Positions 1-64,000 of a stretch of 64,000 nt of DNA are shown here, in pieces (position 1 is the stretch's first letter; each line of letters begins with the position of its first letter). Under the pieces are notes generated by a model. It was given only the letters and a program-made list of their open reading frames with translations. It was not told where the DNA came from and did not search any database. Both the position numbers and the translations under genes were made by a program. This DNA comes from Rhizobiaceae bacterium (GTDB lineage Bacteria; Pseudomonadota; Alphaproteobacteria; Rhizobiales; Rhizobiaceae): contig JANQMU010000042.1 of NCBI GenBank assembly GCA_028279875.1, forward strand, positions 1 to 64,000, in the 5' to 3' direction.

Positions 1-357
1 CGAATGTCCGAATGTGACGACCGGCGTTCCTGGATAGAGTGCGGCGGCATGATCGTGAACGGCCAGCGTGTCGGCCATGACGGATTGCCACCCGGCGCCC
101 GCCCTTGCCCTGGCGAAGATGCCGGTTGGTGCATCCGAGGCACGGGTGGCGCCATGACCGCGGTGATCATGGGCCAGGACGGCGAAACCGTGGCCTGAGA
201 GATGTTGCGCAAAACGTGCATAGCGACCGGCATGTTCGGCAAGGCCGTGATTGATCTGGATAACGGCCCGCGGCTCGCCGCCCGGCGACAGATGGTAGAG
301 GTTGAGGGCAGCCCCGGTTGGGCTGTCGAGAACGGTGGGATCGGCGAATGTGGTCAT
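1..357 (-). CDS. Alpha/beta hydrolase, lysophospholipase-like (3' end outside window)
   Basis: Reading the minus strand from the ATG at 357 gives 119 codons without a stop, running off the window start. The product opens MTTFADPTVLDSPTGAALNL and contains the block QINHGLAEHAGRY, then AHDHRGHG, and ends at the window edge with FGHS, the beginning of the GHSxG nucleophile elbow. HG followed by HDHRGHG is typical of the monoacylglycerol lipase / lysophospholipase (Hydrolase_4, serine aminopeptidase S33) family, which hydrolyses acyl esters with a Ser-Asp-His triad. The Asp and His lie beyond the window. It sits 50 nt downstream of the unknown 245-residue gene on the same strand and could be co-transcribed with it. 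The substrate cannot be told. Confidence 0.85.
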   Translation of the reverse strand, partial: MTTFADPTVLDSPTGAALNLYHLSPGGEPRAVIQINHGLAEHAGRYARFAQHLSGHGFAVLAHDHRGHGATRASDAPTGIFARARAGAGWQSVMADTLAVHDHAAALYPGTPVVTFGHS

Positions 358-407
358 GCCACCAGAATGCCCGCGGCGGGTTGCCGGAGCAACAGGACAC
401 CGATCGC

Positions 408-1145
408 TCAGTCGGACAGGGCGGCCTCGATGGCTTCGATCTGCGTTCCCAGGTCGAACGGGAAGGATGACAGCACCTCGACGGCTTCGTCCTCCGAAAA
501 GCCTTCGGGATCCTTTTCCCGCATTTTTTCAATGACCTTGTCGCGTTCGCGAAGGCTCCACTCGATCTGCGGGCGGAACAGTTTCAGCGCCGCCATCAGC
601 CAGCGGCTGGTCAAGGCAAATTCTTCGTTTTCGATTTCGAAACAGTCAAGCAGGCGGATGACTTCCTCCGCCGGATATTGCCATTCCATGGCGACCCATC
701 GATTGGTGGTGAAGACGCGCATCGGCGTGCCGGCCTGATCGAAGGAAATGGCGACCAGATGGCAAAGCCCGCCATTTTCCATGTCGGGCTCCGGCGGCAG
801 GGCGATCGGCTCGATACCGTCCATGACGTGTTCGCTATAGACGAAAAGATGGAAATGCCCGTGCTCGCTCCAGGGTCTTGCCGCTTGGTCCTCCGAATGG
901 GCGTGGTAGAACCACAGTGCCCCCTTGTCCCGGTCGTGAATATCGCCCGGGGGATAATGCTGCCACTGGGTAAAGGCCTCCGGAGCCGTGGCGTTCAGAA
1001 CATCGATCAGAATGTGTTTTTGCTGCTCCGATGCTTCCTGGAGCACGGCAATCATGTCGTCCGCCGCTGCCTGCATCATTAGCAGCTTTTCCCGCGGTAT
1101 CGCTGAAAAATCGATTTCGGGATTGTCGCGGACGGTAATGTTCAT
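408..1145 (-). CDS. Unrecognised acidic protein, downstream partner of the Cys-rich peptide
   Basis: A 245-residue protein with no signal peptide or membrane segment that I do not recognise. The N-terminal third is helical (residues about 15-55). The centre carries a His/Trp-rich stretch with GALWFYHAHSED, HGHFHLFVYSEH and GGLCHLVAIS, spaced like strands of a beta fold that could bind metal. The C-terminal half contains FTTNRWVAMEWQ and an acidic helical tail. Start: ATG at 1145; an ATG eight codons upstream (1169) is also open, and neither has a strong ribosome binding site. The gene lies 119 nt downstream of the exported Cys-Gly-Ala repeat peptide on the same strand and may act with it, which is inference from position only. 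It could be a conserved domain of unknown function. Confidence 0.75.
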   Translation of the reverse strand: MNITVRDNPEIDFSAIPREKLLMMQAAADDMIAVLQEASEQQKHILIDVLNATAPEAFTQWQHYPPGDIHDRDKGALWFYHAHSEDQAARPWSEHGHFHLFVYSEHVMDGIEPIALPPEPDMENGGLCHLVAISFDQAGTPMRVFTTNRWVAMEWQYPAEEVIRLLDCFEIENEEFALTSRWLMAALKLFRPQIEWSLRERDKVIEKMREKDPEGFSEDEAVEVLSSFPFDLGTQIEAIEAALSD

Positions 1146-1264
1146 GGTTCCAACGATCGGGGCGGGCATTTGCCATAGGTTACACGAGCGGTGCGCCCGG
1201 CGCCAGAATGCAGCCCGTGCGACCGGACCGCCGGGGCATGTCGGCCCCGGCAGTCCAAGGCAGA

Positions 1265-1486
1265 TTAATTGGTTTTCGCTGCGCCGCAGGCACCGCAGGC
1301 TCCGCAGGCGCCGCAGACTTTCTTCTTTTTGACACCGCAGGCGCCGCACGCACCGCATGCGCTGACGGTGGCGCCGCAGGCACCACAGGCGCCACAGGAG
1401 GCGACGGCCGGCGTCGATGCGACCGCCGCGGCCAGGCCGCCGCTGACGACCATCATCGCAAGCGCTTTTTTCGATTTGCTGTTCAT
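1265..1486 (-). CDS. Exported Cys-Gly-Ala repeat peptide (73 aa)
   Basis: The 73-residue product begins with a classical Sec signal peptide: MNSKSKK, a hydrophobic core and an A-V-A cleavage site around residue 29. The mature part of about 44 residues is almost entirely CGA repeats in three blocks, separated by TVSA and VKKKKV, with 10 cysteines. A strong ribosome binding site (AGAGGAGAAC, six bases before the ATG) supports translation. The composition suggests a periplasmic or secreted metal-binding or post-translationally modified peptide. Peptides of the HvfA/bufferin type are also exported and Cys-Gly-rich, but the partner enzyme typical of those (DUF692/MNIO) is not next door, so that assignment is not supported. 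The codon repeats are GC-rich and could be prone to slippage. Confidence 0.8.
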   Translation of the reverse strand: MNSKSKKALAMMVVSGGLAAAVASTPAVASCGACGACGATVSACGACGACGVKKKKVCGACGACGACGAAKTN

Positions 1487-1776
1487 GAAGTTCTCCTCTG
1501 GAATGTGGCCGAAGCCGTTTGAGACCCGCGCAACCTAGACGATCGATCCGCAAAGTGGGGTCACGAAGGCTTTGAAAAACATCACGCTTTGGAGAGGCAT
1601 CCGTGATGTCACATTTGGTTTCCATCCATGCGGCGGCGTGATCTCCGCGCGGCCGGTTGACTTGCCTGGAGACCGGTAAGCCGCGGAGAGCCAAAAGAGC
1701 ATTGCCCTTGTCGGGCAGTTTGCCTAAAAGCGGGCATTCGGATTTACCCCTTTGTTCAAGAGGAAGTTTGCACGCC

Positions 1777-3426
<1,650 letters not shown>

Positions 3427-3565
3427 GGCGGTTTCCGTACCGGGGCGGCTGACCCCACAGAATCGACGCCTGTGCCGCCAATGACAGACATCCGCCGGGC
3501 CAGTTGTCGCAAATCGACGCAATGGCTCTGATGCGACATTTTCCTTTTTGGTTGCGGCGCGACGC

Positions 3566-3597
3566 AAAATCATATAAAGATATGCTTATGTGATTTT
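3566..3597. promoter_or_regulatory. 32-bp near-perfect palindrome, probable SahR-type operator
   Basis: The segment is a 32-bp dyad with only three mismatched pairs. Its outer arms are AAAATCA and TGATTTT, and the centre is ATAAAGATAT. It ends 42 bases before the chosen ATG of the ArsR-methyltransferase gene, where a promoter or operator is expected. ArsR-family dimers bind such dyads, and regulators of this fusion type (SahR) usually autoregulate and control methionine-cycle genes, so this is probably the autoregulatory site for the regulator-metF operon. The dyad is visible in the sequence; the ligand and the binding are inferred. Confidence 0.7.
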
Positions 3598-3639
3598 CTC
3601 CGTATGCTGCGGAGGACGATCGGTTGGTTCGAGGCGTCG

Positions 3640-4659
3640 ATGCTGGATACGCGAAAACTGGGTCTGGAAAAGGCGGTCGATGTCCTCAAGGCGGCCGGTG
3701 AGCCGACGCGGATGCGGCTTCTCGCCCTGCTGTTCGAGGGCGACCTGACCGTCACCGACATGACCGACATATTGGGCCAGTCCCAGCCGCGCATTTCGCG
3801 CCATCTGAAGCTGCTGACGGAGGCCGGGCTGATCGAACGTTTCCAGGAAGGCGCCTGGGCCTATTTCCGCCTCAAGGGAGATGGCCGGCCGCACGAACTG
3901 GCGCGGCAGGTTATCGGCGCCGTATCTCCTGCGGACCCGCTTTTGGCACGCGATCATGAGCGGCTTCTTGCCGTCAAGAAGGCGCGGGCGGAAAGGGCGC
4001 AGGCCTATTTCAGCCGCAATGCGGCAGGCTGGGACGAGTTGCGCAAGCTGCATATCTCGGACGAGCAGGTCGAGGCCGCGCTGCTCGAACTGGTCGGCAA
4101 TACGCCGTTTGACTCCATGCTGGATCTGGGCACCGGCACCGGACGCATGCTGCAATTGTTCTCGCATCTTTACCGGCGTGGGATCGGCGTCGATGCCAGC
4201 CGCGACATGCTGGCCGTTGCCCGCTCGAATCTGGAGCGCGCCGATGTCGCCCATGCGTCGGTGCGCCATGCGGACATTCTCAATTTGCCGCTCGAACGCG
4301 GCACATTCGATCTCGTCACGGTTCACCAGGTACTGCATTTCCTGCAGAACCCGGAGGATGCCATCGCCGAGGCCGCCAGGATGCTCAGTCCCGGAGGGCG
4401 GATCGTGGTCGTCGACTTCGCGCCGCACGACCTGGAATATCTGCATGATGAGCATGCCCATCTCAGGCTGGGCTTCAAGGCCGATATTCTGGGCGGCTGG
4501 CTGGCCGATGCCGGGCTCAATGTCGAAAAGACGGTCGATCTTCAGCCGGAGAGCAATCGCGGCAAGAACCTGACCGTGACGATCTGGCTGGCGCGTGATC
4601 CGCGGGTGCGCGTTGCCGATACCGATCAATCAAATCCATCCACAGTGGGAATAAGCTGA
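3640..4659 (+). CDS. ArsR-family regulator fused to a SAM-dependent methyltransferase domain (SahR-like)
   Basis: Residues about 1-95 form an ArsR-type winged helix (VLKAAGEPTRMRLLALLFEG, recognition helix in GQSQPRISRHLKLLTEAGLI). Residues about 140-310 form a class I methyltransferase fold with motif I LDLGTGTGRMLQL, GVDASRDML and a Rossmann-type tail. This architecture matches SahR, a regulator that senses S-adenosylhomocysteine through its methyltransferase-like domain and represses methionine-cycle genes. The metF gene starts 3 nt after the stop, supporting that role. The start at 3640 is preferred over an ATG at 3604, because 3604 lies only 6 nt after the palindromic operator and has no ribosome binding site, while GAGGCG precedes 3640. 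Whether the domain retains enzymatic activity is unknown. Confidence 0.88.
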   Translation: MLDTRKLGLEKAVDVLKAAGEPTRMRLLALLFEGDLTVTDMTDILGQSQPRISRHLKLLTEAGLIERFQEGAWAYFRLKGDGRPHELARQVIGAVSPADPLLARDHERLLAVKKARAERAQAYFSRNAAGWDELRKLHISDEQVEAALLELVGNTPFDSMLDLGTGTGRMLQLFSHLYRRGIGVDASRDMLAVARSNLERADVAHASVRHADILNLPLERGTFDLVTVHQVLHFLQNPEDAIAEAARMLSPGGRIVVVDFAPHDLEYLHDEHAHLRLGFKADILGGWLADAGLNVEKTVDLQPESNRGKNLTVTIWLARDPRVRVADTDQSNPSTVGIS

Positions 4660-4661
4660 CC

Positions 4662-5585
4662 ATGTCTGTGCTCCGTCGTTCCGGTCCCGCCCTTCTGGGC
4701 AATGCCATGAATGTTTCCTTCGAGTTCTTCCCGCCCCGAAGCGGCGACATGGAGAGCCAGTTGTGGGAAAGCATGATGCGGCTCGCCCCGTTCTCGCCCG
4801 ATTTCGTCTCGGTGACCTATGGCGCCGGTGGCAGCACCCGCAAACCGACACTGGCGACGATCAAGCGGATTCTGAGCGAAACGGATCTGACCCCGGCGGC
4901 GCATCTGACCTGCGTCAATGCCAGCCGCGAGGAGGTTGACGCGGTGGCCCGCGAGTTCTGGCAGGCGGGCGTCCGGCACTTCATCGCGCTGCGCGGCGAT
5001 TCGCCGAAGGGCGTCGGCTCGCCATACCGGCCGCATGCCGACGGCTATGTCAACGCCTCGGAGCTTGTCGCCGGCCTCAAGGCCTTTGCGGATTTCGAGA
5101 TTTCGGTCGCCGCCTATCCGGAAAAACATCCGGAGAGCCCGGACTTCATGACCGATATCGACATGCTCAAGCGCAAGGTCGACAATGGCGCGACCCGGGC
5201 GATCACCCAGTTCTTCTTCGACAATGACAGCTATGAGCGTTATGTCGAACGGGTTCGCCGTGCCGGCATCTATGTTCCCGTCGTGCCGGGCATCCTGCCG
5301 GTGCACAATTTTGCGCAGGTGGCGAAATTTGCCGGGCTTTGTGGCGCCTCGATCCCGGATTGGCTGGCGACACGCTTCGAGGGCCTTGAAAAGGATCCGC
5401 AGACCCGATCACTCGTTGCCGCGGCGGTCGCCGCGGACCAGGTGATGGATCTTGTCGAGCGTGGCGTTCAGGACTTCCATTTCTATACGATGAACCGGGC
5501 GCATCTGGTCTATGCGATCTGCCATCTGCTCGGCCTGCGCGCACCTGCCGGCAATGGCGCGGTGACCAGCATCGCCGCTGCTTAG
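4662..5585 (+). CDS. metF: 5,10-methylenetetrahydrofolate reductase
   Basis: The 307-residue product is a FAD-dependent reductase that makes 5-methyl-THF for methionine synthesis. The diagnostic beginning NVSFEFFPPRSGDME is followed by SVTYGAGGSTR, HLTCVNASREE, FIALRGDSPKG, DIDMLKRKVDNGATRAITQFFFDN and VVPGILPV, all MetF family blocks in a TIM barrel of normal length. The ATG at 4662 lies 3 nt after the regulator stop and is preceded by GGGAATAAG; a second ATG at 4707 is possible but would remove a short non-conserved N-terminus only. The tight spacing makes it the second gene of the SahR-like operon, and a strong terminator follows 50 nt after the stop. Confidence 0.95.
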   Translation: MSVLRRSGPALLGNAMNVSFEFFPPRSGDMESQLWESMMRLAPFSPDFVSVTYGAGGSTRKPTLATIKRILSETDLTPAAHLTCVNASREEVDAVAREFWQAGVRHFIALRGDSPKGVGSPYRPHADGYVNASELVAGLKAFADFEISVAAYPEKHPESPDFMTDIDMLKRKVDNGATRAITQFFFDNDSYERYVERVRRAGIYVPVVPGILPVHNFAQVAKFAGLCGASIPDWLATRFEGLEKDPQTRSLVAAAVAADQVMDLVERGVQDFHFYTMNRAHLVYAICHLLGLRAPAGNGAVTSIAAA

Positions 5586-5632
5586 GGGCGGACCGCAGAC
5601 AGCAACTTACTCTCCAATCGTTCCGGTCAATG

Positions 5633-5667
5633 AAAAACGGGGATGGATTTTCCATCCCCGTTTCTTC
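5633..5667 (+). terminator. Rho-independent terminator after metF
   Basis: A perfect 13-bp inverted repeat (AAACGGGGATGGA at 5635-5647 and its complement at 5651-5663) encloses a 3-base loop and is flanked by an A tract on the left and TTTCTTC on the right. It can serve metF on the plus strand and, because of the A tract, also the converging small membrane-protein gene. Confidence 0.9.
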
Positions 5668-5711
5668 GAATTCCGTCGCGGCTGAATATTGCCGCTGTCC
5701 TGTGATCATGG

Positions 5712-5789
5712 TTAGAGGAAAAGCATGAGCACGATGAATAAAAACGCTGCACCGATCACCAGGACATTGAGCGAACGCACGAGTCCCAT
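5712..5789 (-). CDS. 25-residue single-pass membrane peptide
   Basis: A very short gene encoding MGLVRSLNVLVIGAAFLFIV followed by LMLFL, that is, one basic residue then an uninterrupted hydrophobic helix to the C-terminus. A strong ribosome binding site (GGGAGGT, six bases before ATG) makes translation credible. The frame remains open upstream to 5900, but that extension has no ribosome binding site and no conserved appearance. It is convergent with metF. Such single-helix peptides often bind membrane complexes, but no function is assigned. Confidence 0.6.
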   Translation of the reverse strand: MGLVRSLNVLVIGAAFLFIVLMLFL

Positions 5790-6095
5790 AGCTGACCTCC
5801 CTGCGGTTAACGGTCGAATGCTATGCCGTAGGCGCGGCGGTTGGAAAGAAAAATAGTTGTTGCGCTGCGAAAGGGCGGGGAAAATTCTACTCTCATCCAC
5901 ATCTTAACCACATGAATTCTATCAATTTCTGGTGGTGCCAAAAAAATCCGCGTTTTGTGTCAGATTCCGCCGGTTTTTGCGCCGCACGGCGTCCGTTCGT
6001 GACCGATTTGTGGCAAGATTGTGTAATCCGGGACCTGAAACTGACGCAATTCAGGCCCGAAACTGGTTAATCAATTTTCCAATAACCCATTAAAA
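5790..6095. other. Intergenic region, about 300 bp
   Basis: AT-richer than the flanks and without a credible gene. It must hold the promoter of the 25-residue membrane peptide (right-to-left) and the 3' end of the EamA transporter transcript. Near 6066-6115 there are AT-rich imperfect inverted and direct repeats around AATTTTCC, without a clear GC-rich terminator stem. I see nothing else. Confidence 0.5.
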
Positions 6096-7010
6096 TTAAT
6101 TGATTTTCCGAATCAGTGCGGCGAGGCGGCCGTCAATCGTGACGAGTCCGGATGCAATCAGCAGCAGGCCGAGCATGGCCTCCAGGCTGAGCCGCTCGCC
6201 AAGGAACAATACACCGAGCAAGATGGCGCTTGGCGGCACCAGCAGCGTGACGATCGAGGCGTTTGTTGCGCCTGCGTCCCGGATGATGCGGAAGTACAGA
6301 ATATAGGCGAGCGAGGTGGATACGACCGCCAGCATGATGATGGCAAGAACCACGCCGGCCGGCGGCAGGGGCAGGTTCCACGGCTGATCGATGATCAGGA
6401 CCAGGGGCAACATCACCATGGACGCTGCGGTGAGCTGTCCGGTGGCGGTGACCACCGGCGGCAGATCGCCGAACCGCCTGCCGAGAATGGCCGCGAAGCC
6501 GTAGGATATCGACGCGCCGACAATCGCCAGTTGCGCCCATACCGGGGCGCCGAGGCCGGTGAGGGCGGCCGGCCCGATCAGCACGCCGGTGCCGACCAGG
6601 CCCAGCAGGCAGCCGGCGATCTTCGGAACCGTCATCTTTTCATCATTTGTCAGCCGGTTGGCGATGATGACCGTCCAAAGCGGTGTGGTCGCGTTGATCG
6701 TAGCCGCCAGACCGGCACCGATTTGCGTCTGGCCCAGGAAGATCAGCGTGAACGGAATTACGTTGTTCAACACGCCGAGCGCAATGAATGAACGCCAGCG
6801 TTGCCAGAGCAGGACGTAAAGACCATTGCGCGCATGGAGATAAAGATGCAGCGCCGCGGCCGCCAGCAGCACCCGCAAGAGCACCAATGTCAGCGGTGGC
6901 ACATATTCCACGGCAATCCGGGCAAAGAAAAAGGAGCCGCCCCAAATGAGGCCGAGCAGAATCAGCATGGCCCAGGTCAGCGGTGCGATGGGCTGTCCGG
7001 CGTTGTTCAC
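6096..7010 (-). CDS. EamA/DMT-family transporter
   Basis: The 304-residue protein has ten hydrophobic segments arranged as two EamA repeats. The first begins LTWAMLILLGLIWGGSFFFARIA, with IWGGSFF typical of the family; the second begins around AQLAIVGASISYGFAAILGRRF. DMT proteins of this group export amino acids or small metabolites across the inner membrane. The GTG at 7010 is chosen because AGGGAGACC lies seven bases upstream. It is divergent from the CPA2 antiporter. A second EamA gene lies at about 15 kb with different sequence, so they are not a recent duplication. The substrate is unknown. Confidence 0.9.
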   Translation of the reverse strand: MNNAGQPIAPLTWAMLILLGLIWGGSFFFARIAVEYVPPLTLVLLRVLLAAAALHLYLHARNGLYVLLWQRWRSFIALGVLNNVIPFTLIFLGQTQIGAGLAATINATTPLWTVIIANRLTNDEKMTVPKIAGCLLGLVGTGVLIGPAALTGLGAPVWAQLAIVGASISYGFAAILGRRFGDLPPVVTATGQLTAASMVMLPLVLIIDQPWNLPLPPAGVVLAIIMLAVVSTSLAYILYFRIIRDAGATNASIVTLLVPPSAILLGVLFLGERLSLEAMLGLLLIASGLVTIDGRLAALIRKIN

Positions 7011-7179
7011 GTGATGGTCTCCCTATGTCGTGGTGAACCAGACACCGGATGTTTTCCGGGCGCTATCCGTATCTTGCTTTGATTCTGCTGCATAAACCTG
7101 CGGCACCGCCTTGTCGCCCCTTGGGAGCCGTGCCAGACTCAATTGGCGCGACAGATCCCGGTCCGATTGGAGAACGCCA

Positions 7180-8634
7180 CTGGAAAACAGCCTTCAATCC
7201 GCCGTCACGGATGCCGCCGCCCATGGCGGCGAGCTGAGCGGTATCGCTTTTGTCGCCGCTGTCGCCGTGTTGCTGGGGTTGGGCCTCATCCGCCTGAAGC
7301 AACCTCCGCTGGTGGGATTCATTCTGGCGGGCATCGCGCTCGGCCCGACCGGGTTCGGTGTGATCGCCAGCTCCGAAAATGTCAACCTGCTGGCCGAGAT
7401 GGGCGTGCTGATCCTTCTGTTCTTCATCGGCATGGAACTGTCCCTGAGGGCGTTCATCCTGACCCTGCGTCAGGCGGTCCTGGTGGCCGGCGGCCAGATT
7501 CTCGTCGCCCTTGCGGTGGCCATCCTGATTGGCCTGGGGCTTGGCATCGGCATCGCGGAATCGATCATCCTCGGCTTCATCATCGCGCTCTCCAGCACGG
7601 TGGTGGCAATGAAGATGCTGGACGATATGGGCGTCTTGCGCGGTGCCGAGGGACGCATCGCGGTCGGCGTTCTGATCGCGCAGGACCTGGCGGTGGTGCC
7701 GATGCTCATTGTCGTCACGAGTTTCGGCGGCGGTGAGCTCGATGTCGCGGCGACGACACTGCGCGTGACGATCGCCGTCCTCATTCTCGCCGGGCTGTTG
7801 TGGTGGCTCGGAAAACGAGGAAAGCTGCGGGTGCCGTTCGCCGAGCAGATCGAGAACAATGTTGAAATCCTGGCGCTCGGATCGCTGGCCGTCTGTTTTT
7901 CGGCCGCTGCCCTTTCCGGCATTGCCGGCCTGTCGCCGGTCTATGGCGCTTTCGTTGCCGGCATCCTGATCGGCAATTCGACGCTGCGTAGCCGTATCAT
8001 ACCGGTGATCGAACCGATCCAGAGCGTTCTGCTCGTCGTCTTTTTCCTGTCCATCGGGCTGCTGATCGACCTGCAGTTCATATGGGCCAATCTGTGGCTT
8101 GTCATTGCCGCCTGTATCGTCGTCATCGCCGCCAAGTCCGCGCTCAATATCGCGCTGCTGCGCCTGACGGGATCGGACCAGCAAACCGCGCTGATCGCGG
8201 GCCTGTCGATGGCGCAGATCGGTGAGTTTTCCTTCGTTCTGGCGGCGGCCGGCCTGAGCGCGGCCGCTCTGAGCGGCGACGCCTACCGCCTGGCGATTGC
8301 CGTGACGGCTATTTCCCTCTTGGTGTCGCCCGTGTGGACCAATCTGATGCGCCGGGTCGAGAGGGTGGCGTCCGAGGGGCTGACAACCTATCGCGCTGCC
8401 CTTCTGGAGGCCTATGCGGTCGAGATCGAGGAGGTGCAGCGCGGACGCCAGGCGGTTGACCGGGCGATTTTCCACGGCCGGGTCCGCTACCGCGCGGCCC
8501 GGCTTGCGATGTATCACCGGCGGGTCGTAAAAAATGCGCAGGTCCAGGCCGGCGAGGCGGCCGAGGGGGAAAAACCGGCCGGCGATACACCGGAGGTGCT
8601 GCCGGCTGAAGAAGGGCCCAAAAAAGGCCCGTAA
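7180..8634 (+). CDS. CPA2-family monovalent cation:proton antiporter
   Basis: The protein has about 12 membrane helices in the Na+/H+ exchanger fold: LKQPPLVGFILAGIALGPTG, LLILFFIGMELSLRAF-like segment and SSTVVAMKMLDDMG, all typical of KefB/KefC/RosB-like antiporters. The cytosolic C-terminus is only about 100 residues, charged, and lacks the RCK/TrkA-N domain of true KefC. The start is uncertain: the frame is open from a TTG at 7111 that has no ribosome binding site, while GGAG lies seven bases before a CTG at 7180 where family members would begin. I prefer 7180 as a rare CTG start. It likely exports K+ or Na+ in exchange for protons. Divergent from the EamA gene. Confidence 0.88.
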   Translation: MENSLQSAVTDAAAHGGELSGIAFVAAVAVLLGLGLIRLKQPPLVGFILAGIALGPTGFGVIASSENVNLLAEMGVLILLFFIGMELSLRAFILTLRQAVLVAGGQILVALAVAILIGLGLGIGIAESIILGFIIALSSTVVAMKMLDDMGVLRGAEGRIAVGVLIAQDLAVVPMLIVVTSFGGGELDVAATTLRVTIAVLILAGLLWWLGKRGKLRVPFAEQIENNVEILALGSLAVCFSAAALSGIAGLSPVYGAFVAGILIGNSTLRSRIIPVIEPIQSVLLVVFFLSIGLLIDLQFIWANLWLVIAACIVVIAAKSALNIALLRLTGSDQQTALIAGLSMAQIGEFSFVLAAAGLSAAALSGDAYRLAIAVTAISLLVSPVWTNLMRRVERVASEGLTTYRAALLEAYAVEIEEVQRGRQAVDRAIFHGRVRYRAARLAMYHRRVVKNAQVQAGEAAEGEKPAGDTPEVLPAEEGPKKGP

Positions 8635-8651
8635 CACCCGGCAGAGGCGCT

Positions 8652-9848
8652 TTACTGCAGCAGGGAAAGCAGCTTGGGTGTCGGCCAGGAATCGGCCGGC
8701 AGGCCGAGGCGAAGCTGTTCCTGCCGGACCGCGCCGCGGGTGCCGGCGCCGAGGATGCCGTCAATCTTTCCGACGTCGTAGCCCTTGGCGTCGAGGATCC
8801 GCTGCAGCGTTTTCATCTGCGCGTCGTTGAGACCGGGATCGGGATTGCCGGCCTTGTAGCGTGGCGCGCCGGCGAGACGGGTGGCGAAATAGGCGGCCGT
8901 CGTGGTGTAGATGAAGGATTTGTTCCATTCCAGATAGATCGAGAAATTGGGGTAGGCGAGGAAGGCCGGTCCCTTGCGACCCTGCGGCAGCAGCAGCGCC
9001 GCCGACAGCGTGCCGGCCGGCAGGCTGCCGCTCCGCGGCGCAACACCCATGGCCTGCCACTCGGCGACCGGCAGCGTTCTGCCGAGCCCCGCCTTCTCCC
9101 AGGCCATGTCGGCGGGCACGGTGACCTCCTGCAGCCATGGCTGATCGGCTTGCCAGCCGAGATGGCGGACGAAATTGGCGGCAGTCAGGATCGCATCCGG
9201 CGCGCTCTTCTTCAGCCGGACGCGGCCATCGCCATCGGCGTCGACGCCGAAGCGGATGATGTCGACGGGCAGCAACTGGACCTGTCCGATCTCACCGGCC
9301 CAGGCGCCGGTGGTTCGGGCCGGGTCGATATCGCCCGTGCCCACAAGCTCGATTGCGGCGAGCAGTTCCGGGGTGAACAGTTCCGGGCGGCGGCAGTCGT
9401 GGGACAGGGTCGCCAGGGCGTTGATGGTGTTGAAGTCACCCTGGACGGCGCCGTAATCGGTCTCCAGCCCCCAGAAGGCGGCGATGACCGGGGCGGGGAC
9501 GCCATATTCGCGTTCTGCCCGCTCGAATACAGCAGCATATTGCTTGAGTTTGTTCTGGCCGTGCTGGAACCGGCTGCCGCTGATCACCCGTTGGGAAAAA
9601 TCCAGAAAGGTCCGTTTGAAAACGCCCTGCGCCCTGTCGCGGCTCAGAACCTTCCGGTCGATCCGCGCATTGGCGAGTGCCCTGTCGACGACCCTCGCCG
9701 GTGTGCCGGCAGCGATGGCCTGCTGCTTGATGGCTTTGAGGAACTGGCCGAAATCGCCGCCGCATTGCGCCGCATGGCCGGTTGTCGTGGTCGCAAGAAA
9801 GATGCCGCCGGCGATCAGCATCGCGGCGGGCAGACAGGATCGATTCAT
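8652..9848 (-). CDS. MltB-type lytic murein transglycosylase with C-terminal peptidoglycan-binding domain
   Basis: The 398-residue protein starts with a signal peptide (MNRSCLPAAMLIAGGIFLAT, cleavage near HAA). The catalytic SLT_2 domain covers about residues 30-325, with AFWGLETDYGAVQGDFNT holding the catalytic Glu and FVRHLGWQADQPW downstream. Residues about 335-398 form a PG_binding_1 domain (LQRILDAKGYDVGKIDGILGA). It cleaves glycan strands to 1,6-anhydro-muropeptides in the periplasm. AGAGGGAAATCC provides the ribosome binding site. It follows the GH25 gene by 27 nt on the same strand, so two glycan-strand hydrolases are probably one operon. Confidence 0.93.
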   Translation of the reverse strand: MNRSCLPAAMLIAGGIFLATTTTGHAAQCGGDFGQFLKAIKQQAIAAGTPARVVDRALANARIDRKVLSRDRAQGVFKRTFLDFSQRVISGSRFQHGQNKLKQYAAVFERAEREYGVPAPVIAAFWGLETDYGAVQGDFNTINALATLSHDCRRPELFTPELLAAIELVGTGDIDPARTTGAWAGEIGQVQLLPVDIIRFGVDADGDGRVRLKKSAPDAILTAANFVRHLGWQADQPWLQEVTVPADMAWEKAGLGRTLPVAEWQAMGVAPRSGSLPAGTLSAALLLPQGRKGPAFLAYPNFSIYLEWNKSFIYTTTAAYFATRLAGAPRYKAGNPDPGLNDAQMKTLQRILDAKGYDVGKIDGILGAGTRGAVRQEQLRLGLPADSWPTPKLLSLLQ

Positions 9849-9875
9849 GGATTTCCCTCTTGGGTCTGTTGGGTT

Positions 9876-10685
9876 TCAGTTCCGCCGGGTGGCGTGGGCC
9901 AGCCACTCTTTCCATTGCTGCGCATTGCCGGCAAAGACATTGATATCCGCATCGCCTGTTATGCCCGGGACCCGGCCGGTGCCGGTATATTGCCAGAAAT
10001 GCCAGTCGCGCTGCCGGTAGACATTGTCCGGATGATCGGCGACGGACCGCACCCAGAACTGGTAATTGGCGAAATGGCCCTCAAGGTTCTGTTCATGGAA
10101 ATCGACCGTGGTGTAGATCAGCGGCTTCTTGCCGTAATGCGCCTGGACGATGTCCAGGAACACCGCCATTTCCTTGCGGACCGTGGCCGGTTTCGGCCGT
10201 TTCTTGCAGGTCTTGGAGTGGTGATTCCATTCAATGTCGAGAACAGGCGGAAGCGCCGAGCGGTCATTGGGGGTATTGCGGATGAACCAGGCGGCCTGTT
10301 CCCGTGCCGGACGGCAGAAATAGAAGAAGTGATAGGCGCCGCGCGGGATGCCCGCGCGCTTGGCCTCACGCCAGTATTCGGCAAAGCGTTCGTCCCGGTG
10401 GTCGCCACCCTCAGTCGATTTGATAAAGGCGAACGCGATATCGGCCTGGCGCAGCTTGTCCCATTCGATGTCGCCCTGCCACTTGGAAACGTCGACTCCG
10501 TGGACGGGATGTTTTGCCGGGTGTCGGTGGCCGAAATATTGCGGATCGGCATCGCCATATCTTGACGGTGACACTTTGGATTCAACCCCCAGATCGGCTG
10601 TCGTGCAGGACGCCAGAACCATGATGAGCGGCACAAGCGCCAAGATCACAGGATGCATGCGGGGCCGGTCCAAATCAGATGACAT
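9876..10685 (-). CDS. GH25 lysozyme-like lipoprotein
   Basis: The 269-residue product has an N-terminal hydrophobic segment ending in a lipobox (VLASC at about residue 27), suggesting a lipid-anchored periplasmic protein. The rest is a glycoside hydrolase family 25 barrel: VHGVDVSKWQGDIEW, FAFIKSTEGGDHRD, GAYHFFYFCRP and the catalytic DIEWN, then LIYTTVDFHE and WQYTGTGRVPGITG. GH25 enzymes are N-acetylmuramidases. GGAAG lies seven bases before the ATG at 10685. It is the first gene of a pair with the MltB-type transglycosylase. Its promoter must lie between it and the inverted-repeat element immediately upstream. Confidence 0.92.
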   Translation of the reverse strand: MSSDLDRPRMHPVILALVPLIMVLASCTTADLGVESKVSPSRYGDADPQYFGHRHPAKHPVHGVDVSKWQGDIEWDKLRQADIAFAFIKSTEGGDHRDERFAEYWREAKRAGIPRGAYHFFYFCRPAREQAAWFIRNTPNDRSALPPVLDIEWNHHSKTCKKRPKPATVRKEMAVFLDIVQAHYGKKPLIYTTVDFHEQNLEGHFANYQFWVRSVADHPDNVYRQRDWHFWQYTGTGRVPGITGDADINVFAGNAQQWKEWLAHATRRN

Positions 10686-10795
10686 CGATGGCTTCCAAAT
10701 CTAGAGCGTTTCAGGATCAAATGGAACCGCTGACCGTATTGGTCGCCGTTCCTGTGAATATGTCGCCGCGCGGCTGTGGCAAAACCGGCACAGCA
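10686..10795. other. Short intergenic segment before the inverted-repeat element
   Basis: The segment holds the likely promoter of the GH25-MltB pair. Its beginning, TCTAGAGCGTTTCAGGATCA, resembles the short AGAGCGTTTCA-type extragenic repeats that recur between genes in Hyphomicrobiales genomes; that resemblance is from memory and could be tested by counting it across the genome. Confidence 0.35.
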
Positions 10796-11067
10796 CTAGG
10801 CTGTGGTGACCATTTAACCTGTGCGCCGGCGTGGCACACTTCGTTCCTGGCAAGGCGCGAAAGGCGCCGTAGTGCCCTCCACTTCAAGCCTTTCGCAACG
10901 ATGACCAGGGGCGAAGTGTGCCTCGTCCCGAAGGGATTTGACCGGATTTGCCCATGATCGGCTCACTCGTCGTCGAATATGCAACAGCATGTCCTTCCTC
11001 CTCGTAAACCGATCCTGAACAAATCCGGACAAACCGGCACACAGGTTAAATGGTCACCACAGCCTAG
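10796..11067. mobile_element. 272-bp non-coding inverted-repeat element (MITE-like)
   Basis: Two 28-bp perfect inverted repeats (10796-10823 and 11040-11067), extendable to 34 bp with one mismatch, bound the element. Each starts at a CTAG, compatible with a YTAR-type target duplication used by some IS5-family elements. Inside are further nested inverted repeats: 10833-10850 with 10905-10922 (two mismatches) and 10857-10865 with 10888-10896 (perfect), so the left part can fold into a long hairpin. No transposase frame is present: the open frame at 10814-11032 on the minus strand has no recognisable domain. Most likely a miniature element mobilised in trans, lying between the GH25 and oxoprolinase genes. 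Confidence 0.72.
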
Positions 11068-11082
11068 GATATTAGACGCCTC

Positions 11083-14000
11083 TTAAGATTTTCCGAAGCC
11101 GCCAGCCGTAGGTGTCGTCAAGATCACGGCCTCGCCCGCCTCGAGGATGGTCTGGTCGGAGCCTTTCAATCTTTCGATGGTTCCATCCAGACGGCGGACT
11201 TCCGTCTTGCCGGCAACGCCATTGCCGCCCCCTTCAATGCCTTCCGGCGGGCGGTTGCGATGGGATGAAAGAATGGCGCATTCCATTCTTTCGAGGAACC
11301 GGATTGTCCGCTCGGTTCCGTCGCCGGCGCTGAATTTGCCGCGGCCGCCGGAGTTCGGACGGATGTGAAAGTCCTCCAGCAGGACCGGAAAGCGCATTTC
11401 CAGTATCTCCGGATCCGTCAGCCGCGAATTGGTCATGTGGACATGGACGCCTGACGTTCCGTCAAAACCCGTGCCGTCATTCATATGTCCGGCCGGCGAA
11501 CCGGAGCAGATGGTTTCGTAATACTGATATCGATCATCGCCGAATGTCAGATTGTTCATCGTCCCCTGGCTGTTGGCCATCGCGCCGAGCGCCCCGAATA
11601 TGGCGTTGGTGACGTGCTGCGACGTCTCGACATTGCCGGCCACCACGGCGGCCGGATAGGAGGGGCTGAGCAGACAATTGTCCGGCAGGACGATCCGGAT
11701 CGGGCGCAGACAGCCGGCGTTCATCGGAATCGCTCCCTCGACCATGACACGAAAGCAGTAAAGGACCGCCGCCCGGGTGACCGGTTCGGGAGCGTTGAAA
11801 TTGTTCTCCATCACCGCGGATGTCCCGGTGAAGTCCACCGTTGCTGTTCGCGCCTTCCGATCGACGGTGATCTTGACGCGGATCACCTGACCGCTGTCGG
11901 TTTCATAGTCATAGGCGCAGTCGGAGAGCGCGTCGATGACCTGGCGCACGCTCTCGGCGGCATTGTCCTGGACATGACCCATATAGGCCTCCACCACGTC
12001 GAGGCCGAAATCTGCGACCATCTTGCGCAGATCGGCGATGCCCTTTTCATTGGCGGCGATCTGCGCTTTGAGATCAGCGATATTCTGATGGACGTTGCGG
12101 ACGGGGTAGGGGTGATCGGTCAGCAGTTCGATGAGTTCGGCTTCGCGGAAGCGGCCTTGTTCGACCATCAGGAAATTGTCGATCAGCACGCCTTCCTCGT
12201 CGACTGTCGTCGCCAGCGGCGTCATCGAACCGGGCGCCGTGCCACCGACATCGGCGTGATGGCCGCGCGAGGCGACATAAAACAGGATTTCGCTTTCTTC
12301 GGTGTCGAATACCGGGGTGACGACGGTGATGTCCGGCAGGTGGGTGCCGCCATTATAGGGCGCGTTGAGCGCATAGACGTCGCCGGGACGGATCCGGCCT
12401 TTATTGAGCGCGATGACGGTCTCGACCGAACGATCCATGGATCCCAGATGAACCGGCATATGCGGGGCGTTGGCGACAAGAGCCCCGTGGCGGTCGAAGA
12501 CGGCGCAGGAAAAGTCGAGCCGCTCCTTGATGTTGACCGAATAGGCGGTGTTCTGCAGCGTGATGCCCATCTGTTCGGCAATCGACATGAACAGGTTGTT
12601 GAACACTTCGAGCATGATGGGATCGGCGTCGCGGGTGCCGATGGCTTTCTGCCGGGCCTTTTTCTCGAAGCGCCGCATGACGACATGGTTCTTGCCGTTG
12701 ATCTCTGCCCGCCAGCCCGGCTCGATGACGATCGTCTGGTTTGCTTCGATGATCAATGACGGTCCGTCGATCTGCTGACCCGCTTTCAGGGCGTCGCGCC
12801 GGTAGACAGGCGCTTCATGCCACCGGCCGCCGGAATAGAACCGCCGTGTCGTGTCCGCCTCCGCCGGTTCGCCGGTGCTCTCATGGTCGGGTTCGCCGCC
12901 GCCTTTGTTGCGCGTGTCGCCGGCTTCGACGCCGACGGCCTCGACGACGACCGGCTTGTTTTCGTAGACAAAGCCGAATTGCGCCTGATGCGCTGCTTCA
13001 AAAGCCGTTCTGGCGCGTTCGATGGACCGGTCGCTGAAATCGACCGGTATCGTCGTATCGGTCCCGTCGTAGCGCAGATGCAGGATCGGGCGCCAGGAGA
13101 CGGCATCGTGCGGCACCTGCTGTTCGGCGAGCTCCTCCAGGGCGTCCCGTGCCATCCGGTCTATCAGGCGGGTGACGGGCTCCGATGCATCGGCGTCCAG
13201 TTCCCGGACAAGCGCCTGCTGGCGTGTGGCGAAGAGATTGGCAAGGCCGATGCCATAGGCCGACAGCAGACCGGAGAAGGGATGGATGAGAATGGCCTCC
13301 ATGCCCAGCGCGTCGGCGACCAGGCAGGCATGCTGGCCGCCGGCGCCGCCGAAACAGTTCAGCAGGTAGCGGGTGACGTCATACCCGCGCTGGACGGAGA
13401 TTTTCTTGATGGCATTGGCCATGTTCTCGACGGCAACGGTGATGAAACCTTCGGCGACCTCTTCGGCCGATTTCCCGTCCTCCATGACCGCGGCAAGCCG
13501 GCGAAATTCGCGCTCCACAATGCCTGCATCCAGCGGTTCATTATTGCCCGGTCCGAACAGGGCCGGGAAATAGTCGGGCTGCAGCTTGCCGAGCATGACA
13601 TTGGCATCGGTGACCGCCAGCGGGCCGCCGCGGCGGTAGCAGGCGGGCCCCGGATCGGCGCCGGCCGAATCGGGACCGACCCGAAAGCGGCCGGCATCGA
13701 AGTGGAGGATGGACCCGCCGCCGGCGGCGACCGTATGGATCCGCATCATCGGCGCCCGGATACGGACCCCGGCGACCTCGGTGTCGAAGGCGCGTTCATA
13801 GTCGCCGTCATAATGGGCGACATCGGTGGACGTGCCGCCCATGTCGAAACCGATGACCTTCTCAAATCCGGCGAGGCGGGCTGTTTCGACCATGCCGACC
13901 ACGCCGCCCGCGGGACCCGACAGGATCGCATCCTTTCCCTGAAACAGATGCGCCGCCGTCAGGCCGCCCGATGACATCATGAATTTGAGGGACGGCGCGT

Positions 14001-14718
14001 CATCGTCCTGCTGTCCCGCAGAGGCGCCCAGTTCGCCGGCGACGTCATCGACATAACGGCGCAGGATTGGCGACAGATAGGCATCGACAACCGTCGTGTC
14101 GCCGCGGCCGACCAGCTTGGCCAGCGGCGAGACCCGGTGGCTTACCGATATCTGCGCGAAGCCGGCTTCTTTTGCCAGGTCGGCCACCGTTCGTTCGTGT
14201 TCGGGATAGTTCCAGGAATGCATGAAGACGATGGCGACCGCATCGATCCCGGCCGATTTCGCCGCGGCCAGCGCGGCGCGCACCCGATCCGGATCGGGGC
14301 TGGCCTCGACCGTCCCGTCGGCGCGGACCCGCTCATCGATTTCGACTACCTTTTCATAGAGTTGTTCGGGCAATATGATCTGTTTGGCGAAGATATGCGG
14401 TCGCGCCTGGTAGGCAATTCGCAGGGCGTCGCGAAACCCCTTGGTGATGACCAGCAGGGTGCGGTCGCCCTTTCGCTCAAGCAGCGCATTGGTCGCAACC
14501 GTCGTGCCCATCTTGACGTCATTGATGCGGGCGCCGGGAACCGGATCATGGCGATCGACGCCGAGCAGGGCGCGAATGCCCTCCAGCGCGGCATCCCGAT
14601 AGGCTTCCGGATTGTCGGAAAGCAGTTTCCTCTGCAGCAGCCGGCCATCCGGGGAACGGCCGATGACATCGGTGAAGGTTCCGCCGCGATCGATCCAGAA
14701 GTCCCATTTGTCCGGCAT
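11083..14718 (-). CDS. 5-oxoprolinase / hydantoinase, HyuA-HyuB fusion
   Basis: This 1211-residue protein joins the HyuA domain (residues about 5-690; [45 protein letters not shown]) to the HyuB domain (residues about 715-1211; [52 protein letters not shown]). The fused form is typical of ATP-dependent 5-oxo-L-prolinase, which opens pyroglutamate to glutamate in the gamma-glutamyl cycle; hydantoinases share the fold, so substrate specificity is inferred. The ATG at 14718 ([13 protein letters not shown]) fits the family N-terminus; the frame is open 45 codons upstream without support. The neighbouring EamA gene reads in the same direction 79 nt upstream and may be co-transcribed. Confidence 0.93.
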
Positions 14719-14797
14719 GCCAATTGTCCGATGTTGGTTGGTGATTGTGTGTGAACAGATGCACCGGGATCGGCATCGTGTCCAGTGGATTTGATCT

Positions 14798-15679
14798 TCA
14801 GGAGATGCGCGCCTTGCTGCCGAGCCAGACGACGAGACCGACGGCAACGGCAAAAAGCAGCGTCGTTGCCGAGATGCGTTCGCTCAGCATGAGCGCAGAG
14901 AGCGCCAGTGTGACAAAGGTCTGCAGCAGTTGAATCTGAGAGACGCGCGCGATACCGCCCATGACAAGGCCGGCGTTCCAGAACAGAAAGCCGCCGAACA
15001 TGGAGAAATATCCGAGATAGGCCAGCGACCACAGCGCCGCGGCCGACGGGCCGGTCATGCCGGCCTGCCAGGTCCAGGCGACGCCGGCAAGTGTGAGGGG
15101 CAGCGTCAGCAGCAGCGCCCAGGAAATGGTTGCACCCGGGCCCATGCGCCGCGACAGGCGGGCCATGAGCACATAGCCGAAGGATGCAGAAAGGCCCGCC
15201 GCAAGCAGCCAGAAATCACCCATCGACGGCTTCAGATCGGATCGCAGAAGCGAGAATGCCACAACCAGTCCGGCACCCAGGATGCTGAGGCCCCAAAAAG
15301 CCGGGCCCGGCCGCTCCCCGCCGATCAGGGCGGCGAAGAATGCGGTCATCAATGGCAGCAGTCCGAGGATCACGCCGCCATGGCTGGCCGGCACGGTCTG
15401 CATCGCGAGCGCCGCAAATCCGGGAAATCCGATGACCAGCAGCAGCCCGGCTGCAAAGACCTCCGCACTGTCGCCGGCGCCGATCCGGTGGCGGCCGAAG
15501 AGGATAAAGGGGATGGCCGCCGTGGTGGCGATCACCGCGCGGGCAAAGGTGATGAACCACGGCGACATGCCGGTCAGCGCGACATGGGTCATCGGCAGCG
15601 TCGCACCGAAGATCACGACGCCGGTAAAGCCGAGCAACATGCCGAGGGCCTGGCGATCTGGAGCGGAATGGGTTTGCAA
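14798..15679 (-). CDS. EamA/DMT-family transporter
   Basis: About 293 residues with ten hydrophobic helices in two EamA repeats: [40 protein letters not shown], and in the second half [25 protein letters not shown] and [20 protein letters not shown]. The start is placed at a TTG (15679) because AGAGGA lies seven bases upstream; an internal ATG further on is less well supported, and the much longer open frame to 15937 covers the divergent promoter region. It precedes the oxoprolinase gene on the same strand, so it could move a related amide or amino acid, which is inference only. Confidence 0.87.
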
Positions 15680-15833
15680 TGGCGATCCTCTTGATAGGCT
15701 TGGGGGGAACCCCAGTAGTGGACATGTGCGCCAGCGTCCAATGAATAGCGTTGATGGTTCCGTTTGCGGCGGTTGACCGTTGGTGAAAATGACGCTTGAT
15801 GGGTGCTCCAACGGATCATCTCGGGAAAGTGCG

Positions 15834-16631
15834 GTGAAGCAAGCTGAAACCCCGCTGACGGGCGGCAATGTCAATACCGGTGTGGTGCGGGTGGGCGACA
15901 CGGTACGGCGTGCACTGACCGCCGCCAGCCCGGCCATTCACCGGCTCCTGCGGCATCTCGAAGCGAGCGGGTTTACAGCCTGTCCCAGATTTCTCGGGAT
16001 CGACGACAAGAGCCGGGAAATCCTGAGCTATATCGACGGCGAAACCGGTGTCGAACCATCGCTTTGGGAAACGGAGGAAGCGCTGGTCGCCACGGCGCTG
16101 ATGCTGCGGGCACTGCATGACGCCACCGCGACTTACCGGTCCGATGGATCGGAAGACTGGGCCTTCAGCCATCGCGATCCCGCGCGCCACGAGGTCATCT
16201 GCCATAATGATTTCGCGCCCTACAATTTCGTGTTTGCCGGCGGTGTTCCGATCGCGGTGTTCGATTTCGACCTGGCTGGGCCCGGGCCACGGCTGTGGGA
16301 TGTCGCCTATGCGGCGTTCTGGATGGTGCCTCTGGCTTTTCATGCGCCTGATATGAAACCTTTTGCAGAAGCTGACCTTGCTACGGGCGGCAGGCGGCTG
16401 AAGACGTTCTGCGACGCGTATCGTGTGCCGGACGGCGGCGCTGTGCTGGATATGGTCTCGGAAGTTCTGGACCATATGGCGGATGCGCGGGCGGTCGCGG
16501 CGGTGATCGGCGAGGCCGGCGCCGGGCGGCTGGAGCGCGAGGGGCATTTCGCACACTGGCAGGCTGAGAAGGACGCCTTTGAGCGTCACAAAAGCGCCCT
16601 ATTGCAGGCAAACGATGCCACCGAAGCCTAG
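15834..16631 (+). CDS. Aminoglycoside phosphotransferase (APH) family kinase-like protein
   Basis: The catalytic lobe is clear: VICHNDFAPYNFVF supplies the HxDxxxxN catalytic loop and VFDFDLAGPGPRLWDVAYA the Mg-binding DFD segment. The N-lobe begins LTGGNVNTGVVRVGDTVRR and is short. Such proteins phosphorylate small-molecule hydroxyls (aminoglycosides, choline, homoserine, sugars); the N-terminal motif is one I associate mainly with actinobacterial members, so acquisition by transfer is possible. The start is placed at the GTG at 15834 because GGGAAAG lies five bases upstream and the family N-terminus follows at once; the frame is open to 15780 (ATG at 15789) without a ribosome binding site. 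Substrate unknown; antibiotic resistance should not be assumed. Confidence 0.82.
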   Translation: MKQAETPLTGGNVNTGVVRVGDTVRRALTAASPAIHRLLRHLEASGFTACPRFLGIDDKSREILSYIDGETGVEPSLWETEEALVATALMLRALHDATATYRSDGSEDWAFSHRDPARHEVICHNDFAPYNFVFAGGVPIAVFDFDLAGPGPRLWDVAYAAFWMVPLAFHAPDMKPFAEADLATGGRRLKTFCDAYRVPDGGAVLDMVSEVLDHMADARAVAAVIGEAGAGRLEREGHFAHWQAEKDAFERHKSALLQANDATEA

Positions 16632-16767
16632 ACCGGTCGGGATTGGCGGTCAGGACCCGTTCCCTTAATCCACCGTGTCGTTTGGGGAGCCGTTTGCCGG
16701 TCGGGCCAGCCTTTTCGCGCGTTTTTGACCACTCGCCTTGATGGCGCAAATCACGTAGAGACACACA

Positions 16768-17478
16768 ATGTCGATCTTTGCCAGATTCGGAGAATTTGTC
16801 GGCGCGGCCACCTCGGGAGCGATTTCCGGGGTGATCGAGGCTGTGCGCACCGTGTTCGCCGGCGATCCGGAGACCCGGCGGCGGGTCGCCTTCTCGGTTG
16901 CGATGATCGCGCTTTCGGCCAAGATGGCGAAGGCCGACGGGATCGTCACGCCCGACGAGGTGGTGGCGTTTCAGGATATCTTCGAAATCCCGCACAAGGA
17001 GGGGCGCAATGTCTCGCGCCTCTACAATCTCGCCAAACAGGATGTCGCCGGATATGAATCCTATGCGGCGAAGATGGCGGAGCTGTGCGGGTCCGGCAAG
17101 GCCAATTGCCTGATTCTCGAGGATATTCTGGACGGTCTTTTCCACATCGCCAAGGCGGACGGCGTGCTGCATGAAAAGGAGCAGGCGTTTCTGGCGCGGG
17201 TCGCCGAGATCTTCCTGGTCGACGACTCCCATTTCGAACAGATCCTGGCGCGCCACACCTATCGCGCGGCACGTGACCCCTATGCGGTCCTCGGGATTGC
17301 CAAGGATGCGCCGCTGGACGAGATCAAGAGCCGCTACCGGCATCTTGTTTCCGAGAGCCATCCGGACCGGCTGATGGCGCGGGGGGTTCCGGAGGAATTC
17401 CTGGCGATTGCCAATGACAGGATGGCTGCGCTCAACGAAGCCTATGCGGCGATTGAGAAAGACCGCAAGGCGGCATGA
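16768..17478 (+). CDS. DjlA-like protein: TerB domain plus C-terminal J domain
   Basis: The 236-residue product has a glycine/alanine-rich N-terminal amphipathic stretch, a TerB-like helical domain (about residues 45-160, with two KADG repeats: AKMAKADGIVTPDE and FHIAKADGVLHEKE) and a C-terminal J domain (about residues 170-236; DPYAVLGIAKDAPLDEIKSR and the invariant HPD in SESHPDRL). This matches DjlA-type co-chaperones, which stimulate DnaK through the HPD loop; unlike E. coli DjlA it has no strong N-terminal membrane helix. Its last four bases overlap the start of the amidase gene (ATGA), so the two are translationally coupled. Confidence 0.92.
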   Translation: MSIFARFGEFVGAATSGAISGVIEAVRTVFAGDPETRRRVAFSVAMIALSAKMAKADGIVTPDEVVAFQDIFEIPHKEGRNVSRLYNLAKQDVAGYESYAAKMAELCGSGKANCLILEDILDGLFHIAKADGVLHEKEQAFLARVAEIFLVDDSHFEQILARHTYRAARDPYAVLGIAKDAPLDEIKSRYRHLVSESHPDRLMARGVPEEFLAIANDRMAALNEAYAAIEKDRKAA

Positions 17479-18245
17479 GCCGCATGGCGGTGGATTTCCC
17501 GGGCGCCGATCCGTTCCCGTCGCCGAATTTCGGCGAACGGGCGGGCGGCCGGGTGCCCGACATGCTGGTTCTGCACTATACGGGGATGGCAACGGCCGAC
17601 GGCGCGCTGAACTGGCTGTGCACGGAAGAATCGCAGGTTTCGGCCCATTATCTGGTGCATGAGGATGGCCGGGTCGTGCAGATGGTTCCCGAGCGCATGC
17701 GGGCCTGGCATGCCGGCAAAAGCATCTGGAAAGGCGAAACGGACATCAACTCGCTGTCCGTCGGCATTGAAATCGTCAATCCCGGCCATGGAGCGGGGTA
17801 TCCGGATTTCCCCGCCGCGCAGATCGCCGCCGTTTCGGATTTGTGTCAAAATTGCGCCGAGAGGTGGGCAATCGCGCCGCAAAGAGTGGTCGCCCATAGC
17901 GATATTGCACCGCAACGAAAGGCTGATCCGGGGGAGAAATTTCCCTGGCGATCACTTTTTGAAAACGGGGTCGGGCATTTCGTCGAACCGGCGCCGGCCG
18001 GCGGCGGCCGCTTCTTTCAGCGCGGCGATGCGGGGCAACCGGTCGAAGCGCTGCAGGCAATGTTGTCCCTTTATGGTTATGGTATTGAAATCAATGGGAT
18101 ATATGATGAATTGACGACGGCAGTCGTCACCGCATTCCAGCGTCATTTTCGACCGTCAAGGGTCGACGGCATTGCCGATGCCTCGACCATCAAGACCTTG
18201 CACCAACTGCTTTCGGCGCTTCCGGAATCCCCGTCAAAACGGTGA
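17475..18245 (+). CDS. N-acetylmuramoyl-L-alanine amidase (AmpD/AmiD type) with peptidoglycan-binding domain
   Basis: The 256-residue protein has an Amidase_2 domain with the zinc ligands visible: His in MLVLHYTGM, His in VVAHSDIAPQRK and Asp in DPGEKFPW, plus SAHYLVHEDG and SVGIEIVNPGH. A PG_binding_1 domain follows (about residues 185-248; GQPVEALQAMLSLYGYGIEI). The enzyme cuts the lactyl-L-alanine amide bond of muropeptides. No signal peptide is visible, so it may act in cytoplasmic muropeptide recycling like AmpD, though the cell-wall binding domain is more usual in the periplasmic AmiD. It is coupled to the J-domain gene by an ATGA overlap. Confidence 0.93.
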   Translation: MSRMAVDFPGADPFPSPNFGERAGGRVPDMLVLHYTGMATADGALNWLCTEESQVSAHYLVHEDGRVVQMVPERMRAWHAGKSIWKGETDINSLSVGIEIVNPGHGAGYPDFPAAQIAAVSDLCQNCAERWAIAPQRVVAHSDIAPQRKADPGEKFPWRSLFENGVGHFVEPAPAGGGRFFQRGDAGQPVEALQAMLSLYGYGIEINGIYDELTTAVVTAFQRHFRPSRVDGIADASTIKTLHQLLSALPESPSKR

Positions 18246-18419
18246 ATATTGCGTTGCACAAACCGGTTTCTTACGGGGTGTAACGCAACGTGACCGTGTT
18301 GCCACCATTCGTTGAATTTCATCCCTAGAAATGGCTCCGCATTGAATAAGCGGCGAGCAAGCCGCGGAGTATGACCGCCGTCGAACAGGTGTCGACGGCG
18401 TTTCGTTTGGAGTTATGGA

Positions 18420-18956
18420 ATGAACAGATTTGCGACCCTGTTTTGCGCGGCGGCCTGTGCCGGCATGGTGTCATTTGGAAGCGCGTTGGCGGACACCTCT
18501 GCTGAAGGAGAAAAGAAGGGAATCGATTTCGCGGCCATCGCGGCCTCGATATTCAACCCGCCGGAACGCTCGGCCGAGGCGAAGCAGGACTCGAAATACA
18601 CCCGCCTGATCAACCGCTACGCCAGAAAACATGGTGTTCCGTCCAAACTGGCGCATGCCATTGTCCGGGTGGAGAGCAATTACAATCCCAAGGCGCGCGG
18701 GCAGGCCGGTGAAGTCGGGCTGATGCAGATCAAACTGGGAACCGCCCGGATGATGGGATATCGGGGGTCGCGCAAGGACCTCTATGATCCGGAAACCAAT
18801 ATCAAATACGGCATGAAATATCTCGCCGGCGCCCACAAGCTGGCCGGCGGCGACACCTGCGGCACGGTCCTGCGCTACAATGCCGGACATGGCGCCAAGC
18901 GGATGAATCCGATTTCGTCGCGCTACTGCAAAAAGGTGCGCAAGATCATCGGCTGA
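18420..18956 (+). CDS. SLT-domain lytic transglycosylase
   Basis: The 178-residue product has a signal peptide (MNRFATLFCAAACAGMVSFG, cleavage near ALA at about residue 24) and a compact SLT catalytic domain: KLAHAIVRVESNYNPKARG with the catalytic Glu, VGLMQIKLGTARMMGY, NIKYGMKYLAGAHKLAGG and VLRYNAGHG. GGAG lies eight bases before the ATG. Probably a periplasmic lytic transglycosylase acting on glycan strands. It follows the amidase by 174 nt and could have its own promoter. A hairpin without a T tract (18981-19014) lies after the stop. Confidence 0.93.
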   Translation: MNRFATLFCAAACAGMVSFGSALADTSAEGEKKGIDFAAIAASIFNPPERSAEAKQDSKYTRLINRYARKHGVPSKLAHAIVRVESNYNPKARGQAGEVGLMQIKLGTARMMGYRGSRKDLYDPETNIKYGMKYLAGAHKLAGGDTCGTVLRYNAGHGAKRMNPISSRYCKKVRKIIG

Positions 18957-18980
18957 CCTTATCTCCCGCGCACGGCTGGC

Positions 18981-19014
18981 GGCGGCAATAACGGATTTTC
19001 TGGCAATTGCCGCC
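18981..19014 (+). terminator. Hairpin between the SLT gene and rnpB
   Basis: GGCGGCAAT (18981-18989) pairs with ATTGCCGCC (19006-19014) and the stem can extend a little on both sides. No T run follows, so it is at best a weak intrinsic terminator; it may also be an upstream structural element of rnpB. Confidence 0.3.
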
Positions 19015-19036
19015 GGCCTCGGTTATCAGACATCTG

Positions 19037-19464
19037 CCAGCCGGCCGGGCAGCCGCGCCCTGCAATGTCGAAAGACAGCGGGGTGAGGAAAGTCCGGGCT
19101 CCACGGAAACGCGGTGCCGGATAACATCCGGCGGGGGAAACCCCAGGGAAAGTGCCACAGAAAGCAGACCGCCCCGCCTGCCTTCTTCTGCTGCCATTGC
19201 GGGAGAGGAAGGCCGGCGGGGTAAGGGTGAAAGGGTGGGGTAAGAGCCCACCGCATTGCTGGCAACAGCAATGGCACGGTAAACCCCACCGGGAGCAAGA
19301 CCGAATAGGGGTGACGCGGGGCGCAGGCCCCGGCCTGTTTCCGGGTTTGTCACCCGGGTAGGTTGCTCGAGACCGGGCGCAAGTCCGGTCCCAGAGGAAT
19401 GGCTGCCACGCCCGCCGCTGCGGCGGCCGGGCCATACAGAACCCGGCTTACAGGCCGGCTGGCT
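19037..19464 (+). ncRNA. rnpB: RNase P RNA (class A)
   Basis: RNase P RNA is the catalytic subunit that trims 5' leaders of tRNA precursors. The ends pair as helix P1: CCAGCCGGCC at 19037-19046 with GGCCGGCTGG at 19453-19462. The universally conserved core is present: GAGGAAAGTCCGGGCTCC near 19086, the GGTAAACCCC region near 19277 and ATACAGAACCCGGCTTACA near 19434, which closes helix P4. The length of about 428 nt is normal for alphaproteobacteria. Short open frames on both strands here are artefacts. TTTT follows P1. The exact ends are inferred from pairing. Confidence 0.93.
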
Positions 19465-19519
19465 TTTCAATCCGCGAATATATGCACCCGGTGTCCCGTA
19501 TCCGGCTCACAGTCCTTTG

Positions 19520-19534
19520 TTAACCCCTTGTTAA
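19520..19534 (+). promoter_or_regulatory. CtrA-type box upstream of mraZ
   Basis: An exact TTAA-N7-TTAA match (TTAACCCCTTGTTAA) about 235 bases before mraZ and just after rnpB. This is the full consensus for the cell-cycle regulator CtrA in alphaproteobacteria. Its position before the division cluster suggests cell-cycle control of dcw transcription; binding is inferred. Confidence 0.65.
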
Positions 19535-19583
19535 CCATAAAGAGGCTTCAATGGGGCCGGTTAAGGCATGTCTGGCGGCCTTA

Positions 19584-19618
19584 TCCCATTGACGCCCAAA
19601 TTCTCCCATGATATCCCA
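19584..19618 (-). promoter_or_regulatory. Four phased MraZ boxes upstream of mraZ
   Basis: YCCCA (TGGGR on the minus strand) occurs four times at an exact 10-bp period: 19584, 19594, 19604 and 19614. MraZ is known in other bacteria to bind direct TGGG-type repeats separated by about 5 bases in front of its own operon, as a ring presenting one domain per repeat. The spacing fits autoregulation of this dcw cluster. The last box ends 150 nt before the GTG of mraZ. Confidence 0.7.
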
Positions 19619-19767
19619 AATCAGTGGTTTGCGGGGTGTTCAGGTGCATCCCGAAGCAGGTGGCGCGCCGCGTGTTTCGACGCGGTAACCATCGGCACGC
19701 TTACGGTCGGTAGTCTCCGGAGGCAGCATGTTATGGTCCTCAGACCTGGAAACGGCGGTTTTGCGTA

Positions 19768-20226
19768 GTGAACCGGTTCCTGTCGAATGCGACGAACAAG
19801 ATCGATGCGAAGGGAAGGGTGTCGGTGCCCGCCCCGTTCCGCACCGTGCTGACGCGGCTCGACATTCAGGACCTCTACGCCATCCAGGATTTCCTGTATC
19901 CGGCCATTACGATCGGCGGCCCGGACCTGCTCGACCGCTACGAAAAGACCGTTGCCGAGGCCGATCCCTTCTCACCGGATGCCAACGAGATGTCACTGCT
20001 GATCCACGGCGGCGGCGTGTTCATGAAGCTGGACGGCGAGGGGCGGCTGATGGTCACCGATTTTGTCAGGACCTACACCGGAATCTCCGACCATGTGACC
20101 TTCGTCGGACGCTCCGATCATTTTCAGCTTTGGGACCCCGCCCGATACGAGGAAAAGCGGCGGGAGGCCCTCAGCAGGCGCTTGGCGGGTGGACATGCCG
20201 GCGCTGGCCAAGGAGAGACGGGATGA
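19768..20226 (+). CDS. mraZ: Transcriptional regulator MraZ
   Basis: The 152-residue protein has two AbrB-like MraZ repeats: [20 protein letters not shown] in the first and [20 protein letters not shown] in the second, with [14 protein letters not shown]. as signature. It ends with a flexible Arg/Gly tail. MraZ is a DNA-binding regulator of the dcw cluster, and its probable operator lies just upstream. The GTG start gives the expected N-terminus. Its stop overlaps the rsmH start (ATGA), indicating translational coupling, as is usual in this cluster. Confidence 0.95.
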
Positions 20227-21251
20227 CGGCGGACTCTGGCGCTGCGTCAAGCGGCGCCGGTGGCGGACCAGTCCGCCACATCCCGGTTCTTCTTGCAGAG
20301 GTTCTCGAGCGGCTGCAGCCCGACAAAGGCCAGATCATCCTTGACGGCACGTTCGGCGCCGGCGGGTACAGTGCCGCGGTGCTGGCGGCCGGCGCGGACG
20401 TGATTGCGCTCGATCGCGATCCGACGGCGGTCGCCGCCGGACAGCCGCTGGTGCAGGCCCATCGCGGGCATTTGCGGCTGATCCAGGCACGCTTCGGCGA
20501 CCTGGCGGACCATGCGCCGCAATCCGGCCTTGACGGTGTCATGCTGGATATCGGCGTCTCCTCCATGCAGGTCGACGAGGCGGCGCGTGGGTTTTCGTTT
20601 CAAAAAGACGGCCCGCTGGACATGCGCATGTCCGGATCGGGCCCCACCGCCGCCGACGTCGTCAACACGCTGAAAGTGGCGGACCTGACGCGGATCTTCG
20701 GGATTCTGGGTGAGGAGAAGAAGGCGGGCCGTATTGCCCAGGCGATCGGCAAACGCCGACAGTCGGAACCGTTTGCCACGACGCGGGACCTCGCCGGTCT
20801 CGTCGAATCGGTCAATCCGCGGCGCATGCGCGACAAGATCCATCCGGCGACCCGCGTCTTTCAGGCCCTGCGCATTTTCGTCAACGAGGAACTGGACGAA
20901 CTGATCCGCGGCCTGTTCGCCGCCGAACGGGCCCTGAAGCCCGGGGGCCGGCTGGTGGTCGTCAGCTTTCATTCCCTGGAGGACCGGATCGTCAAGCGCT
21001 TCTTCCGGTCGCGTTTCGGACGCGACGGCGAAACATCGCGCCATCTGCCGGCGGCCGGGCGCGATCCGGCCTCGTTCGAGCCAATCGGCCGGGCGATGGT
21101 GACCGCCGGCGATGACGAAGCCCGCCGGAATCCGCGCGCGCGGTCAGCCAAGCTGCGCTGTGGGCGCCGCACAGCGGCAGCAGCGATGACTGCCGATGCC
21201 TCCATTTTCGGGCTGCCGCATTTGCCGGCCATCGCCGGTTCGGGGGGCTGA
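20223..21251 (+). CDS. rsmH: 16S rRNA (cytosine(1402)-N(4))-methyltransferase RsmH
   Basis: The 342-residue SAM-dependent enzyme methylates N4 of C1402 in the 16S rRNA decoding site. Characteristic blocks are [29 protein letters not shown] (SAM motif I), [43 protein letters not shown] and [16 protein letters not shown]. The ATG at 20223 overlaps the mraZ stop by four bases and gives the usual N-terminus; the frame is open much further upstream, through mraZ, but that is not coding. A stretch of about 25 residues after the conserved end ([12 protein letters not shown]) is non-conserved. ftsL follows 5 nt later. Confidence 0.96.
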
Positions 21252-21256
21252 AGGTC

Positions 21257-21622
21257 ATGCTCAAAACGGTCGATCTTGTGATCATTGGGCTGATGGCGGC
21301 GGCCGCGGTCATGACGTTCCACATCAAATACCAGGCGGATGAGCAACTGGCCGAGGTGCGGCGCCTCGAAGCGCAAATCCAGCTTGAAGAGGATACGATC
21401 GATCTTCTCAATGCCGACTGGAGCCTGCTGGTGCAGCCCGGGCGGCTGCAGGATCTCGTCGAACGGCACAGCGAAGAGCTTGGTCTTCAGACCACCGAGA
21501 CCCACCAGATGATCCAGCCGCAGGAGCTGCCGGCCCTGGTGATCGATCTGCCGGAGGCCGATCGCGAAAGAATGGCCGAGACGCTCGATGAGGAGACGCT
21601 GACCGGATCGGTGGAGCCGTAA
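21257..21622 (+). CDS. ftsL: Cell division protein FtsL
   Basis: A 121-residue bitopic protein. Its position between rsmH and ftsI is diagnostic. A single N-terminal membrane helix (residues about 5-24, VDLVIIGLMAAAAVMTFHIK) is followed by a short periplasmic coiled coil (QLAEVRRLEAQIQLEEDTID) and the LNADWSLLVQPGRLQDL segment typical of alphaproteobacterial FtsL. FtsL joins FtsB and FtsQ and helps activate FtsW-FtsI. Its TAATG stop-start overlap with ftsI suggests coupled translation. Confidence 0.93.
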   Translation: MLKTVDLVIIGLMAAAAVMTFHIKYQADEQLAEVRRLEAQIQLEEDTIDLLNADWSLLVQPGRLQDLVERHSEELGLQTTETHQMIQPQELPALVIDLPEADRERMAETLDEETLTGSVEP

Positions 21623-23361
21623 TGGTTTCGGCATGGCGAAAGGCGGTTGCCCGGCGACGGCGCAACGTTTCGTCCGGCGCGGAACCGCCGGACGGGCCCA
21701 TCCGCATCGAGGGGACCCGCAAATCATCGGGCAATCAGACACGCAACCGGATAACGCTGGTGATGATCGGCGCCTGCCTGGTCTATGCGGTCATCGCCGG
21801 CCGCCTTGTCCAATACGGTTTCCGCGACCTGACCACCGCCGCCAGTATCGCCCGGGACAATACCCTGCTGGCCTCGAGGCCGGATCTGCTCGACCGCCAC
21901 GGCAAGGTTCTGGCAACCGACATCCGCACCGTGTCGCTCTATGCCAGCCCGCACAAGATCACCGATCCCGATGAAGTCGTCGAGCAACTGGCGACGGTCC
22001 TGCCGGAGCTCGATGTGCGCGCGGTTTACCGGAAACTGACATCGAAATCCTATTTCCAGTGGCTGCGGCGCCAGCTCACGCCGAAGCAGCAGAGCGACAT
22101 TCTGGCACTCGGCCTGCCCGGCGTCGGCTTCCGGCCCGAAAAACGGCGTTTTTATCCGGGCGGTCCGACCGCGTCGCATATTGTCGGCCATGTCAATATC
22201 GACAATCGCGGCATTGCCGGCATGGAGAAATATGTCGACGGGCAGGGCCTTGCCGATCTCGCGGCTGCCGGCATGACCATCGAAAGGCAGCTCGAACCGA
22301 TCCGGCTTTCGCTTGATCTGCGGGTTCAGCATATCGTGCGCGACGAACTGGCGGCGGCCATGCAGCGCTACAAGGCGATCGCTGCCGGCGCGGTGGTTCT
22401 CAATGCCAAGACCGGCGAAGTGCTGGCGATGTCGTCGCTGCCGGACTACGATCCCAACATGCCTGCCCAGGCGCTGGAAAAGGACCGGATGAACCGGATG
22501 TCGGCGGGCACCTACGAGATGGGATCGACCTTCAAATCCTTCACCACGGCGATGGCCCTGGATTCAGGTCTCGTTTCGCTCACCGACACGTTCGATGCGA
22601 CGCGCCCGATCCGCATCGCCGGCCACACGATCCGCGATTTTCACGGCAAGCACCGGGTGTTGAGCGTGCCCGAGATCTTCATCTATTCGTCCAATATCGG
22701 CACGGCGAAGATGGCGGATGTCGTCGGCATCGAAGGGCAGCGGGAGTTCATGACCCGGATCGGGCTGCTGACCCGCATGCCGACCGAACTGCCGGAAGTC
22801 AAACGCCCGACCCAGCCGAAAGTCTGGAGGAAGATCCATTCGATCACGATCTCGTTCGGGCACGGCGTTGCCACCACGCCGCTGCAAACGGCGGTTGCCG
22901 CGGCGGCGATGCTCAATGGCGGCCGGCTGATGCCGCCGACATTCCTGCCGCGCACGCTTGACGAGGCTCTGGCGGTTTCGACCCAAGTGATCAAGCCGGA
23001 GACCAGCGCGACGATGCGTGAGCTGATGCGCATGAATGTGGAAAAAGGCTCCGGCCGCAGGGCCGAGGTCGAGGGGTTCAGGATCGGCGGCAAGACCGGC
23101 ACGGCCGAGAAGGTCGTGGACGGGCGCTACTCATCCAGCGTTCGGTTCAACGCCTTCCTGTCGGCCTTTCCGATCGAGGATCCCGACTACGTCGTCCTGG
23201 TGGTGATCGATGAACCGAAACCGGCAGAAGGGCAGCATTCGGCGACAGCCGGCCTCAACGCCGCCCCGACGGTTCAGGCGATCATTCGCCGATCGGCCGC
23301 GCTTCTTGGTGTGCGGCCTGCCTTCGGCGGGGATGATGACGCCTTGCTCGTGTCATATTGA
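21622..23361 (+). CDS. ftsI: Septal peptidoglycan transpeptidase FtsI (PBP3)
   Basis: The 579-residue class B penicillin-binding protein cross-links septal peptidoglycan. A basic cytoplasmic N-terminus precedes one membrane helix (about residues 43-60, ITLVMIGACLVYAVIAGRLV). The pedestal (DLLDRHGKVLATDI) is followed by the transpeptidase domain with all three motifs: S302-T-F-K305, S356-S-N358 and K491-T-G493. Length is normal for the family. It overlaps ftsL by one base (TAATG) and precedes the murE-murF fusion by 106 nt. Confidence 0.96.
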   Translation: MVSAWRKAVARRRRNVSSGAEPPDGPIRIEGTRKSSGNQTRNRITLVMIGACLVYAVIAGRLVQYGFRDLTTAASIARDNTLLASRPDLLDRHGKVLATDIRTVSLYASPHKITDPDEVVEQLATVLPELDVRAVYRKLTSKSYFQWLRRQLTPKQQSDILALGLPGVGFRPEKRRFYPGGPTASHIVGHVNIDNRGIAGMEKYVDGQGLADLAAAGMTIERQLEPIRLSLDLRVQHIVRDELAAAMQRYKAIAAGAVVLNAKTGEVLAMSSLPDYDPNMPAQALEKDRMNRMSAGTYEMGSTFKSFTTAMALDSGLVSLTDTFDATRPIRIAGHTIRDFHGKHRVLSVPEIFIYSSNIGTAKMADVVGIEGQREFMTRIGLLTRMPTELPEVKRPTQPKVWRKIHSITISFGHGVATTPLQTAVAAAAMLNGGRLMPPTFLPRTLDEALAVSTQVIKPETSATMRELMRMNVEKGSGRRAEVEGFRIGGKTGTAEKVVDGRYSSSVRFNAFLSAFPIEDPDYVVLVVIDEPKPAEGQHSATAGLNAAPTVQAIIRRSAALLGVRPAFGGDDDALLVSY

Positions 23362-23467
23362 GTCTGACATAAGCGCGTAGAGTATTGTCTTCGAGACGGC
23401 CGGGATCGGACTGAAACCGCGTCGATTCCGAATTCGACAGACCGCAGAGGGACAGAAAAACGACGCA

Positions 23468-26353
23468 ATGAAACTGAACGACCTTGCAGGAGAATTTACC
23501 GCGATCCCACCGGAATATGCCGATCTTGAAATCCACGGCATCACCGCCGACAGCCGTGATGTCCAGCCGGGATTTGCCTTCGCCGCGCTGCCCGGCCAGA
23601 CCCGTGACGGCGCGGATTTCATCGATGACGCCAGGACGCGTGGCGCGTCGGCGATTTTTGCGCAGGCCGGGCGCGAGATCGCCGATCCGGGCGTACCGCT
23701 CATTGCGGTGGAGGACCCGCGAATCCTCCTTGCCAAGGCAGCAGCCCGTTTCTTCGACGCACAGCCCGAAACCATGGTGGCGGTCACCGGAACGGCGGGA
23801 AAGACGTCCGTCGCCTCGTTTACGCGCCAGATCTGGCAGCGCGCGGGCCTGGCGGCGGCGATGATCGGCACCACCGGGGTCGTCTCGCCGCAGCGCACTG
23901 AATATGCGCAGCTGACGACACCCGACCCGGTTCATCTGCATCGTCTGCTCGGAGAGTTGGTGGATGAGGGCGTGACCCATGCCGCGATGGAGGCATCGAG
24001 CCATGGCCTCGATCAGCGCCGGCTGGACGGCGTGCGCCTGCGCGCCGCAGCGTTCACCAATCTGGGACGCGACCATCTGGATTATCACCCTTCGGTGGAC
24101 GCCTATTTCGAGGCCAAGATGCGGCTCTTCAAGGCGCTGCTGCCGACCGGTGCGCCGGCCGTCATCTTTGCCGACGACGAGTGGTCGGACCGGGCGCTGG
24201 ACGTGGCGCGCGACGCCGGTCACACGGTTTTGAGCGTCGGCCGGAACGGCTCGTTCCTGACACTCAAGCGGGTCGAGCACCAGCGCCATCAGCAGGTTGC
24301 CGAAATCCATCACGAGGGCGCGATCTATCAGGTGACCATTCCGCTGGCCGGGGATTTCCAGCTTTCGAATGCGCTGGTCGCCGCCGCGCTGGCGATCGTC
24401 ACCGGCGTTCCGGCCGGCGAGGCGATCGCGGCGTTGGAACACCTGAAGGGCGCACCGGGCCGGCTGGAACTGGTCGGCACCACCGACAGGGGCGTGCCGG
24501 CCTATGTGGACTATGCCCACAAGCCCGACGCGCTGGAACAGGTCCTGCGCTCCGTGCGGCCCTTCACCACGGGGCGGATCGTGCTGGTGTTCGGATGCGG
24601 CGGAGACCGCGACCGCGGCAAGCGACCGATGATGGGCGAGATCGCATCGCGGCTGGCCGATGTGGTGATCGTGACGGACGACAATCCGCGCAGTGAGGAT
24701 CCGGCGGCAATCCGCGGCGAGATCCTTGCGGCAACGTCCGACGCCGTCGAAATCGGCGACCGCGGCCGGGCCATCGCGGAAGCCGTGTCGCAACTTGAGC
24801 AGGGCGATACGCTGATCGTCGCCGGCAAGGGCCATGAACAGGGCCAGACTGTGGGCGATACGGTTCTGCACTTCTCCGACCACGAGGCGGTTCGGGAGGC
24901 GATCGCGGCGCTTGCCGACCGGCAATGGCTGTGGGATATCGCTGACCTTGTGGACGCGATGCGCGGCCGGCCCGTGGGCGAGATGCCCGATGGGGTTGAC
25001 GGGATTTCCATAGACAGCCGGACGGCCAATGCCGGCGATGCGTTTTTCGCCATCAAGGGCGATCGTTTCGACGGACATGATTTTGCCAGCGCGGCGCTCG
25101 CCAATGGCGCGTCGCTGCTGGTGGTCTCGGAAGCCAAGCTGCCGGCGCTCGGGCGCCTGCATGCGCCGATGATCGTCGTCGATGACGTGCTTGCGGCCCT
25201 TGGACGCCTCGGCGTGGCAGCGCGGGCACGCAGCAAGGCGCGGATCATTGCCGTGACCGGCTCGGTCGGCAAGACGACCAGCAAGGAAATGCTGCGGCAT
25301 GCGCTCTCAGTGCAGGGCAGCGTGCATGCGTCGGTGGCATCGTTCAACAACCATTGGGGCGTGCCGCTGACGCTCGCCAGAATGCCCCCCGACACCCGGT
25401 TCGGCGTCTTCGAGATCGGCATGAACCATGCCGGGGAAATCCGGCCGCTCGTTAAAATGGTGCAGCCGCATGTGGCGGTGATCACGGCGATCGCCGCGGC
25501 CCATCTCGGCCATTTCAAGGGGATCGGCGAAATCGCCGCGGCGAAGGCCGAGATTTTCGAGGGGGTCGAGAGCGGCGGTTATGCCCTGCTGAACCGCGAC
25601 AGCCAGAAGTTTTCGCAGCTCAAGAAGATCGCGGGCCAATGCGGCATTGCCCATATTCATGCCTTCGGGGAAAACAAGCAGGCCGATATCAGGCTGCTGG
25701 CGTATGAGCCGACTGCTACCGGCTCGAATGTCCGTGCCGATATCGCCGGCGACGAAATCGAGATGACAGTTGGCCTGCCGGGACGGCACATTGTGCAGAA
25801 TGCGCTGGCGGTGATGGGCGCCGCCAAATTCGCCGGCGCCGATCTGCAGCGCGCGGCCGCGGCGCTTGCCGATCTGCCGGCGACGCGGGGACGGGGCACC
25901 CGCCATCGGCTGAAGGTGGCGCCGGGGCAGATCACCGTGATCGACGAAAGCTACAATGCCAATCCGGCTTCCATGCGCGCGGCGATCGAATTGCTGCGCG
26001 ACACGCCGGTGGCCGATGGCGGCCGCCGTATCGCCGTGCTGGGCGACATGCTGGAACTTGGCCGCTTTTCGGCGGGGATGCACAAGGACCTTGCCGGGCC
26101 GCTGACGGATGCCGGGATCGACCTGGTGCTGCTTGCCGGACCGGAAATCAAGGTACTCGACGACACGCTGGCCGAGACGCCGGTGCACCAATATTGCGCT
26201 GATGTGGACACGCTGCAGCCGCTGTTGCTTGAAAGCGTCAGGGCAGGCGACGTGGTGATGATCAAATCATCCAACAGTCTCGGCTTTTCCAGACTGGTAT
26301 CTGCATTGCTTGACAAGTATCCGCCCGTGTCGGAGAGCGGGGCGGAAGAATGA
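23468..26353 (+). CDS. murE-murF: Bifunctional MurE-MurF ligase (fusion)
   Basis: One uninterrupted 961-residue frame contains two complete Mur ligases. Residues 1-485 are MurE: P-loop TGTAGKTS (about 107-114), HxxLDYH region [10 protein letters not shown], and the DNPR motif (D405-R408) that selects meso-diaminopimelate. From W487 ([18 protein letters not shown]) MurF begins: [20 protein letters not shown]-loop TGSVGKTT (597-604), [15 protein letters not shown] and [15 protein letters not shown]. There is essentially no linker. The protein would add DAP and then D-Ala-D-Ala to the UDP-MurNAc-peptide. The genes are adjacent but separate in most relatives, so the fusion probably arose by loss of the intergenic stop. 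Confidence 0.95.
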
Positions 26354-26388
26354 TCGTATCAATGATCGTATTCGGGGGAACTCGCTGA

Positions 26389-27492
26389 ATGCTCATCTGG
26401 CTCGTCGAATTTGCCGATCAATTCCAGATCTTCAACCTGTTCAGGTACATAACGTTTCGCACGGGCGCGGCTACCGTGACATCGGCAATGATCGTCTTCT
26501 TGTTCGGCCCGCGAATCATCGCATCGCTCAGCAGCCGCCAGGGACGCGGCCAGCCGATCCGGGCCGACGGGCCGCAAACCCACTTCAAGAAGGCGGGAAC
26601 TCCGACCATGGGCGGGCTGATGATGCTCAGCGCGATCGTCGTCAGCGCGCTTTTGTGGGCAGATCTGTCCAACAGTTTCGTGGTGGTGACATTGCTCGTC
26701 ACACTCGCCTTCGGCGTGATCGGGTTCTATGACGATTATCTCAAGGTTACCCAGCAGTCACATCGCGGTGTGTCGGGAAAGCTGCGGCTGCTGGGAGAAT
26801 TCCTGATTGCCGGACTGGCGGTGTACTTCATCATGCAGGCCTCGATCGCCGCCTCGGGCACCGGCGAAACGCGTTTCGGCACATCGTTGGCCTTTCCGTT
26901 CTTCAAGGACCTCGTCGTCAATCTCGGATGGTTCTACATCATCTTCGGCGCCTTCGTGGTCGTCGGCGCCGGCAATGCCGTCAACCTGACCGACGGTCTC
27001 GACGGGCTGGCGATCGTCCCGGTGATGATTGCGGCGGCATCATTCGGGGTCATTGCCTATCTGGCAGGCAATGCCGTCTTCGCCAATTACCTGCAGATCA
27101 ATTTCGTGCCGGGCACGGGGGAACTTTCGGTGGTGCTGGGCGCGGTGATCGGCGCCGGGCTGGGATTCCTGTGGTTCAACGCCCCGCCTGCGGCGATTTT
27201 CATGGGCGATACCGGCTCGCTGGCGCTTGGCGGCCTGATTGGCACCGTGGCGGTGTCCACCAAGCACGAGATCGTTATGATCATTATCGGCGGCCTGTTC
27301 GTTATGGAGGCCCTGTCAGTGATCATCCAGGTGGCATCCTTCAAACTGACCGGCAAACGCATCTTCCTGATGGCGCCGATCCACCATCATTTCGAGCGGC
27401 TCGGCTGGACGGAAAGCCAGATCGTCATTCGCTTCTGGATCATCTCGGTGGGCTTGGCGATGCTTGGCCTGGCAACGTTGAAGCTGCGGTGA
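26389..27492 (+). CDS. mraY: Phospho-N-acetylmuramoyl-pentapeptide transferase MraY
   Basis: The 367-residue, ten-helix enzyme transfers phospho-MurNAc-pentapeptide to undecaprenyl phosphate, forming lipid I. Diagnostic motifs are [13 protein letters not shown] near the N-terminus, GFYDDYLKV with the Mg-binding Asp pair, [14 protein letters not shown], and [11 protein letters not shown] with the triple His. GGGGGAA precedes the ATG at 26389. It lies 35 nt after murE-murF and 4 nt before murD. Confidence 0.97.
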
Positions 27493-27496
27493 TCCG

Positions 27497-28903
27497 ATGA
27501 TTGCGGCGACGGCATTCGCGGGCAGGAAACTGGCACTGTTCGGGCTGGGCGGCTCCGGCATCGCCACGGCCCATGCGCTGCTGGCCGGCGGCGCCGAGCC
27601 GGTAGCCTGGGACGACAATCGCGACCGGGTCTTCGAGGCACAGGCGGCCGGCATCCCGGTTGCCGACCTGCGGACTATCGACTGGGGCGACATGGCGGCG
27701 CTGGTGCTGGCACCGGGCGTGCCGCTGACCCATCCGAGGCCGCACTGGACGGTCGACCTGGCGCGGGCCGGCGGCGTCGAAATTATCGGCGATGTGGAAC
27801 TGTTCGTGCGGCAAAGGCGGATTGATGCGCCGGACTGCCCATTCATCGCCATCACCGGCACCAACGGCAAGTCGACCACCACCGCGCTGATCGCCCATAT
27901 CCTCGAAGAGGCCGGACGCGACACGCAGCTCGGCGGCAATATCGGCACCGCCGTGATGACTCTGGAGCCGCCGAAGGCCGGCCGGTTTTTCGTGGTCGAA
28001 TGCTCATCCTACCAGATCGACCTGGCGCCTTCGATCAACCCGTCCGCCGGCATTCTGCTCAATCTGAGCCCCGATCATCTCGACCGGCACGGCACCATGC
28101 AGCACTATGCGGATGTCAAGGAACGGCTGGTCGCCGGCAGCGATGTCGCCATCGTCGGCACCGATGACCAATGGTGCACGCTGATCGCCGACCGGCTGGA
28201 GCGGGCCGGGACCAGGGTCGTTCGCATTTCGAAACGCAATGTGCTTGCCGACGGCTATTACGCACAAGGTCCACAGATCTTCGCGGCGGCCGGTGGAACG
28301 AGCCAGCCGGTGGCCGATCTCGGCACTATCGCGACATTGCGCGGTGCGCACAACGCGCAGAACGCTGCCGCGGCCATCGCCGCCTGCCTGGCGGTCGGGC
28401 TGAACGAGAATGAAATCACCGCCGGCCTTGCCAGCTTTGCCGGCCTGCAACACCGCATGCAGCCGGTGGCGCGGCGGGGCCGGGTGCTGTTCGTCAATGA
28501 TTCCAAGGCGACCAATGCCGATGCGGCGGGGCCGGCACTGTCGAGTTTCGACAGGATCTACTGGATCGCCGGCGGGCTCGCCAAGGAGGGCGGCCTGCAT
28601 TCGCTTTCCGGGTGGTTCGAGCATATCGCCAAGGCCTATCTGATCGGCGAGGCCGCGCCGGCCTTTGCCGCAACGCTCGGCGACACGGTGCGCTACGAGA
28701 TCACCGGAACACTGGACCGCGCCGTCAGCCATGCCGCCGATGACGCGGCGAAGGACGATCACGGCGAGCCGGTCGTGCTGCTGTCGCCGGCCTGTGCCAG
28801 TTTCGATCAGTACAAGAATTTTGAAGTGCGCGGAAACGCATTCGTTGCGCAGGTTGCGGCCCTGCCGGACGTGACGATGCTGGTGGATCATCAGGAGGCC
28901 TGA
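27497..28903 (+). CDS. murD: UDP-N-acetylmuramoylalanine--D-glutamate ligase MurD
   Basis: The 468-residue cytosolic ligase adds D-glutamate to UDP-MurNAc-L-alanine. It shows the N-terminal UDP-binding Rossmann domain ([20 protein letters not shown]), ATP-binding P-loop ([18 protein letters not shown]), [20 protein letters not shown] and the C-terminal domain with [16 protein letters not shown] and [18 protein letters not shown]. Length and order are canonical. Neighbours touch on both sides, with ftsW starting two bases after the stop, so it is part of the long dcw transcript. Confidence 0.97.
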
Positions 28904-28905
28904 CC

Positions 28906-30066
28906 ATGGTAAGCAGAGCGGAACGCGGCCCGGTTGCCGACTGGTTCTGGACGATCGACCGGACGCTCCTGGCGATCTTTATCGTGTTGTTCGGACTGGG
29001 CTTCATGCTCTCCTTTGCCGCGAGCCCGGGAGTCGCCGAGCGCCTGGACCTCGACAATTTCCACTTCGTCAAGCGCCATGCGCTGTTCCTGCTTCCGGCG
29101 GTGGGGCTGATGATCGGCCTTTCCTTCCTGTCGCCGCGCCAGGTGCGGCGCGGCGCGCTGCTGTTGCTGGCGCTGTCGATCGCGCTGATGGTTTTCACAC
29201 AATTCTATGGCTTCGAGGCCAAGGGTTCGCGGCGCTGGTTTTCGGTCATGGGATTTTCCATGCAACCATCCGAGTTCCTCAAACCCGGCTTCATTGTCAT
29301 CTGCGCGTGGCTGTTTTCAGAACATTCGCGCCAGCCCGATATTCCAGGCAATCTTTTCGCCATCATCCTTTACGGCATCATCATCGCGCTGCTGGCGGCG
29401 CAACCGGATTTCGGCCAGACAATTTTGGTGACCATTGCCTGGGGAACGCTGTTTTTCATGGCCGGCATGCCCTGGTTCTGGATCATCCTGCTGGCCGGGC
29501 TGGCCGTCGGCATGTTCGTGGCCGCCTATTTCGTCTTTCCGCATGTCGCCGGGCGCATCGACCGCTTCTGGACGGGCGAGGGCGACACCCATCAGGTGGA
29601 CACCGCCCGCGAGGCGATCGTGCGCGGCGACTGGCTGGGCCAGGGGCCGGGCGAGGGGACGATCAAGCGGATCCTGCCCGACAGCCACACCGACTTCATC
29701 TTTTCGGTGGCCGGGGAGGAGTTCGGCATTCTCTTCTGCCTGCTGTTGGTGATGATTTTCGCCTTTGTGGTGCTGCGCGGACTGCGCCATGCCAATCGCG
29801 AGGGCGATGAATTCACGCGGCTCGCCATTGCCGGGCTGACCCTCCTGTTCGGGCTGCAGTCGATGATCCATATCGGCGTCAATGTGGAACTGCTGCCGGC
29901 CAAGGGCATGACCCTGCCGCTGATTTCCTATGGCGGATCATCGATGCTGGCGATTGCGATCACCGCTGGCTTCCTGCTGGCGCTGACGCGCCGCAATCCG
30001 GAAAAGCGGGCGACTGGAAGGATGAAGACCTATCCGGGATTGCCGACCGCCCCGGAACAGGTGTGA
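28906..30066 (+). CDS. ftsW: Septal peptidoglycan glycosyltransferase FtsW
   Basis: The 386-residue SEDS-family protein has about ten membrane helices and polymerises lipid II at the septum together with FtsI. Signature segments are [34 protein letters not shown] (with the conserved Asp), [18 protein letters not shown] loop ([20 protein letters not shown]), [18 protein letters not shown] and [16 protein letters not shown]. Starts two bases after murD; murG begins one base after its stop. Confidence 0.96.
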
Positions 30067-30067
30067 C

Positions 30068-31189
30068 GTGAGCAAGCTGGTCCTGCTTTCGGCCGGCGGC
30101 ACGGGCGGGCATCTGTTCCCGGCGGAGGCCCTCGCCCATGAGCTGCGCCATCGCGGATACCGGGTGCATCTGGTGACCGACAGACGGGCGCAGCGGTTTT
30201 CGGCGCATTTTCCGGCCGACGATATCCATGTGGTTCCGTCCGCCACGATCACCTCGAAAAACCCGATCGCGCTTGCCCGCACCGGGATCGCGCTGTTCCG
30301 CGGATTGCGCGAATCCGGCCGGTTGATGGCGCGGCTGCGGCCCGCCATCGTCGTGGGATTTGGCGGGTACCCGACCCTGCCGCCGCTGATGGCGGCAACG
30401 CGTGCGGGCATCCCGGCAATGATCCAGGAGCAGAACGCGGTGATGGGGCGGGCCAACCGCTTTCTGGCGGGCCGGGTCGATGTTATCGCCGGCGGCTTCC
30501 TGGCGCCGGGAACCGGCGTTCACGGCGACAAGATCGTGACCACAGGCAATCCGGTGCGGCCCGATGTGCTGGAGGCGGCGGCGACACCCTATGCGCCGCC
30601 GGCGGCCGATGAGCCCTTTCATCTCCTGGTTTTCGGCGGCAGTCAGGGCGCCCGGTTCTTTTCCGAAATTCTGCCGAAGGCCGTCGATCTTCTGCCGGAG
30701 AGCCTGCGCGCGCGGCTGCGGATCACCCAGCAGGCGCGGCCCGAAGATGAAGATGCGGTGAAGACCCATTATCGGGAGAGCGGAATCGAGGCGGAGATCG
30801 CTCCGTTCTTCGACGGGATGGCGAAGCGCATGGCGCAGGCGCATCTGGTGATCAGCCGGTCGGGTGCATCGACCGTGTCGGAATTGTCGGTGATCGGACG
30901 TCCGGCGATCCTCGTGCCGTTTCCCCATGCGCTCGACCATGACCAGGCCGCCAATGCCGCGGCGCTTTCCGAAAAGGGTGGCGCGCGTGTTATACGGCAG
31001 TCGGAAATGACGGCCGAGGCCCTGGCGTCGCAACTGAGCGACCTGTCGGGCCAGCCGGAGCAATTGGCGGCGATGGCCCGGCAGGCCCGGGAGACCGGCC
31101 GCCCCGACGCCGCGCGCCTGCTCGCCGATCTGGTCGAGGAGTTGGCAGGCGGCGGATCGCCATCGAAGGAACGGGAAGCGCAACAATGA
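30068..31189 (+). CDS. murG: UDP-GlcNAc transferase MurG (lipid II synthesis)
   Basis: The 373-residue GT28-family protein transfers GlcNAc to lipid I on the inner face of the membrane. Visible motifs are [20 protein letters not shown] (first G loop), [56 protein letters not shown] and [20 protein letters not shown] followed by [17 protein letters not shown] start at 30068, one base after the ftsW stop; its own stop overlaps the murC ATG (ATGA). Confidence 0.97.
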
Positions 31190-32601
31190 AGATGCCGCAG
31201 AACATCGGCCTGGTGCATTTTGTCGGGATCGGCGGTATCGGCATGAGCGGCATTGCCGAGATGCTGCACAATCTCGGCCACCGCGTCCAGGGATCCGACA
31301 TTTCCGACAATGCCAATGTGCAGCGGCTGCGCGCCAAGGACATTCCGGTCCTGATCGGCCACAGGGGCGACAATCTCGGCGAAGCCGAAGTGGTCGTCGT
31401 CTCGACCGCCATTCGCCATGACAATCCGGAACTGCTGGCCGCCCGGGAGCGTAACATCCCGATCGTGCGCCGCGCCGAAATGCTGGCCGAACTGATGCGG
31501 TTCCGCAATTCCGTGGCGATCGGCGGGACCCATGGCAAGACCACCACCACCTCGATGGTGGCAACGCTCCTCGATGCCGGCGGGCTGGATCCGACTGTTA
31601 TCAATGGCGGGATCATCAACGCCTATGGCACCAATGCGCGCATGGGCGAGGGCGAGTGGATCGTGGTTGAGGCCGATGAATCGGACGGCTCCTTCCTGAA
31701 ACTGCCGGCCGACGTTGCCGTCGTCACCAATATCGATCCGGAGCATCTGGATTTCTACGAGACCTTCGACAATGTCCGCGATGCCTTCGCGCAGTTCGTC
31801 GAGAACGTTCCCTTTTACGGGTTCGGCGTGATGTGCCTCGACCATCCAGAGGTGCAGTCGCTGGTCAGCCGGATCGATGACCGGCGGGTCGTGACCTATG
31901 GCGAGAATCCGCAGGCCGATGTGCGCTATTCCAACCACCGCATGGATGGGGCGACATCGGTGTTCGATATCAGCATCCGCCGGCGAAAGACCGGAGACAT
32001 GATCGAGATCGCCGATCTGCGCCTGCCGATGCCCGGCCGCCACAACGTCGCCAATGCCACCGCGGCGATTGCGGTCGCCCATGAACTCGGCCTCGGACCG
32101 GACGCGATTTCCCGGGGCCTTGCGGCCTTCGGCGGCGTGAAGCGGCGCTTTACCCATGTGGGCTCCTGGCGCGGGGTCGATATCTTCGACGATTACGCCC
32201 ACCATCCGGTCGAGATAAAGGCGGTGCTTACCGCCGCGCGCGATGCCTGCCCGGGGCGGGTGATTGCCATCTCGCAACCGCATCGCTATACGCGCCTTCA
32301 CAGCCTGTTCGACGATTTCGCGGCCTGTTTCAACGAGGCCGACCTGGTTGCGATTGCCCCCGTCTTCGCCGCCGGCGAAGACCCGATCGACGGGGTGACG
32401 TCCGAAGAACTGGTGCGGCGCATGAAGGCGGCCGGGCACCGCGACGCGCGGGTGCTGGACGGTCCCGATGATCTGGCGCCGCTGGTTCTTTCGGAAGCGA
32501 AGGACGGTGACTTCGTGATCTGCATGGGCGCGGGCAGCATTACCGGCGGGGCGGCGGTGCTGCCGGACAATCTGAGATCACTCGACACGGAGGGGTCATG
32601 A
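31186..32601 (+). CDS. murC: UDP-N-acetylmuramate--L-alanine ligase MurC
   Basis: The 471-residue ligase adds L-alanine to UDP-MurNAc. It shows [19 protein letters not shown] at the N-terminus, ATP-binding [51 protein letters not shown], the KRRFTHVG segment and [14 protein letters not shown]. Normal length. It overlaps murG upstream and murB downstream by four bases each (ATGA), indicating translational coupling. Confidence 0.97.
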
Positions 32602-33569
32602 GCGCGGCGGACGGAAAGGCCCTGCTGAACGAGTTGTCGACGGTCTTTGACGGCGTACGCGGCCGCGTGACGGCGGATGCGCCGCTGGACGGTGTCACCT
32701 GGTTTCGGGTCGGCGGACCGGCACAGATCCTGTTTCAGCCGGCCGACAGCGATGACCTTGCGGCGGTGTTGCGGTTACTGCCGCCGGAGGTCCCGGTCCT
32801 GGCGATGGGCATCGGCTCGAACCTGCTCATTCGCGACGGCGGCGTGCCGGGGCTGGTGGTGCGGCTCTCGGCCAAGGGCTTCGGACAGTGCGAGCCGATA
32901 TCCGAAATCCGCATCGAAGCGGGCGCGGCCTGTCCCGACAAGCGGCTGGCGGCGGCAGCCCATCAGGCAGGCATCGGCGGGTTTCATTTCTATCACGGCA
33001 TTCCCGGGGCCGTCGGCGGCGCACTGCGTATGAATGCCGGCGCCAACGGCACCGAGACATGCGAACGGGTCGTCGAGGTCCATGCGCTCGACCGCCAGGG
33101 CAATCGGCAGGTGCTCACCAATGCGCAGATGGGATATTCCTACCGGCACGCCAACGCGCCGGACGATCTGATCTTCACCCATGCGATCTTTGAGGGGTAT
33201 CGCGAAGGCCAGGATGTCATTCGCCGCGAGATGGAAGCGGTTCAGCTGCACCGCGAATCGGTGCAGCCCATCCGCGAGAAAACCGGCGGTTCGACCTTCA
33301 AGAACCCGCCCGGAACATCGGCCTGGAAGGAAATCGATGCCGCCGGATGCCGCGGCATGATGGTCGGCGGCGCCCAGATGTCGCCGATGCACTGCAATTT
33401 CATGATCAATACCGGGCCGGCGACGGCCTATGATCTGGAACTGCTGGGCGAAACCGTACGCGCCCGGGTGCTGGAACATTCCGGCATCCGGCTCGAATGG
33501 GAAATCAAACGGCTCGGCCGGTTTCGCGACGGGCAACTGGTGCAGGAATTCCTCGGCCGTTTATTGTAG
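32598..33569 (+). CDS. murB: UDP-N-acetylenolpyruvoylglucosamine reductase MurB
   Basis: The 323-residue FAD-dependent reductase completes UDP-MurNAc synthesis. Family blocks are [80 protein letters not shown] and the [20 protein letters not shown] segment containing the catalytic Ser; the late [17 protein letters not shown] is type I MurB-like. It ends the first uninterrupted run of the dcw cluster; ddl does not follow directly here, as four unrelated genes are interposed. Confidence 0.96.
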
Positions 33570-33650
33570 CCGTCTCAGGTCATCACTCGGCAACGGAAAA
33601 TAAAGCCTGACGGGATAGAATTCTTGCCATTGCCATCGGACCGGTGGAAA

Positions 33651-34457
33651 ATGATGAGGATGTTTCGACAGGTTCTGTCCGTTGCCGTGCTTGCGACCGC
33701 GGTCTCGGTTGCCTGCACCTTCCTGCTGATGCGGCTGTTCTTTCCGGGCGGTCAGGGAATGGCGCTGGCGCTGGCGATCGCGACCATTGTCCCGGTGGCG
33801 GTGTCCGTTCCCACGACGTCGTATCTTTACCGGCAGCGCGAAAAGATCAATCGGCTGCATCGCGATCTTCAGGCCGCCCATGAGGAACTCAAGGGCCTGC
33901 ACGAGAAGGCGGAGCATCGGGCCTCCATCGATCAGATGACGGGTTTGCTCAACCGCGAGAGTTTCCTGACCAAAACGAAATTCCGGCGCCGCAAGGCCGA
34001 TGCGGGATTCCTGCTGATGATCGATGTCGACCATTTCAAGCAGATCAACGACACGCACGGGCACCAGGCCGGAGACAAGGCCCTGCTGCTGATCGTGTCG
34101 GTGCTGAGCAAACATATCCGGCGCAGCGACATTCTCGGCCGGCTGGGCGGCGAGGAATTCGCGCTGTTTCTGGCGGATCTTGAGCCGGAAAGGGCCTGGG
34201 AGATGGCCGAGGATATCCGGCGCGGCGTCGAGGCGATCGTTTTTCGACCTCGGGCGGGAGTCGCTCATCCGCTGACGGTCAGCATCGGCATCGCGCCGGC
34301 ACCACCGCGCGAGCGGATGTATGCGATCATGAATCACGCCGACGATTCGCTCTATGCGGCCAAGCGCTCGGGCCGCAACCGGGTCGCCTTTCGGCCCCGG
34401 CCAGATGGCGATGACGCTGAGACCGTGAATCAAGGCGGGCTCGCAAGGGTTTCATAA
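33651..34457 (+). CDS. Membrane-bound GGDEF diguanylate cyclase
   Basis: About 268 residues. Two N-terminal membrane helices (QVLSVAVLATAVSVACTFLL and ALAIATIVPVAVSVPTTSYL) lead through a short coiled coil (LHRDLQAAHEELKGLHEKAE) into a GGDEF domain: DQMTGLLNRESFL, LMIDVDHFKQINDTHGHQAG and the active-site GGEEF. The product-inhibition I-site RxxD (RRSD) lies five residues before GGEEF, as in feedback-controlled enzymes, so it should make cyclic di-GMP. ATG at 33651 is preceded by GGTGGAAA; an open extension to 33624 is less likely. It is 81 nt after murB, inside the dcw cluster, an unusual place for a cyclic di-GMP enzyme. Confidence 0.92.
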   Translation: MMRMFRQVLSVAVLATAVSVACTFLLMRLFFPGGQGMALALAIATIVPVAVSVPTTSYLYRQREKINRLHRDLQAAHEELKGLHEKAEHRASIDQMTGLLNRESFLTKTKFRRRKADAGFLLMIDVDHFKQINDTHGHQAGDKALLLIVSVLSKHIRRSDILGRLGGEEFALFLADLEPERAWEMAEDIRRGVEAIVFRPRAGVAHPLTVSIGIAPAPPRERMYAIMNHADDSLYAAKRSGRNRVAFRPRPDGDDAETVNQGGLARVS

Positions 34458-34532
34458 AACAGGGAAATTGGCGATGGGGTTTTGTCAGAACACTTGAGAG
34501 CAAGGCTGACGGCCTGGAAAGGAAATGCAGCA

Positions 34533-34811
34533 ATGCGTGCTGTCTTTTGCGTGATATTGGCTTTCGCCGCCGGTTGCCAGGCAAGCCTGCCCTTCGATCG
34601 GATGGATGCTGCGCAACAGGCAGCGCTGATCGAGAAATATCGCGGCGAATGCACGGCATTCGGGTTCAAGAAGGGCACCAACGCCTTTGCCAATTGCGTT
34701 CAGACAGCGGTTATCGAGCGGGACCGCGCCCTCAATCTGCGGCGTGCGGCGATGACCGCGACGATGCGGCCATGTGGGCCCGGCACGGGATTTTACGGTG
34801 GATGCCTTTGA
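34533..34811 (+). CDS. Small probable lipoprotein (92 aa)
   Basis: The product starts MRAVFCVILAFAAGC, a short signal with a lipobox-like AAGC, and continues FDRMDAAQQAALIEKYRGEC, then FGFKKGTNAFANCVQTAVIE and a Cys near the end. The block around YRGECTAFGFKKGTNAFANC is a recurring motif of small alphaproteobacterial lipoproteins of unknown function. AAAGGAAA precedes the ATG at 34533; the frame is open to 34482 without support. It lies between the diguanylate cyclase and the DUF3096 gene. Confidence 0.75.
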   Translation: MRAVFCVILAFAAGCQASLPFDRMDAAQQAALIEKYRGECTAFGFKKGTNAFANCVQTAVIERDRALNLRRAAMTATMRPCGPGTGFYGGCL

Positions 34812-34892
34812 GGAGACGCATTGCATTCACGGAATGTTGATGGAAGAATCCGGCGTATTGTGCACGCAGACCGATTCGAAGGGGGAACCCCA

Positions 34893-35051
34893 ATGGAAAT
34901 CAATGTCGTGACCATACAGCCGCTGATCGCCCTGATTGCCGGCATTCTGATCCTGATTGTTCCGCGCCTGCTGAATTATGTCGTGGCGTTCTATCTCATC
35001 CTGTTCGGCGTTCTCGGCCTCTGGCCAAACCTGTTCGCCGGCGGCGGCTAA
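34893..35051 (+). CDS. DUF3096-like small membrane protein (52 aa)
   Basis: The 52-residue product MEINVVTIQPLIALIAGILI continues with LIVPRLLNYVVAFYLILFGV and ends near LWPNLFAGGG: two hydrophobic helices separated by PRLLNY, the pattern of the DUF3096 family of unknown function. GGGGGAACCC provides a ribosome binding site. An open extension to 34821 is probably untranslated. Confidence 0.8.
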   Translation: MEINVVTIQPLIALIAGILILIVPRLLNYVVAFYLILFGVLGLWPNLFAGGG

Positions 35052-35189
35052 AACCAGCCGTCACCTGACCGCAATGTCCGGTTGGCCCGCCCGCCGGTTG
35101 GGGGTCGGCGGCGGAGTGGTGCGCCTTGACTCGCGCCAAAGTTGACCAGACACTGATGGCCTCGGACGCGGGACGGATTGGGGCCAAGC

Positions 35190-35795
35190 ATGAAGGGCCG
35201 GGTCAGAAAGGCCGGCAATGCGCGTGGGCGGCTGATATCGGCCACAGCCAGAAACCGCAAAGGATACTACTTGTCCGTCTGGCGGCGATGGCTGACCGGC
35301 CGAGCCGGCCGGGTCTTGGCGGCGCTGGTGGTGGCCGCCGCCGCGGCCTGGGGTCTCGGCCGGGACATGCCGTTATTCATGGCGCTGCCGCGCAATCCGA
35401 TTGCGATCGATTTTGTCGATGCGCATTTTCGGCATGAGAGGCGCGCGATCTCCTCTTCCGACAACCGGCTGCGGGATGTGTCGACATTCATCTTGATCAT
35501 TGACGTTCGCAACGACACCAATCATCAAATCACCGCCCAATCGGCCGACTTCTATGACAAATCCGGATATTTTCTCTTCAGCTGCGCCATCGCCGGCAAG
35601 GAGCCGGTGATTGCACAAAGGTCGGCCGCCAAACAGCGATGCGTGGCGCATGGCGGATTGGCGCAGGCCAAGGTCGAAGCCCTGCTGAAACGGATTTGTG
35701 AAATCGACCTCAACGTTGCCGGGGATCCGACGGGCAGAAAGCAGCATCCGGTGCCCTGGCCGAGGGCGCAGGCGTGCCATGGGAGTGCATTGTGA
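35190..35795 (+). CDS. Hypothetical membrane-anchored protein (201 aa)
   Basis: I do not recognise this protein. It has a very basic N-terminus (about 35 residues), one membrane helix (RVLAALVVAAAAAWGLGRD) and a predicted periplasmic domain that resembles a beta-sandwich fold: STFILIIDVRNDTNHQITAQ, then SADFYDKSGYFLFSCAIAGK, with several cysteines. The tail is Pro/Arg-rich. GGGG precedes the ATG at 35190. It lies between the DUF3096 gene and ddl. Codon usage looks like the neighbours, so I believe it is a gene, but this rests on its length and composition. Confidence 0.55.
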   Translation: MKGRVRKAGNARGRLISATARNRKGYYLSVWRRWLTGRAGRVLAALVVAAAAAWGLGRDMPLFMALPRNPIAIDFVDAHFRHERRAISSSDNRLRDVSTFILIIDVRNDTNHQITAQSADFYDKSGYFLFSCAIAGKEPVIAQRSAAKQRCVAHGGLAQAKVEALLKRICEIDLNVAGDPTGRKQHPVPWPRAQACHGSAL

Positions 35796-36116
35796 CCGGA
35801 TCGGATCATTGGACAGTGCACAATAGTCAGTTCAGGGTACTGCGCCAGAATAGCTTCCGCTTTACGCCTGTTGTGGGCAAAGGGATGGAAGGATCAACAT
35901 CCCGTTGCCCGACAGCCAAAATCACGTGAATTCGCCACGCTACTCCAGCCCGGCGCCAGCCCGATGGTTCACAATTCATGTCAAAATGGTTGCAGTCGCT
36001 GCAACTCTCTGATTCTACTGGTCTTAGTGTCTCCGTATTTTGATTCGTTACTGGTCCTGCAGGGGCGTTGCGGGACACGCGCCTTCAAGGCAGCGGTCAG
36101 AGACGGAAGGGTGAAG
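35796..36116. other. Intergenic region before ddl, about 320 bp
   Basis: AT-richer than its surroundings with no supported gene. A small perfect hairpin (GTTGCAG 35989-35995, CTGCAAC 35999-36005) lies in the middle. The region probably holds the promoter for ddl and the rest of the division genes, since it is the first gap over 200 bp since rnpB on this strand. No convincing CtrA box is seen here. Confidence 0.4.
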
Positions 36117-37046
36117 ATGGGAAAGAAACAGCATGTTGCGGTGCTGATGGGCGGGCTGTCGTCGGAACGGCCGGTCAGCCTGTCTTCGGGCGAGGCGTGC
36201 GCGGCGGCGCTTGAAGGCGAGGGTTACCGGGTGACCCGCGTCGATGTCGGACGTGACATTGCCGCGGTCCTGGCGGATCTGAAGCCGGATGTCGCCTTCA
36301 ACGCGCTGCACGGGCCGCTCGGCGAAGACGGCGCCATTCAGGGCATTCTGGAATATCTGAGCATTCCCTATACCCACTCGGGCGTGACCGCCTCGGCGCT
36401 TGCCATGGACAAGCAATATGCCAAGACGATCGCCGCCGCCGCCGGCATCCCGGTGGCCGAGGAACTGGTCGTCATCCGCCACGAGATCGTGGCCGAGCAT
36501 CCGATGGAGCCGCCCTATGTGGTCAAGCCGGTGACCGAGGGCTCGAGTTTCGGCGTCATCATCGTCATGGAAGACCAGTCCCATCCGCCGCAGATCCTCG
36601 GTTCGCATGAGTGGCCCTACAGCGACCGGGTGATGGTCGAGCGCTTCATTCACGGCCGTGAACTGACCTGCGCCGTCATGGGCGACGAGGTCCTCGGGGT
36701 GACGGAAATCATCCCCGTGGGTTCGGCATTCTACGATTATGAATCAAAATATATTAAAGGTGGCTCAAAACACGAATTCCCGGCGAAAATTTTACCAAAT
36801 ATTTACCAAAAAGTTCAGAAACTGTCGCTCAAGGCGCATCAAGCTCTCGGGTGTCGCGGCGTAAGCCGTTCCGATTTTCGTTATGACGACCGTTTTTCCG
36901 ATGACGGCGAGGTCGTCTGGCTGGAAATCAATACGCAGCCGGGCATGACACCCACATCCCTGGTGCCCGAACTCGCGCAGCTTGCCGGCTATGATTTCGG
37001 CGCGCTGATGACCTGGATGGTGGAGGACGCGTCTTGCATGCGTTGA
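36117..37046 (+). CDS. ddl: D-alanine--D-alanine ligase
   Basis: The 309-residue ATP-grasp enzyme makes the D-Ala-D-Ala dipeptide used by MurF. Visible motifs are [79 protein letters not shown] and [20 protein letters not shown]. The ATG at 36117 is preceded by GGAAGGG; the frame is open to 35871 but carries no domain. Near codons 210-240 the DNA becomes conspicuously AT-rich with rare codons while the protein stays conserved. It overlaps ftsQ by 13 nt. Confidence 0.96.
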
Positions 37047-37969
37047 AAAACAAGTGGCTTGGCAATCGGTTCGGTGCTGGCGATCGCCCATTGGGTGATC
37101 CGGCGGATCCGGGCGTGGTGCTGCCGCGTGTTTTGCGCCGTCCGACACGGTTCATGACGGCGCTGGTCGAGGGGCGGATCGTCATCCCGCGCCACACGGG
37201 TGCGGCGGCGGCGCTGGCGCTGTTTGCCGCGACGGGTCTCTATGGCGTTTTCGTCGGTGGACATTTCAGGGCGCTGATGGAGGTGACGACCGCATCGGTC
37301 GGCTTTGCCGTCGAACGGGTCGATGTGGCCGGCAATCTGGAAACGTCGCCGATCGACATCGTCCAGCAACTCGGCCTCGATGGCGGCACCTCGGTGATCA
37401 CCATGGATGTCGACGTCGCCAGGACGGCGATCCGGTCACTTCCCTGGGTCGCCGATGCGCAGGTCCGCAAAATCTATCCGGACGTCATCAATGTCAAACT
37501 GTCGGAGCGGCGCGCCTTCGCGATCTGGCAACATGGCCGCGAATTGTCGCTGATCGACCGGGACGGCGGTGTGATTGCGCCCTTTGACGACGGCAAATTC
37601 GCGGCGCTGCCGCTGTTTGTCGGCCTGGGCGCGGACACCCATGCCGCAGAATTCGGCAGGTTGCTCGAGGGCTGGCCGGACCTGAAAGAGCGCGTCAGGG
37701 CCAGCATCCGCGTCGCCGACCGCCGCTGGGACATTCGTCTCGACAATGGCGTCACCGTCAACCTGCCGGAAAAGAATGCCGGCGCAGCGCTTGCAAAATT
37801 ACAGAAAATCCAATCGGAACAGGCCCTTCTGGAACGCGATATCGAAACGGTCGATCTGCGCCTTGACGACCGTATCACCGTGGGGCTGACCGAACGGGCG
37901 GCGCTGCGCCGCGCCGACGCCATCGAAGAACGGGCCCGCATGCTCAAGAAGCGGGGACGCAGTTCATGA
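37034..37969 (+). CDS. ftsQ: Cell division protein FtsQ
   Basis: The 311-residue bitopic protein links FtsL/FtsB to the rest of the divisome. After a cytoplasmic N-terminus of about 55 residues comes one membrane helix ([20 protein letters not shown]), then the POTRA domain ([40 protein letters not shown]) and FtsQ beta domain ([15 protein letters not shown] and [18 protein letters not shown]). The TTG at 37034 overlaps the end of ddl by 13 nt and is preceded by GGAGG seven bases upstream, inside ddl. The stop overlaps the ftsA ATG. Confidence 0.94.
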
Positions 37970-39297
37970 GCGTGTTTCGCCCGGCATCGTTCACCGTACC
38001 GCATATGCGGGGACTCCCCGCCAAACGGTCGAGTGTCGTGACGGTTCTCGATATCGGCTCCACCAAGGTGGTCTGCCTGATCGGCCGGCTGGTGCCGCGG
38101 GAGGAAAGCCGCCTGCTGCCCGGACGCACCCATGATGTCGAGATCATCGGTGTCGGCCATCACAAGTCGCGCGGCATCAAGGCCGGCGTCATCGCCGATC
38201 TCGATGCGGTGGAAAGTTCGGTGCGCCTGGCGGTGCACACGGCCGAAAAACGCGCCGGCGTGACTGTCGAATCGCTGATCGTCAACGTCTCGGCGGGCCG
38301 GCTGCAGAGCGAAACCTACTCCGCGGCCATTGATCTCGGCGGCCATGAGGTCGAACGATCGGACCTGAAAAAGGTGCTGGCATCGGCAGCCGGCCAGATC
38401 AATGCCTCCGATCGCGCCATCCTGCATTCGCTGCCGATCGGCTTCAGCCTCGACGGCGAACGCGCCGTCCGCGATCCGCTGGGCATGTATGGGCACCATC
38501 TGGGGGTTGGCATGCATGTCGTGACGGCCGAACAGGCGCCGATGCGCAATCTTGAACTGTGCGTCAACCGGGCGCATCTGACCGTCGAAGCGATGGTGGC
38601 TACCCCCTATGCGAGCGGGCTGTCGGCGCTGGTGGACGATGAGGCCGAGATCGGCTGCGCCTGTATCGACATGGGTGGCGGCACCACGACGATTTCCGTC
38701 TTCACCGAGGGCCGGATGGTCCATGCCGACGCCATCGCGCTTGGCGGACATCACGTCACGATGGATCTGGCACGCGGCCTGTCGACCCGGCTGGAAGATG
38801 CCGAACGGCTGAAGGTGGTGCACGGCTCGGCCCTGCCGATGACCGGCGATGACAGCGACACCGTTTCGGTGCCGCCGATCGGCGACACAGAAAACGACCT
38901 GCCGGTGCAGATGCCCAAGACCCTGCTGTCGCGCATCGTGCGGGCCCGCGTGGAAGAAACGCTGGAAATGATTCGCGACCGCATTCAGCGCTCCGGTTTC
39001 GCGCCGGTGGTCGGCCGTCGGATCGTGCTGACGGGCGGCGCCAGCCAATTGACCGGGATTTCCGATGCAGCGCGCCGGATCCTGGCCCGCAATGTGCGGA
39101 TCGGACGGCCGCTGGGCGTGGCCGGACTGCCGGCGGCGGCCAAGGGCCCGGCTTTTTCCACCGCGATCGGCCTGATGATCTATCCGCAGATCGCCTCGCT
39201 GGAGAGCCGCGGCGCGGAGCGGGCCGGGCGATATCGAATGGCCGTGACCGGCGGGCGCTTCGCGCGCGTCGGACAATGGCTGAAAGAGAGTTTTTGA
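37966..39297 (+). CDS. ftsA: Cell division protein FtsA
   Basis: The 443-residue actin-fold protein tethers FtsZ to the membrane. Nucleotide-binding segments are VLDIGSTKVVCLIGRLVPRE, CIDMGGGTTTISVFTEGRMV and VLTGGASQLTGISDAAR; the 1C subdomain lies around LIVNVSAGRLQSETYSAAID. The C-terminus FARVGQWLKESF forms the amphipathic membrane-targeting helix. It overlaps ftsQ by four bases. ftsZ starts 58 nt after its stop. Confidence 0.96.
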   Translation: MSVFRPASFTVPHMRGLPAKRSSVVTVLDIGSTKVVCLIGRLVPREESRLLPGRTHDVEIIGVGHHKSRGIKAGVIADLDAVESSVRLAVHTAEKRAGVTVESLIVNVSAGRLQSETYSAAIDLGGHEVERSDLKKVLASAAGQINASDRAILHSLPIGFSLDGERAVRDPLGMYGHHLGVGMHVVTAEQAPMRNLELCVNRAHLTVEAMVATPYASGLSALVDDEAEIGCACIDMGGGTTTISVFTEGRMVHADAIALGGHHVTMDLARGLSTRLEDAERLKVVHGSALPMTGDDSDTVSVPPIGDTENDLPVQMPKTLLSRIVRARVEETLEMIRDRIQRSGFAPVVGRRIVLTGGASQLTGISDAARRILARNVRIGRPLGVAGLPAAAKGPAFSTAIGLMIYPQIASLESRGAERAGRYRMAVTGGRFARVGQWLKESF

Positions 39298-39355
39298 GAT
39301 TTGAAATTGGCCGGTGTGGCGTTGCGGCCGAGTGTTGAAAAGGGAACGAGGTGCC

Positions 39356-41101
39356 ATGACTATCAATCTGCAGAAGCCGGACATTACCGAGCTTAAGCCG
39401 CGCATTACCGTCTTCGGTGTGGGCGGCGGCGGCGGCAACGCCGTCAACAATATGATCAATGCTGGGCTGCAGGGGGTCGACTTCGTGGTCGCCAACACCG
39501 ATGCGCAAGCCCTGACCATGACCAAGGCCGACCGGGTCATCCAGATGGGTGTCGCGGTGACCGAGGGGCTGGGCGCCGGATCGCAGCCGGAGGTCGGCTG
39601 TGCCGCGGCGCGCGAGTGCATTGACGAGATCAACGACCATCTGAACGGCACGCATATGTGTTTCGTGACGGCCGGCATGGGCGGCGGAACCGGAACCGGC
39701 GCGGCGCCTGTCGTCGCACAGGCGGCACGCGATCTCGGAATCCTGACCGTCGGTGTTGTCACCAAGCCGTTCCATTTCGAGGGCCAGCGCAGAATGCGGC
39801 TTGCCGATGAGGGGATTCTGGAACTGCAGAACTGCGTCGATACGCTGATCGTCATTCCCAACCAGAACCTGTTCCGGATCGCCAATGACAAGACGACCTT
39901 CGCCGACGCCTTCGGTATGGCCGACCAGGTGCTCTATTCGGGTGTCGCCTGCATCACCGACCTGATGGTCAAGGAAGGCCTGATCAATCTCGACTTCGCC
40001 GATGTGCGTTCGGTGATGCGCGAGATGGGCCGGGCGATGATGGGCACCGGTGAGGGCGCCGGCGACGGACGCGCCATGGCGGCGGCCGAGGCGGCGATCT
40101 CCAATCCGCTGCTCGACGAGACCTCGATGCGTGGCGCCGAGGGCCTGCTGATTTCCATCACCGGCGGCCGCGACATGACCCTGTTCGAGGTGGACGAGGC
40201 GGCGACTCGCATCCGCGAGGAAGTCGATACGGACGCCAACATCATCCTGGGTGCGACCTTCGATGAGGATCTGGAGGGTCTGATCCGCGTCTCTGTCGTG
40301 GCAACGGGCATCGATCGCGACAATCAGGATCTTGCCGGCGACAGCGCTCAGCCGGCTGCGCGGCCGGTGACTCGCGCGGCGCTGGCGGCGGCCGCCGCAC
40401 CTGATCCCGTGGAGAACACCATCAAGCTTGCCGAAGCCGAACTGGAACAGGAACTGACGATCGCAACGCAGGCGGCACCGGCCGAAACGGCACCGGCTGC
40501 CGAGGAGTTCCGGCCGCAGAGTCGTCTCTTCGCGCAGCCCGAGCCGCCAAAGGTGCCGTTGCAGAGCCGCGCCAACCCGCAACCCGCTGCCGAATCACCT
40601 CAGCCGGCGACTCAGCAGCCCGCCGCGCCACAATCCGCCGCACCGCAGCCGCAGGTCGCACAGCAGCCCGCCGCTCCCGCGCAGACGGCACCCCAGCCGG
40701 CGGCGCCTGCACCGGCAGCAACGCAACCGGCTGCGCCACAGCCGCGGGCGGCACAGGCCAGTGCACCCAAAATGCCGCGGATCGAAGACTTTCCGCCCGT
40801 TGTCCAGGCTGAAGCCGAGCAGCGTCACAGATCCGCCGATCCCGGCGGCGTCGATGAGCGTGGTCCGATGGGATTGCTGAAGCGCATTTCCAGCAGTCTC
40901 GGCCGGCGCGAGGATGAGGACGGAACGGAGCTGCCCAGCAAGCCGGCACCGGCGCGCCGGCAATTGTCGGCCGAAGCCAGTCTCTATGCGCCGAAGCAGG
41001 GCAATCTGGACAATCAGGGCCGCGCCCAGCCGGCACCGGCGCAGAGTAGCGAAGACGAGCAGCTCGAAATTCCTGCATTCCTGCGCCGTCAGGCCATGTA
41101 G
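39356..41101 (+). CDS. ftsZ: Cell division protein FtsZ
   Basis: The 581-residue tubulin homologue forms the cytokinetic ring. The GTPase domain (residues 1 to about 320) has [15 protein letters not shown], the tubulin signature GGGTGTG (109-115), and [11 protein letters not shown] in the T7 loop region. A long unstructured linker (about 320-560) is rich in Ala, Pro and Gln. The conserved C-terminal peptide for FtsA binding is at the end ([16 protein letters not shown]). Long linkers of this type are typical of Hyphomicrobiales FtsZ1. The start is the ATG at 39356, preceded by GAGG; an upstream open stretch to 39314 lacks conservation. Confidence 0.97.
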
Positions 41102-41138
41102 AGGGGGTTTCCGGACGTCTTGCCGCACAGCCGAATAT

Positions 41139-41171
41139 CGGGCCGATTCCTGCTGAATCGGCCCGGTTTTT
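41139..41171 (+). terminator. Rho-independent terminator after ftsZ
   Basis: A perfect 11-bp stem (CGGGCCGATTC 41139-41149 with GAATCGGCCCG 41155-41165), a 5-base loop and a TTTTT run. It ends the division transcript 70 nt after the ftsZ stop, separating it from lpxC. Confidence 0.93.
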
Positions 41172-41198
41172 CCGGTGCGTGATTTCAGGCCCGTTGCA

Positions 41199-41213
41199 TT
41201 AACCGGCCGTTAA
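41199..41213 (+). promoter_or_regulatory. CtrA-type box upstream of lpxC
   Basis: An exact TTAA-N7-TTAA match (TTAACCGGCCGTTAA) lies 28 nt after the ftsZ terminator and 229 nt before lpxC. Since the division transcript ends upstream, the site would control lpxC and genes after it. Binding is inferred from the consensus. Confidence 0.6.
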
Positions 41214-41441
41214 CAATCGTTACAATCGATAAGCCTTTGAAAATGAAAGATTAATCAATCGTAACATTCCGTAAAAAACCGTGATTTGGTTTGTTATTCC
41301 GAGCCACGTATCCTCCGTGAGTGGGGATTTGGTCGGGACAAAAGGCTATCCGAAATTGTTGAAATTGTACGTGATTTTACAGTCGCGCCCAATTGTGTCG
41401 AAATTTCGGTCGGCCTGGACTAAAGGTATCAGGCTTGATTG

Positions 41442-42392
41442 ATGAGTATTGATTATCTGGGCTATCAGACGACAATTTTGAACGAAGCGACGCTTTCAGG
41501 GGTGGGCGTCCATAGCGGATCGAAAGTGTCGATTACATTCTCTCCAGCGGATGCCGATTCGGGGATTATCTTTCGCAGACACATGGAAAACGGCGATACG
41601 CACAGCATTCGTGCTGTGGCCTCGCAGGTCTCGGCCACCGATCTTTGTACGGTGCTGGGCGATGCCAAGGGCGCCAGTGTCGCGACCGTCGAGCATCTGA
41701 TGGCGGCGTTCTATGCGCTGGAAATCGACAATGTCGTGGTCGATATCGACGGGTCGGAAGTTCCGATCATGGATGGCAGTTCGATCGTTTTCATCGAGGC
41801 GCTCGATCGCGCCGGGGTCGATATCCTCAGTTCCAAGCGGCGCTATCTGCGCGTGGTCAAGCCGGTGCGCATCGAAGCGGGCGGATCCTGGGCGGAGTTC
41901 GTTCCCTATGAGGGAACGCGGTTTGAAATCGACATCGATTTCGACTGCAAGCTGATCGGCCGCCAGTCCTGGAAGGGCGACATCACGCCCGATACGTTCC
42001 GCAGCGAGCTGGCGCGGGCGCGCACCTTCGGCTTCATGCGCGATGTGGAATTCCTCTGGGCGTCCGGCCACGCCCTTGGCTCGTCGCTGGAAAACTCGGT
42101 GGTGATCAGCGACGACGATTCGGTCATCAATATCGAAGGGTTGCGGTTCGAAAACGAGTTCGTTCGCCACAAGACGCTCGACGCGGTCGGCGATCTTGCC
42201 CTGGCGGGCGCCAAATTCATCGGATGCTACCGGTCCTATCGTGGCGGTCACAAGCTCAATTCGCTCGCCCTCAAGGCCCTTCTGGCCGATGCCAGCGCCT
42301 ATGAGGTGGTGGAAACGTCGCAGCCGCGCGAAACCACACGCGGCGGAGAGCTCGTCGCCGTCAGCGGGCCGATGTTCGCACCCTGGATGTAA
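41442..42392 (+). CDS. lpxC: UDP-3-O-acyl-N-acetylglucosamine deacetylase LpxC
   Basis: The 316-residue zinc enzyme catalyses the committed step of lipid A synthesis. Zinc ligands are visible in VEHLMAAFYALEIDN and HKTLDAVGDLALAG (His and Asp), with DGSEVPIMDGSSIVF and FGFMRDVEFLWASGHALGSS between. Both beta-alpha-beta repeats are complete. The ATG at 41442 follows a TTG in frame and is preferred as the start. It has its own promoter region after the ftsZ terminator. Confidence 0.96.
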   Translation: MSIDYLGYQTTILNEATLSGVGVHSGSKVSITFSPADADSGIIFRRHMENGDTHSIRAVASQVSATDLCTVLGDAKGASVATVEHLMAAFYALEIDNVVVDIDGSEVPIMDGSSIVFIEALDRAGVDILSSKRRYLRVVKPVRIEAGGSWAEFVPYEGTRFEIDIDFDCKLIGRQSWKGDITPDTFRSELARARTFGFMRDVEFLWASGHALGSSLENSVVISDDDSVINIEGLRFENEFVRHKTLDAVGDLALAGAKFIGCYRSYRGGHKLNSLALKALLADASAYEVVETSQPRETTRGGELVAVSGPMFAPWM

Positions 42393-42679
42393 TCCTTTTT
42401 TTGCCGCCCGGGATCGGTCCTGTCGCGGCCAAGGCCTGTGGTCATTTGCGGCGCTGACCTCTGTCCATCGTCTTTTCCACTATTCATCGGCGACCCGATT
42501 TTCGTTGCCTGACAGGATGTTGCTGCCATAAAAATGTACGAAAGGCGGCCCATGACGTTGCGGTAAACGGGCATATGGGGCTATGACAGCCGGAGAGAGA
42601 TGGGGATTTGCTGGCGTGAGTTTGTTGTTTTTGCAGGCCGAATCCGGTGTGACGGTTGACAGTCGGGGTGAATGCCAGA

Positions 42680-43549
42680 ATGCATAGTCGTGGATCAATG
42701 CCGTCGGGACTGCGCATATTGCTGATTGCGATCGGCCTTGCCGGCGCGACGGCGCTCGGCGGTTGCCGGAGCGACGCCGATATCGACATCACGGCGCTCG
42801 ACATCGAGACCGATCCGGCCGATCAGCTCTACAATGAGGCGCTGGCCAATATGAAGGCCGGCAAGCTGCGGGAGGCGAACCGCAAGCTCGAAGCCATCGA
42901 CAAACAGCATCCCTATTCGGAATATGCGCGCCGCGCAATGGTGCTCAACGCCTTCGTGACCTATCGCATGGGGCGCTATTCGGAATCGATCAACTCCTCG
43001 CAGCGCTATATCAGCCTCTATCCCAATTCCGAGGACACGGCCTATGCCTATTACCTGATCGGGCTGGCCAATTACCGGCAGATCCCCAAGGTGACCCGCG
43101 ATCAGCGCGTCACCCGGCGGGCCATCGCAGCCTTCAACGAGGTCATCCAGCGCTATCCTGATTCGGAATATGTCGCCGATTCGGAAGAAAAGCTGCGCTT
43201 CGCGCGCGATCAGCTCGCCGGCAAGGAAATGCAGATCGGACGTTACTATCAGGAGCGCAAGGAATATGCGGCCGCGGTCAATCGCTTTCGTTCGGTCGTG
43301 GAGACCTATCCCAACACCAGGCAGGTGGAGGAGGCCCTGGCACGGCTTGTCGAGGTCTATTACGCTATGGGGCTGACAAGCGATGCTCAGGCCGCAGCGG
43401 CGGTTCTCGGGCACAATTACCCCGACAGCCAATGGTATGCCGATTCCTACAAGCTTCTGGCCTCGCAGGGCCTCGAGCCGCGTGAAAACCGGGGCTCCTG
43501 GATCACCCGGGCCGGGGCGCGGCTACTCGGCGTCAACAATCAGAGCTGA
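42680..43549 (+). CDS. bamD: Outer membrane assembly lipoprotein BamD
   Basis: The 289-residue protein has a lipoprotein signal (GLRILLIAIGLAGATALGGC, lipobox ALGGC) and five TPR-like repeats: ADQLYNEALANMKAGKLREA, MVLNAFVTYRMGRYSESINS, YAYYLIGLANYRQIPK, DSEYVADSEEKLRFARDQLA and TRQVEEALARLVEVYYAMGL. BamD (ComL/YfiO) is the essential lipoprotein of the BAM complex. The ATG at 42680 is preceded by GGGGTG; a TTG at 42656 is also open. It lies 287 nt after lpxC, the order usual in alphaproteobacteria. Confidence 0.95.
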   Translation: MHSRGSMPSGLRILLIAIGLAGATALGGCRSDADIDITALDIETDPADQLYNEALANMKAGKLREANRKLEAIDKQHPYSEYARRAMVLNAFVTYRMGRYSESINSSQRYISLYPNSEDTAYAYYLIGLANYRQIPKVTRDQRVTRRAIAAFNEVIQRYPDSEYVADSEEKLRFARDQLAGKEMQIGRYYQERKEYAAAVNRFRSVVETYPNTRQVEEALARLVEVYYAMGLTSDAQAAAAVLGHNYPDSQWYADSYKLLASQGLEPRENRGSWITRAGARLLGVNNQS

Positions 43550-43731
43550 TTGCCGCGCGTTGAAAACCGCCCGTAACGTCGCGGTATTCGACCCACCGTG
43601 AAATTGACTGAATAAGTCCGGCGACGTGTGTTTGCGCTTTGGCGTTGTCGCCTCTTGCGTTATTTTCGGGCCTGCGCTGCTCCGGTCTGGATTGCACCGG
43701 GGCAAATCCTTGGGCTTGGTACGAGAAGCGA

Positions 43732-45399
43732 ATGCTCACACATTTGTCGATCCGCGATATCGTTCTGATCGATCGGCTGGATCTGGCGTTCGAAAGCGGA
43801 TTGTCCGTATTGACCGGGGAAACGGGGGCCGGCAAGTCCATTCTGCTCGACAGCCTGTCGCTGGCGCTGGGCGCACGCGGTGACGGGACCCTGGTGCGCC
43901 AGGGCAGCGAGCGCGGCCAGGTGACCGCCGTCTTCGATGTGCCGGGAGAGCACCCGGCACGGCACCTCATTCGCGACAACGGGCTCGATGAAGACGGCGA
44001 TCTGATCCTGCGCCGAACCCAGAATGCCGATGGCCGCACCCGGGTGTTCATCAACGACCAGCCGGCCAGTGTTTCGCTGATGCGCGAGGTCGGCCATCTG
44101 CTGGTGGAAATCCACGGCCAGCACGATGACCGGGCGCTGGTGGAGCCGGACGCGCACCGGCTGCTGCTCGATGCATTCGGCGGCCTGGAAGACTCGGCAC
44201 AGGAAGTGTCGGACCGTTACCAGGCCTGGCGGCGGGCCGAACGGGCGGCACGCGAGCACCGGGAAAAGGTCGAGGAAGCGGCCCGCGAAGCGGATTATCT
44301 TCGCGCCTCGGTCGATGAGCTGGAACGGCTCGGCCCGGTGGACGGCGAGGAGGAGGATCTGGCCGGCCGCCGGGCGGCGATGATGAAGGCGGAGAAGATC
44401 GCCGCCGATATCAACGAGGCGCAGGACATTCTTTCCGGCCAGGCCTCGCCCGTGCCGCTTCTTGGGTCCCTGCTGCGCAAGCTGGAGCGCAAATCGGCCG
44501 AAGCGCCGGAATTGCTCGATGGGGTGATCGCCGCAATGGACGGTGCGATCAATCACCTTGCCGAGGCGCAGTCGGCCATCGAGGCGGCGATCGCCGCGGC
44601 TGAATTCGACCCGCAGGAACTGGAAGACTGCGAGGAGCGGCTGTTTGCCCTGCGGGCGGCCTCACGGAAATATGCCGTGCCGGTTTTCGAACTGCCGGCG
44701 CTGGCCGCACGCATGGTTGCGGCGCTCGGCGATCTCGATGCCGGAGAGGAGCGGCTGGCGGTGCTCGACGCCGAGGTGGACCGGGCGCTGATGCTCTACA
44801 GGGAGGCTGCGGCGCTGCTGTCGGAACGCCGGCATGCCGCAGCCGAGGCGCTGTCGGAGGCGGTCATGACGGAGTTGCCGGCACTGAAACTGGATCGCGC
44901 GCGGTTCACGGTCGAGATGACCAGTGACGCCGAGCAGGTCGGCCCGGACGGGTTCGACCGCGTGGCGTTCCATGTGCAGACCAATCCGGGCACCCGCGCC
45001 GGGCCCATCCTCAAGGTCGCCTCGGGCGGCGAACTCTCCCGGTTCCTGCTGGCGCTGAAGGTTGCCCTGGCGGATCGTGGCTCGGCGCCGACACTGGTGT
45101 TCGACGAGATCGATACCGGCGTCGGCGGTGCGGTGGCTGATGCCATCGGCCAGCGCCTGAAACGCCTGTCGGACACGGTCCAGGTGCTGTCGGTCACCCA
45201 TGCGCCGCAGGTGGCGGCCCGTGCATCGACCCATCTTCTGATCGCCAAGGGCGCCAAGGCCAAGGAGTCGCTGACGACGCGGGTGCGGACCATGGACGAT
45301 GAGTCGCGGCAGGAGGAGATCGCCCGCATGCTTGCCGGCGCAACGATAACAGATGAAGCCCGCGCGGCGGCCGGTCGGCTGCTGTCGGAAGATGTCTGA
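43732..45399 (+). CDS. recN: DNA repair protein RecN
   Basis: The 555-residue SMC-like ATPase takes part in double-strand break repair. Walker A is GETGAGKSILLDSLSLALGA near the N-terminus (after SIRDIVLIDRLDLAFESG); a long coiled-coil region lies in the middle; the C-terminal half carries ASGGELSRFLLALKVALAD and the Walker B FDEIDTGVGGAVADAIGQ, followed by VTHAPQVAARA. The ATG at 43732 gives the normal N-terminus with GAGAAG ahead; the frame is open to 43639 without support. It precedes ligA by 18 nt. Confidence 0.96.
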   Translation: MLTHLSIRDIVLIDRLDLAFESGLSVLTGETGAGKSILLDSLSLALGARGDGTLVRQGSERGQVTAVFDVPGEHPARHLIRDNGLDEDGDLILRRTQNADGRTRVFINDQPASVSLMREVGHLLVEIHGQHDDRALVEPDAHRLLLDAFGGLEDSAQEVSDRYQAWRRAERAAREHREKVEEAAREADYLRASVDELERLGPVDGEEEDLAGRRAAMMKAEKIAADINEAQDILSGQASPVPLLGSLLRKLERKSAEAPELLDGVIAAMDGAINHLAEAQSAIEAAIAAAEFDPQELEDCEERLFALRAASRKYAVPVFELPALAARMVAALGDLDAGEERLAVLDAEVDRALMLYREAAALLSERRHAAAEALSEAVMTELPALKLDRARFTVEMTSDAEQVGPDGFDRVAFHVQTNPGTRAGPILKVASGGELSRFLLALKVALADRGSAPTLVFDEIDTGVGGAVADAIGQRLKRLSDTVQVLSVTHAPQVAARASTHLLIAKGAKAKESLTTRVRTMDDESRQEEIARMLAGATITDEARAAAGRLLSEDV

Positions 45400-45411
45400 G
45401 TCCCGGGGTAA

Positions 45412-47559
<2,148 letters not shown>

Positions 47560-47670
47560 TCAATATTTTTGACCGCTCCATAAGCGGGATTCGCGTGACA
47601 GGTCAACATTGCTGACCTAAATTGCGCTCTTTGCCGCCATGACCGTCCATCCGACTTCGGAGTTTGCTCC

Positions 47671-48399
47671 ATGCCGATGATCAGTGCCGACTTCCGCCAG
47701 GGCATGCGCGATTCCGTGCCGGTGCTGATCGGTGTCGCGCCGTTCGGGCTGCTGTTCGGTGCGCTGGCGGTTGAAAACGGCCTGGATATCGTCGAGGCGA
47801 CCTTGATGAGCGCGCTGATCTTCGGCGGCGCCAGCCAGATGGTCGGGATCGATCTGTTCGGGACGCGCATTGCGCCCTGGATGATCGTCTTGTCGATTTT
47901 CGCCGTCAATTTCAGGCATGTCCTGTACTCGGCCTCGCTGGGGCCGAAGCTGGTCCGCTACAGCGGATTGCAAAAGGCGGTCGCGTTTTTCTTTCTGACC
48001 GATGTCCATTATTCAGCGGCGGAGCGGCGCCACGAACTGGGCCTCCCGTTCCGTTTCGGCTGGTATATGGGCCTGACCATTCCGCTCTACGTCATCTGGA
48101 TCGTGGAGACGGCCATCGGCGGGCTTTTCGGACGACTGATCACCAACCCGCAATCCTTTGGCATCGACATGCTTCTGCCGGTCTATTTCCTGGGCATCGT
48201 GGTGGGGTTCCGACGACGGCGAAACTGGCTTCCGGTGGTCATTGCCAGCGGCCTGGCTTCGCTGTTTGCCTATGTCACCATCGGGTCGCCCTGGCATGTC
48301 AGCATCGGCGCCGTCGCCGGCGTGTCGTTCGCTGCGCTGATCGCCGGGGATCAACCGGTTGTCGAACCCGAGGTCAATGAAGCGGAAGAGATCACCTGA
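47671..48399 (+). CDS. azlC: AzlC-family branched-chain amino acid exporter subunit
   Basis: The 242-residue membrane protein has the AzlC features FRQGMRDSVPVLIGVAPFGL at the N-terminus and LIFGGASQMVGIDLFG, then ILSIFAVNFRHVLYSASLGP-like residues and a helical C-terminal half. AzlC and AzlD together export branched-chain amino acids or related analogues. The stop overlaps the azlD start by one base (TGATG). It has its own start region 111 nt after ligA. Confidence 0.93.
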   Translation: MPMISADFRQGMRDSVPVLIGVAPFGLLFGALAVENGLDIVEATLMSALIFGGASQMVGIDLFGTRIAPWMIVLSIFAVNFRHVLYSASLGPKLVRYSGLQKAVAFFFLTDVHYSAAERRHELGLPFRFGWYMGLTIPLYVIWIVETAIGGLFGRLITNPQSFGIDMLLPVYFLGIVVGFRRRRNWLPVVIASGLASLFAYVTIGSPWHVSIGAVAGVSFAALIAGDQPVVEPEVNEAEEIT

Positions 48400-48713
48400 T
48401 GGAATTGCTTTTCAACATTCCAAATATCTACTGGGTCATCGTGGCGGGCGCAGCAGCCACCTATGCGACGCGCTTCGGCGGATATCTGGTCGTCTCGCGT
48501 TTCGAGAACATTCCGCCGCGCATCAATGCGGCGCTGGACGCCGTACCCGCGGCCGTCCTGACGACACTTGTCGCCCCGGCTCTGGTGTCGCTCGGCTGGG
48601 CCGAGGCTGCAACGCTCTGTGTCGCCGGCCTTGTGGCGCTGCGCTACAGCCTGTCCGTCACACTCGTCGCCGGCGGGGCGGCGATCATCCTGTTGCGGGC
48701 TCTGGGAGGTTAG
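48399..48713 (+). CDS. azlD: AzlD-family branched-chain amino acid exporter subunit
   Basis: The 104-residue protein has three to four membrane helices with the AzlD motif ATYATRFGGYLVVSRFENIP near the N-terminus, followed by RINAALDAVPAAVLTTLVAP. It is the small partner of AzlC. The start overlaps the azlC stop (TGATG). This is the last gene before the AT-richer accessory region. Confidence 0.92.
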   Translation: MELLFNIPNIYWVIVAGAAATYATRFGGYLVVSRFENIPPRINAALDAVPAAVLTTLVAPALVSLGWAEAATLCVAGLVALRYSLSVTLVAGGAAIILLRALGG

Positions 48714-49157
48714 AGCGTCGAGTTGAAATAGGAGTCTGCAGCGACTTCTTGTGCCCTCAAACTCCGCTTGCGGTTTTCCAATACCAGTACGCCTGACTGA
48801 CCCAACACTATAGGTGTCGCCAACCGCAGCCCGCTTCCAGCCATTCCGGGACGTTGAGCAAGGAAGCGGGTGATCACAGAACGCTCCAGCCAGACTGTAT
48901 TCCAGATGTGTGTTCGAGACGGAAGCCGTGAGCATGGGGTGGCGACCTTACGAACTCCGGTGATTTGCTGGTAGTGCGTGATTTTTTCTACAACCCTTGC
49001 GCTACACATAGCAGTCTTTTGAAGTTACTCTTCAAACACTGAGTTTATGAAGAGAGGGGTTGCTGCAGAAATACAATCAGAAAATAGACTATTCACGAAT
49101 GAATCACGATGGATGTGGCTTTAGTCTGCTACATGACAAAACACGGGAGATATATTC
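48714..49157. other. Intergenic region at the left edge of the accessory island
   Basis: About 440 bp, AT-richer towards the right, with no recognisable gene. A 99-codon open frame on the minus strand (48710-49009) overlaps the end of azlD, has no ribosome binding site and no domain I recognise. The last 130 bp are AT-rich and presumably carry the promoter of the PAP2 gene. No tRNA, direct repeat or integrase remnant is seen that would mark an insertion point. Confidence 0.4.
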
Positions 49158-50321
49158 ATGGTGAGCGTTGCTGGAAGTCACGGTGGGGGATTAGCCGGAA
49201 GCCATGGCGGAGGATTGGCTGGAAGCCATGGCGGAGGATTGGCTGGAAGCCATGGTGGGGGATTGGCTGGAAGCCACGGCGGCGGTCTTGCTGGCAGCCA
49301 CGGAGGCCAACATGCCGGAAGTCCGGGTTCGGCTCTGTTATCACATGCGTTGGCAGTTACTCACGACGCGACGACAGGCTATTGGCGGCCAGACCCGGCA
49401 AATATTGAAGATCCACCCGTGCCAAGTCACCTCAACAGCCTGGAATATCTTTCTCCGGCACGCCGCGGCCAGATTCTCCTTGGGGGGCTCATGGGTCGCT
49501 TTCGCGTCAAACCAAGCAGATATAATCGTGATGGCCTCGCCCGCAAAGCGTCAGTTAGGCTTGATGGGAGGAAGATCGGCGCCGTTGAAGCACCCGCTTT
49601 AACAACCCTCAAAACGCAGCTTGCCTGGGTCCGCAATTATGCAGACCTCCGTGACGATCGGATTGCGGAAATCACCATCCAGACCGGGGATGTGCTGTCG
49701 TTTTTCGGGGCGGTTTCCTTGCTCAACCTATCTCGCAGGCAAAAGACCCTTGAGCTGCTTTCAATCGTACAATCGCTCGCGGTTTATCTTGAAATGCAGG
49801 TGAAACACCATTGCTGGTCACCCAGACCCATAGACTTTGCCGAACAGGTACAGCCTGTAATCCAAACTCCAGATCATTCAACTTTTCCATCCGGTCACGC
49901 TGTCGAAGCGCATGCCATCGCAACTGTGCTGCATCGGTTGAAAACCGGGCAATCCGCGAAGAACGGTGCATCACACTCATCACGTCGCCGACCGGCGATG
50001 GTGTTCCGGACTGCTCATCGAATTGCGGTCAACCGAACGATTGCGGGCGTGCATTTTCCGGTCGATTCCGCAGCAGGAGCTCTTCTTGGGTGCATGATTG
50101 GAGAGGCTGTTCACAGCATTGCCGTCGGTGCGCGGCTCTATAAAGCCAGTTACGGGCCGGGATCCAAGGTGTTGCCCGATGAAGACGACTTCGTGTCACA
50201 CTGGCTGGCTGACGCACTTCCGGAAAGGCCGAGGGGTCGAAATGTACCGTATAGATTTCATTTGTTCAGCCAGTTCTGGAGCGCAGCCCAGAGTGAGTGG
50301 CGGACCGGAGACAACCCATGA
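49158..50321 (+). CDS. PAP2 / vanadium haloperoxidase-fold phosphatase with N-terminal GSHGGGLA octarepeats
   Basis: The 387-residue protein has no signal peptide or membrane helix. Residues 6-53 are six tandem octapeptides: five identical GSHGGGLA and one degenerate GSHGGQHA. The C-terminal half is a PAP2 / vanadium chloroperoxidase domain with the three phosphatase motifs in order: KX6RP (K216-P224, KHHCWSPRP), PSGH (P244-H247) and RX5H (R293-H299, RTIAGVH). It therefore should bind vanadate or phosphate and act as an acid phosphatase or haloperoxidase-like enzyme. GGGAGATATATTC precedes the ATG. Its last four bases overlap the protease start (ATGA). HGGG is the copper-binding core of prion octarepeats, so the repeat may bind metal; this is inference. 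Confidence 0.88.
   Translation: MVSVAGSHGGGLAGSHGGGLAGSHGGGLAGSHGGGLAGSHGGGLAGSHGGQHAGSPGSALLSHALAVTHDATTGYWRPDPANIEDPPVPSHLNSLEYLSPARRGQILLGGLMGRFRVKPSRYNRDGLARKASVRLDGRKIGAVEAPALTTLKTQLAWVRNYADLRDDRIAEITIQTGDVLSFFGAVSLLNLSRRQKTLELLSIVQSLAVYLEMQVKHHCWSPRPIDFAEQVQPVIQTPDHSTFPSGHAVEAHAIATVLHRLKTGQSAKNGASHSSRRRPAMVFRTAHRIAVNRTIAGVHFPVDSAAGALLGCMIGEAVHSIAVGARLYKASYGPGSKVLPDEDDFVSHWLADALPERPRGRNVPYRFHLFSQFWSAAQSEWRTGDNP
49173..49316 (+). repeat. 24-bp tandem repeat encoding GSHGGGLA (x6)
   Basis: Six consecutive 24-base units, in frame, starting at 49173, 49197, 49221, 49245, 49269 and 49293. The first five encode identical octapeptides but differ at synonymous sites; the last is degenerate. There are no spacers, so this is a coding minisatellite, not CRISPR. 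Copy number may vary by slippage. Confidence 0.95.
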
Positions 50322-52453
50322 CCGGTCAATGGAGTAAATGGAAAAAATTTGAAGGTGCCTTTCCCTATGTCGATTGGTGGGGAAAGCTGGGGCGTGCGTT
50401 CGTGAATGATTCAGAAGAAAGCCTCGATCCCGAAGAGCTTGGCAACCAGATTGCACGGTCCTTTCTGGTGCCGGAACAGAGCCCGCTGGCCAAAGGATGC
50501 AAATCAAGCAAACACTGTCGCTACGACACGTTTGTTCCGATCCCGAACTTCGCCAAGAATGGCGGATTCAAGGATCATATTGAAACTGGCGCGGGTTGGC
50601 TGCCGGATCCAGATTTGCTGCCTGAAATTGCCGACGACACCGTCATCGTCGGGGTCATTGATACCGGTATACCCCTTGGCCACAATCGTTTTCGCCTGGC
50701 AGATGGATCGTCGCGGATATTAGCGGCCTGGCAAATGCTTGCGCCGTGGTCAGGACCAGATGGGCTGGAACAGGAATATCTTCCTTTCGGCCGTGAGTTT
50801 TATCAATGCGGTCTTGATGTTCTGCTTCGACGCCATAGTGGCGGAAACCTCCGCGGTTGGCTTGACGAAAACAGCTTCAATACGGCAACAGGCGTAGTCA
50901 ACATGAAACACATGCTGGGCCATCGCGAGGCAGCCGGGCGTTATTCCCACGGTGCGCATGTTCTTGACGCAGCGGCGGGTGTAGATCCGTTTGATCCTGG
51001 CGAGGATGTCGATTTCCTCGAGCGTGTGAAGATCATTGCGGTGAACATCCCAAGCAGCACGACCTTTGGCGCATCGGGTACGTTTCTCGATCAGTTCATG
51101 ATCTACGCCATTCAACGCATTTCAGACCTGGCGGATGCAATCTGGCAAAAGAACCATCCAGATGCTGTAGCTGGCGATCGACGCGGATATCCTGTTGTCA
51201 TGAACGTGTCATTTGGAAAACAGGCTGGTTCGAAAACGACCGTCGACAAATTCCCGGCAACCCTCCGCAACTTCAAGGATGGTCGGGAGCATGCGGAAAG
51301 GGATAGGCTGGAGCCTGTCTATTTTGTCATGCCGGCCGGCAATGACAATCTGGATCGCTGCAATGCCTATTTGGAGCCGAAAGGCCGGTCGACGATGACT
51401 TTGGATTGGCGCATTCTTCCGGATGACCGGTCGTCCAACTACGTGGAAATCTGGACCCGGGAGAATTTTGCCGGGTCAAACCCGCTCGAGATTGCTGTCA
51501 TTCCCCCGGGCGGTGATGAAGTCAATTTTCCTCCCAGCCGCGGCAAAGACGGACATGTCCGGATTTTAAAGGACGGAAGTGCCGGAATATATCTCCAATC
51601 GATGGAAGATCCCAGCGTCGCCGACTTCAAAAAGTTCCGTTATGTGGTCTGCATCGCACCAACAGTGCAATCCGAAAGCGACAATGCATTGGCGCGGGCC
51701 GGCGTCTGGAAAATAGTCGTTCGAAACAGACTGCGCAGCCAGGTCCAGTGCGTGGTCTCAGTTCAGACGGATCAGAAGATTCTGCCAGGCGGCGGCATTA
51801 ACCTCAGGTCCTATTTTGACGACGAGGGGTATCGGAAGTACACGGATGAGGGCCGTCTCGTGGAAAGCTACAGCTATCCGGATAGTCGGGCGACCAATAT
51901 GGATGTACAGGCAAACACACCGGTACGTCGGCATGGCACCATGAATTCATCAGCGGCTCACGAATATGTCGCGCGGGTCGGAGGGTATCGGGCATCGGAC
52001 GGAAAGCCCGCATCCTATTCTTCTACGGGGCGGGGACCTGTGCGCGAAGACAGAAGGGATGATGGAACGAATCTTGGTTCCTCCAAGGCAGGTGGGCGGG
52101 CACTGGCGCCAACAGCAAGCTTGCCGACCGATGATGGACCGGCCCATTTCGGAATACTGTCTGCAGGTGCGGCGAACGGTTCGGTAATTGCGATGCAGGG
52201 GACCAGTTTTGCTTCTTCGCAGGCAACGCGCCTCGTTGTGAAATCGGTTCTCAAAGATCCGGATTCCGGACTGACGGAAAATCAGCGGCTTTTCTTTGCC
52301 GCTAAAGCTTCGGAAGCAGAGGACAAGAAAAGGCGCAGGGTTCGTACGCCGCCCTACCATGCAGGCAAATATCAAAATGAGCTTATTGAGGTGCTTGGCG
52401 GTGGTCGAATTCCAAGTCCGCTTAAACCCAGGGTGAACCGCACTGGTTGTTAA
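50318..52453 (+). CDS. S8 (subtilisin-family) serine protease
   Basis: The 711-residue protein has all subtilase residues: Asp115 in VIVGVIDTGIP, His211 in RYSHGAHVLDAAAG, Asn342 in YFVMPAGNDN (oxyanion hole) and Ser630 in MQGTSFASSQATRL. About 288 residues separate Asn342 and Ser630, so a large domain is inserted there, including a beta-rich region (STMTLDWRILPDDRSSNYVE). There is no signal peptide, unlike secreted subtilases, so it may be cytoplasmic or exported by another route. ATG at 50318 overlaps the PAP2 stop (ATGA) and is preceded by GGAG, indicating translational coupling. A partner role with the octarepeat phosphatase is inferred from this. Confidence 0.93.
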   Translation: MTGQWSKWKKFEGAFPYVDWWGKLGRAFVNDSEESLDPEELGNQIARSFLVPEQSPLAKGCKSSKHCRYDTFVPIPNFAKNGGFKDHIETGAGWLPDPDLLPEIADDTVIVGVIDTGIPLGHNRFRLADGSSRILAAWQMLAPWSGPDGLEQEYLPFGREFYQCGLDVLLRRHSGGNLRGWLDENSFNTATGVVNMKHMLGHREAAGRYSHGAHVLDAAAGVDPFDPGEDVDFLERVKIIAVNIPSSTTFGASGTFLDQFMIYAIQRISDLADAIWQKNHPDAVAGDRRGYPVVMNVSFGKQAGSKTTVDKFPATLRNFKDGREHAERDRLEPVYFVMPAGNDNLDRCNAYLEPKGRSTMTLDWRILPDDRSSNYVEIWTRENFAGSNPLEIAVIPPGGDEVNFPPSRGKDGHVRILKDGSAGIYLQSMEDPSVADFKKFRYVVCIAPTVQSESDNALARAGVWKIVVRNRLRSQVQCVVSVQTDQKILPGGGINLRSYFDDEGYRKYTDEGRLVESYSYPDSRATNMDVQANTPVRRHGTMNSSAAHEYVARVGGYRASDGKPASYSSTGRGPVREDRRDDGTNLGSSKAGGRALAPTASLPTDDGPAHFGILSAGAANGSVIAMQGTSFASSQATRLVVKSVLKDPDSGLTENQRLFFAAKASEAEDKKRRRVRTPPYHAGKYQNELIEVLGGGRIPSPLKPRVNRTGC

Positions 52454-52503
52454 TCATGTCCTGCAGTTCATGCGGGGACCGTTGAACACGTCAGCCGGGA
52501 TAT

Positions 52504-54471
52504 TCAATGTTCCACATCCGGCAGTCGTTCCAACCCCAGAGACCGGATGACGCTGGCAGGATAGGCGGGATCATCGCGAATCCTGGACATGGAAAAATCC
52601 GGCTCCAGGCGGCGTAGTTTTGTCAATGTGTCAAACGCCCCCTCGCGGTCTCCATTGTGCAGTTGCAGGGCGTATAAATGGCGCAGCGGCGGACGAGAGT
52701 TCGGTGCAAGAATGGCGGCACGTTTGGCAGCGTTGATGGCCTCGGCGAACCTCCCGACGCTCATGGCTGCAAGGCAATATCTCAGGTTTGAAAATGGTTG
52801 CAGGGAGGTGTTTTGAAGCTGCGTTTTGGCACGTCTGGCGGACAGAAATGCCTCTTTGGCCCGGCCGCGTCGCAATTCGAGTGCCCCTAGACTCGCGTGG
52901 GCGTAGCCGGTGCCGGCATCCATTTCCAATGCGATTTTCGCATAGGACAAAGCGGTCTGAGCATCTTCAAACACCAGATCATGTACATCGGCAAGGAACG
53001 CCATGACGATCGCGCTTTCAGCGCCTGAGGATAATGCCTCGCTCGATAAGAATTTGGCCTCCTCTTTGGTTTCTTCAATCTCGGACCCTGTCTGTTCTAC
53101 CGCGAGGTAAGCTTTTGCCAGAGCTCTCAGAGCCGGCCGGGATGCATGCGGATCGATCTCATGGGCATGCGCCAACAATTTGTCCGCTTGTCTGACGAGC
53201 GCCGCGTCGAAACTGAAAACTTTCTGCAGCGCTTCAGCGGCCATGGCGTTGGCAATTGCAGCCTCCCCGGCCAAGTCAGTGCAAGCTGCAACCGCCTCGG
53301 TTGCCTCCAGTGCCAGCGAAGCCCCGGCATCTATGGCGGCCAGTTCATCGGCAGCGTCAAAGGAGAGTCTTCGCGACCAGAAAAACCGTCCGGATGGCTC
53401 GTGGGTCAAGCGAGCGAGGACCATCATTTTGTCGTCGTTTTCGGTAACGTAGATGACGCACCGAGTTCCCGGCGCGACAACAGAGCATACCGGCCGTCCG
53501 TAATGTTCCAAAACGCTTATGCGTGCATGACCAACGGCGGTGCGGCTCAACTGCGCCTTGATAGACTCGGCAACGAAAGCTTCTAGCCCTTCTGTAGAGG
53601 AAACAGATTCAGCCCATAAAATCGGGGGCATATTCTCAACTGTATCGTCCGCGGCCGCGTTGGCATTGGTTTCAAGAATTTGACGCGAGACTGAAGTGGA
53701 TTGCGGCGAGGCAGCGCTTTCAAACTGACCGCTCTTTATCTTGGAGATAAGTGCCTGGGTTGCCTCGTCGGGCTCCATGTCGTGTTCTTCGTCCAACAGG
53801 TCCCACAGCAGTTTGTATTGACTTAAAGCTGCAGCGATGTTGCCAACAGAGGCGTAATGAGAGATGAGCTGGCGGTGAGCAAGTTCATGGGCAGGGTCCA
53901 CGTGAAGTAACGCTTCCGCGGTTTCTTTGACTTTACTGGTCGGGGCGGTCGCAAGTCGGCGTCCCAGCTCTTCGATGATCCTGTTATGCCAATTGACGCG
54001 CACGCCCTGCAGCCACGTGGTGAAGGACTGGTCCAGCGATTCGAACCCATAAAGCATATCTTTTGGATCGCCTCTGGCTTCAGCCAAAGGAACTGGAAGG
54101 TCGCCTGCTTCGAGCTGGGACATCATGTCGAAGAGATCAACGTCGATGCGGTCTGCTTGCAATAGAACATCTCTGCGATCGGTCTGAAAACCTTCAAATC
54201 CGATGTCGCGGAACATGGCGCGCAACTGTTTCAGCGTCTGCCTCAGCGAAGCACGTGCACGTTCTTCATCTCTTTCACTCCAGAGCAGCCCGGCGAGACG
54301 TTCCCGACTTTCGAATTTGCTGCGAGTTAGAACCAGATATGAAATCAAGGCACACGCCTTCTGGTTGACAAGGTGAACCTTGTTTCCTTCGGAGTCCTGC
54401 AGGTTGAATCCGCCAAGAACAGAGAGGCGTATTCTTGGTTCTGTGAAATTCCCCTCGACTGAATTTGGCAT
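52504..54471 (-). CDS. SARP/BTAD-type transcriptional regulator with C-terminal TPR region
   Basis: The 655-residue protein begins with a winged-helix DNA-binding domain of OmpR/SARP type (RIRLSVLGGFNLQDSEGNKV to about residue 110), followed by a bacterial transcriptional activation domain (about residues 120-250, with ALLHVDPAHELAHRQLISHY). The middle is poorly defined (SVLEHYGRPVCSVV; adenylate-cyclase-like regulators of rhizobia have a similar plan), and the C-terminal third has TPR-like repeats (SYAKIALEMDAGTGYAHASL). Cytoplasmic. It is convergent with the protease gene (51 nt between stops) and is the only regulator in the island, so it is a natural candidate to control it. GGGGTG precedes the ATG. 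Confidence 0.87.
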   Translation of the reverse strand: MPNSVEGNFTEPRIRLSVLGGFNLQDSEGNKVHLVNQKACALISYLVLTRSKFESRERLAGLLWSERDEERARASLRQTLKQLRAMFRDIGFEGFQTDRRDVLLQADRIDVDLFDMMSQLEAGDLPVPLAEARGDPKDMLYGFESLDQSFTTWLQGVRVNWHNRIIEELGRRLATAPTSKVKETAEALLHVDPAHELAHRQLISHYASVGNIAAALSQYKLLWDLLDEEHDMEPDEATQALISKIKSGQFESAASPQSTSVSRQILETNANAAADDTVENMPPILWAESVSSTEGLEAFVAESIKAQLSRTAVGHARISVLEHYGRPVCSVVAPGTRCVIYVTENDDKMMVLARLTHEPSGRFFWSRRLSFDAADELAAIDAGASLALEATEAVAACTDLAGEAAIANAMAAEALQKVFSFDAALVRQADKLLAHAHEIDPHASRPALRALAKAYLAVEQTGSEIEETKEEAKFLSSEALSSGAESAIVMAFLADVHDLVFEDAQTALSYAKIALEMDAGTGYAHASLGALELRRGRAKEAFLSARRAKTQLQNTSLQPFSNLRYCLAAMSVGRFAEAINAAKRAAILAPNSRPPLRHLYALQLHNGDREGAFDTLTKLRRLEPDFSMSRIRDDPAYPASVIRSLGLERLPDVEH

Positions 54472-55441
54472 TGTTCACCCCGACCAATCCCGAAGCCGAG
54501 ACTGTCACCCCAAACTAACTTCGTCGTTCATTATGGACATGTTTTTGCGCTGTTATCAATTTTGTACGGTATCGCCAATACGTATCTAGGTTGAGATTGA
54601 TACACTCGATTCCGCCTCAAGATGAGAAATGCGGCAATTGATCACCATTCATTCGAGCGTTCGATCAAAACGCTGCATGTGCTTCCATCCCATTAAAATC
54701 ATCCCTCCGACAAGGCCAGTAAAGCACAGCACTCGGATGGTGGCAGAACAATGCAAGTCGGCGCAAATTATGACGGTACTGCAGCAGGTTGAGGAGCTTT
54801 TCGGATAGAGCTTTGTCCCGATGAATGCGCTCTACAGGCTTGTCCTTGCCGATCCGGCCTTTTTCGGCGAAGCCGGTGTCGCCATAGATTGAGGAGCACA
54901 CAAACCGAATGACGCAAACCGGAAATCGTTGCTGTGGATGACGTTTGAGGAGTTGATGGCGATCCGGAAACGGAAAAGACGATTCCCGTGAAAGCTGCGT
55001 ATGTAAGCTTTTAAGCGGTACTTGCCAGTTCGCGAGCGTAGTGTATCCACGCTATTGTCGCCGGGGTGCTGGCACGCTGCTCCTTCTTCAACACTGATCA
55101 CGCTGGGAGCGTCCGGAATTCGATTGTGAGGACAATCAGGAACTGAGTCGGTGCCAGTGATGCTCTATTTTCGTGACCGAATCGTGTGCGTCTTGGGAAG
55201 ACGGAAGTTGCTCAGTGTTCAATTCCAGGTTTTGGGGCAAACCGCTGAACGACGTGGTCCCACCTCGATCAATGTCCGCTCTTTTTTCCGCGATGGTTAA
55301 ATCAGCTTCTGGAACGGCCCATAAGAGCCAGCGAAATACCGTTCGGTGCCGCGGAATTTCAGCCAAGTCCAAGTACCTTGTTTGCTTGGCCGGTTTCACG
55401 TCCACAGCACCGATGTCCGGTTTGCGGCCTTTGTCCGATTG
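54472..55441. other. 970-bp AT-rich region without a supported gene
   Basis: Between the regulator start and the LysM-CHAP gene. Open frames of 70-110 codons exist on both strands (for example 54665-54901 minus, 55173-55496 plus) but overlap one another, lack ribosome binding sites and match no family that I recognise. The right part of 54472-54600 probably contains the regulator promoter. The rest may be a decayed gene or mobile element remnant, or it may hold an RNA; no terminal repeats are visible. Confidence 0.4.
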
Positions 55442-56059
55442 CTATGATGCTGGCCAGCGATATCCAAGCAGGCGGCTATCTGAATATGATGAGTAATTGA
55501 CGGCGTTTTTCTGATTTCCGCCGAGCACCAGGATATGATTGCCCTGAAGGCTATCGAAAAAGCCCACATGGCCTGTCCAGGAATGGGGCGGTCTTGAGAA
55601 AATGACGATGCACCCCTTTCTGGGATGCGAGATCTTTTCACCCCACTGCAGCCAGGATCGGGCGGCGGCACTGTCGGTGCCCTGCCTGCCGGATTTTTCG
55701 ATGCACCAGTTGACAAAAGATGAACACCAAGGCGTCTCATCATCGGTCGCTTTCAAGGACGTTGAGTCGTGGTACTCGATGATTTTCGGGTTGTGCTCAG
55801 AGCCTGCTATTTCGGTTTCGCCCAACTCATTCTGGGCGATCGAAAACCAGGGGCAATCACCGGCCGCGCCATTCCCAGGTGCATCAAGGGTCCCGTTTGA
55901 CCCGTTTTGCGAAGGAATGTTTATTGACTGTCCAACATGAATAATGTCGGGGTCGCTGATATGCGGGTTGATTGCCAGCAAGGCATTCAGTGACGTCCCA
56001 AATCTGGTGGAAATCCCGTGCATCGTATCGCCGGATCTGACTACGTAAATCTGAGGCAT
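55442..56059 (-). CDS. LysM-CHAP (TIGR02594-type) cell wall hydrolase
   Basis: The 205-residue protein has an N-terminal LysM domain (residues about 3-50, YVVRSGDTMHGISTRFGTSL), a short linker rich in Gly/Asn, and a C-terminal CHAP-like domain (about 70-205): NPKIIEYHDSTSLKATDDET, catalytic Cys in PWCSSFVNWCIE, and His in HVGFFDSLQGNHILVLGG. Such proteins cleave peptidoglycan peptides or amide bonds. No signal peptide is present, as in phage-type endolysins, so export would need another route. AGGGAGACAATC precedes the ATG. It is the last gene of the four-gene operon, 45 nt after the three-helix membrane protein. Confidence 0.88.
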   Translation of the reverse strand: MPQIYVVRSGDTMHGISTRFGTSLNALLAINPHISDPDIIHVGQSINIPSQNGSNGTLDAPGNGAAGDCPWFSIAQNELGETEIAGSEHNPKIIEYHDSTSLKATDDETPWCSSFVNWCIEKSGRQGTDSAAARSWLQWGEKISHPRKGCIVIFSRPPHSWTGHVGFFDSLQGNHILVLGGNQKNAVNYSSYSDSRLLGYRWPAS

Positions 56060-56104
56060 GATTGTCTCCCTGTTTCGATCGGTTCGAATGGTTTGAGAAC
56101 GTGG

Positions 56105-56524
56105 CTAGTTCGATATCGCCCTGGTCGTTCCAAGCGTCTGGCTTGTGCGGATAAATTTGTTTGCCAAACCCTCGAAGGCATCGACCCCTGCATATCCGGC
56201 AACCATCAAAGCAATGAGTGTCGCCTTGTCGACGAGTTCTTTATTTTCCGGGTTGGCGGGTGTGCCATTTGGCGTTTGGGCACCTGCCACGGAGAGCGTG
56301 CCGCTTTCGTCTGTAAGGTAAAACGCAGTTACCGCCCCAACGACGAAGCCGAGAAATATGCTGGTATAGAACCGGCTCGGGCTGAATCTTGCGGAGAAAG
56401 CCGCTCCGTCATCTCCAACGTCGTCTCGAAGTTTTTTGAAGCCGAGACCAGCACGTATTCCCTGGCCCAGCGCTCCCATGACACCACCCAGAAGAACCAA
56501 ACCTAACCAGTTGTAGCCATTCAT
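56105..56524 (-). CDS. Unknown three-helix membrane protein (139 aa), holin-like
   Basis: I do not recognise the family. The sequence has three hydrophobic segments: NWLGLVLLGGVMGALGQGIR, FYTSIFLGFVVGAVTAFYL and ATLIALMVAGYAGVDAFEGL, with a polar linker of about 35 residues between the last two. A small protein with two or three helices next to a cell wall hydrolase without signal peptide is the arrangement of holin-endolysin pairs, but no homology is claimed. GGGAGAAAAATC precedes the ATG. It starts 19 nt after the OMP-like gene and precedes the LysM-CHAP gene by 45 nt. Confidence 0.7.
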   Translation of the reverse strand: MNGYNWLGLVLLGGVMGALGQGIRAGLGFKKLRDDVGDDGAAFSARFSPSRFYTSIFLGFVVGAVTAFYLTDESGTLSVAGAQTPNGTPANPENKELVDKATLIALMVAGYAGVDAFEGLANKFIRTSQTLGTTRAISN

Positions 56525-56543
56525 GATTTTTCTCCCGTTGCGT

Positions 56544-57779
56544 TCAATTGTTCAAGAAATTCTGGGCCGCATTGCTCAGATCAAATTTGAGCTGAACCAG
56601 ACCAAAACTGTCATTCTGTGTGGTTGATCCGGTGCGTGTGCCGAGCGAACCTTCGAGCCAGATTCCATCGCGCAATTTGAATGCACCGTTGAGAGCGACC
56701 TGTAGGTAGTCATCCGTGAAGGAGGCTGAGGTGGCATCGCTGAAATGGTAGGATGCGGTTGCATCCAGCTTCCAGGCAAGTTCCTCAATCGCCAGGGAAA
56801 CCGCGGCATGATAGGAATTGCCGGTCAAGATTGTTCCGGCTCCGGTCGCAAACCGACGATCAAAGTCTGCCTGACTGAAAAGCATGATCGACTTGTTCAG
56901 GCCGAACGGCTGCTTGAAAGTCGTCCAGAATGATGTGCCGGCGTAACTGAGGTCATCCAGATTTCCGCTGGCACTGCTTGCGGCAACGCCGGCCCCGACC
57001 ATCCAGGAACGAGCTTGCAGAAAGCGTTGTTCCGCCGCCGTTAGGCAGTTTTTGTAGGCCTTGTCGTATTCCGGTGTCTTGAACTCGTTGAAGACCCTTT
57101 CTGAGACCTTCTTTAGCAGCGCTTCCTCATCAACGCCCGGGTTTTTCTCCTTCTCAGCATCGATCTGATTTTTGATCTCCAGGGTAGCGCTGTCCAGTGT
57201 TGGCTGGTCCGTTTCTTGCCATGCGTCGACTATACATTTGGCAGATTCAAGGTCCCTCGGATCCGAACCGTCCAGCAATTGTGTATGAAATCCGGCACCC
57301 AAGCGGGCACCGGTTGTTGCCTTTGCGTTTTCGCCCTTGACCGAGGCGAAACTGAGCTGCGTGCGGGCCAGGGCCCGCTTCATCGGGCCAAAACCGCCTG
57401 GTACAGGGTCTCCGCCCCAGTTTTTCCCAGCATATTGTTCGAGCGTGACCTCATTTCCAAACAGCCAGAAAGGCTGGAAGTTGATCGCCAGGCCGGGTTT
57501 CAAGGAACCATTTTCCACAAAGCCTGCATTGTCGATCACGAGTTCTTGAAGACTTCCGGGCTGAGACACCTTATTCGGTGAAGCGCCGATGACCACAAAG
57601 CCCGGAGATGTTGGGGTGTTCAAATCGAGTTGGAAGCTCTTTGCGTTTTGGGCGTTGTTGCTGAGAAGCGTGAAAGGATCTTCTTGCGCGAACGCCGGGG
57701 GGAGAAGCAACAGCAACGCCACGGCTGTGCTGCAGGTCTGAGTAATCATGTGACTTACCAATTTTCTGAACCAAAACAT
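56544..57779 (-). CDS. Exported outer membrane barrel-like protein (411 aa)
   Basis: An N-terminal signal (HMITQTCSTAVALLLLLPPA, cleavage near FAQ at about residue 32) leads into a protein whose C-terminal part has alternating hydrophobic/polar strands (SIMLFSQADFDRRFATGAG, NSYHAAVSLAIEELAWKLDA, SYHFSDATSASFTDDYLQVA, GSLGTRTGSTTQNDSFGLVQ) suggesting a beta-barrel. A charged helical insert (about residues 200-255, Glu/Lys-rich) lies in the middle. I do not recognise the family. The ATG overlaps the stop of the 127-residue gene by one base (TGATG), so the two are coupled. Confidence 0.8.
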   Translation of the reverse strand: MFWFRKLVSHMITQTCSTAVALLLLLPPAFAQEDPFTLLSNNAQNAKSFQLDLNTPTSPGFVVIGASPNKVSQPGSLQELVIDNAGFVENGSLKPGLAINFQPFWLFGNEVTLEQYAGKNWGGDPVPGGFGPMKRALARTQLSFASVKGENAKATTGARLGAGFHTQLLDGSDPRDLESAKCIVDAWQETDQPTLDSATLEIKNQIDAEKEKNPGVDEEALLKKVSERVFNEFKTPEYDKAYKNCLTAAEQRFLQARSWMVGAGVAASSASGNLDDLSYAGTSFWTTFKQPFGLNKSIMLFSQADFDRRFATGAGTILTGNSYHAAVSLAIEELAWKLDATASYHFSDATSASFTDDYLQVALNGAFKLRDGIWLEGSLGTRTGSTTQNDSFGLVQLKFDLSNAAQNFLNN

Positions 57780-58162
57780 CAGACAAGATCAATCATTTCC
57801 ACTAATCGATAATGCCCGTTCGGAAACTTTGACGAGAGTTTGGTGACCCTTGGGTTCAAGGCGGCCGGTGGCAGGTTCCGCGAACCACCATTCACCGGCT
57901 GGGTAAGCGTTCGCTTCACCCGGTGACCGCTTGCGGGCGTTCCGGCAAGTGGCGGCACGGCGACAACCAAAAGATAGCTCGCACCTTTCTGTGCCGGGAC
58001 ATTCCAACTTATGACTCCGGCTGATGTTCTCGGCTGTGCCGGGATGATCTTGTTCTTGCCCGGCATTCCGCCGGCCAAACTGCCACCGGCGATGGTCAGG
58101 GCTTTCAGCGCTTTTGCCTCAATGGTGACAGTGTTGCTGTTGATCAGACGAAGTTTTGCCAT
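57779..58162 (-). CDS. Hypothetical protein (127 aa), first gene of the four-gene operon
   Basis: I do not recognise this protein. It has no signal peptide and no membrane helix; it is basic (many Lys/Arg) and Gly/Pro/Ala-rich, beginning MAKLRLINSNTVTIEAKALK and ending RLVEMIDLV. GGCAGGAA lies before the ATG. Its stop overlaps the OMP-like gene start (TGATG). Position suggests a leader or structural role for the following genes, but nothing in the sequence decides it. Confidence 0.7.
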   Translation of the reverse strand: MAKLRLINSNTVTIEAKALKALTIAGGSLAGGMPGKNKIIPAQPRTSAGVISWNVPAQKGASYLLVVAVPPLAGTPASGHRVKRTLTQPVNGGSRNLPPAALNPRVTKLSSKFPNGHYRLVEMIDLV

Positions 58163-58703
58163 TGTGTTCCTGCCTTTACAGATTCGTAGTGATCGGTTTC
58201 GGGGACCTGACGCGGATTGGATCGCGAACTGCTAAACACCCTCACCACAGGCAAATATTGCCAAACCAAGTGTGTGTTCGGGTCGGTTTCCATATGGTTT
58301 TCAGTGAAGCGTCATCCGCCTCCCTTTTCGATGTGGGACGGCTTGACGCTAAATCCGCCGGCGTAAACCGAGCGTGAGAACCGCGTGAATCTTCAGTGTT
58401 TTGTTCGGCAGTATCCTGAAGTGGCTGCGGCGATTTCAGGCGGGAAGATGGCTAGAACGAGTTGCCCAGACAACTGATTCATTTGACCCCTGCGACTTTG
58501 GTCCCCCGCGAGGCGGGTTGCTTTTGTGGTGCCACGCACAATAGGGGCAGGCCAATGACGTTCGGGTCCAAAAGCGCTCGGGTGAAGCCAAATCGGTCTA
58601 TCGTTGACCCTGGCTATCGTCCACTGGACGATTGCGCAAAATGGGTTCACATTTTTTTTGCTGTTTTCCAGCACCAAAAGGCTATGTGACCCTGTTTCAC
58701 GGC
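58163..58703. other. Intergenic region at the right edge of the accessory island
   Basis: About 540 bp. It should contain the promoter of the four-gene minus-strand operon (58170-58300) and the 3' end of the aminopeptidase P transcript. Open frames here (58393-58677 minus, 58462-58689 plus) overlap each other and are not supported. One hairpin followed by TTGCTTTT at 58505-58525 is described separately. Confidence 0.5.
58505..58525 (+). terminator. Orphan terminator-like hairpin
   Basis: CCCGC (58505-58509) pairs with GCGGG (58513-58517) around a GAG loop, followed by TTGCTTTT. No plus-strand gene precedes it within 6 kb, so it may end a small RNA or be a remnant of inserted DNA. Confidence 0.35.
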
Positions 58704-60548
58704 CTAACCACTCTCCACTTCAACCGGCTCCGTCGCAGCCGCAAGCCAGGCTTTCGTTGCATCGTCGTCGAGAAGCGGCGTGATTTCGTCGCGGACGCGT
58801 GCATGATAGGCGTTCAGCCAGGCGAGTTCCCGGTCTGTCAGCATGGTCGGGACGATCAGGCGCCGGTCGATGGGGCAGAGGGTCAGGGTTTCGAAGCCGA
58901 GCATCGGCTTGTCGCCGCCGTCGATCGGCCGCGGCTCATGGACGAGCAGGAGGTTCTCGATGCGGATCCCGAATGCGCCCTCGCGATAATAGCCGGGTTC
59001 GTTGGACAGGATCATGCCGGGTTTGAGTTCCTGGAGACCACGACGCGAGATGGATTGCGGTCCCTCATGGACCGACAGGTAGGCGCCGACACCGTGGCCG
59101 GTGCCGTGGGCGTAGTCGGCGCCGGCATTCCACAGCGCGGCCCGGGCGATGGCGTCGATGTCCACACCGCGCGTGCCTTCCGGGAAACGCTGCAGGGTGA
59201 TGGCGATCATGCCCTTGAGGACCAGGGTGAAAAAACGCTTTTCCTCCTCAGCGACCTCGCCGACCGGCACCGTGCGGGTGATGTCGGTGGTGCCGTCCTG
59301 GTACTGGCCGCCGGAATCGACCAGATAGAGATCGCCGGGCTGCAGAGTGCGATTGGTCTCTTCATTGACCCGGTAATGGATGATGGCTCCATGCGGTCCC
59401 GATCCGGAGATCGTCTCGAAGGAAATATCCCTGAGCGGCATTTGCAGCCGTTCGCCCGTGTGCCGGCGGCTGGCCTCAAGGGTTTTGACCGCCTCGATTT
59501 CATCGGCGGTTCCGGGGCGTCGGGCGTCCAGCCAGGTGAGAAAGGCGGCCATCGCCGCACCGTCGCGGCGATGGGCGGCGCGGCTTCCGTCCTGCTCGAC
59601 GGCGTTCTTCTGCGCCCGTGGCAGGCGCGCCGGATCCGGCTTTTCAATGAGCCGTCCGCCATGGTCGGTGATGAGGTCGCCGATACGTGCTGCCGTCAGC
59701 GCCGGGTCGACCAGGATCGCGGCTTTCTCGTCGCCGAGGGCGGCCAGCGCGTCGGTCAGCCGGTCCGGGTCCTCTACGTCCGCCAGCGGGGCCAGATGGG
59801 CCTTTGTCTCGCGATCGAGCTTTCGCGGATCAATAAAGAGCCGGTCCTGGCCGTCGGCGGACACAATCGCGGTGCAGAGCGGGTGTGGCGTGTGCGGAAC
59901 ATCGCTGCCGCGGATATTGAAGGCCCAGGCCACGGAGGAGGGGTCCGTCAAAATGCCGGCCTGTGCCTCGCCGTCGCGGATGGCGTCCTTTATCAGGGCG
60001 ATTTTCTCGGCGGCCGGCTGGCCGGCATACTGCTCCGGCTGGACGGAGACCGCACCGGCCGGCTCGGCGGGCCTGTCGTGCCAGATGGCATCGACCGGGT
60101 TGGTGCCCAGGCGGATGATGGCCGCCCCGGCATCCCCGGCGGCCTTTTCCAGCCCGCGGACATCGGCGATGGTGTGGAGCCAGGGATCGATGCCGATTCG
60201 CCAGCCTTTTTTGGCATTCTTGCGCAGCCATGCGGCCGGCGGTGTCTTGATCAGGTCCTGCGGCGTGAAAATCTCGGGATCGACCTGCTGGCGAAGCTGG
60301 GTGGTATAGCGCCCGTCGACAAAGACATGGGCCGCGTCCCGCAGGATCAGGGCGATGCCGGCCGAGCCGGTGAAGCCGGTCAGCCAGGCAAGCCGCGCGT
60401 CACTCTCGGGCACATATTCGCCCTGATAGCGATCGGCCCTCGGGACAAACAGGCCGTCTATGCCGAGTGCATCGAACTGATCGCGCAGCGCTTCGGTTCG
60501 TTCCCTGCCGGTTTCCGCCGAGGCGGTGACGTCGAAATCCTGGAACAT
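58704..60548 (-). CDS. Aminopeptidase P family protein (Xaa-Pro aminopeptidase, M24B)
   Basis: The 614-residue cytosolic enzyme has two creatinase-like N-terminal domains (LFVPRADRYQGEYVPESDAR, FVDGRYTTQLRQQVDPEIFT) and a C-terminal pita-bread metallopeptidase domain. Metal ligands are visible in LYLVDSGGQYQDGTTDITRT (Asp pair), AHGTGHGVGAYLSVHEGP (His) and LSNEPGYYREGAFGIRIENL (Glu residues). It removes N-terminal residues before proline. ATG at 60548 is preceded by GAGGGCAC; the frame is open to 60587 without support. It is longer than E. coli PepP but normal for the 600-residue class. Confidence 0.95.
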   Translation of the reverse strand: MFQDFDVTASAETGRERTEALRDQFDALGIDGLFVPRADRYQGEYVPESDARLAWLTGFTGSAGIALILRDAAHVFVDGRYTTQLRQQVDPEIFTPQDLIKTPPAAWLRKNAKKGWRIGIDPWLHTIADVRGLEKAAGDAGAAIIRLGTNPVDAIWHDRPAEPAGAVSVQPEQYAGQPAAEKIALIKDAIRDGEAQAGILTDPSSVAWAFNIRGSDVPHTPHPLCTAIVSADGQDRLFIDPRKLDRETKAHLAPLADVEDPDRLTDALAALGDEKAAILVDPALTAARIGDLITDHGGRLIEKPDPARLPRAQKNAVEQDGSRAAHRRDGAAMAAFLTWLDARRPGTADEIEAVKTLEASRRHTGERLQMPLRDISFETISGSGPHGAIIHYRVNEETNRTLQPGDLYLVDSGGQYQDGTTDITRTVPVGEVAEEEKRFFTLVLKGMIAITLQRFPEGTRGVDIDAIARAALWNAGADYAHGTGHGVGAYLSVHEGPQSISRRGLQELKPGMILSNEPGYYREGAFGIRIENLLLVHEPRPIDGGDKPMLGFETLTLCPIDRRLIVPTMLTDRELAWLNAYHARVRDEITPLLDDDATKAWLAAATEPVEVESG

Positions 60549-60725
60549 TGTCGTGCCCTCTGTGGCCGCTCCCGGGCGGCCTTCCAACGGTCCGGCCCGT
60601 TTGTTCGCATATGCAGCAAACGCAGGGCTCCCATGCGCCGGACCCCCTAACAGGAGGTGCAGGCGCCGTTTATATATTGTGCCGGAAGCCGTTGAAAAAG
60701 ATGATTTTTCAGAAGGAAGAGAGAT

Positions 60726-60902
60726 ATGTCCAGGTCATTTATCCGTAATGCGTTCGACCGCGTCGCCGCCGCGCGCGAAAAGCAGGCCCGCCGCTATGTC
60801 GACAACTATCTGCTGACGCTTGATGACGAGACGCTGAAGGCGCTGGGCCATAGCCGTGCGGAACTGAGGAAGAGCGGACGCGGCGCGCCCCTGCCGTTCT
60901 GA
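60726..60902 (+). CDS. DUF1127-like small protein (58 aa)
   Basis: The 58-residue product reads MSRSFIRNAFDRVAAAREKQ, continues YVDNYLLTLDDETLKALGHS and ends with Pro-Leu-Pro-Phe. The LDDETLKALGHSRAEL block matches the DUF1127 motif of small Arg-rich proteins of alphaproteobacteria, some of which affect RNA turnover or phosphate metabolism. AGGAAGAGAG before the ATG is a good ribosome binding site. A strong terminator follows 32 nt after the stop. Divergent from aminopeptidase P. Confidence 0.75.
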   Translation: MSRSFIRNAFDRVAAAREKQARRYVDNYLLTLDDETLKALGHSRAELRKSGRGAPLPF

Positions 60903-60929
60903 CCGACAGCGTTTGCCGTTCCGGCAGCT

Positions 60930-61841
60930 TTATGAAGGCGGCAGGTTTTGCCGCCTTTTTTGCTGCGCGCTGCCCAGATGAAGCGTCACCCAGCCCTCGC
61001 GCCACACTGTGTGGCGATGACAGAGGCCGTGGGCGACAAAAGCCGCCAGGACCCGGCGGCGCTGCCGCGCCAGAATCCCCGACAGGATGACTTCGCCGCC
61101 GCGCGCCAGGTGGCGGCTGATATCGGGCGCCATGGCCATCAGGGGCCTTGCCAGAATATTGGCGATGATCAGGTCGAACGGCCCGGCACGGGAAAAGACA
61201 TCCGCGTGAAAGCCCGCAGCGGTGCGCAGGGTGACGAGGGACGCGCATCGGTTCTTGCGGACATTGTCACGGGCGACATCGATGGCAACGGGATCGATAT
61301 CCGTCGCCAGCACGGGTACGCGCGCCAGCCTGGCCACTGCGATGGCGAGCACGGCGCTGCCGGTTCCAAGATCGAGCACGGCGTGAAATCGCCGGCGCCG
61401 AAAGACCCGTTCGATCATCTCCAGGCAACCGGAGGTGGTGCCATGATGGCCGGTGCCGAACGCCCGGCCGGCATCGATCTCGATCGCGACATCATGCGGC
61501 TGCGCGCGGTGGCGGTCATGGGCGCCGTGGATCAGAAAACGGCCGGCACGGACCGGCTGCAGCCCGGCAAGCGAATGGGCCACCCAGTCGATATCTGGCA
61601 GATCCTCGATGCGGATGCCGATACCGGGAAAGGCCGTGGCGAGGCAATCCGACATGGCCGTCCAGATCTCGGCCTTGCGGTCAGCGGGCGCGTAGAGCGA
61701 GGCCTGCCAGAGGCCGCGATCCTCATCGATCTGTGTGGTGGCGACCGGGTAGCCGTCATCCTCGAAACGGCCGCTCAGGAGATCAAGCGCCGTGTTGCAG
61801 TCTTCTTCCCCGGCGGTGATGTAGAGACGTGTCTGTTTCAC
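60930..61841 (-). CDS. prmA: Ribosomal protein L11 methyltransferase PrmA
   Basis: The 303-residue SAM-dependent enzyme methylates L11. It shows WVAHSLAGLQPVRAGRFLIH, FGTGHHGTTSGCLEMIE, motif I VLDLGTGSAVLAIAVARLA, DIDPVAIDVARDNVRKN and FDLIIANILARPLMAMAPDI, the PrmA order. The C-terminus is slightly extended and basic. The last codons contain the terminator of the neighbouring small gene. Confidence 0.94.
   Translation of the reverse strand: MKQTRLYITAGEEDCNTALDLLSGRFEDDGYPVATTQIDEDRGLWQASLYAPADRKAEIWTAMSDCLATAFPGIGIRIEDLPDIDWVAHSLAGLQPVRAGRFLIHGAHDRHRAQPHDVAIEIDAGRAFGTGHHGTTSGCLEMIERVFRRRRFHAVLDLGTGSAVLAIAVARLARVPVLATDIDPVAIDVARDNVRKNRCASLVTLRTAAGFHADVFSRAGPFDLIIANILARPLMAMAPDISRHLARGGEVILSGILARQRRRVLAAFVAHGLCHRHTVWREGWVTLHLGSAQQKRRQNLPPS
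60935..60962 (+). terminator. Terminator of the DUF1127-like gene, inside the end of prmA
   Basis: AAGGCGGCA (60935-60943) pairs perfectly with TGCCGCCTT (60949-60957) around a GGTTT loop, then a T run. It lies within the last codons of prmA, which is on the other strand, and so is both coding and structural. Confidence 0.85.
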
Positions 61842-61904
61842 GCATCCGCTTTCGGTGGCTACCGGCCCGTGACCGCATGGCCGCGAATGTGATGCCCGAC
61901 AGCC

Positions 61905-62498
61905 CTATAGCAGGTTCCTCAGTTTCTTCATAGCGACGTCGCCGTCTTCGCCATAGGCGATGGTGCCGCGGAATCGGCCGTCGTCGTCAAGCAAAAAGAC
62001 CGAGGCGGTGTGGTCCATGACATAATCTTCATCCGGTCTGTCGTCGTCTGTCGGGACCTTCTTGAAATAGACATTGAAGCCCTTGGCCATGGCCCTGACC
62101 TTTTCGGGATCGCCGGATATGCCGGTAATCCTGTCGGAGACGTTGGAAATGTACATGTTGAGCAATTCATGGTCGTCGCGCTCGGGATCGATGGTCACCA
62201 TGAAGGCGCGCAGCCGGTCGCCGGCCGGATCCACCTGCTTCAGCCAGCCATCCAGCTCGTAAAGGGTGGTCGGACACACATCCGGGCAGTGGGTGAAGCC
62301 GAAGAACAGGGCGGACGGCTTGCCCTGGAACGCCGCCTGGGTGATCGGCGCGCCGCTGCTGTCGACCAGCTCGAAGGGGACGCCATAGGGTTTGTCCGCA
62401 ACCTGCCCGCTGGTCCTCGACCATTCAAAGGACAGCCAGGTGAACGCGCCCGCCAGGACGACGATCAGGACAATCAACAGCACTCGAAACGTGGTCAT
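61905..62498 (-). CDS. SCO1/SenC family protein
   Basis: The 197-residue protein has one N-terminal membrane anchor (RVLLIVLIVVLAGAFTWLSF) and a thioredoxin-fold periplasmic domain with the copper-binding CPDVCP motif in FFGFTHCPDVCPTTLYELD and the distal His in VMDHTASVFLLDDDG. SCO proteins deliver copper to the CuA centre of cytochrome oxidase or act as thiol reductases. The ATG at 62498 is preceded by GGAGG six bases upstream; one six codons earlier (62516) is open but lacks this. No oxidase gene is present in the window. Confidence 0.93.
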   Translation of the reverse strand: MTTFRVLLIVLIVVLAGAFTWLSFEWSRTSGQVADKPYGVPFELVDSSGAPITQAAFQGKPSALFFGFTHCPDVCPTTLYELDGWLKQVDPAGDRLRAFMVTIDPERDDHELLNMYISNVSDRITGISGDPEKVRAMAKGFNVYFKKVPTDDDRPDEDYVMDHTASVFLLDDDGRFRGTIAYGEDGDVAMKKLRNLL

Positions 62499-62610
62499 CG
62501 CAGCCTCCGGAGGCATTCAACGAAGAGGTGTATTGTTTCGCGAATCTAGCGCCCGGTTCCGGCGAAGTCACCCGGCCAATTTGACACAGGACTGGCAGCG
62601 GCGACGCCGG

Positions 62611-62769
62611 TCACAGGCACCAGGCGAGGCCCGATGCGGTGTAGGTCAGGAAGACCTCGGCGCCGTGGTTCAGCCATCCGGCGAAGGCAAGGCCGGTCAA
62701 AAGGGCGATCGCCAGCGTGGCCAGACCTGCTGCAATCATTCGTGCAAAAGGCGCGTTGAGTGTTTCCAT
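62611..62769 (-). CDS. Small membrane protein (52 aa)
   Basis: The minus strand codes for METLNAPFARMIAAGLATLA, one membrane helix through IALLTGLAFAGW, then a short polar tail LNHGAEVFLTYTASGLAWCL. The pattern of one helix plus a conserved-looking tail ending in a WCL-type motif resembles small proteins in related alphaproteobacteria. Located between the SCO gene and ggt, both on the same strand. No function known. Confidence 0.6.
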   Translation of the reverse strand: METLNAPFARMIAAGLATLAIALLTGLAFAGWLNHGAEVFLTYTASGLAWCL

Positions 62770-62815
62770 GGTCCTCATATAACGCTTCCGAACCGCGCCT
62801 CCAAGAGGCCGGCGA

Positions 62816-64000
62816 TCATTGCCCGCTGGCGATGCCCTCGCGGCGGGGGTCGGCGGCGCCGGTCAGTTTTCCATCCGCCATCACAATGGCGTGAAGCCCC
62901 GAGTTCAGGTCCCGCACCTTGACGTCGTAGCCGAGTGTCGCCAGCGGTTCGGAGAGGTTTTCCGCCGCCGTGCCCTTTTCGATATCATAAGCGCCGAAGC
63001 GGTTGACGAGATGCGGCAGATTGACGGCGGACTGGATGTCCATGCCCCAGTCGATATGGGCGATGATGGTTTTGGCCACATAGCCGATGATGCGGCTGCC
63101 GCCGGGCGAGCCGATCGCCGCGTAGGGCTCGCCGTCCTTCATGATGATGGTCGGTGACATGGAGGAGCGCGGCCGCTTGCCTGGCTCGACACGATTGGCG
63201 ATGGGAACGCCGCCGCGATGGGTGCGGAACGAGAAGTCCGTCAGTTCGTTGTTGAGCAGGAAGCCCTGCGTCATCACTCGCGACCCGAAGCCGTTTTCGA
63301 TAGTCGTCGTCATGGAAACGACATTGCCGAACGGATCGGCGATGGAAAAATGGCTGGTGGAGGGCAGTTCTAGACTCTCATCGTCGGCAAGCAGCATGGC
63401 GTGGCCCCAGGGCGGCGATCCGGCCGTCACCTCGTCTTTGCCAAGCATGCTGCCGGGTTCGAGCAGGCGGGCGCGCTCGTCCAGATAGGCCCGGTCGAGC
63501 AGACCCTTTGTCGGCATGGGCACGAAATCGCTGTCGGCCATGTAGCGGCCGCGATCGGCAAAGGCGAGCCGCGATGCGTCGCCGATGAGGCGCCAGCTTT
63601 CCGGATTGTCCGGTCCGAGTTTTGCCAGGTCGAATGGCTCGACGAGCCCGAGGATCTGGCCGACGGTCAGCGCGCCGGAGGAGGGCGGTCCCATGCCGCA
63701 GATGTCGTAGGTCCGGTAGGTGATGCAGACCGGGGGACGTTCCTTGATCCGGTAATTCGCCAGATCGCCGGGGCTCAGGACACCCGGATTGTCATTGTTG
63801 ATGACCGCCTCGACAATGCCCATGGCGACGGGCCCCTTGTAGAAGGCATCGGCCCCGCCATCGGCAAGTGTGCGCAATGTTTCGGCATATTTCGGGTTCT
63901 TCAGGAGATGGCCCACCGGGTGTGGCGTGCCGTCCTCGGCCAGGAAATGATCCCTCGTTTCGTCATGTACCGCGAGGCGTTCGGCATCGGCCGTTGCCAG
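62816..64000 (-). CDS. ggt: Gamma-glutamyltransferase (5' end outside window)
   Basis: The minus-strand frame is open from the window end to 62816 (394 codons visible). Family motifs are LPSTSHFSIADPFGNVVSMT with the catalytic Thr that follows autocleavage, NNELTDFS, PGKRPRSSMSPTIIM and AIGSPGGSRIIGYVAKTIIA. Upstream of it the visible part of the large subunit has GMGPPSSGALTVGQILGLVE. GGT cleaves the gamma-glutamyl bond of glutathione in the periplasm. The signal peptide and start lie beyond the window. Confidence 0.94.
   Translation of the reverse strand: MATADAERLAVHDETRDHFLAEDGTPHPVGHLLKNPKYAETLRTLADGGADAFYKGPVAMGIVEAVINNDNPGVLSPGDLANYRIKERPPVCITYRTYDICGMGPPSSGALTVGQILGLVEPFDLAKLGPDNPESWRLIGDASRLAFADRGRYMADSDFVPMPTKGLLDRAYLDERARLLEPGSMLGKDEVTAGSPPWGHAMLLADDESLELPSTSHFSIADPFGNVVSMTTTIENGFGSRVMTQGFLLNNELTDFSFRTHRGGVPIANRVEPGKRPRSSMSPTIIMKDGEPYAAIGSPGGSRIIGYVAKTIIAHIDWGMDIQSAVNLPHLVNRFGAYDIEKGTAAENLSEPLATLGYDVKVRDLNSGLHAIVMADGKLTGAADPRREGIASGQ

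Follow-up and report, generated by a model that had tools for sequence, protein, structure and literature searches.

The 64,000-nucleotide stretch of DNA that was analysed (the window) contains a gene for a PAP2-superfamily enzyme whose N-terminus is a tandem array of octapeptides, raising the question of what is conserved in such a tail and what the tail does on an enzyme. The features of the gene are as follows.

49145..49149, + strand: Shine-Dalgarno-like GGGAG (sequence)
49158..50321, + strand: repeat-tailed PAP2-superfamily enzyme, 387 aa (ORF; Pfam PF01569, E=3.2e-12; AF2 model)
49173..49316, + strand: tandem array, five GSHGGGLA units plus the degenerate GSHGGQHA (sequence)
49803..49829, + strand: PAP2 motif 1, K216-x6-R223-P224 (invariant in alignment A1)
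49887..49898, + strand: PAP2 motif 2, PSGH, residues 244-247 (P, G and H invariant, S nearly invariant in A1)
50034..50054, + strand: PAP2 motif 3, R293-x5-H299 (R293 and H299 invariant in A1)

The ORF starts with an ATG that is preceded by GGGAG 8 bases upstream. A sequence-only reading had reported tandem octarepeats and all three PAP2 motifs in this ORF, and both were confirmed: the five units are exact, with a sixth, degenerate copy behind them, and the motifs KX6RP, PSGH and RX5H together with the PAP2 Pfam domain, the sole domain above the cut-off in the Pfam scan, place the enzyme in the PAP2 superfamily. In the 29-row alignment, K216, R223, P224, P244, G246, H247, R293 and H299 are invariant and S245 is nearly so; the active-site residues are common to vanadium haloperoxidases and phosphatases. 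The AF2 model, which has a mean pLDDT of 86.1 with values below 50 for residues 1-51 (the array), shows the class A acid phosphatase fold. For VCPO_2nd (PF22778), a precomputed match exists on the window protein (P0001), and none was found in hmmscan or in G000; a search with PF22778 yielded seven loci, and the one that was read, L136, encodes an ordinary haloperoxidase-like protein. No hydrophobic leader or secretion signal is visible by eye in the window enzyme, and the array stands at the protein start. The differences between its units are synonymous only, and the DNA sequences of units 2 and 3 are identical. An exact search of the window's whole genome with the degenerate DNA pattern encoding the octapeptide gave no match outside the PAP2 gene.

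Among the 120 listed of 195 database homologues, a count that includes many fragments and late-started entries, 18 have at least three perfect units within their 110 N-terminal residues. Because database proteins often miss the tail for these reasons, the loci were read at the DNA level. A scan of named genomes gave 155 related stretches, the best 80 were kept, and each frame was followed upstream as far as the preceding stop codon. In 78 of these 80 loci, the enzyme carries a tandem peptide array at its N-terminus, so that repeats joined to PAP2 domains, which the sequence-only reading had proposed to look for in other genomes, do occur there, though the units vary. The remaining two loci, L021 and L059, are masked at the array position, and L065, which is partly masked, still has 4.5 units. 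With the window included, the 79 arrays represent 39 distinct units, e.g. GGTH, GKM, GRS, GQ and NAE. The period is 4 residues in 46 arrays, 3 in 20, 2 in seven, 5 in five and 8 in one, and the arrays range from 3.25 to 21 copies and from 13 to 68 residues. An in-frame start lies at or before the array in 78 of the 79 cases (73 of them ATG), L065 being masked there.

For comparison, we searched the first 200 residues of the frames of 879 other ORFs of at least 200 aa kept from the 80 loci. The single ORF with an array encodes a further PAP2 paralogue, whose unit is SAY, leaving 0 of 878 for unrelated ORFs. The overlap filter of the control script retained 62 of the 80 PAP2 ORFs, 61 of which have an array. 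Since the control ORFs are nearly devoid of arrays, their presence on PAP2 enzymes is not due to chance. When ORFs of at least 90 aa were scanned along their whole length, repeats besides those of the SAY paralogue were found only in unrelated frames of L060 and L085. The former (L060:14267-14990) belongs to an unrelated ORF of 886 aa with (DPV)17.7 and (VDP)12, about 4.5 kb from the enzyme, with repeats also in other frames; in L085, the repeats are IIT and GDD. A second, diverged module with a tenfold SAY tail and a subtilase is located on the opposite strand near the first one, which has a GS tail (L081:13752-17108).

The interiors of the arrays comprise 713 units with 2498 residues, of which two deviate (in L048 and L054); each array was delimited from its longest perfect run, and the tally leaves aside degenerate units at the edges, among them the sixth of the window. 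At the DNA level, 1103 of 1477 fourfold third positions (74.7%) differ between neighbouring units, and the mean unit-to-unit difference is 0.219, compared with 0.233 for codons drawn from local usage. Some arrays are less mixed than the average, including those of the window (0.18 versus 0.26 expected from random codon draws) and L006 (0.10 versus 0.30). Because the residues are near-perfect while the fourfold sites are saturated, we infer that the peptide sequence of the arrays is held by selection. The claim that the window's repeats are translated and selected as a peptide was thereby borne out, by the synonymous-only unit differences and by the codon pattern of the family. The mixing of codons to saturation also means that the DNA of the arrays is not repetitive. 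In 60 of the 74 arrays with at least five units, neighbouring DNA units are less alike than shuffled ones (p=6e-8), which is consistent with an avoidance of DNA self-similarity; at a distance of two units, no significant effect relative to shuffled units was found in these 74 arrays (32 higher, 42 lower). In L127, from another genome of the window's genus, the array consists of ten HAS units, eight of which are identical (CATGCATCT). This young array indicates that arrays are born by DNA expansion.

When the 39 units are mapped as states onto a tree of the catalytic part, at least 40 changes are needed, so that by parsimony each unit arose about once; the units largely follow the clades. Among the eight loci of the window's clade, the units are AGSHGGGL, AGSH, GGSH, GGTH, GGTQ and GGTK. 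Six genomes hold paralogues with differing units (e.g. L028/L077); such differences within one genome follow from clade membership and were excluded from the evidence. A comparison of repeat number between relatives, likewise suggested at the outset, revealed unequal copy numbers in 10 of 13 pairs, one partner (L065) being partly masked. As judged from these arrays, the unit changes between lineages while sameness within the protein is kept. Selection thus seems to act on the sameness of the repeats within one protein and not on a particular sequence, which would be an unusual mode of protein evolution.

The neighbourhood of the enzyme gene was then included, and in the window it contains two further genes, neither of which had been noted in the sequence-only reading.

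50318..52453, + strand: S8 subtilase, 711 aa (Pfam PF00082, E=3.4e-8)
52504..54471, - strand: BTAD/TPR-type transcriptional regulator, 655 aa (Pfam BTAD, E=4.9e-11)

The start of the subtilase gene overlaps the stop of the PAP2 gene by 4 bases (ATGA). The regulator gene is convergent with it, and the regulator also has weak wHTH and TPR Pfam matches below the cut-off. Asp115, His211, Asn342 and Ser630, i.e. the triad and the oxyanion Asn, are found in every one of the 77 aligned rows, as expected of an S8 subtilase; the alignment comprises the window and 76 loci, without the incomplete L006 and L036 and without L055 and L074, which yielded no extracted subtilase. In the model of the subtilase, a beta-rich stretch (strands 349-482) lies between Asn342 and Ser630, and the top fold matches are CspB, CspA and CspC (TM by target 0.54-0.74, Foldseek E values down to 6e-22), while an NCBIfam match to the Csp type is far below the cut-off.

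A subtilase gene is adjacent to the enzyme gene in 78 of 79 testable loci. The script identified 77 of the 80 (61 on the same strand, 16 convergent), and L074, at a contig edge, was added by hand; in L055, the contig ends inside the enzyme gene, which makes adjacency untestable there. The exception is L031, with the subtilase 5.5 kb upstream. At the adjacent downstream position, L031 has a protein with a caspase domain (PF00656) and a peptidoglycan-binding region (L031:11216-12844). In L006, the nearest relative of the window in the tree, the subtilase is interrupted by a transposase gene (L006:11056-12802). In 76 of the 80 loci, a relative of the BTAD/TPR regulator is encoded close to the enzyme; three of the four misses (L033, L043 and L063) have less than 800 bases upstream of the enzyme frame. 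By gene content, the TPR regulator, the repeat-tailed enzyme and the protease thus form a conserved three-gene module. Membership in a known anti-phage defence system was rejected, as none of the three window genes matched a PADLOC model up to an E value of 0.1. Downstream of the regulator, an ORF at 55442-56059 (- strand) of the window has, by eye, a LysM-like start and a CHAP-like amidase region.

We also read 29 further loci from the same phylum. Arrays are present in 29 of 29, a biased rate, as most of these loci were chosen after their tails had been seen; the units include HAS, NRS, NSF, VSG, NAD, DAR, NTG, SNT, TQQ, NK and others, and the weakest cases are L126, with three EGGG units, and L117/L118, with imperfect arrays. 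The tailed L166 and L167 come from outside the window's class, as do the genomes G459 and G662. In two of the searches, all matches with E values of 1.6e-13 or better have arrays; of the weaker ones, those that could be read, namely L108-L113 and nine out of L150-L162, encode ordinary PAP2 proteins. Among the weak matches of a single-sequence search, L089 and L090 (E about 4e-8) are tailed and L091-L094 are untailed. The sample of 385 genomes of the class gave matches in 19 at E values up to 1e-10, and a tailed member is present in 13 of them, including the window's genome. The database homologues also include entries from Burkholderiales and Steroidobacteraceae, in which a tail is not visible. 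The Roseibium aggregatum entry P0245, which begins behind the position of the tail, is 69% identical to the distant member L168. A viral scan for phage carriage yielded three distant loci only.

A TPR-type regulator was detected by tblastn in all 29 distant loci; L119, L121 and L124 were among the queries, and each of the three has its own Pfam matches. Protease candidates are present in 28 of the 29, i.e. S8 in 21, an A4/G1 (glutamic) peptidase in five and a HEFGH-motif protein in two, and no recognised protease was found in L126. Of the 21 S8 assignments, 19 are backed by non-self tblastn matches; those of L174/L175 are based on Pfam. The Pfam run included 10 of the 21, with seven above the cut-off, L127 just below it and no match for L128 and L131; for these three and for 11 others outside the run, the assignment to S8 rests on tblastn. 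The occurrence of an unrelated protease family (A4/G1) in one branch indicates that proteolysis itself is what is paired with the enzyme. In the homologues of L119, one of the A4-linked loci, the arrays are short and in part degenerate; 80 of the 120 listed (of 370) have at least three perfect units. The HEFGH-motif proteins (L117:9072-11981 and L118:9198-12116) have about 970 aa, are 43% identical, lack a Pfam match and adjoin PAP2 genes with GL and VG tails. In the diverged L174 and L175, the PAP2 core is preceded by an internal (NK)7-8 array, PSNH stands in place of PSGH, and the enzyme gene is followed by an S8 gene. Upstream of the NRS-tailed PAP2 gene of L128, a gene (L128:6354-7928) has a weak match, below the cut-off, to NAL1_N (plant NARROW LEAF 1).

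To account for these observations, we tentatively favour, at somewhat less than even probability, the view that a self-matching tail clusters or holds the enzyme and that the partner protease releases or activates it. Self-matching between molecules is suggested because the tail is identical within itself and free between lineages. The regulator would raise the expression of the module genes upon a signal. Identical units on separate molecules could pair in any register, and hence only sameness within the protein would matter, not the sequence; the tail would serve as a self-matching handle by which the enzyme is clustered or held. The Csp-like subtilase would then clip the enzyme, much as pro-SleC needs CspB to lose its propeptide and as gasdermins are clipped by proteases, and it is from the analogy with these two systems that a protease-switched enzyme is proposed. 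Its substrate might be a phosphate ester or, with vanadate, the reaction might be that of a haloperoxidase. That this is a new class of protease-switched effector module, with a sequence-free self-recognition code open to any short peptide if it is repeated identically, is a bolder proposal, which we regard as possible and rather doubtful. If true, each lineage and each paralogue would have its own private matching tail.

Several observations speak against parts of this proposal. The units range from GGGI to NAE to NK, and no single known assembly chemistry covers them all. Against a fixed pairing with a protease stand L126, the distant subtilase of L031, and L121 and L124, in which the regulator sits between subtilase and enzyme. 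The rule of perfect repeats is violated by the partly degenerate arrays of the L119 homologues and by L117/L118.

The tail could instead be a multi-site substrate of the partner protease, the units being cleavage or docking sites and trimming setting the activity. The protease adjoins the enzyme, repeated sites would require equal units, and in a comparison of 78 loci all 20 period-3 arrays go with a divergent subtilase group, which has 21 loci in total, L081 being the one without period 3. This association is, however, compatible with a single clade and one event (p-AU 0.72). Across 69 loci, unit composition correlated with subtilase distance after removal of PAP2 distance (partial Mantel 0.55, versus 0.03 for the regulator), but within the main subtilase group of 52 loci the value was 0.083 (p=0.059), so that unit and protease are not clearly linked there; for the other 17 loci it was 0.24 (p=0.017). 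A co-evolution of tail and protease was therefore withdrawn, its signal being carried by one split between subtilase groups. With the co-variation this low within the main group and consistent with one historical split, there is no need to assume that the protease reads the tail unit. In addition, glycine-rich sequences are poor subtilase substrates. Taken together, we consider multi-site cleavage unlikely.

A different role would be that of a low-complexity spacer or stabiliser, which confers solubility or resistance to ATP-dependent proteases without self-recognition, perfect repeats being the way in which low complexity arises. The residues are mostly small or polar, Gly is present in 77 of 79 arrays, and the low model confidence for residues 1-51 suggests disorder. 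A spacer would not, however, need as few as 2 deviations in 2498 residues with saturated synonymous sites, nor would it need sameness to persist while the units change, and it is a rather improbable explanation.

The sequence-only reading had proposed prion-like octarepeats that bind copper, and in this form the tail would feed or guard a metal enzyme with copper or zinc. HGGG is indeed contained in each of the window's five perfect units, and mammalian prion octarepeats are likewise tandem octapeptides with HGGG. In the family, however, His is present in only 14 of 79 arrays, Gln or Lys takes its place in other members of the window's clade (GGTQ, GGTK), the Trp of the mammalian octarepeat is found in 0 of 79 units, and period and residues change freely. 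Because the array is conserved and the histidine is not, copper binding is not the general role and was ruled out as the function of the family, and the copper/zinc reading is very improbable; metal binding by the window peptide itself is possible. A multicopy peptide precursor (pheromone or RiPP-like) from which the protease frees the peptides would be reminiscent of the alpha-factor and dikaritin precursors, which contain tandem identical peptides, and here the array stands beside a subtilase; units of 2-5 residues such as GQ and NK are small and plain, however, and the same protein continues from the array into a conserved catalytic domain, making this similarly remote. Neutral slippage, i.e. 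arrays as microsatellite-like accidents, would explain the recent expansion in L127 and the unequal copy numbers of relatives, but it is hardly credible given arrays in all unmasked loci versus none in unrelated ORFs and a near-perfect peptide with saturated codons.

Among the matches listed in searches of open-access PMC papers, the literature covered, none describes the module or the tail rule. Both the enzyme and the protease fall into established superfamilies; what seems to be new is the tail rule and the module. The module is easy to miss because so few listed database relatives show the repeats near their start. The variety of units among the arrays provides a natural experiment that is already at hand, and the pairing with a subtilase or an unrelated peptidase is a directly testable switch.

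Class A acid phosphatases (PhoN, PhoC, Shigella acid phosphohydrolase) are secreted and have no repeat tail, whereas the window enzyme has a tail and no visible signal peptide; vanadium haloperoxidases are weaker structural matches to it than the acid phosphatases. Gasdermin-protease pairs (bacterial bGSDM; fungal HET-Q1/HET-Q2) resemble the module in having an effector gene beside a protease gene, and in fungi the partners are mostly subtilases and partly CHAT proteases, often with TPR or other repeat domains (PMC10989679). The window enzyme differs in its PAP2 fold and repeat tail, with no gasdermin domain in the Pfam scan. In the CspB/pro-SleC system of Clostridium germination, SleC, a cortex hydrolase that loses an N-terminal propeptide, depends on CspB to become active, and Csp proteases carry a jellyroll insert (PMC3567191). 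The module is proteobacterial, with no secretion signal by eye, an unrelated target enzyme and a predicted cleavage step; in common with that system it appears to have a Csp-like subtilase fold with a beta-rich stretch.
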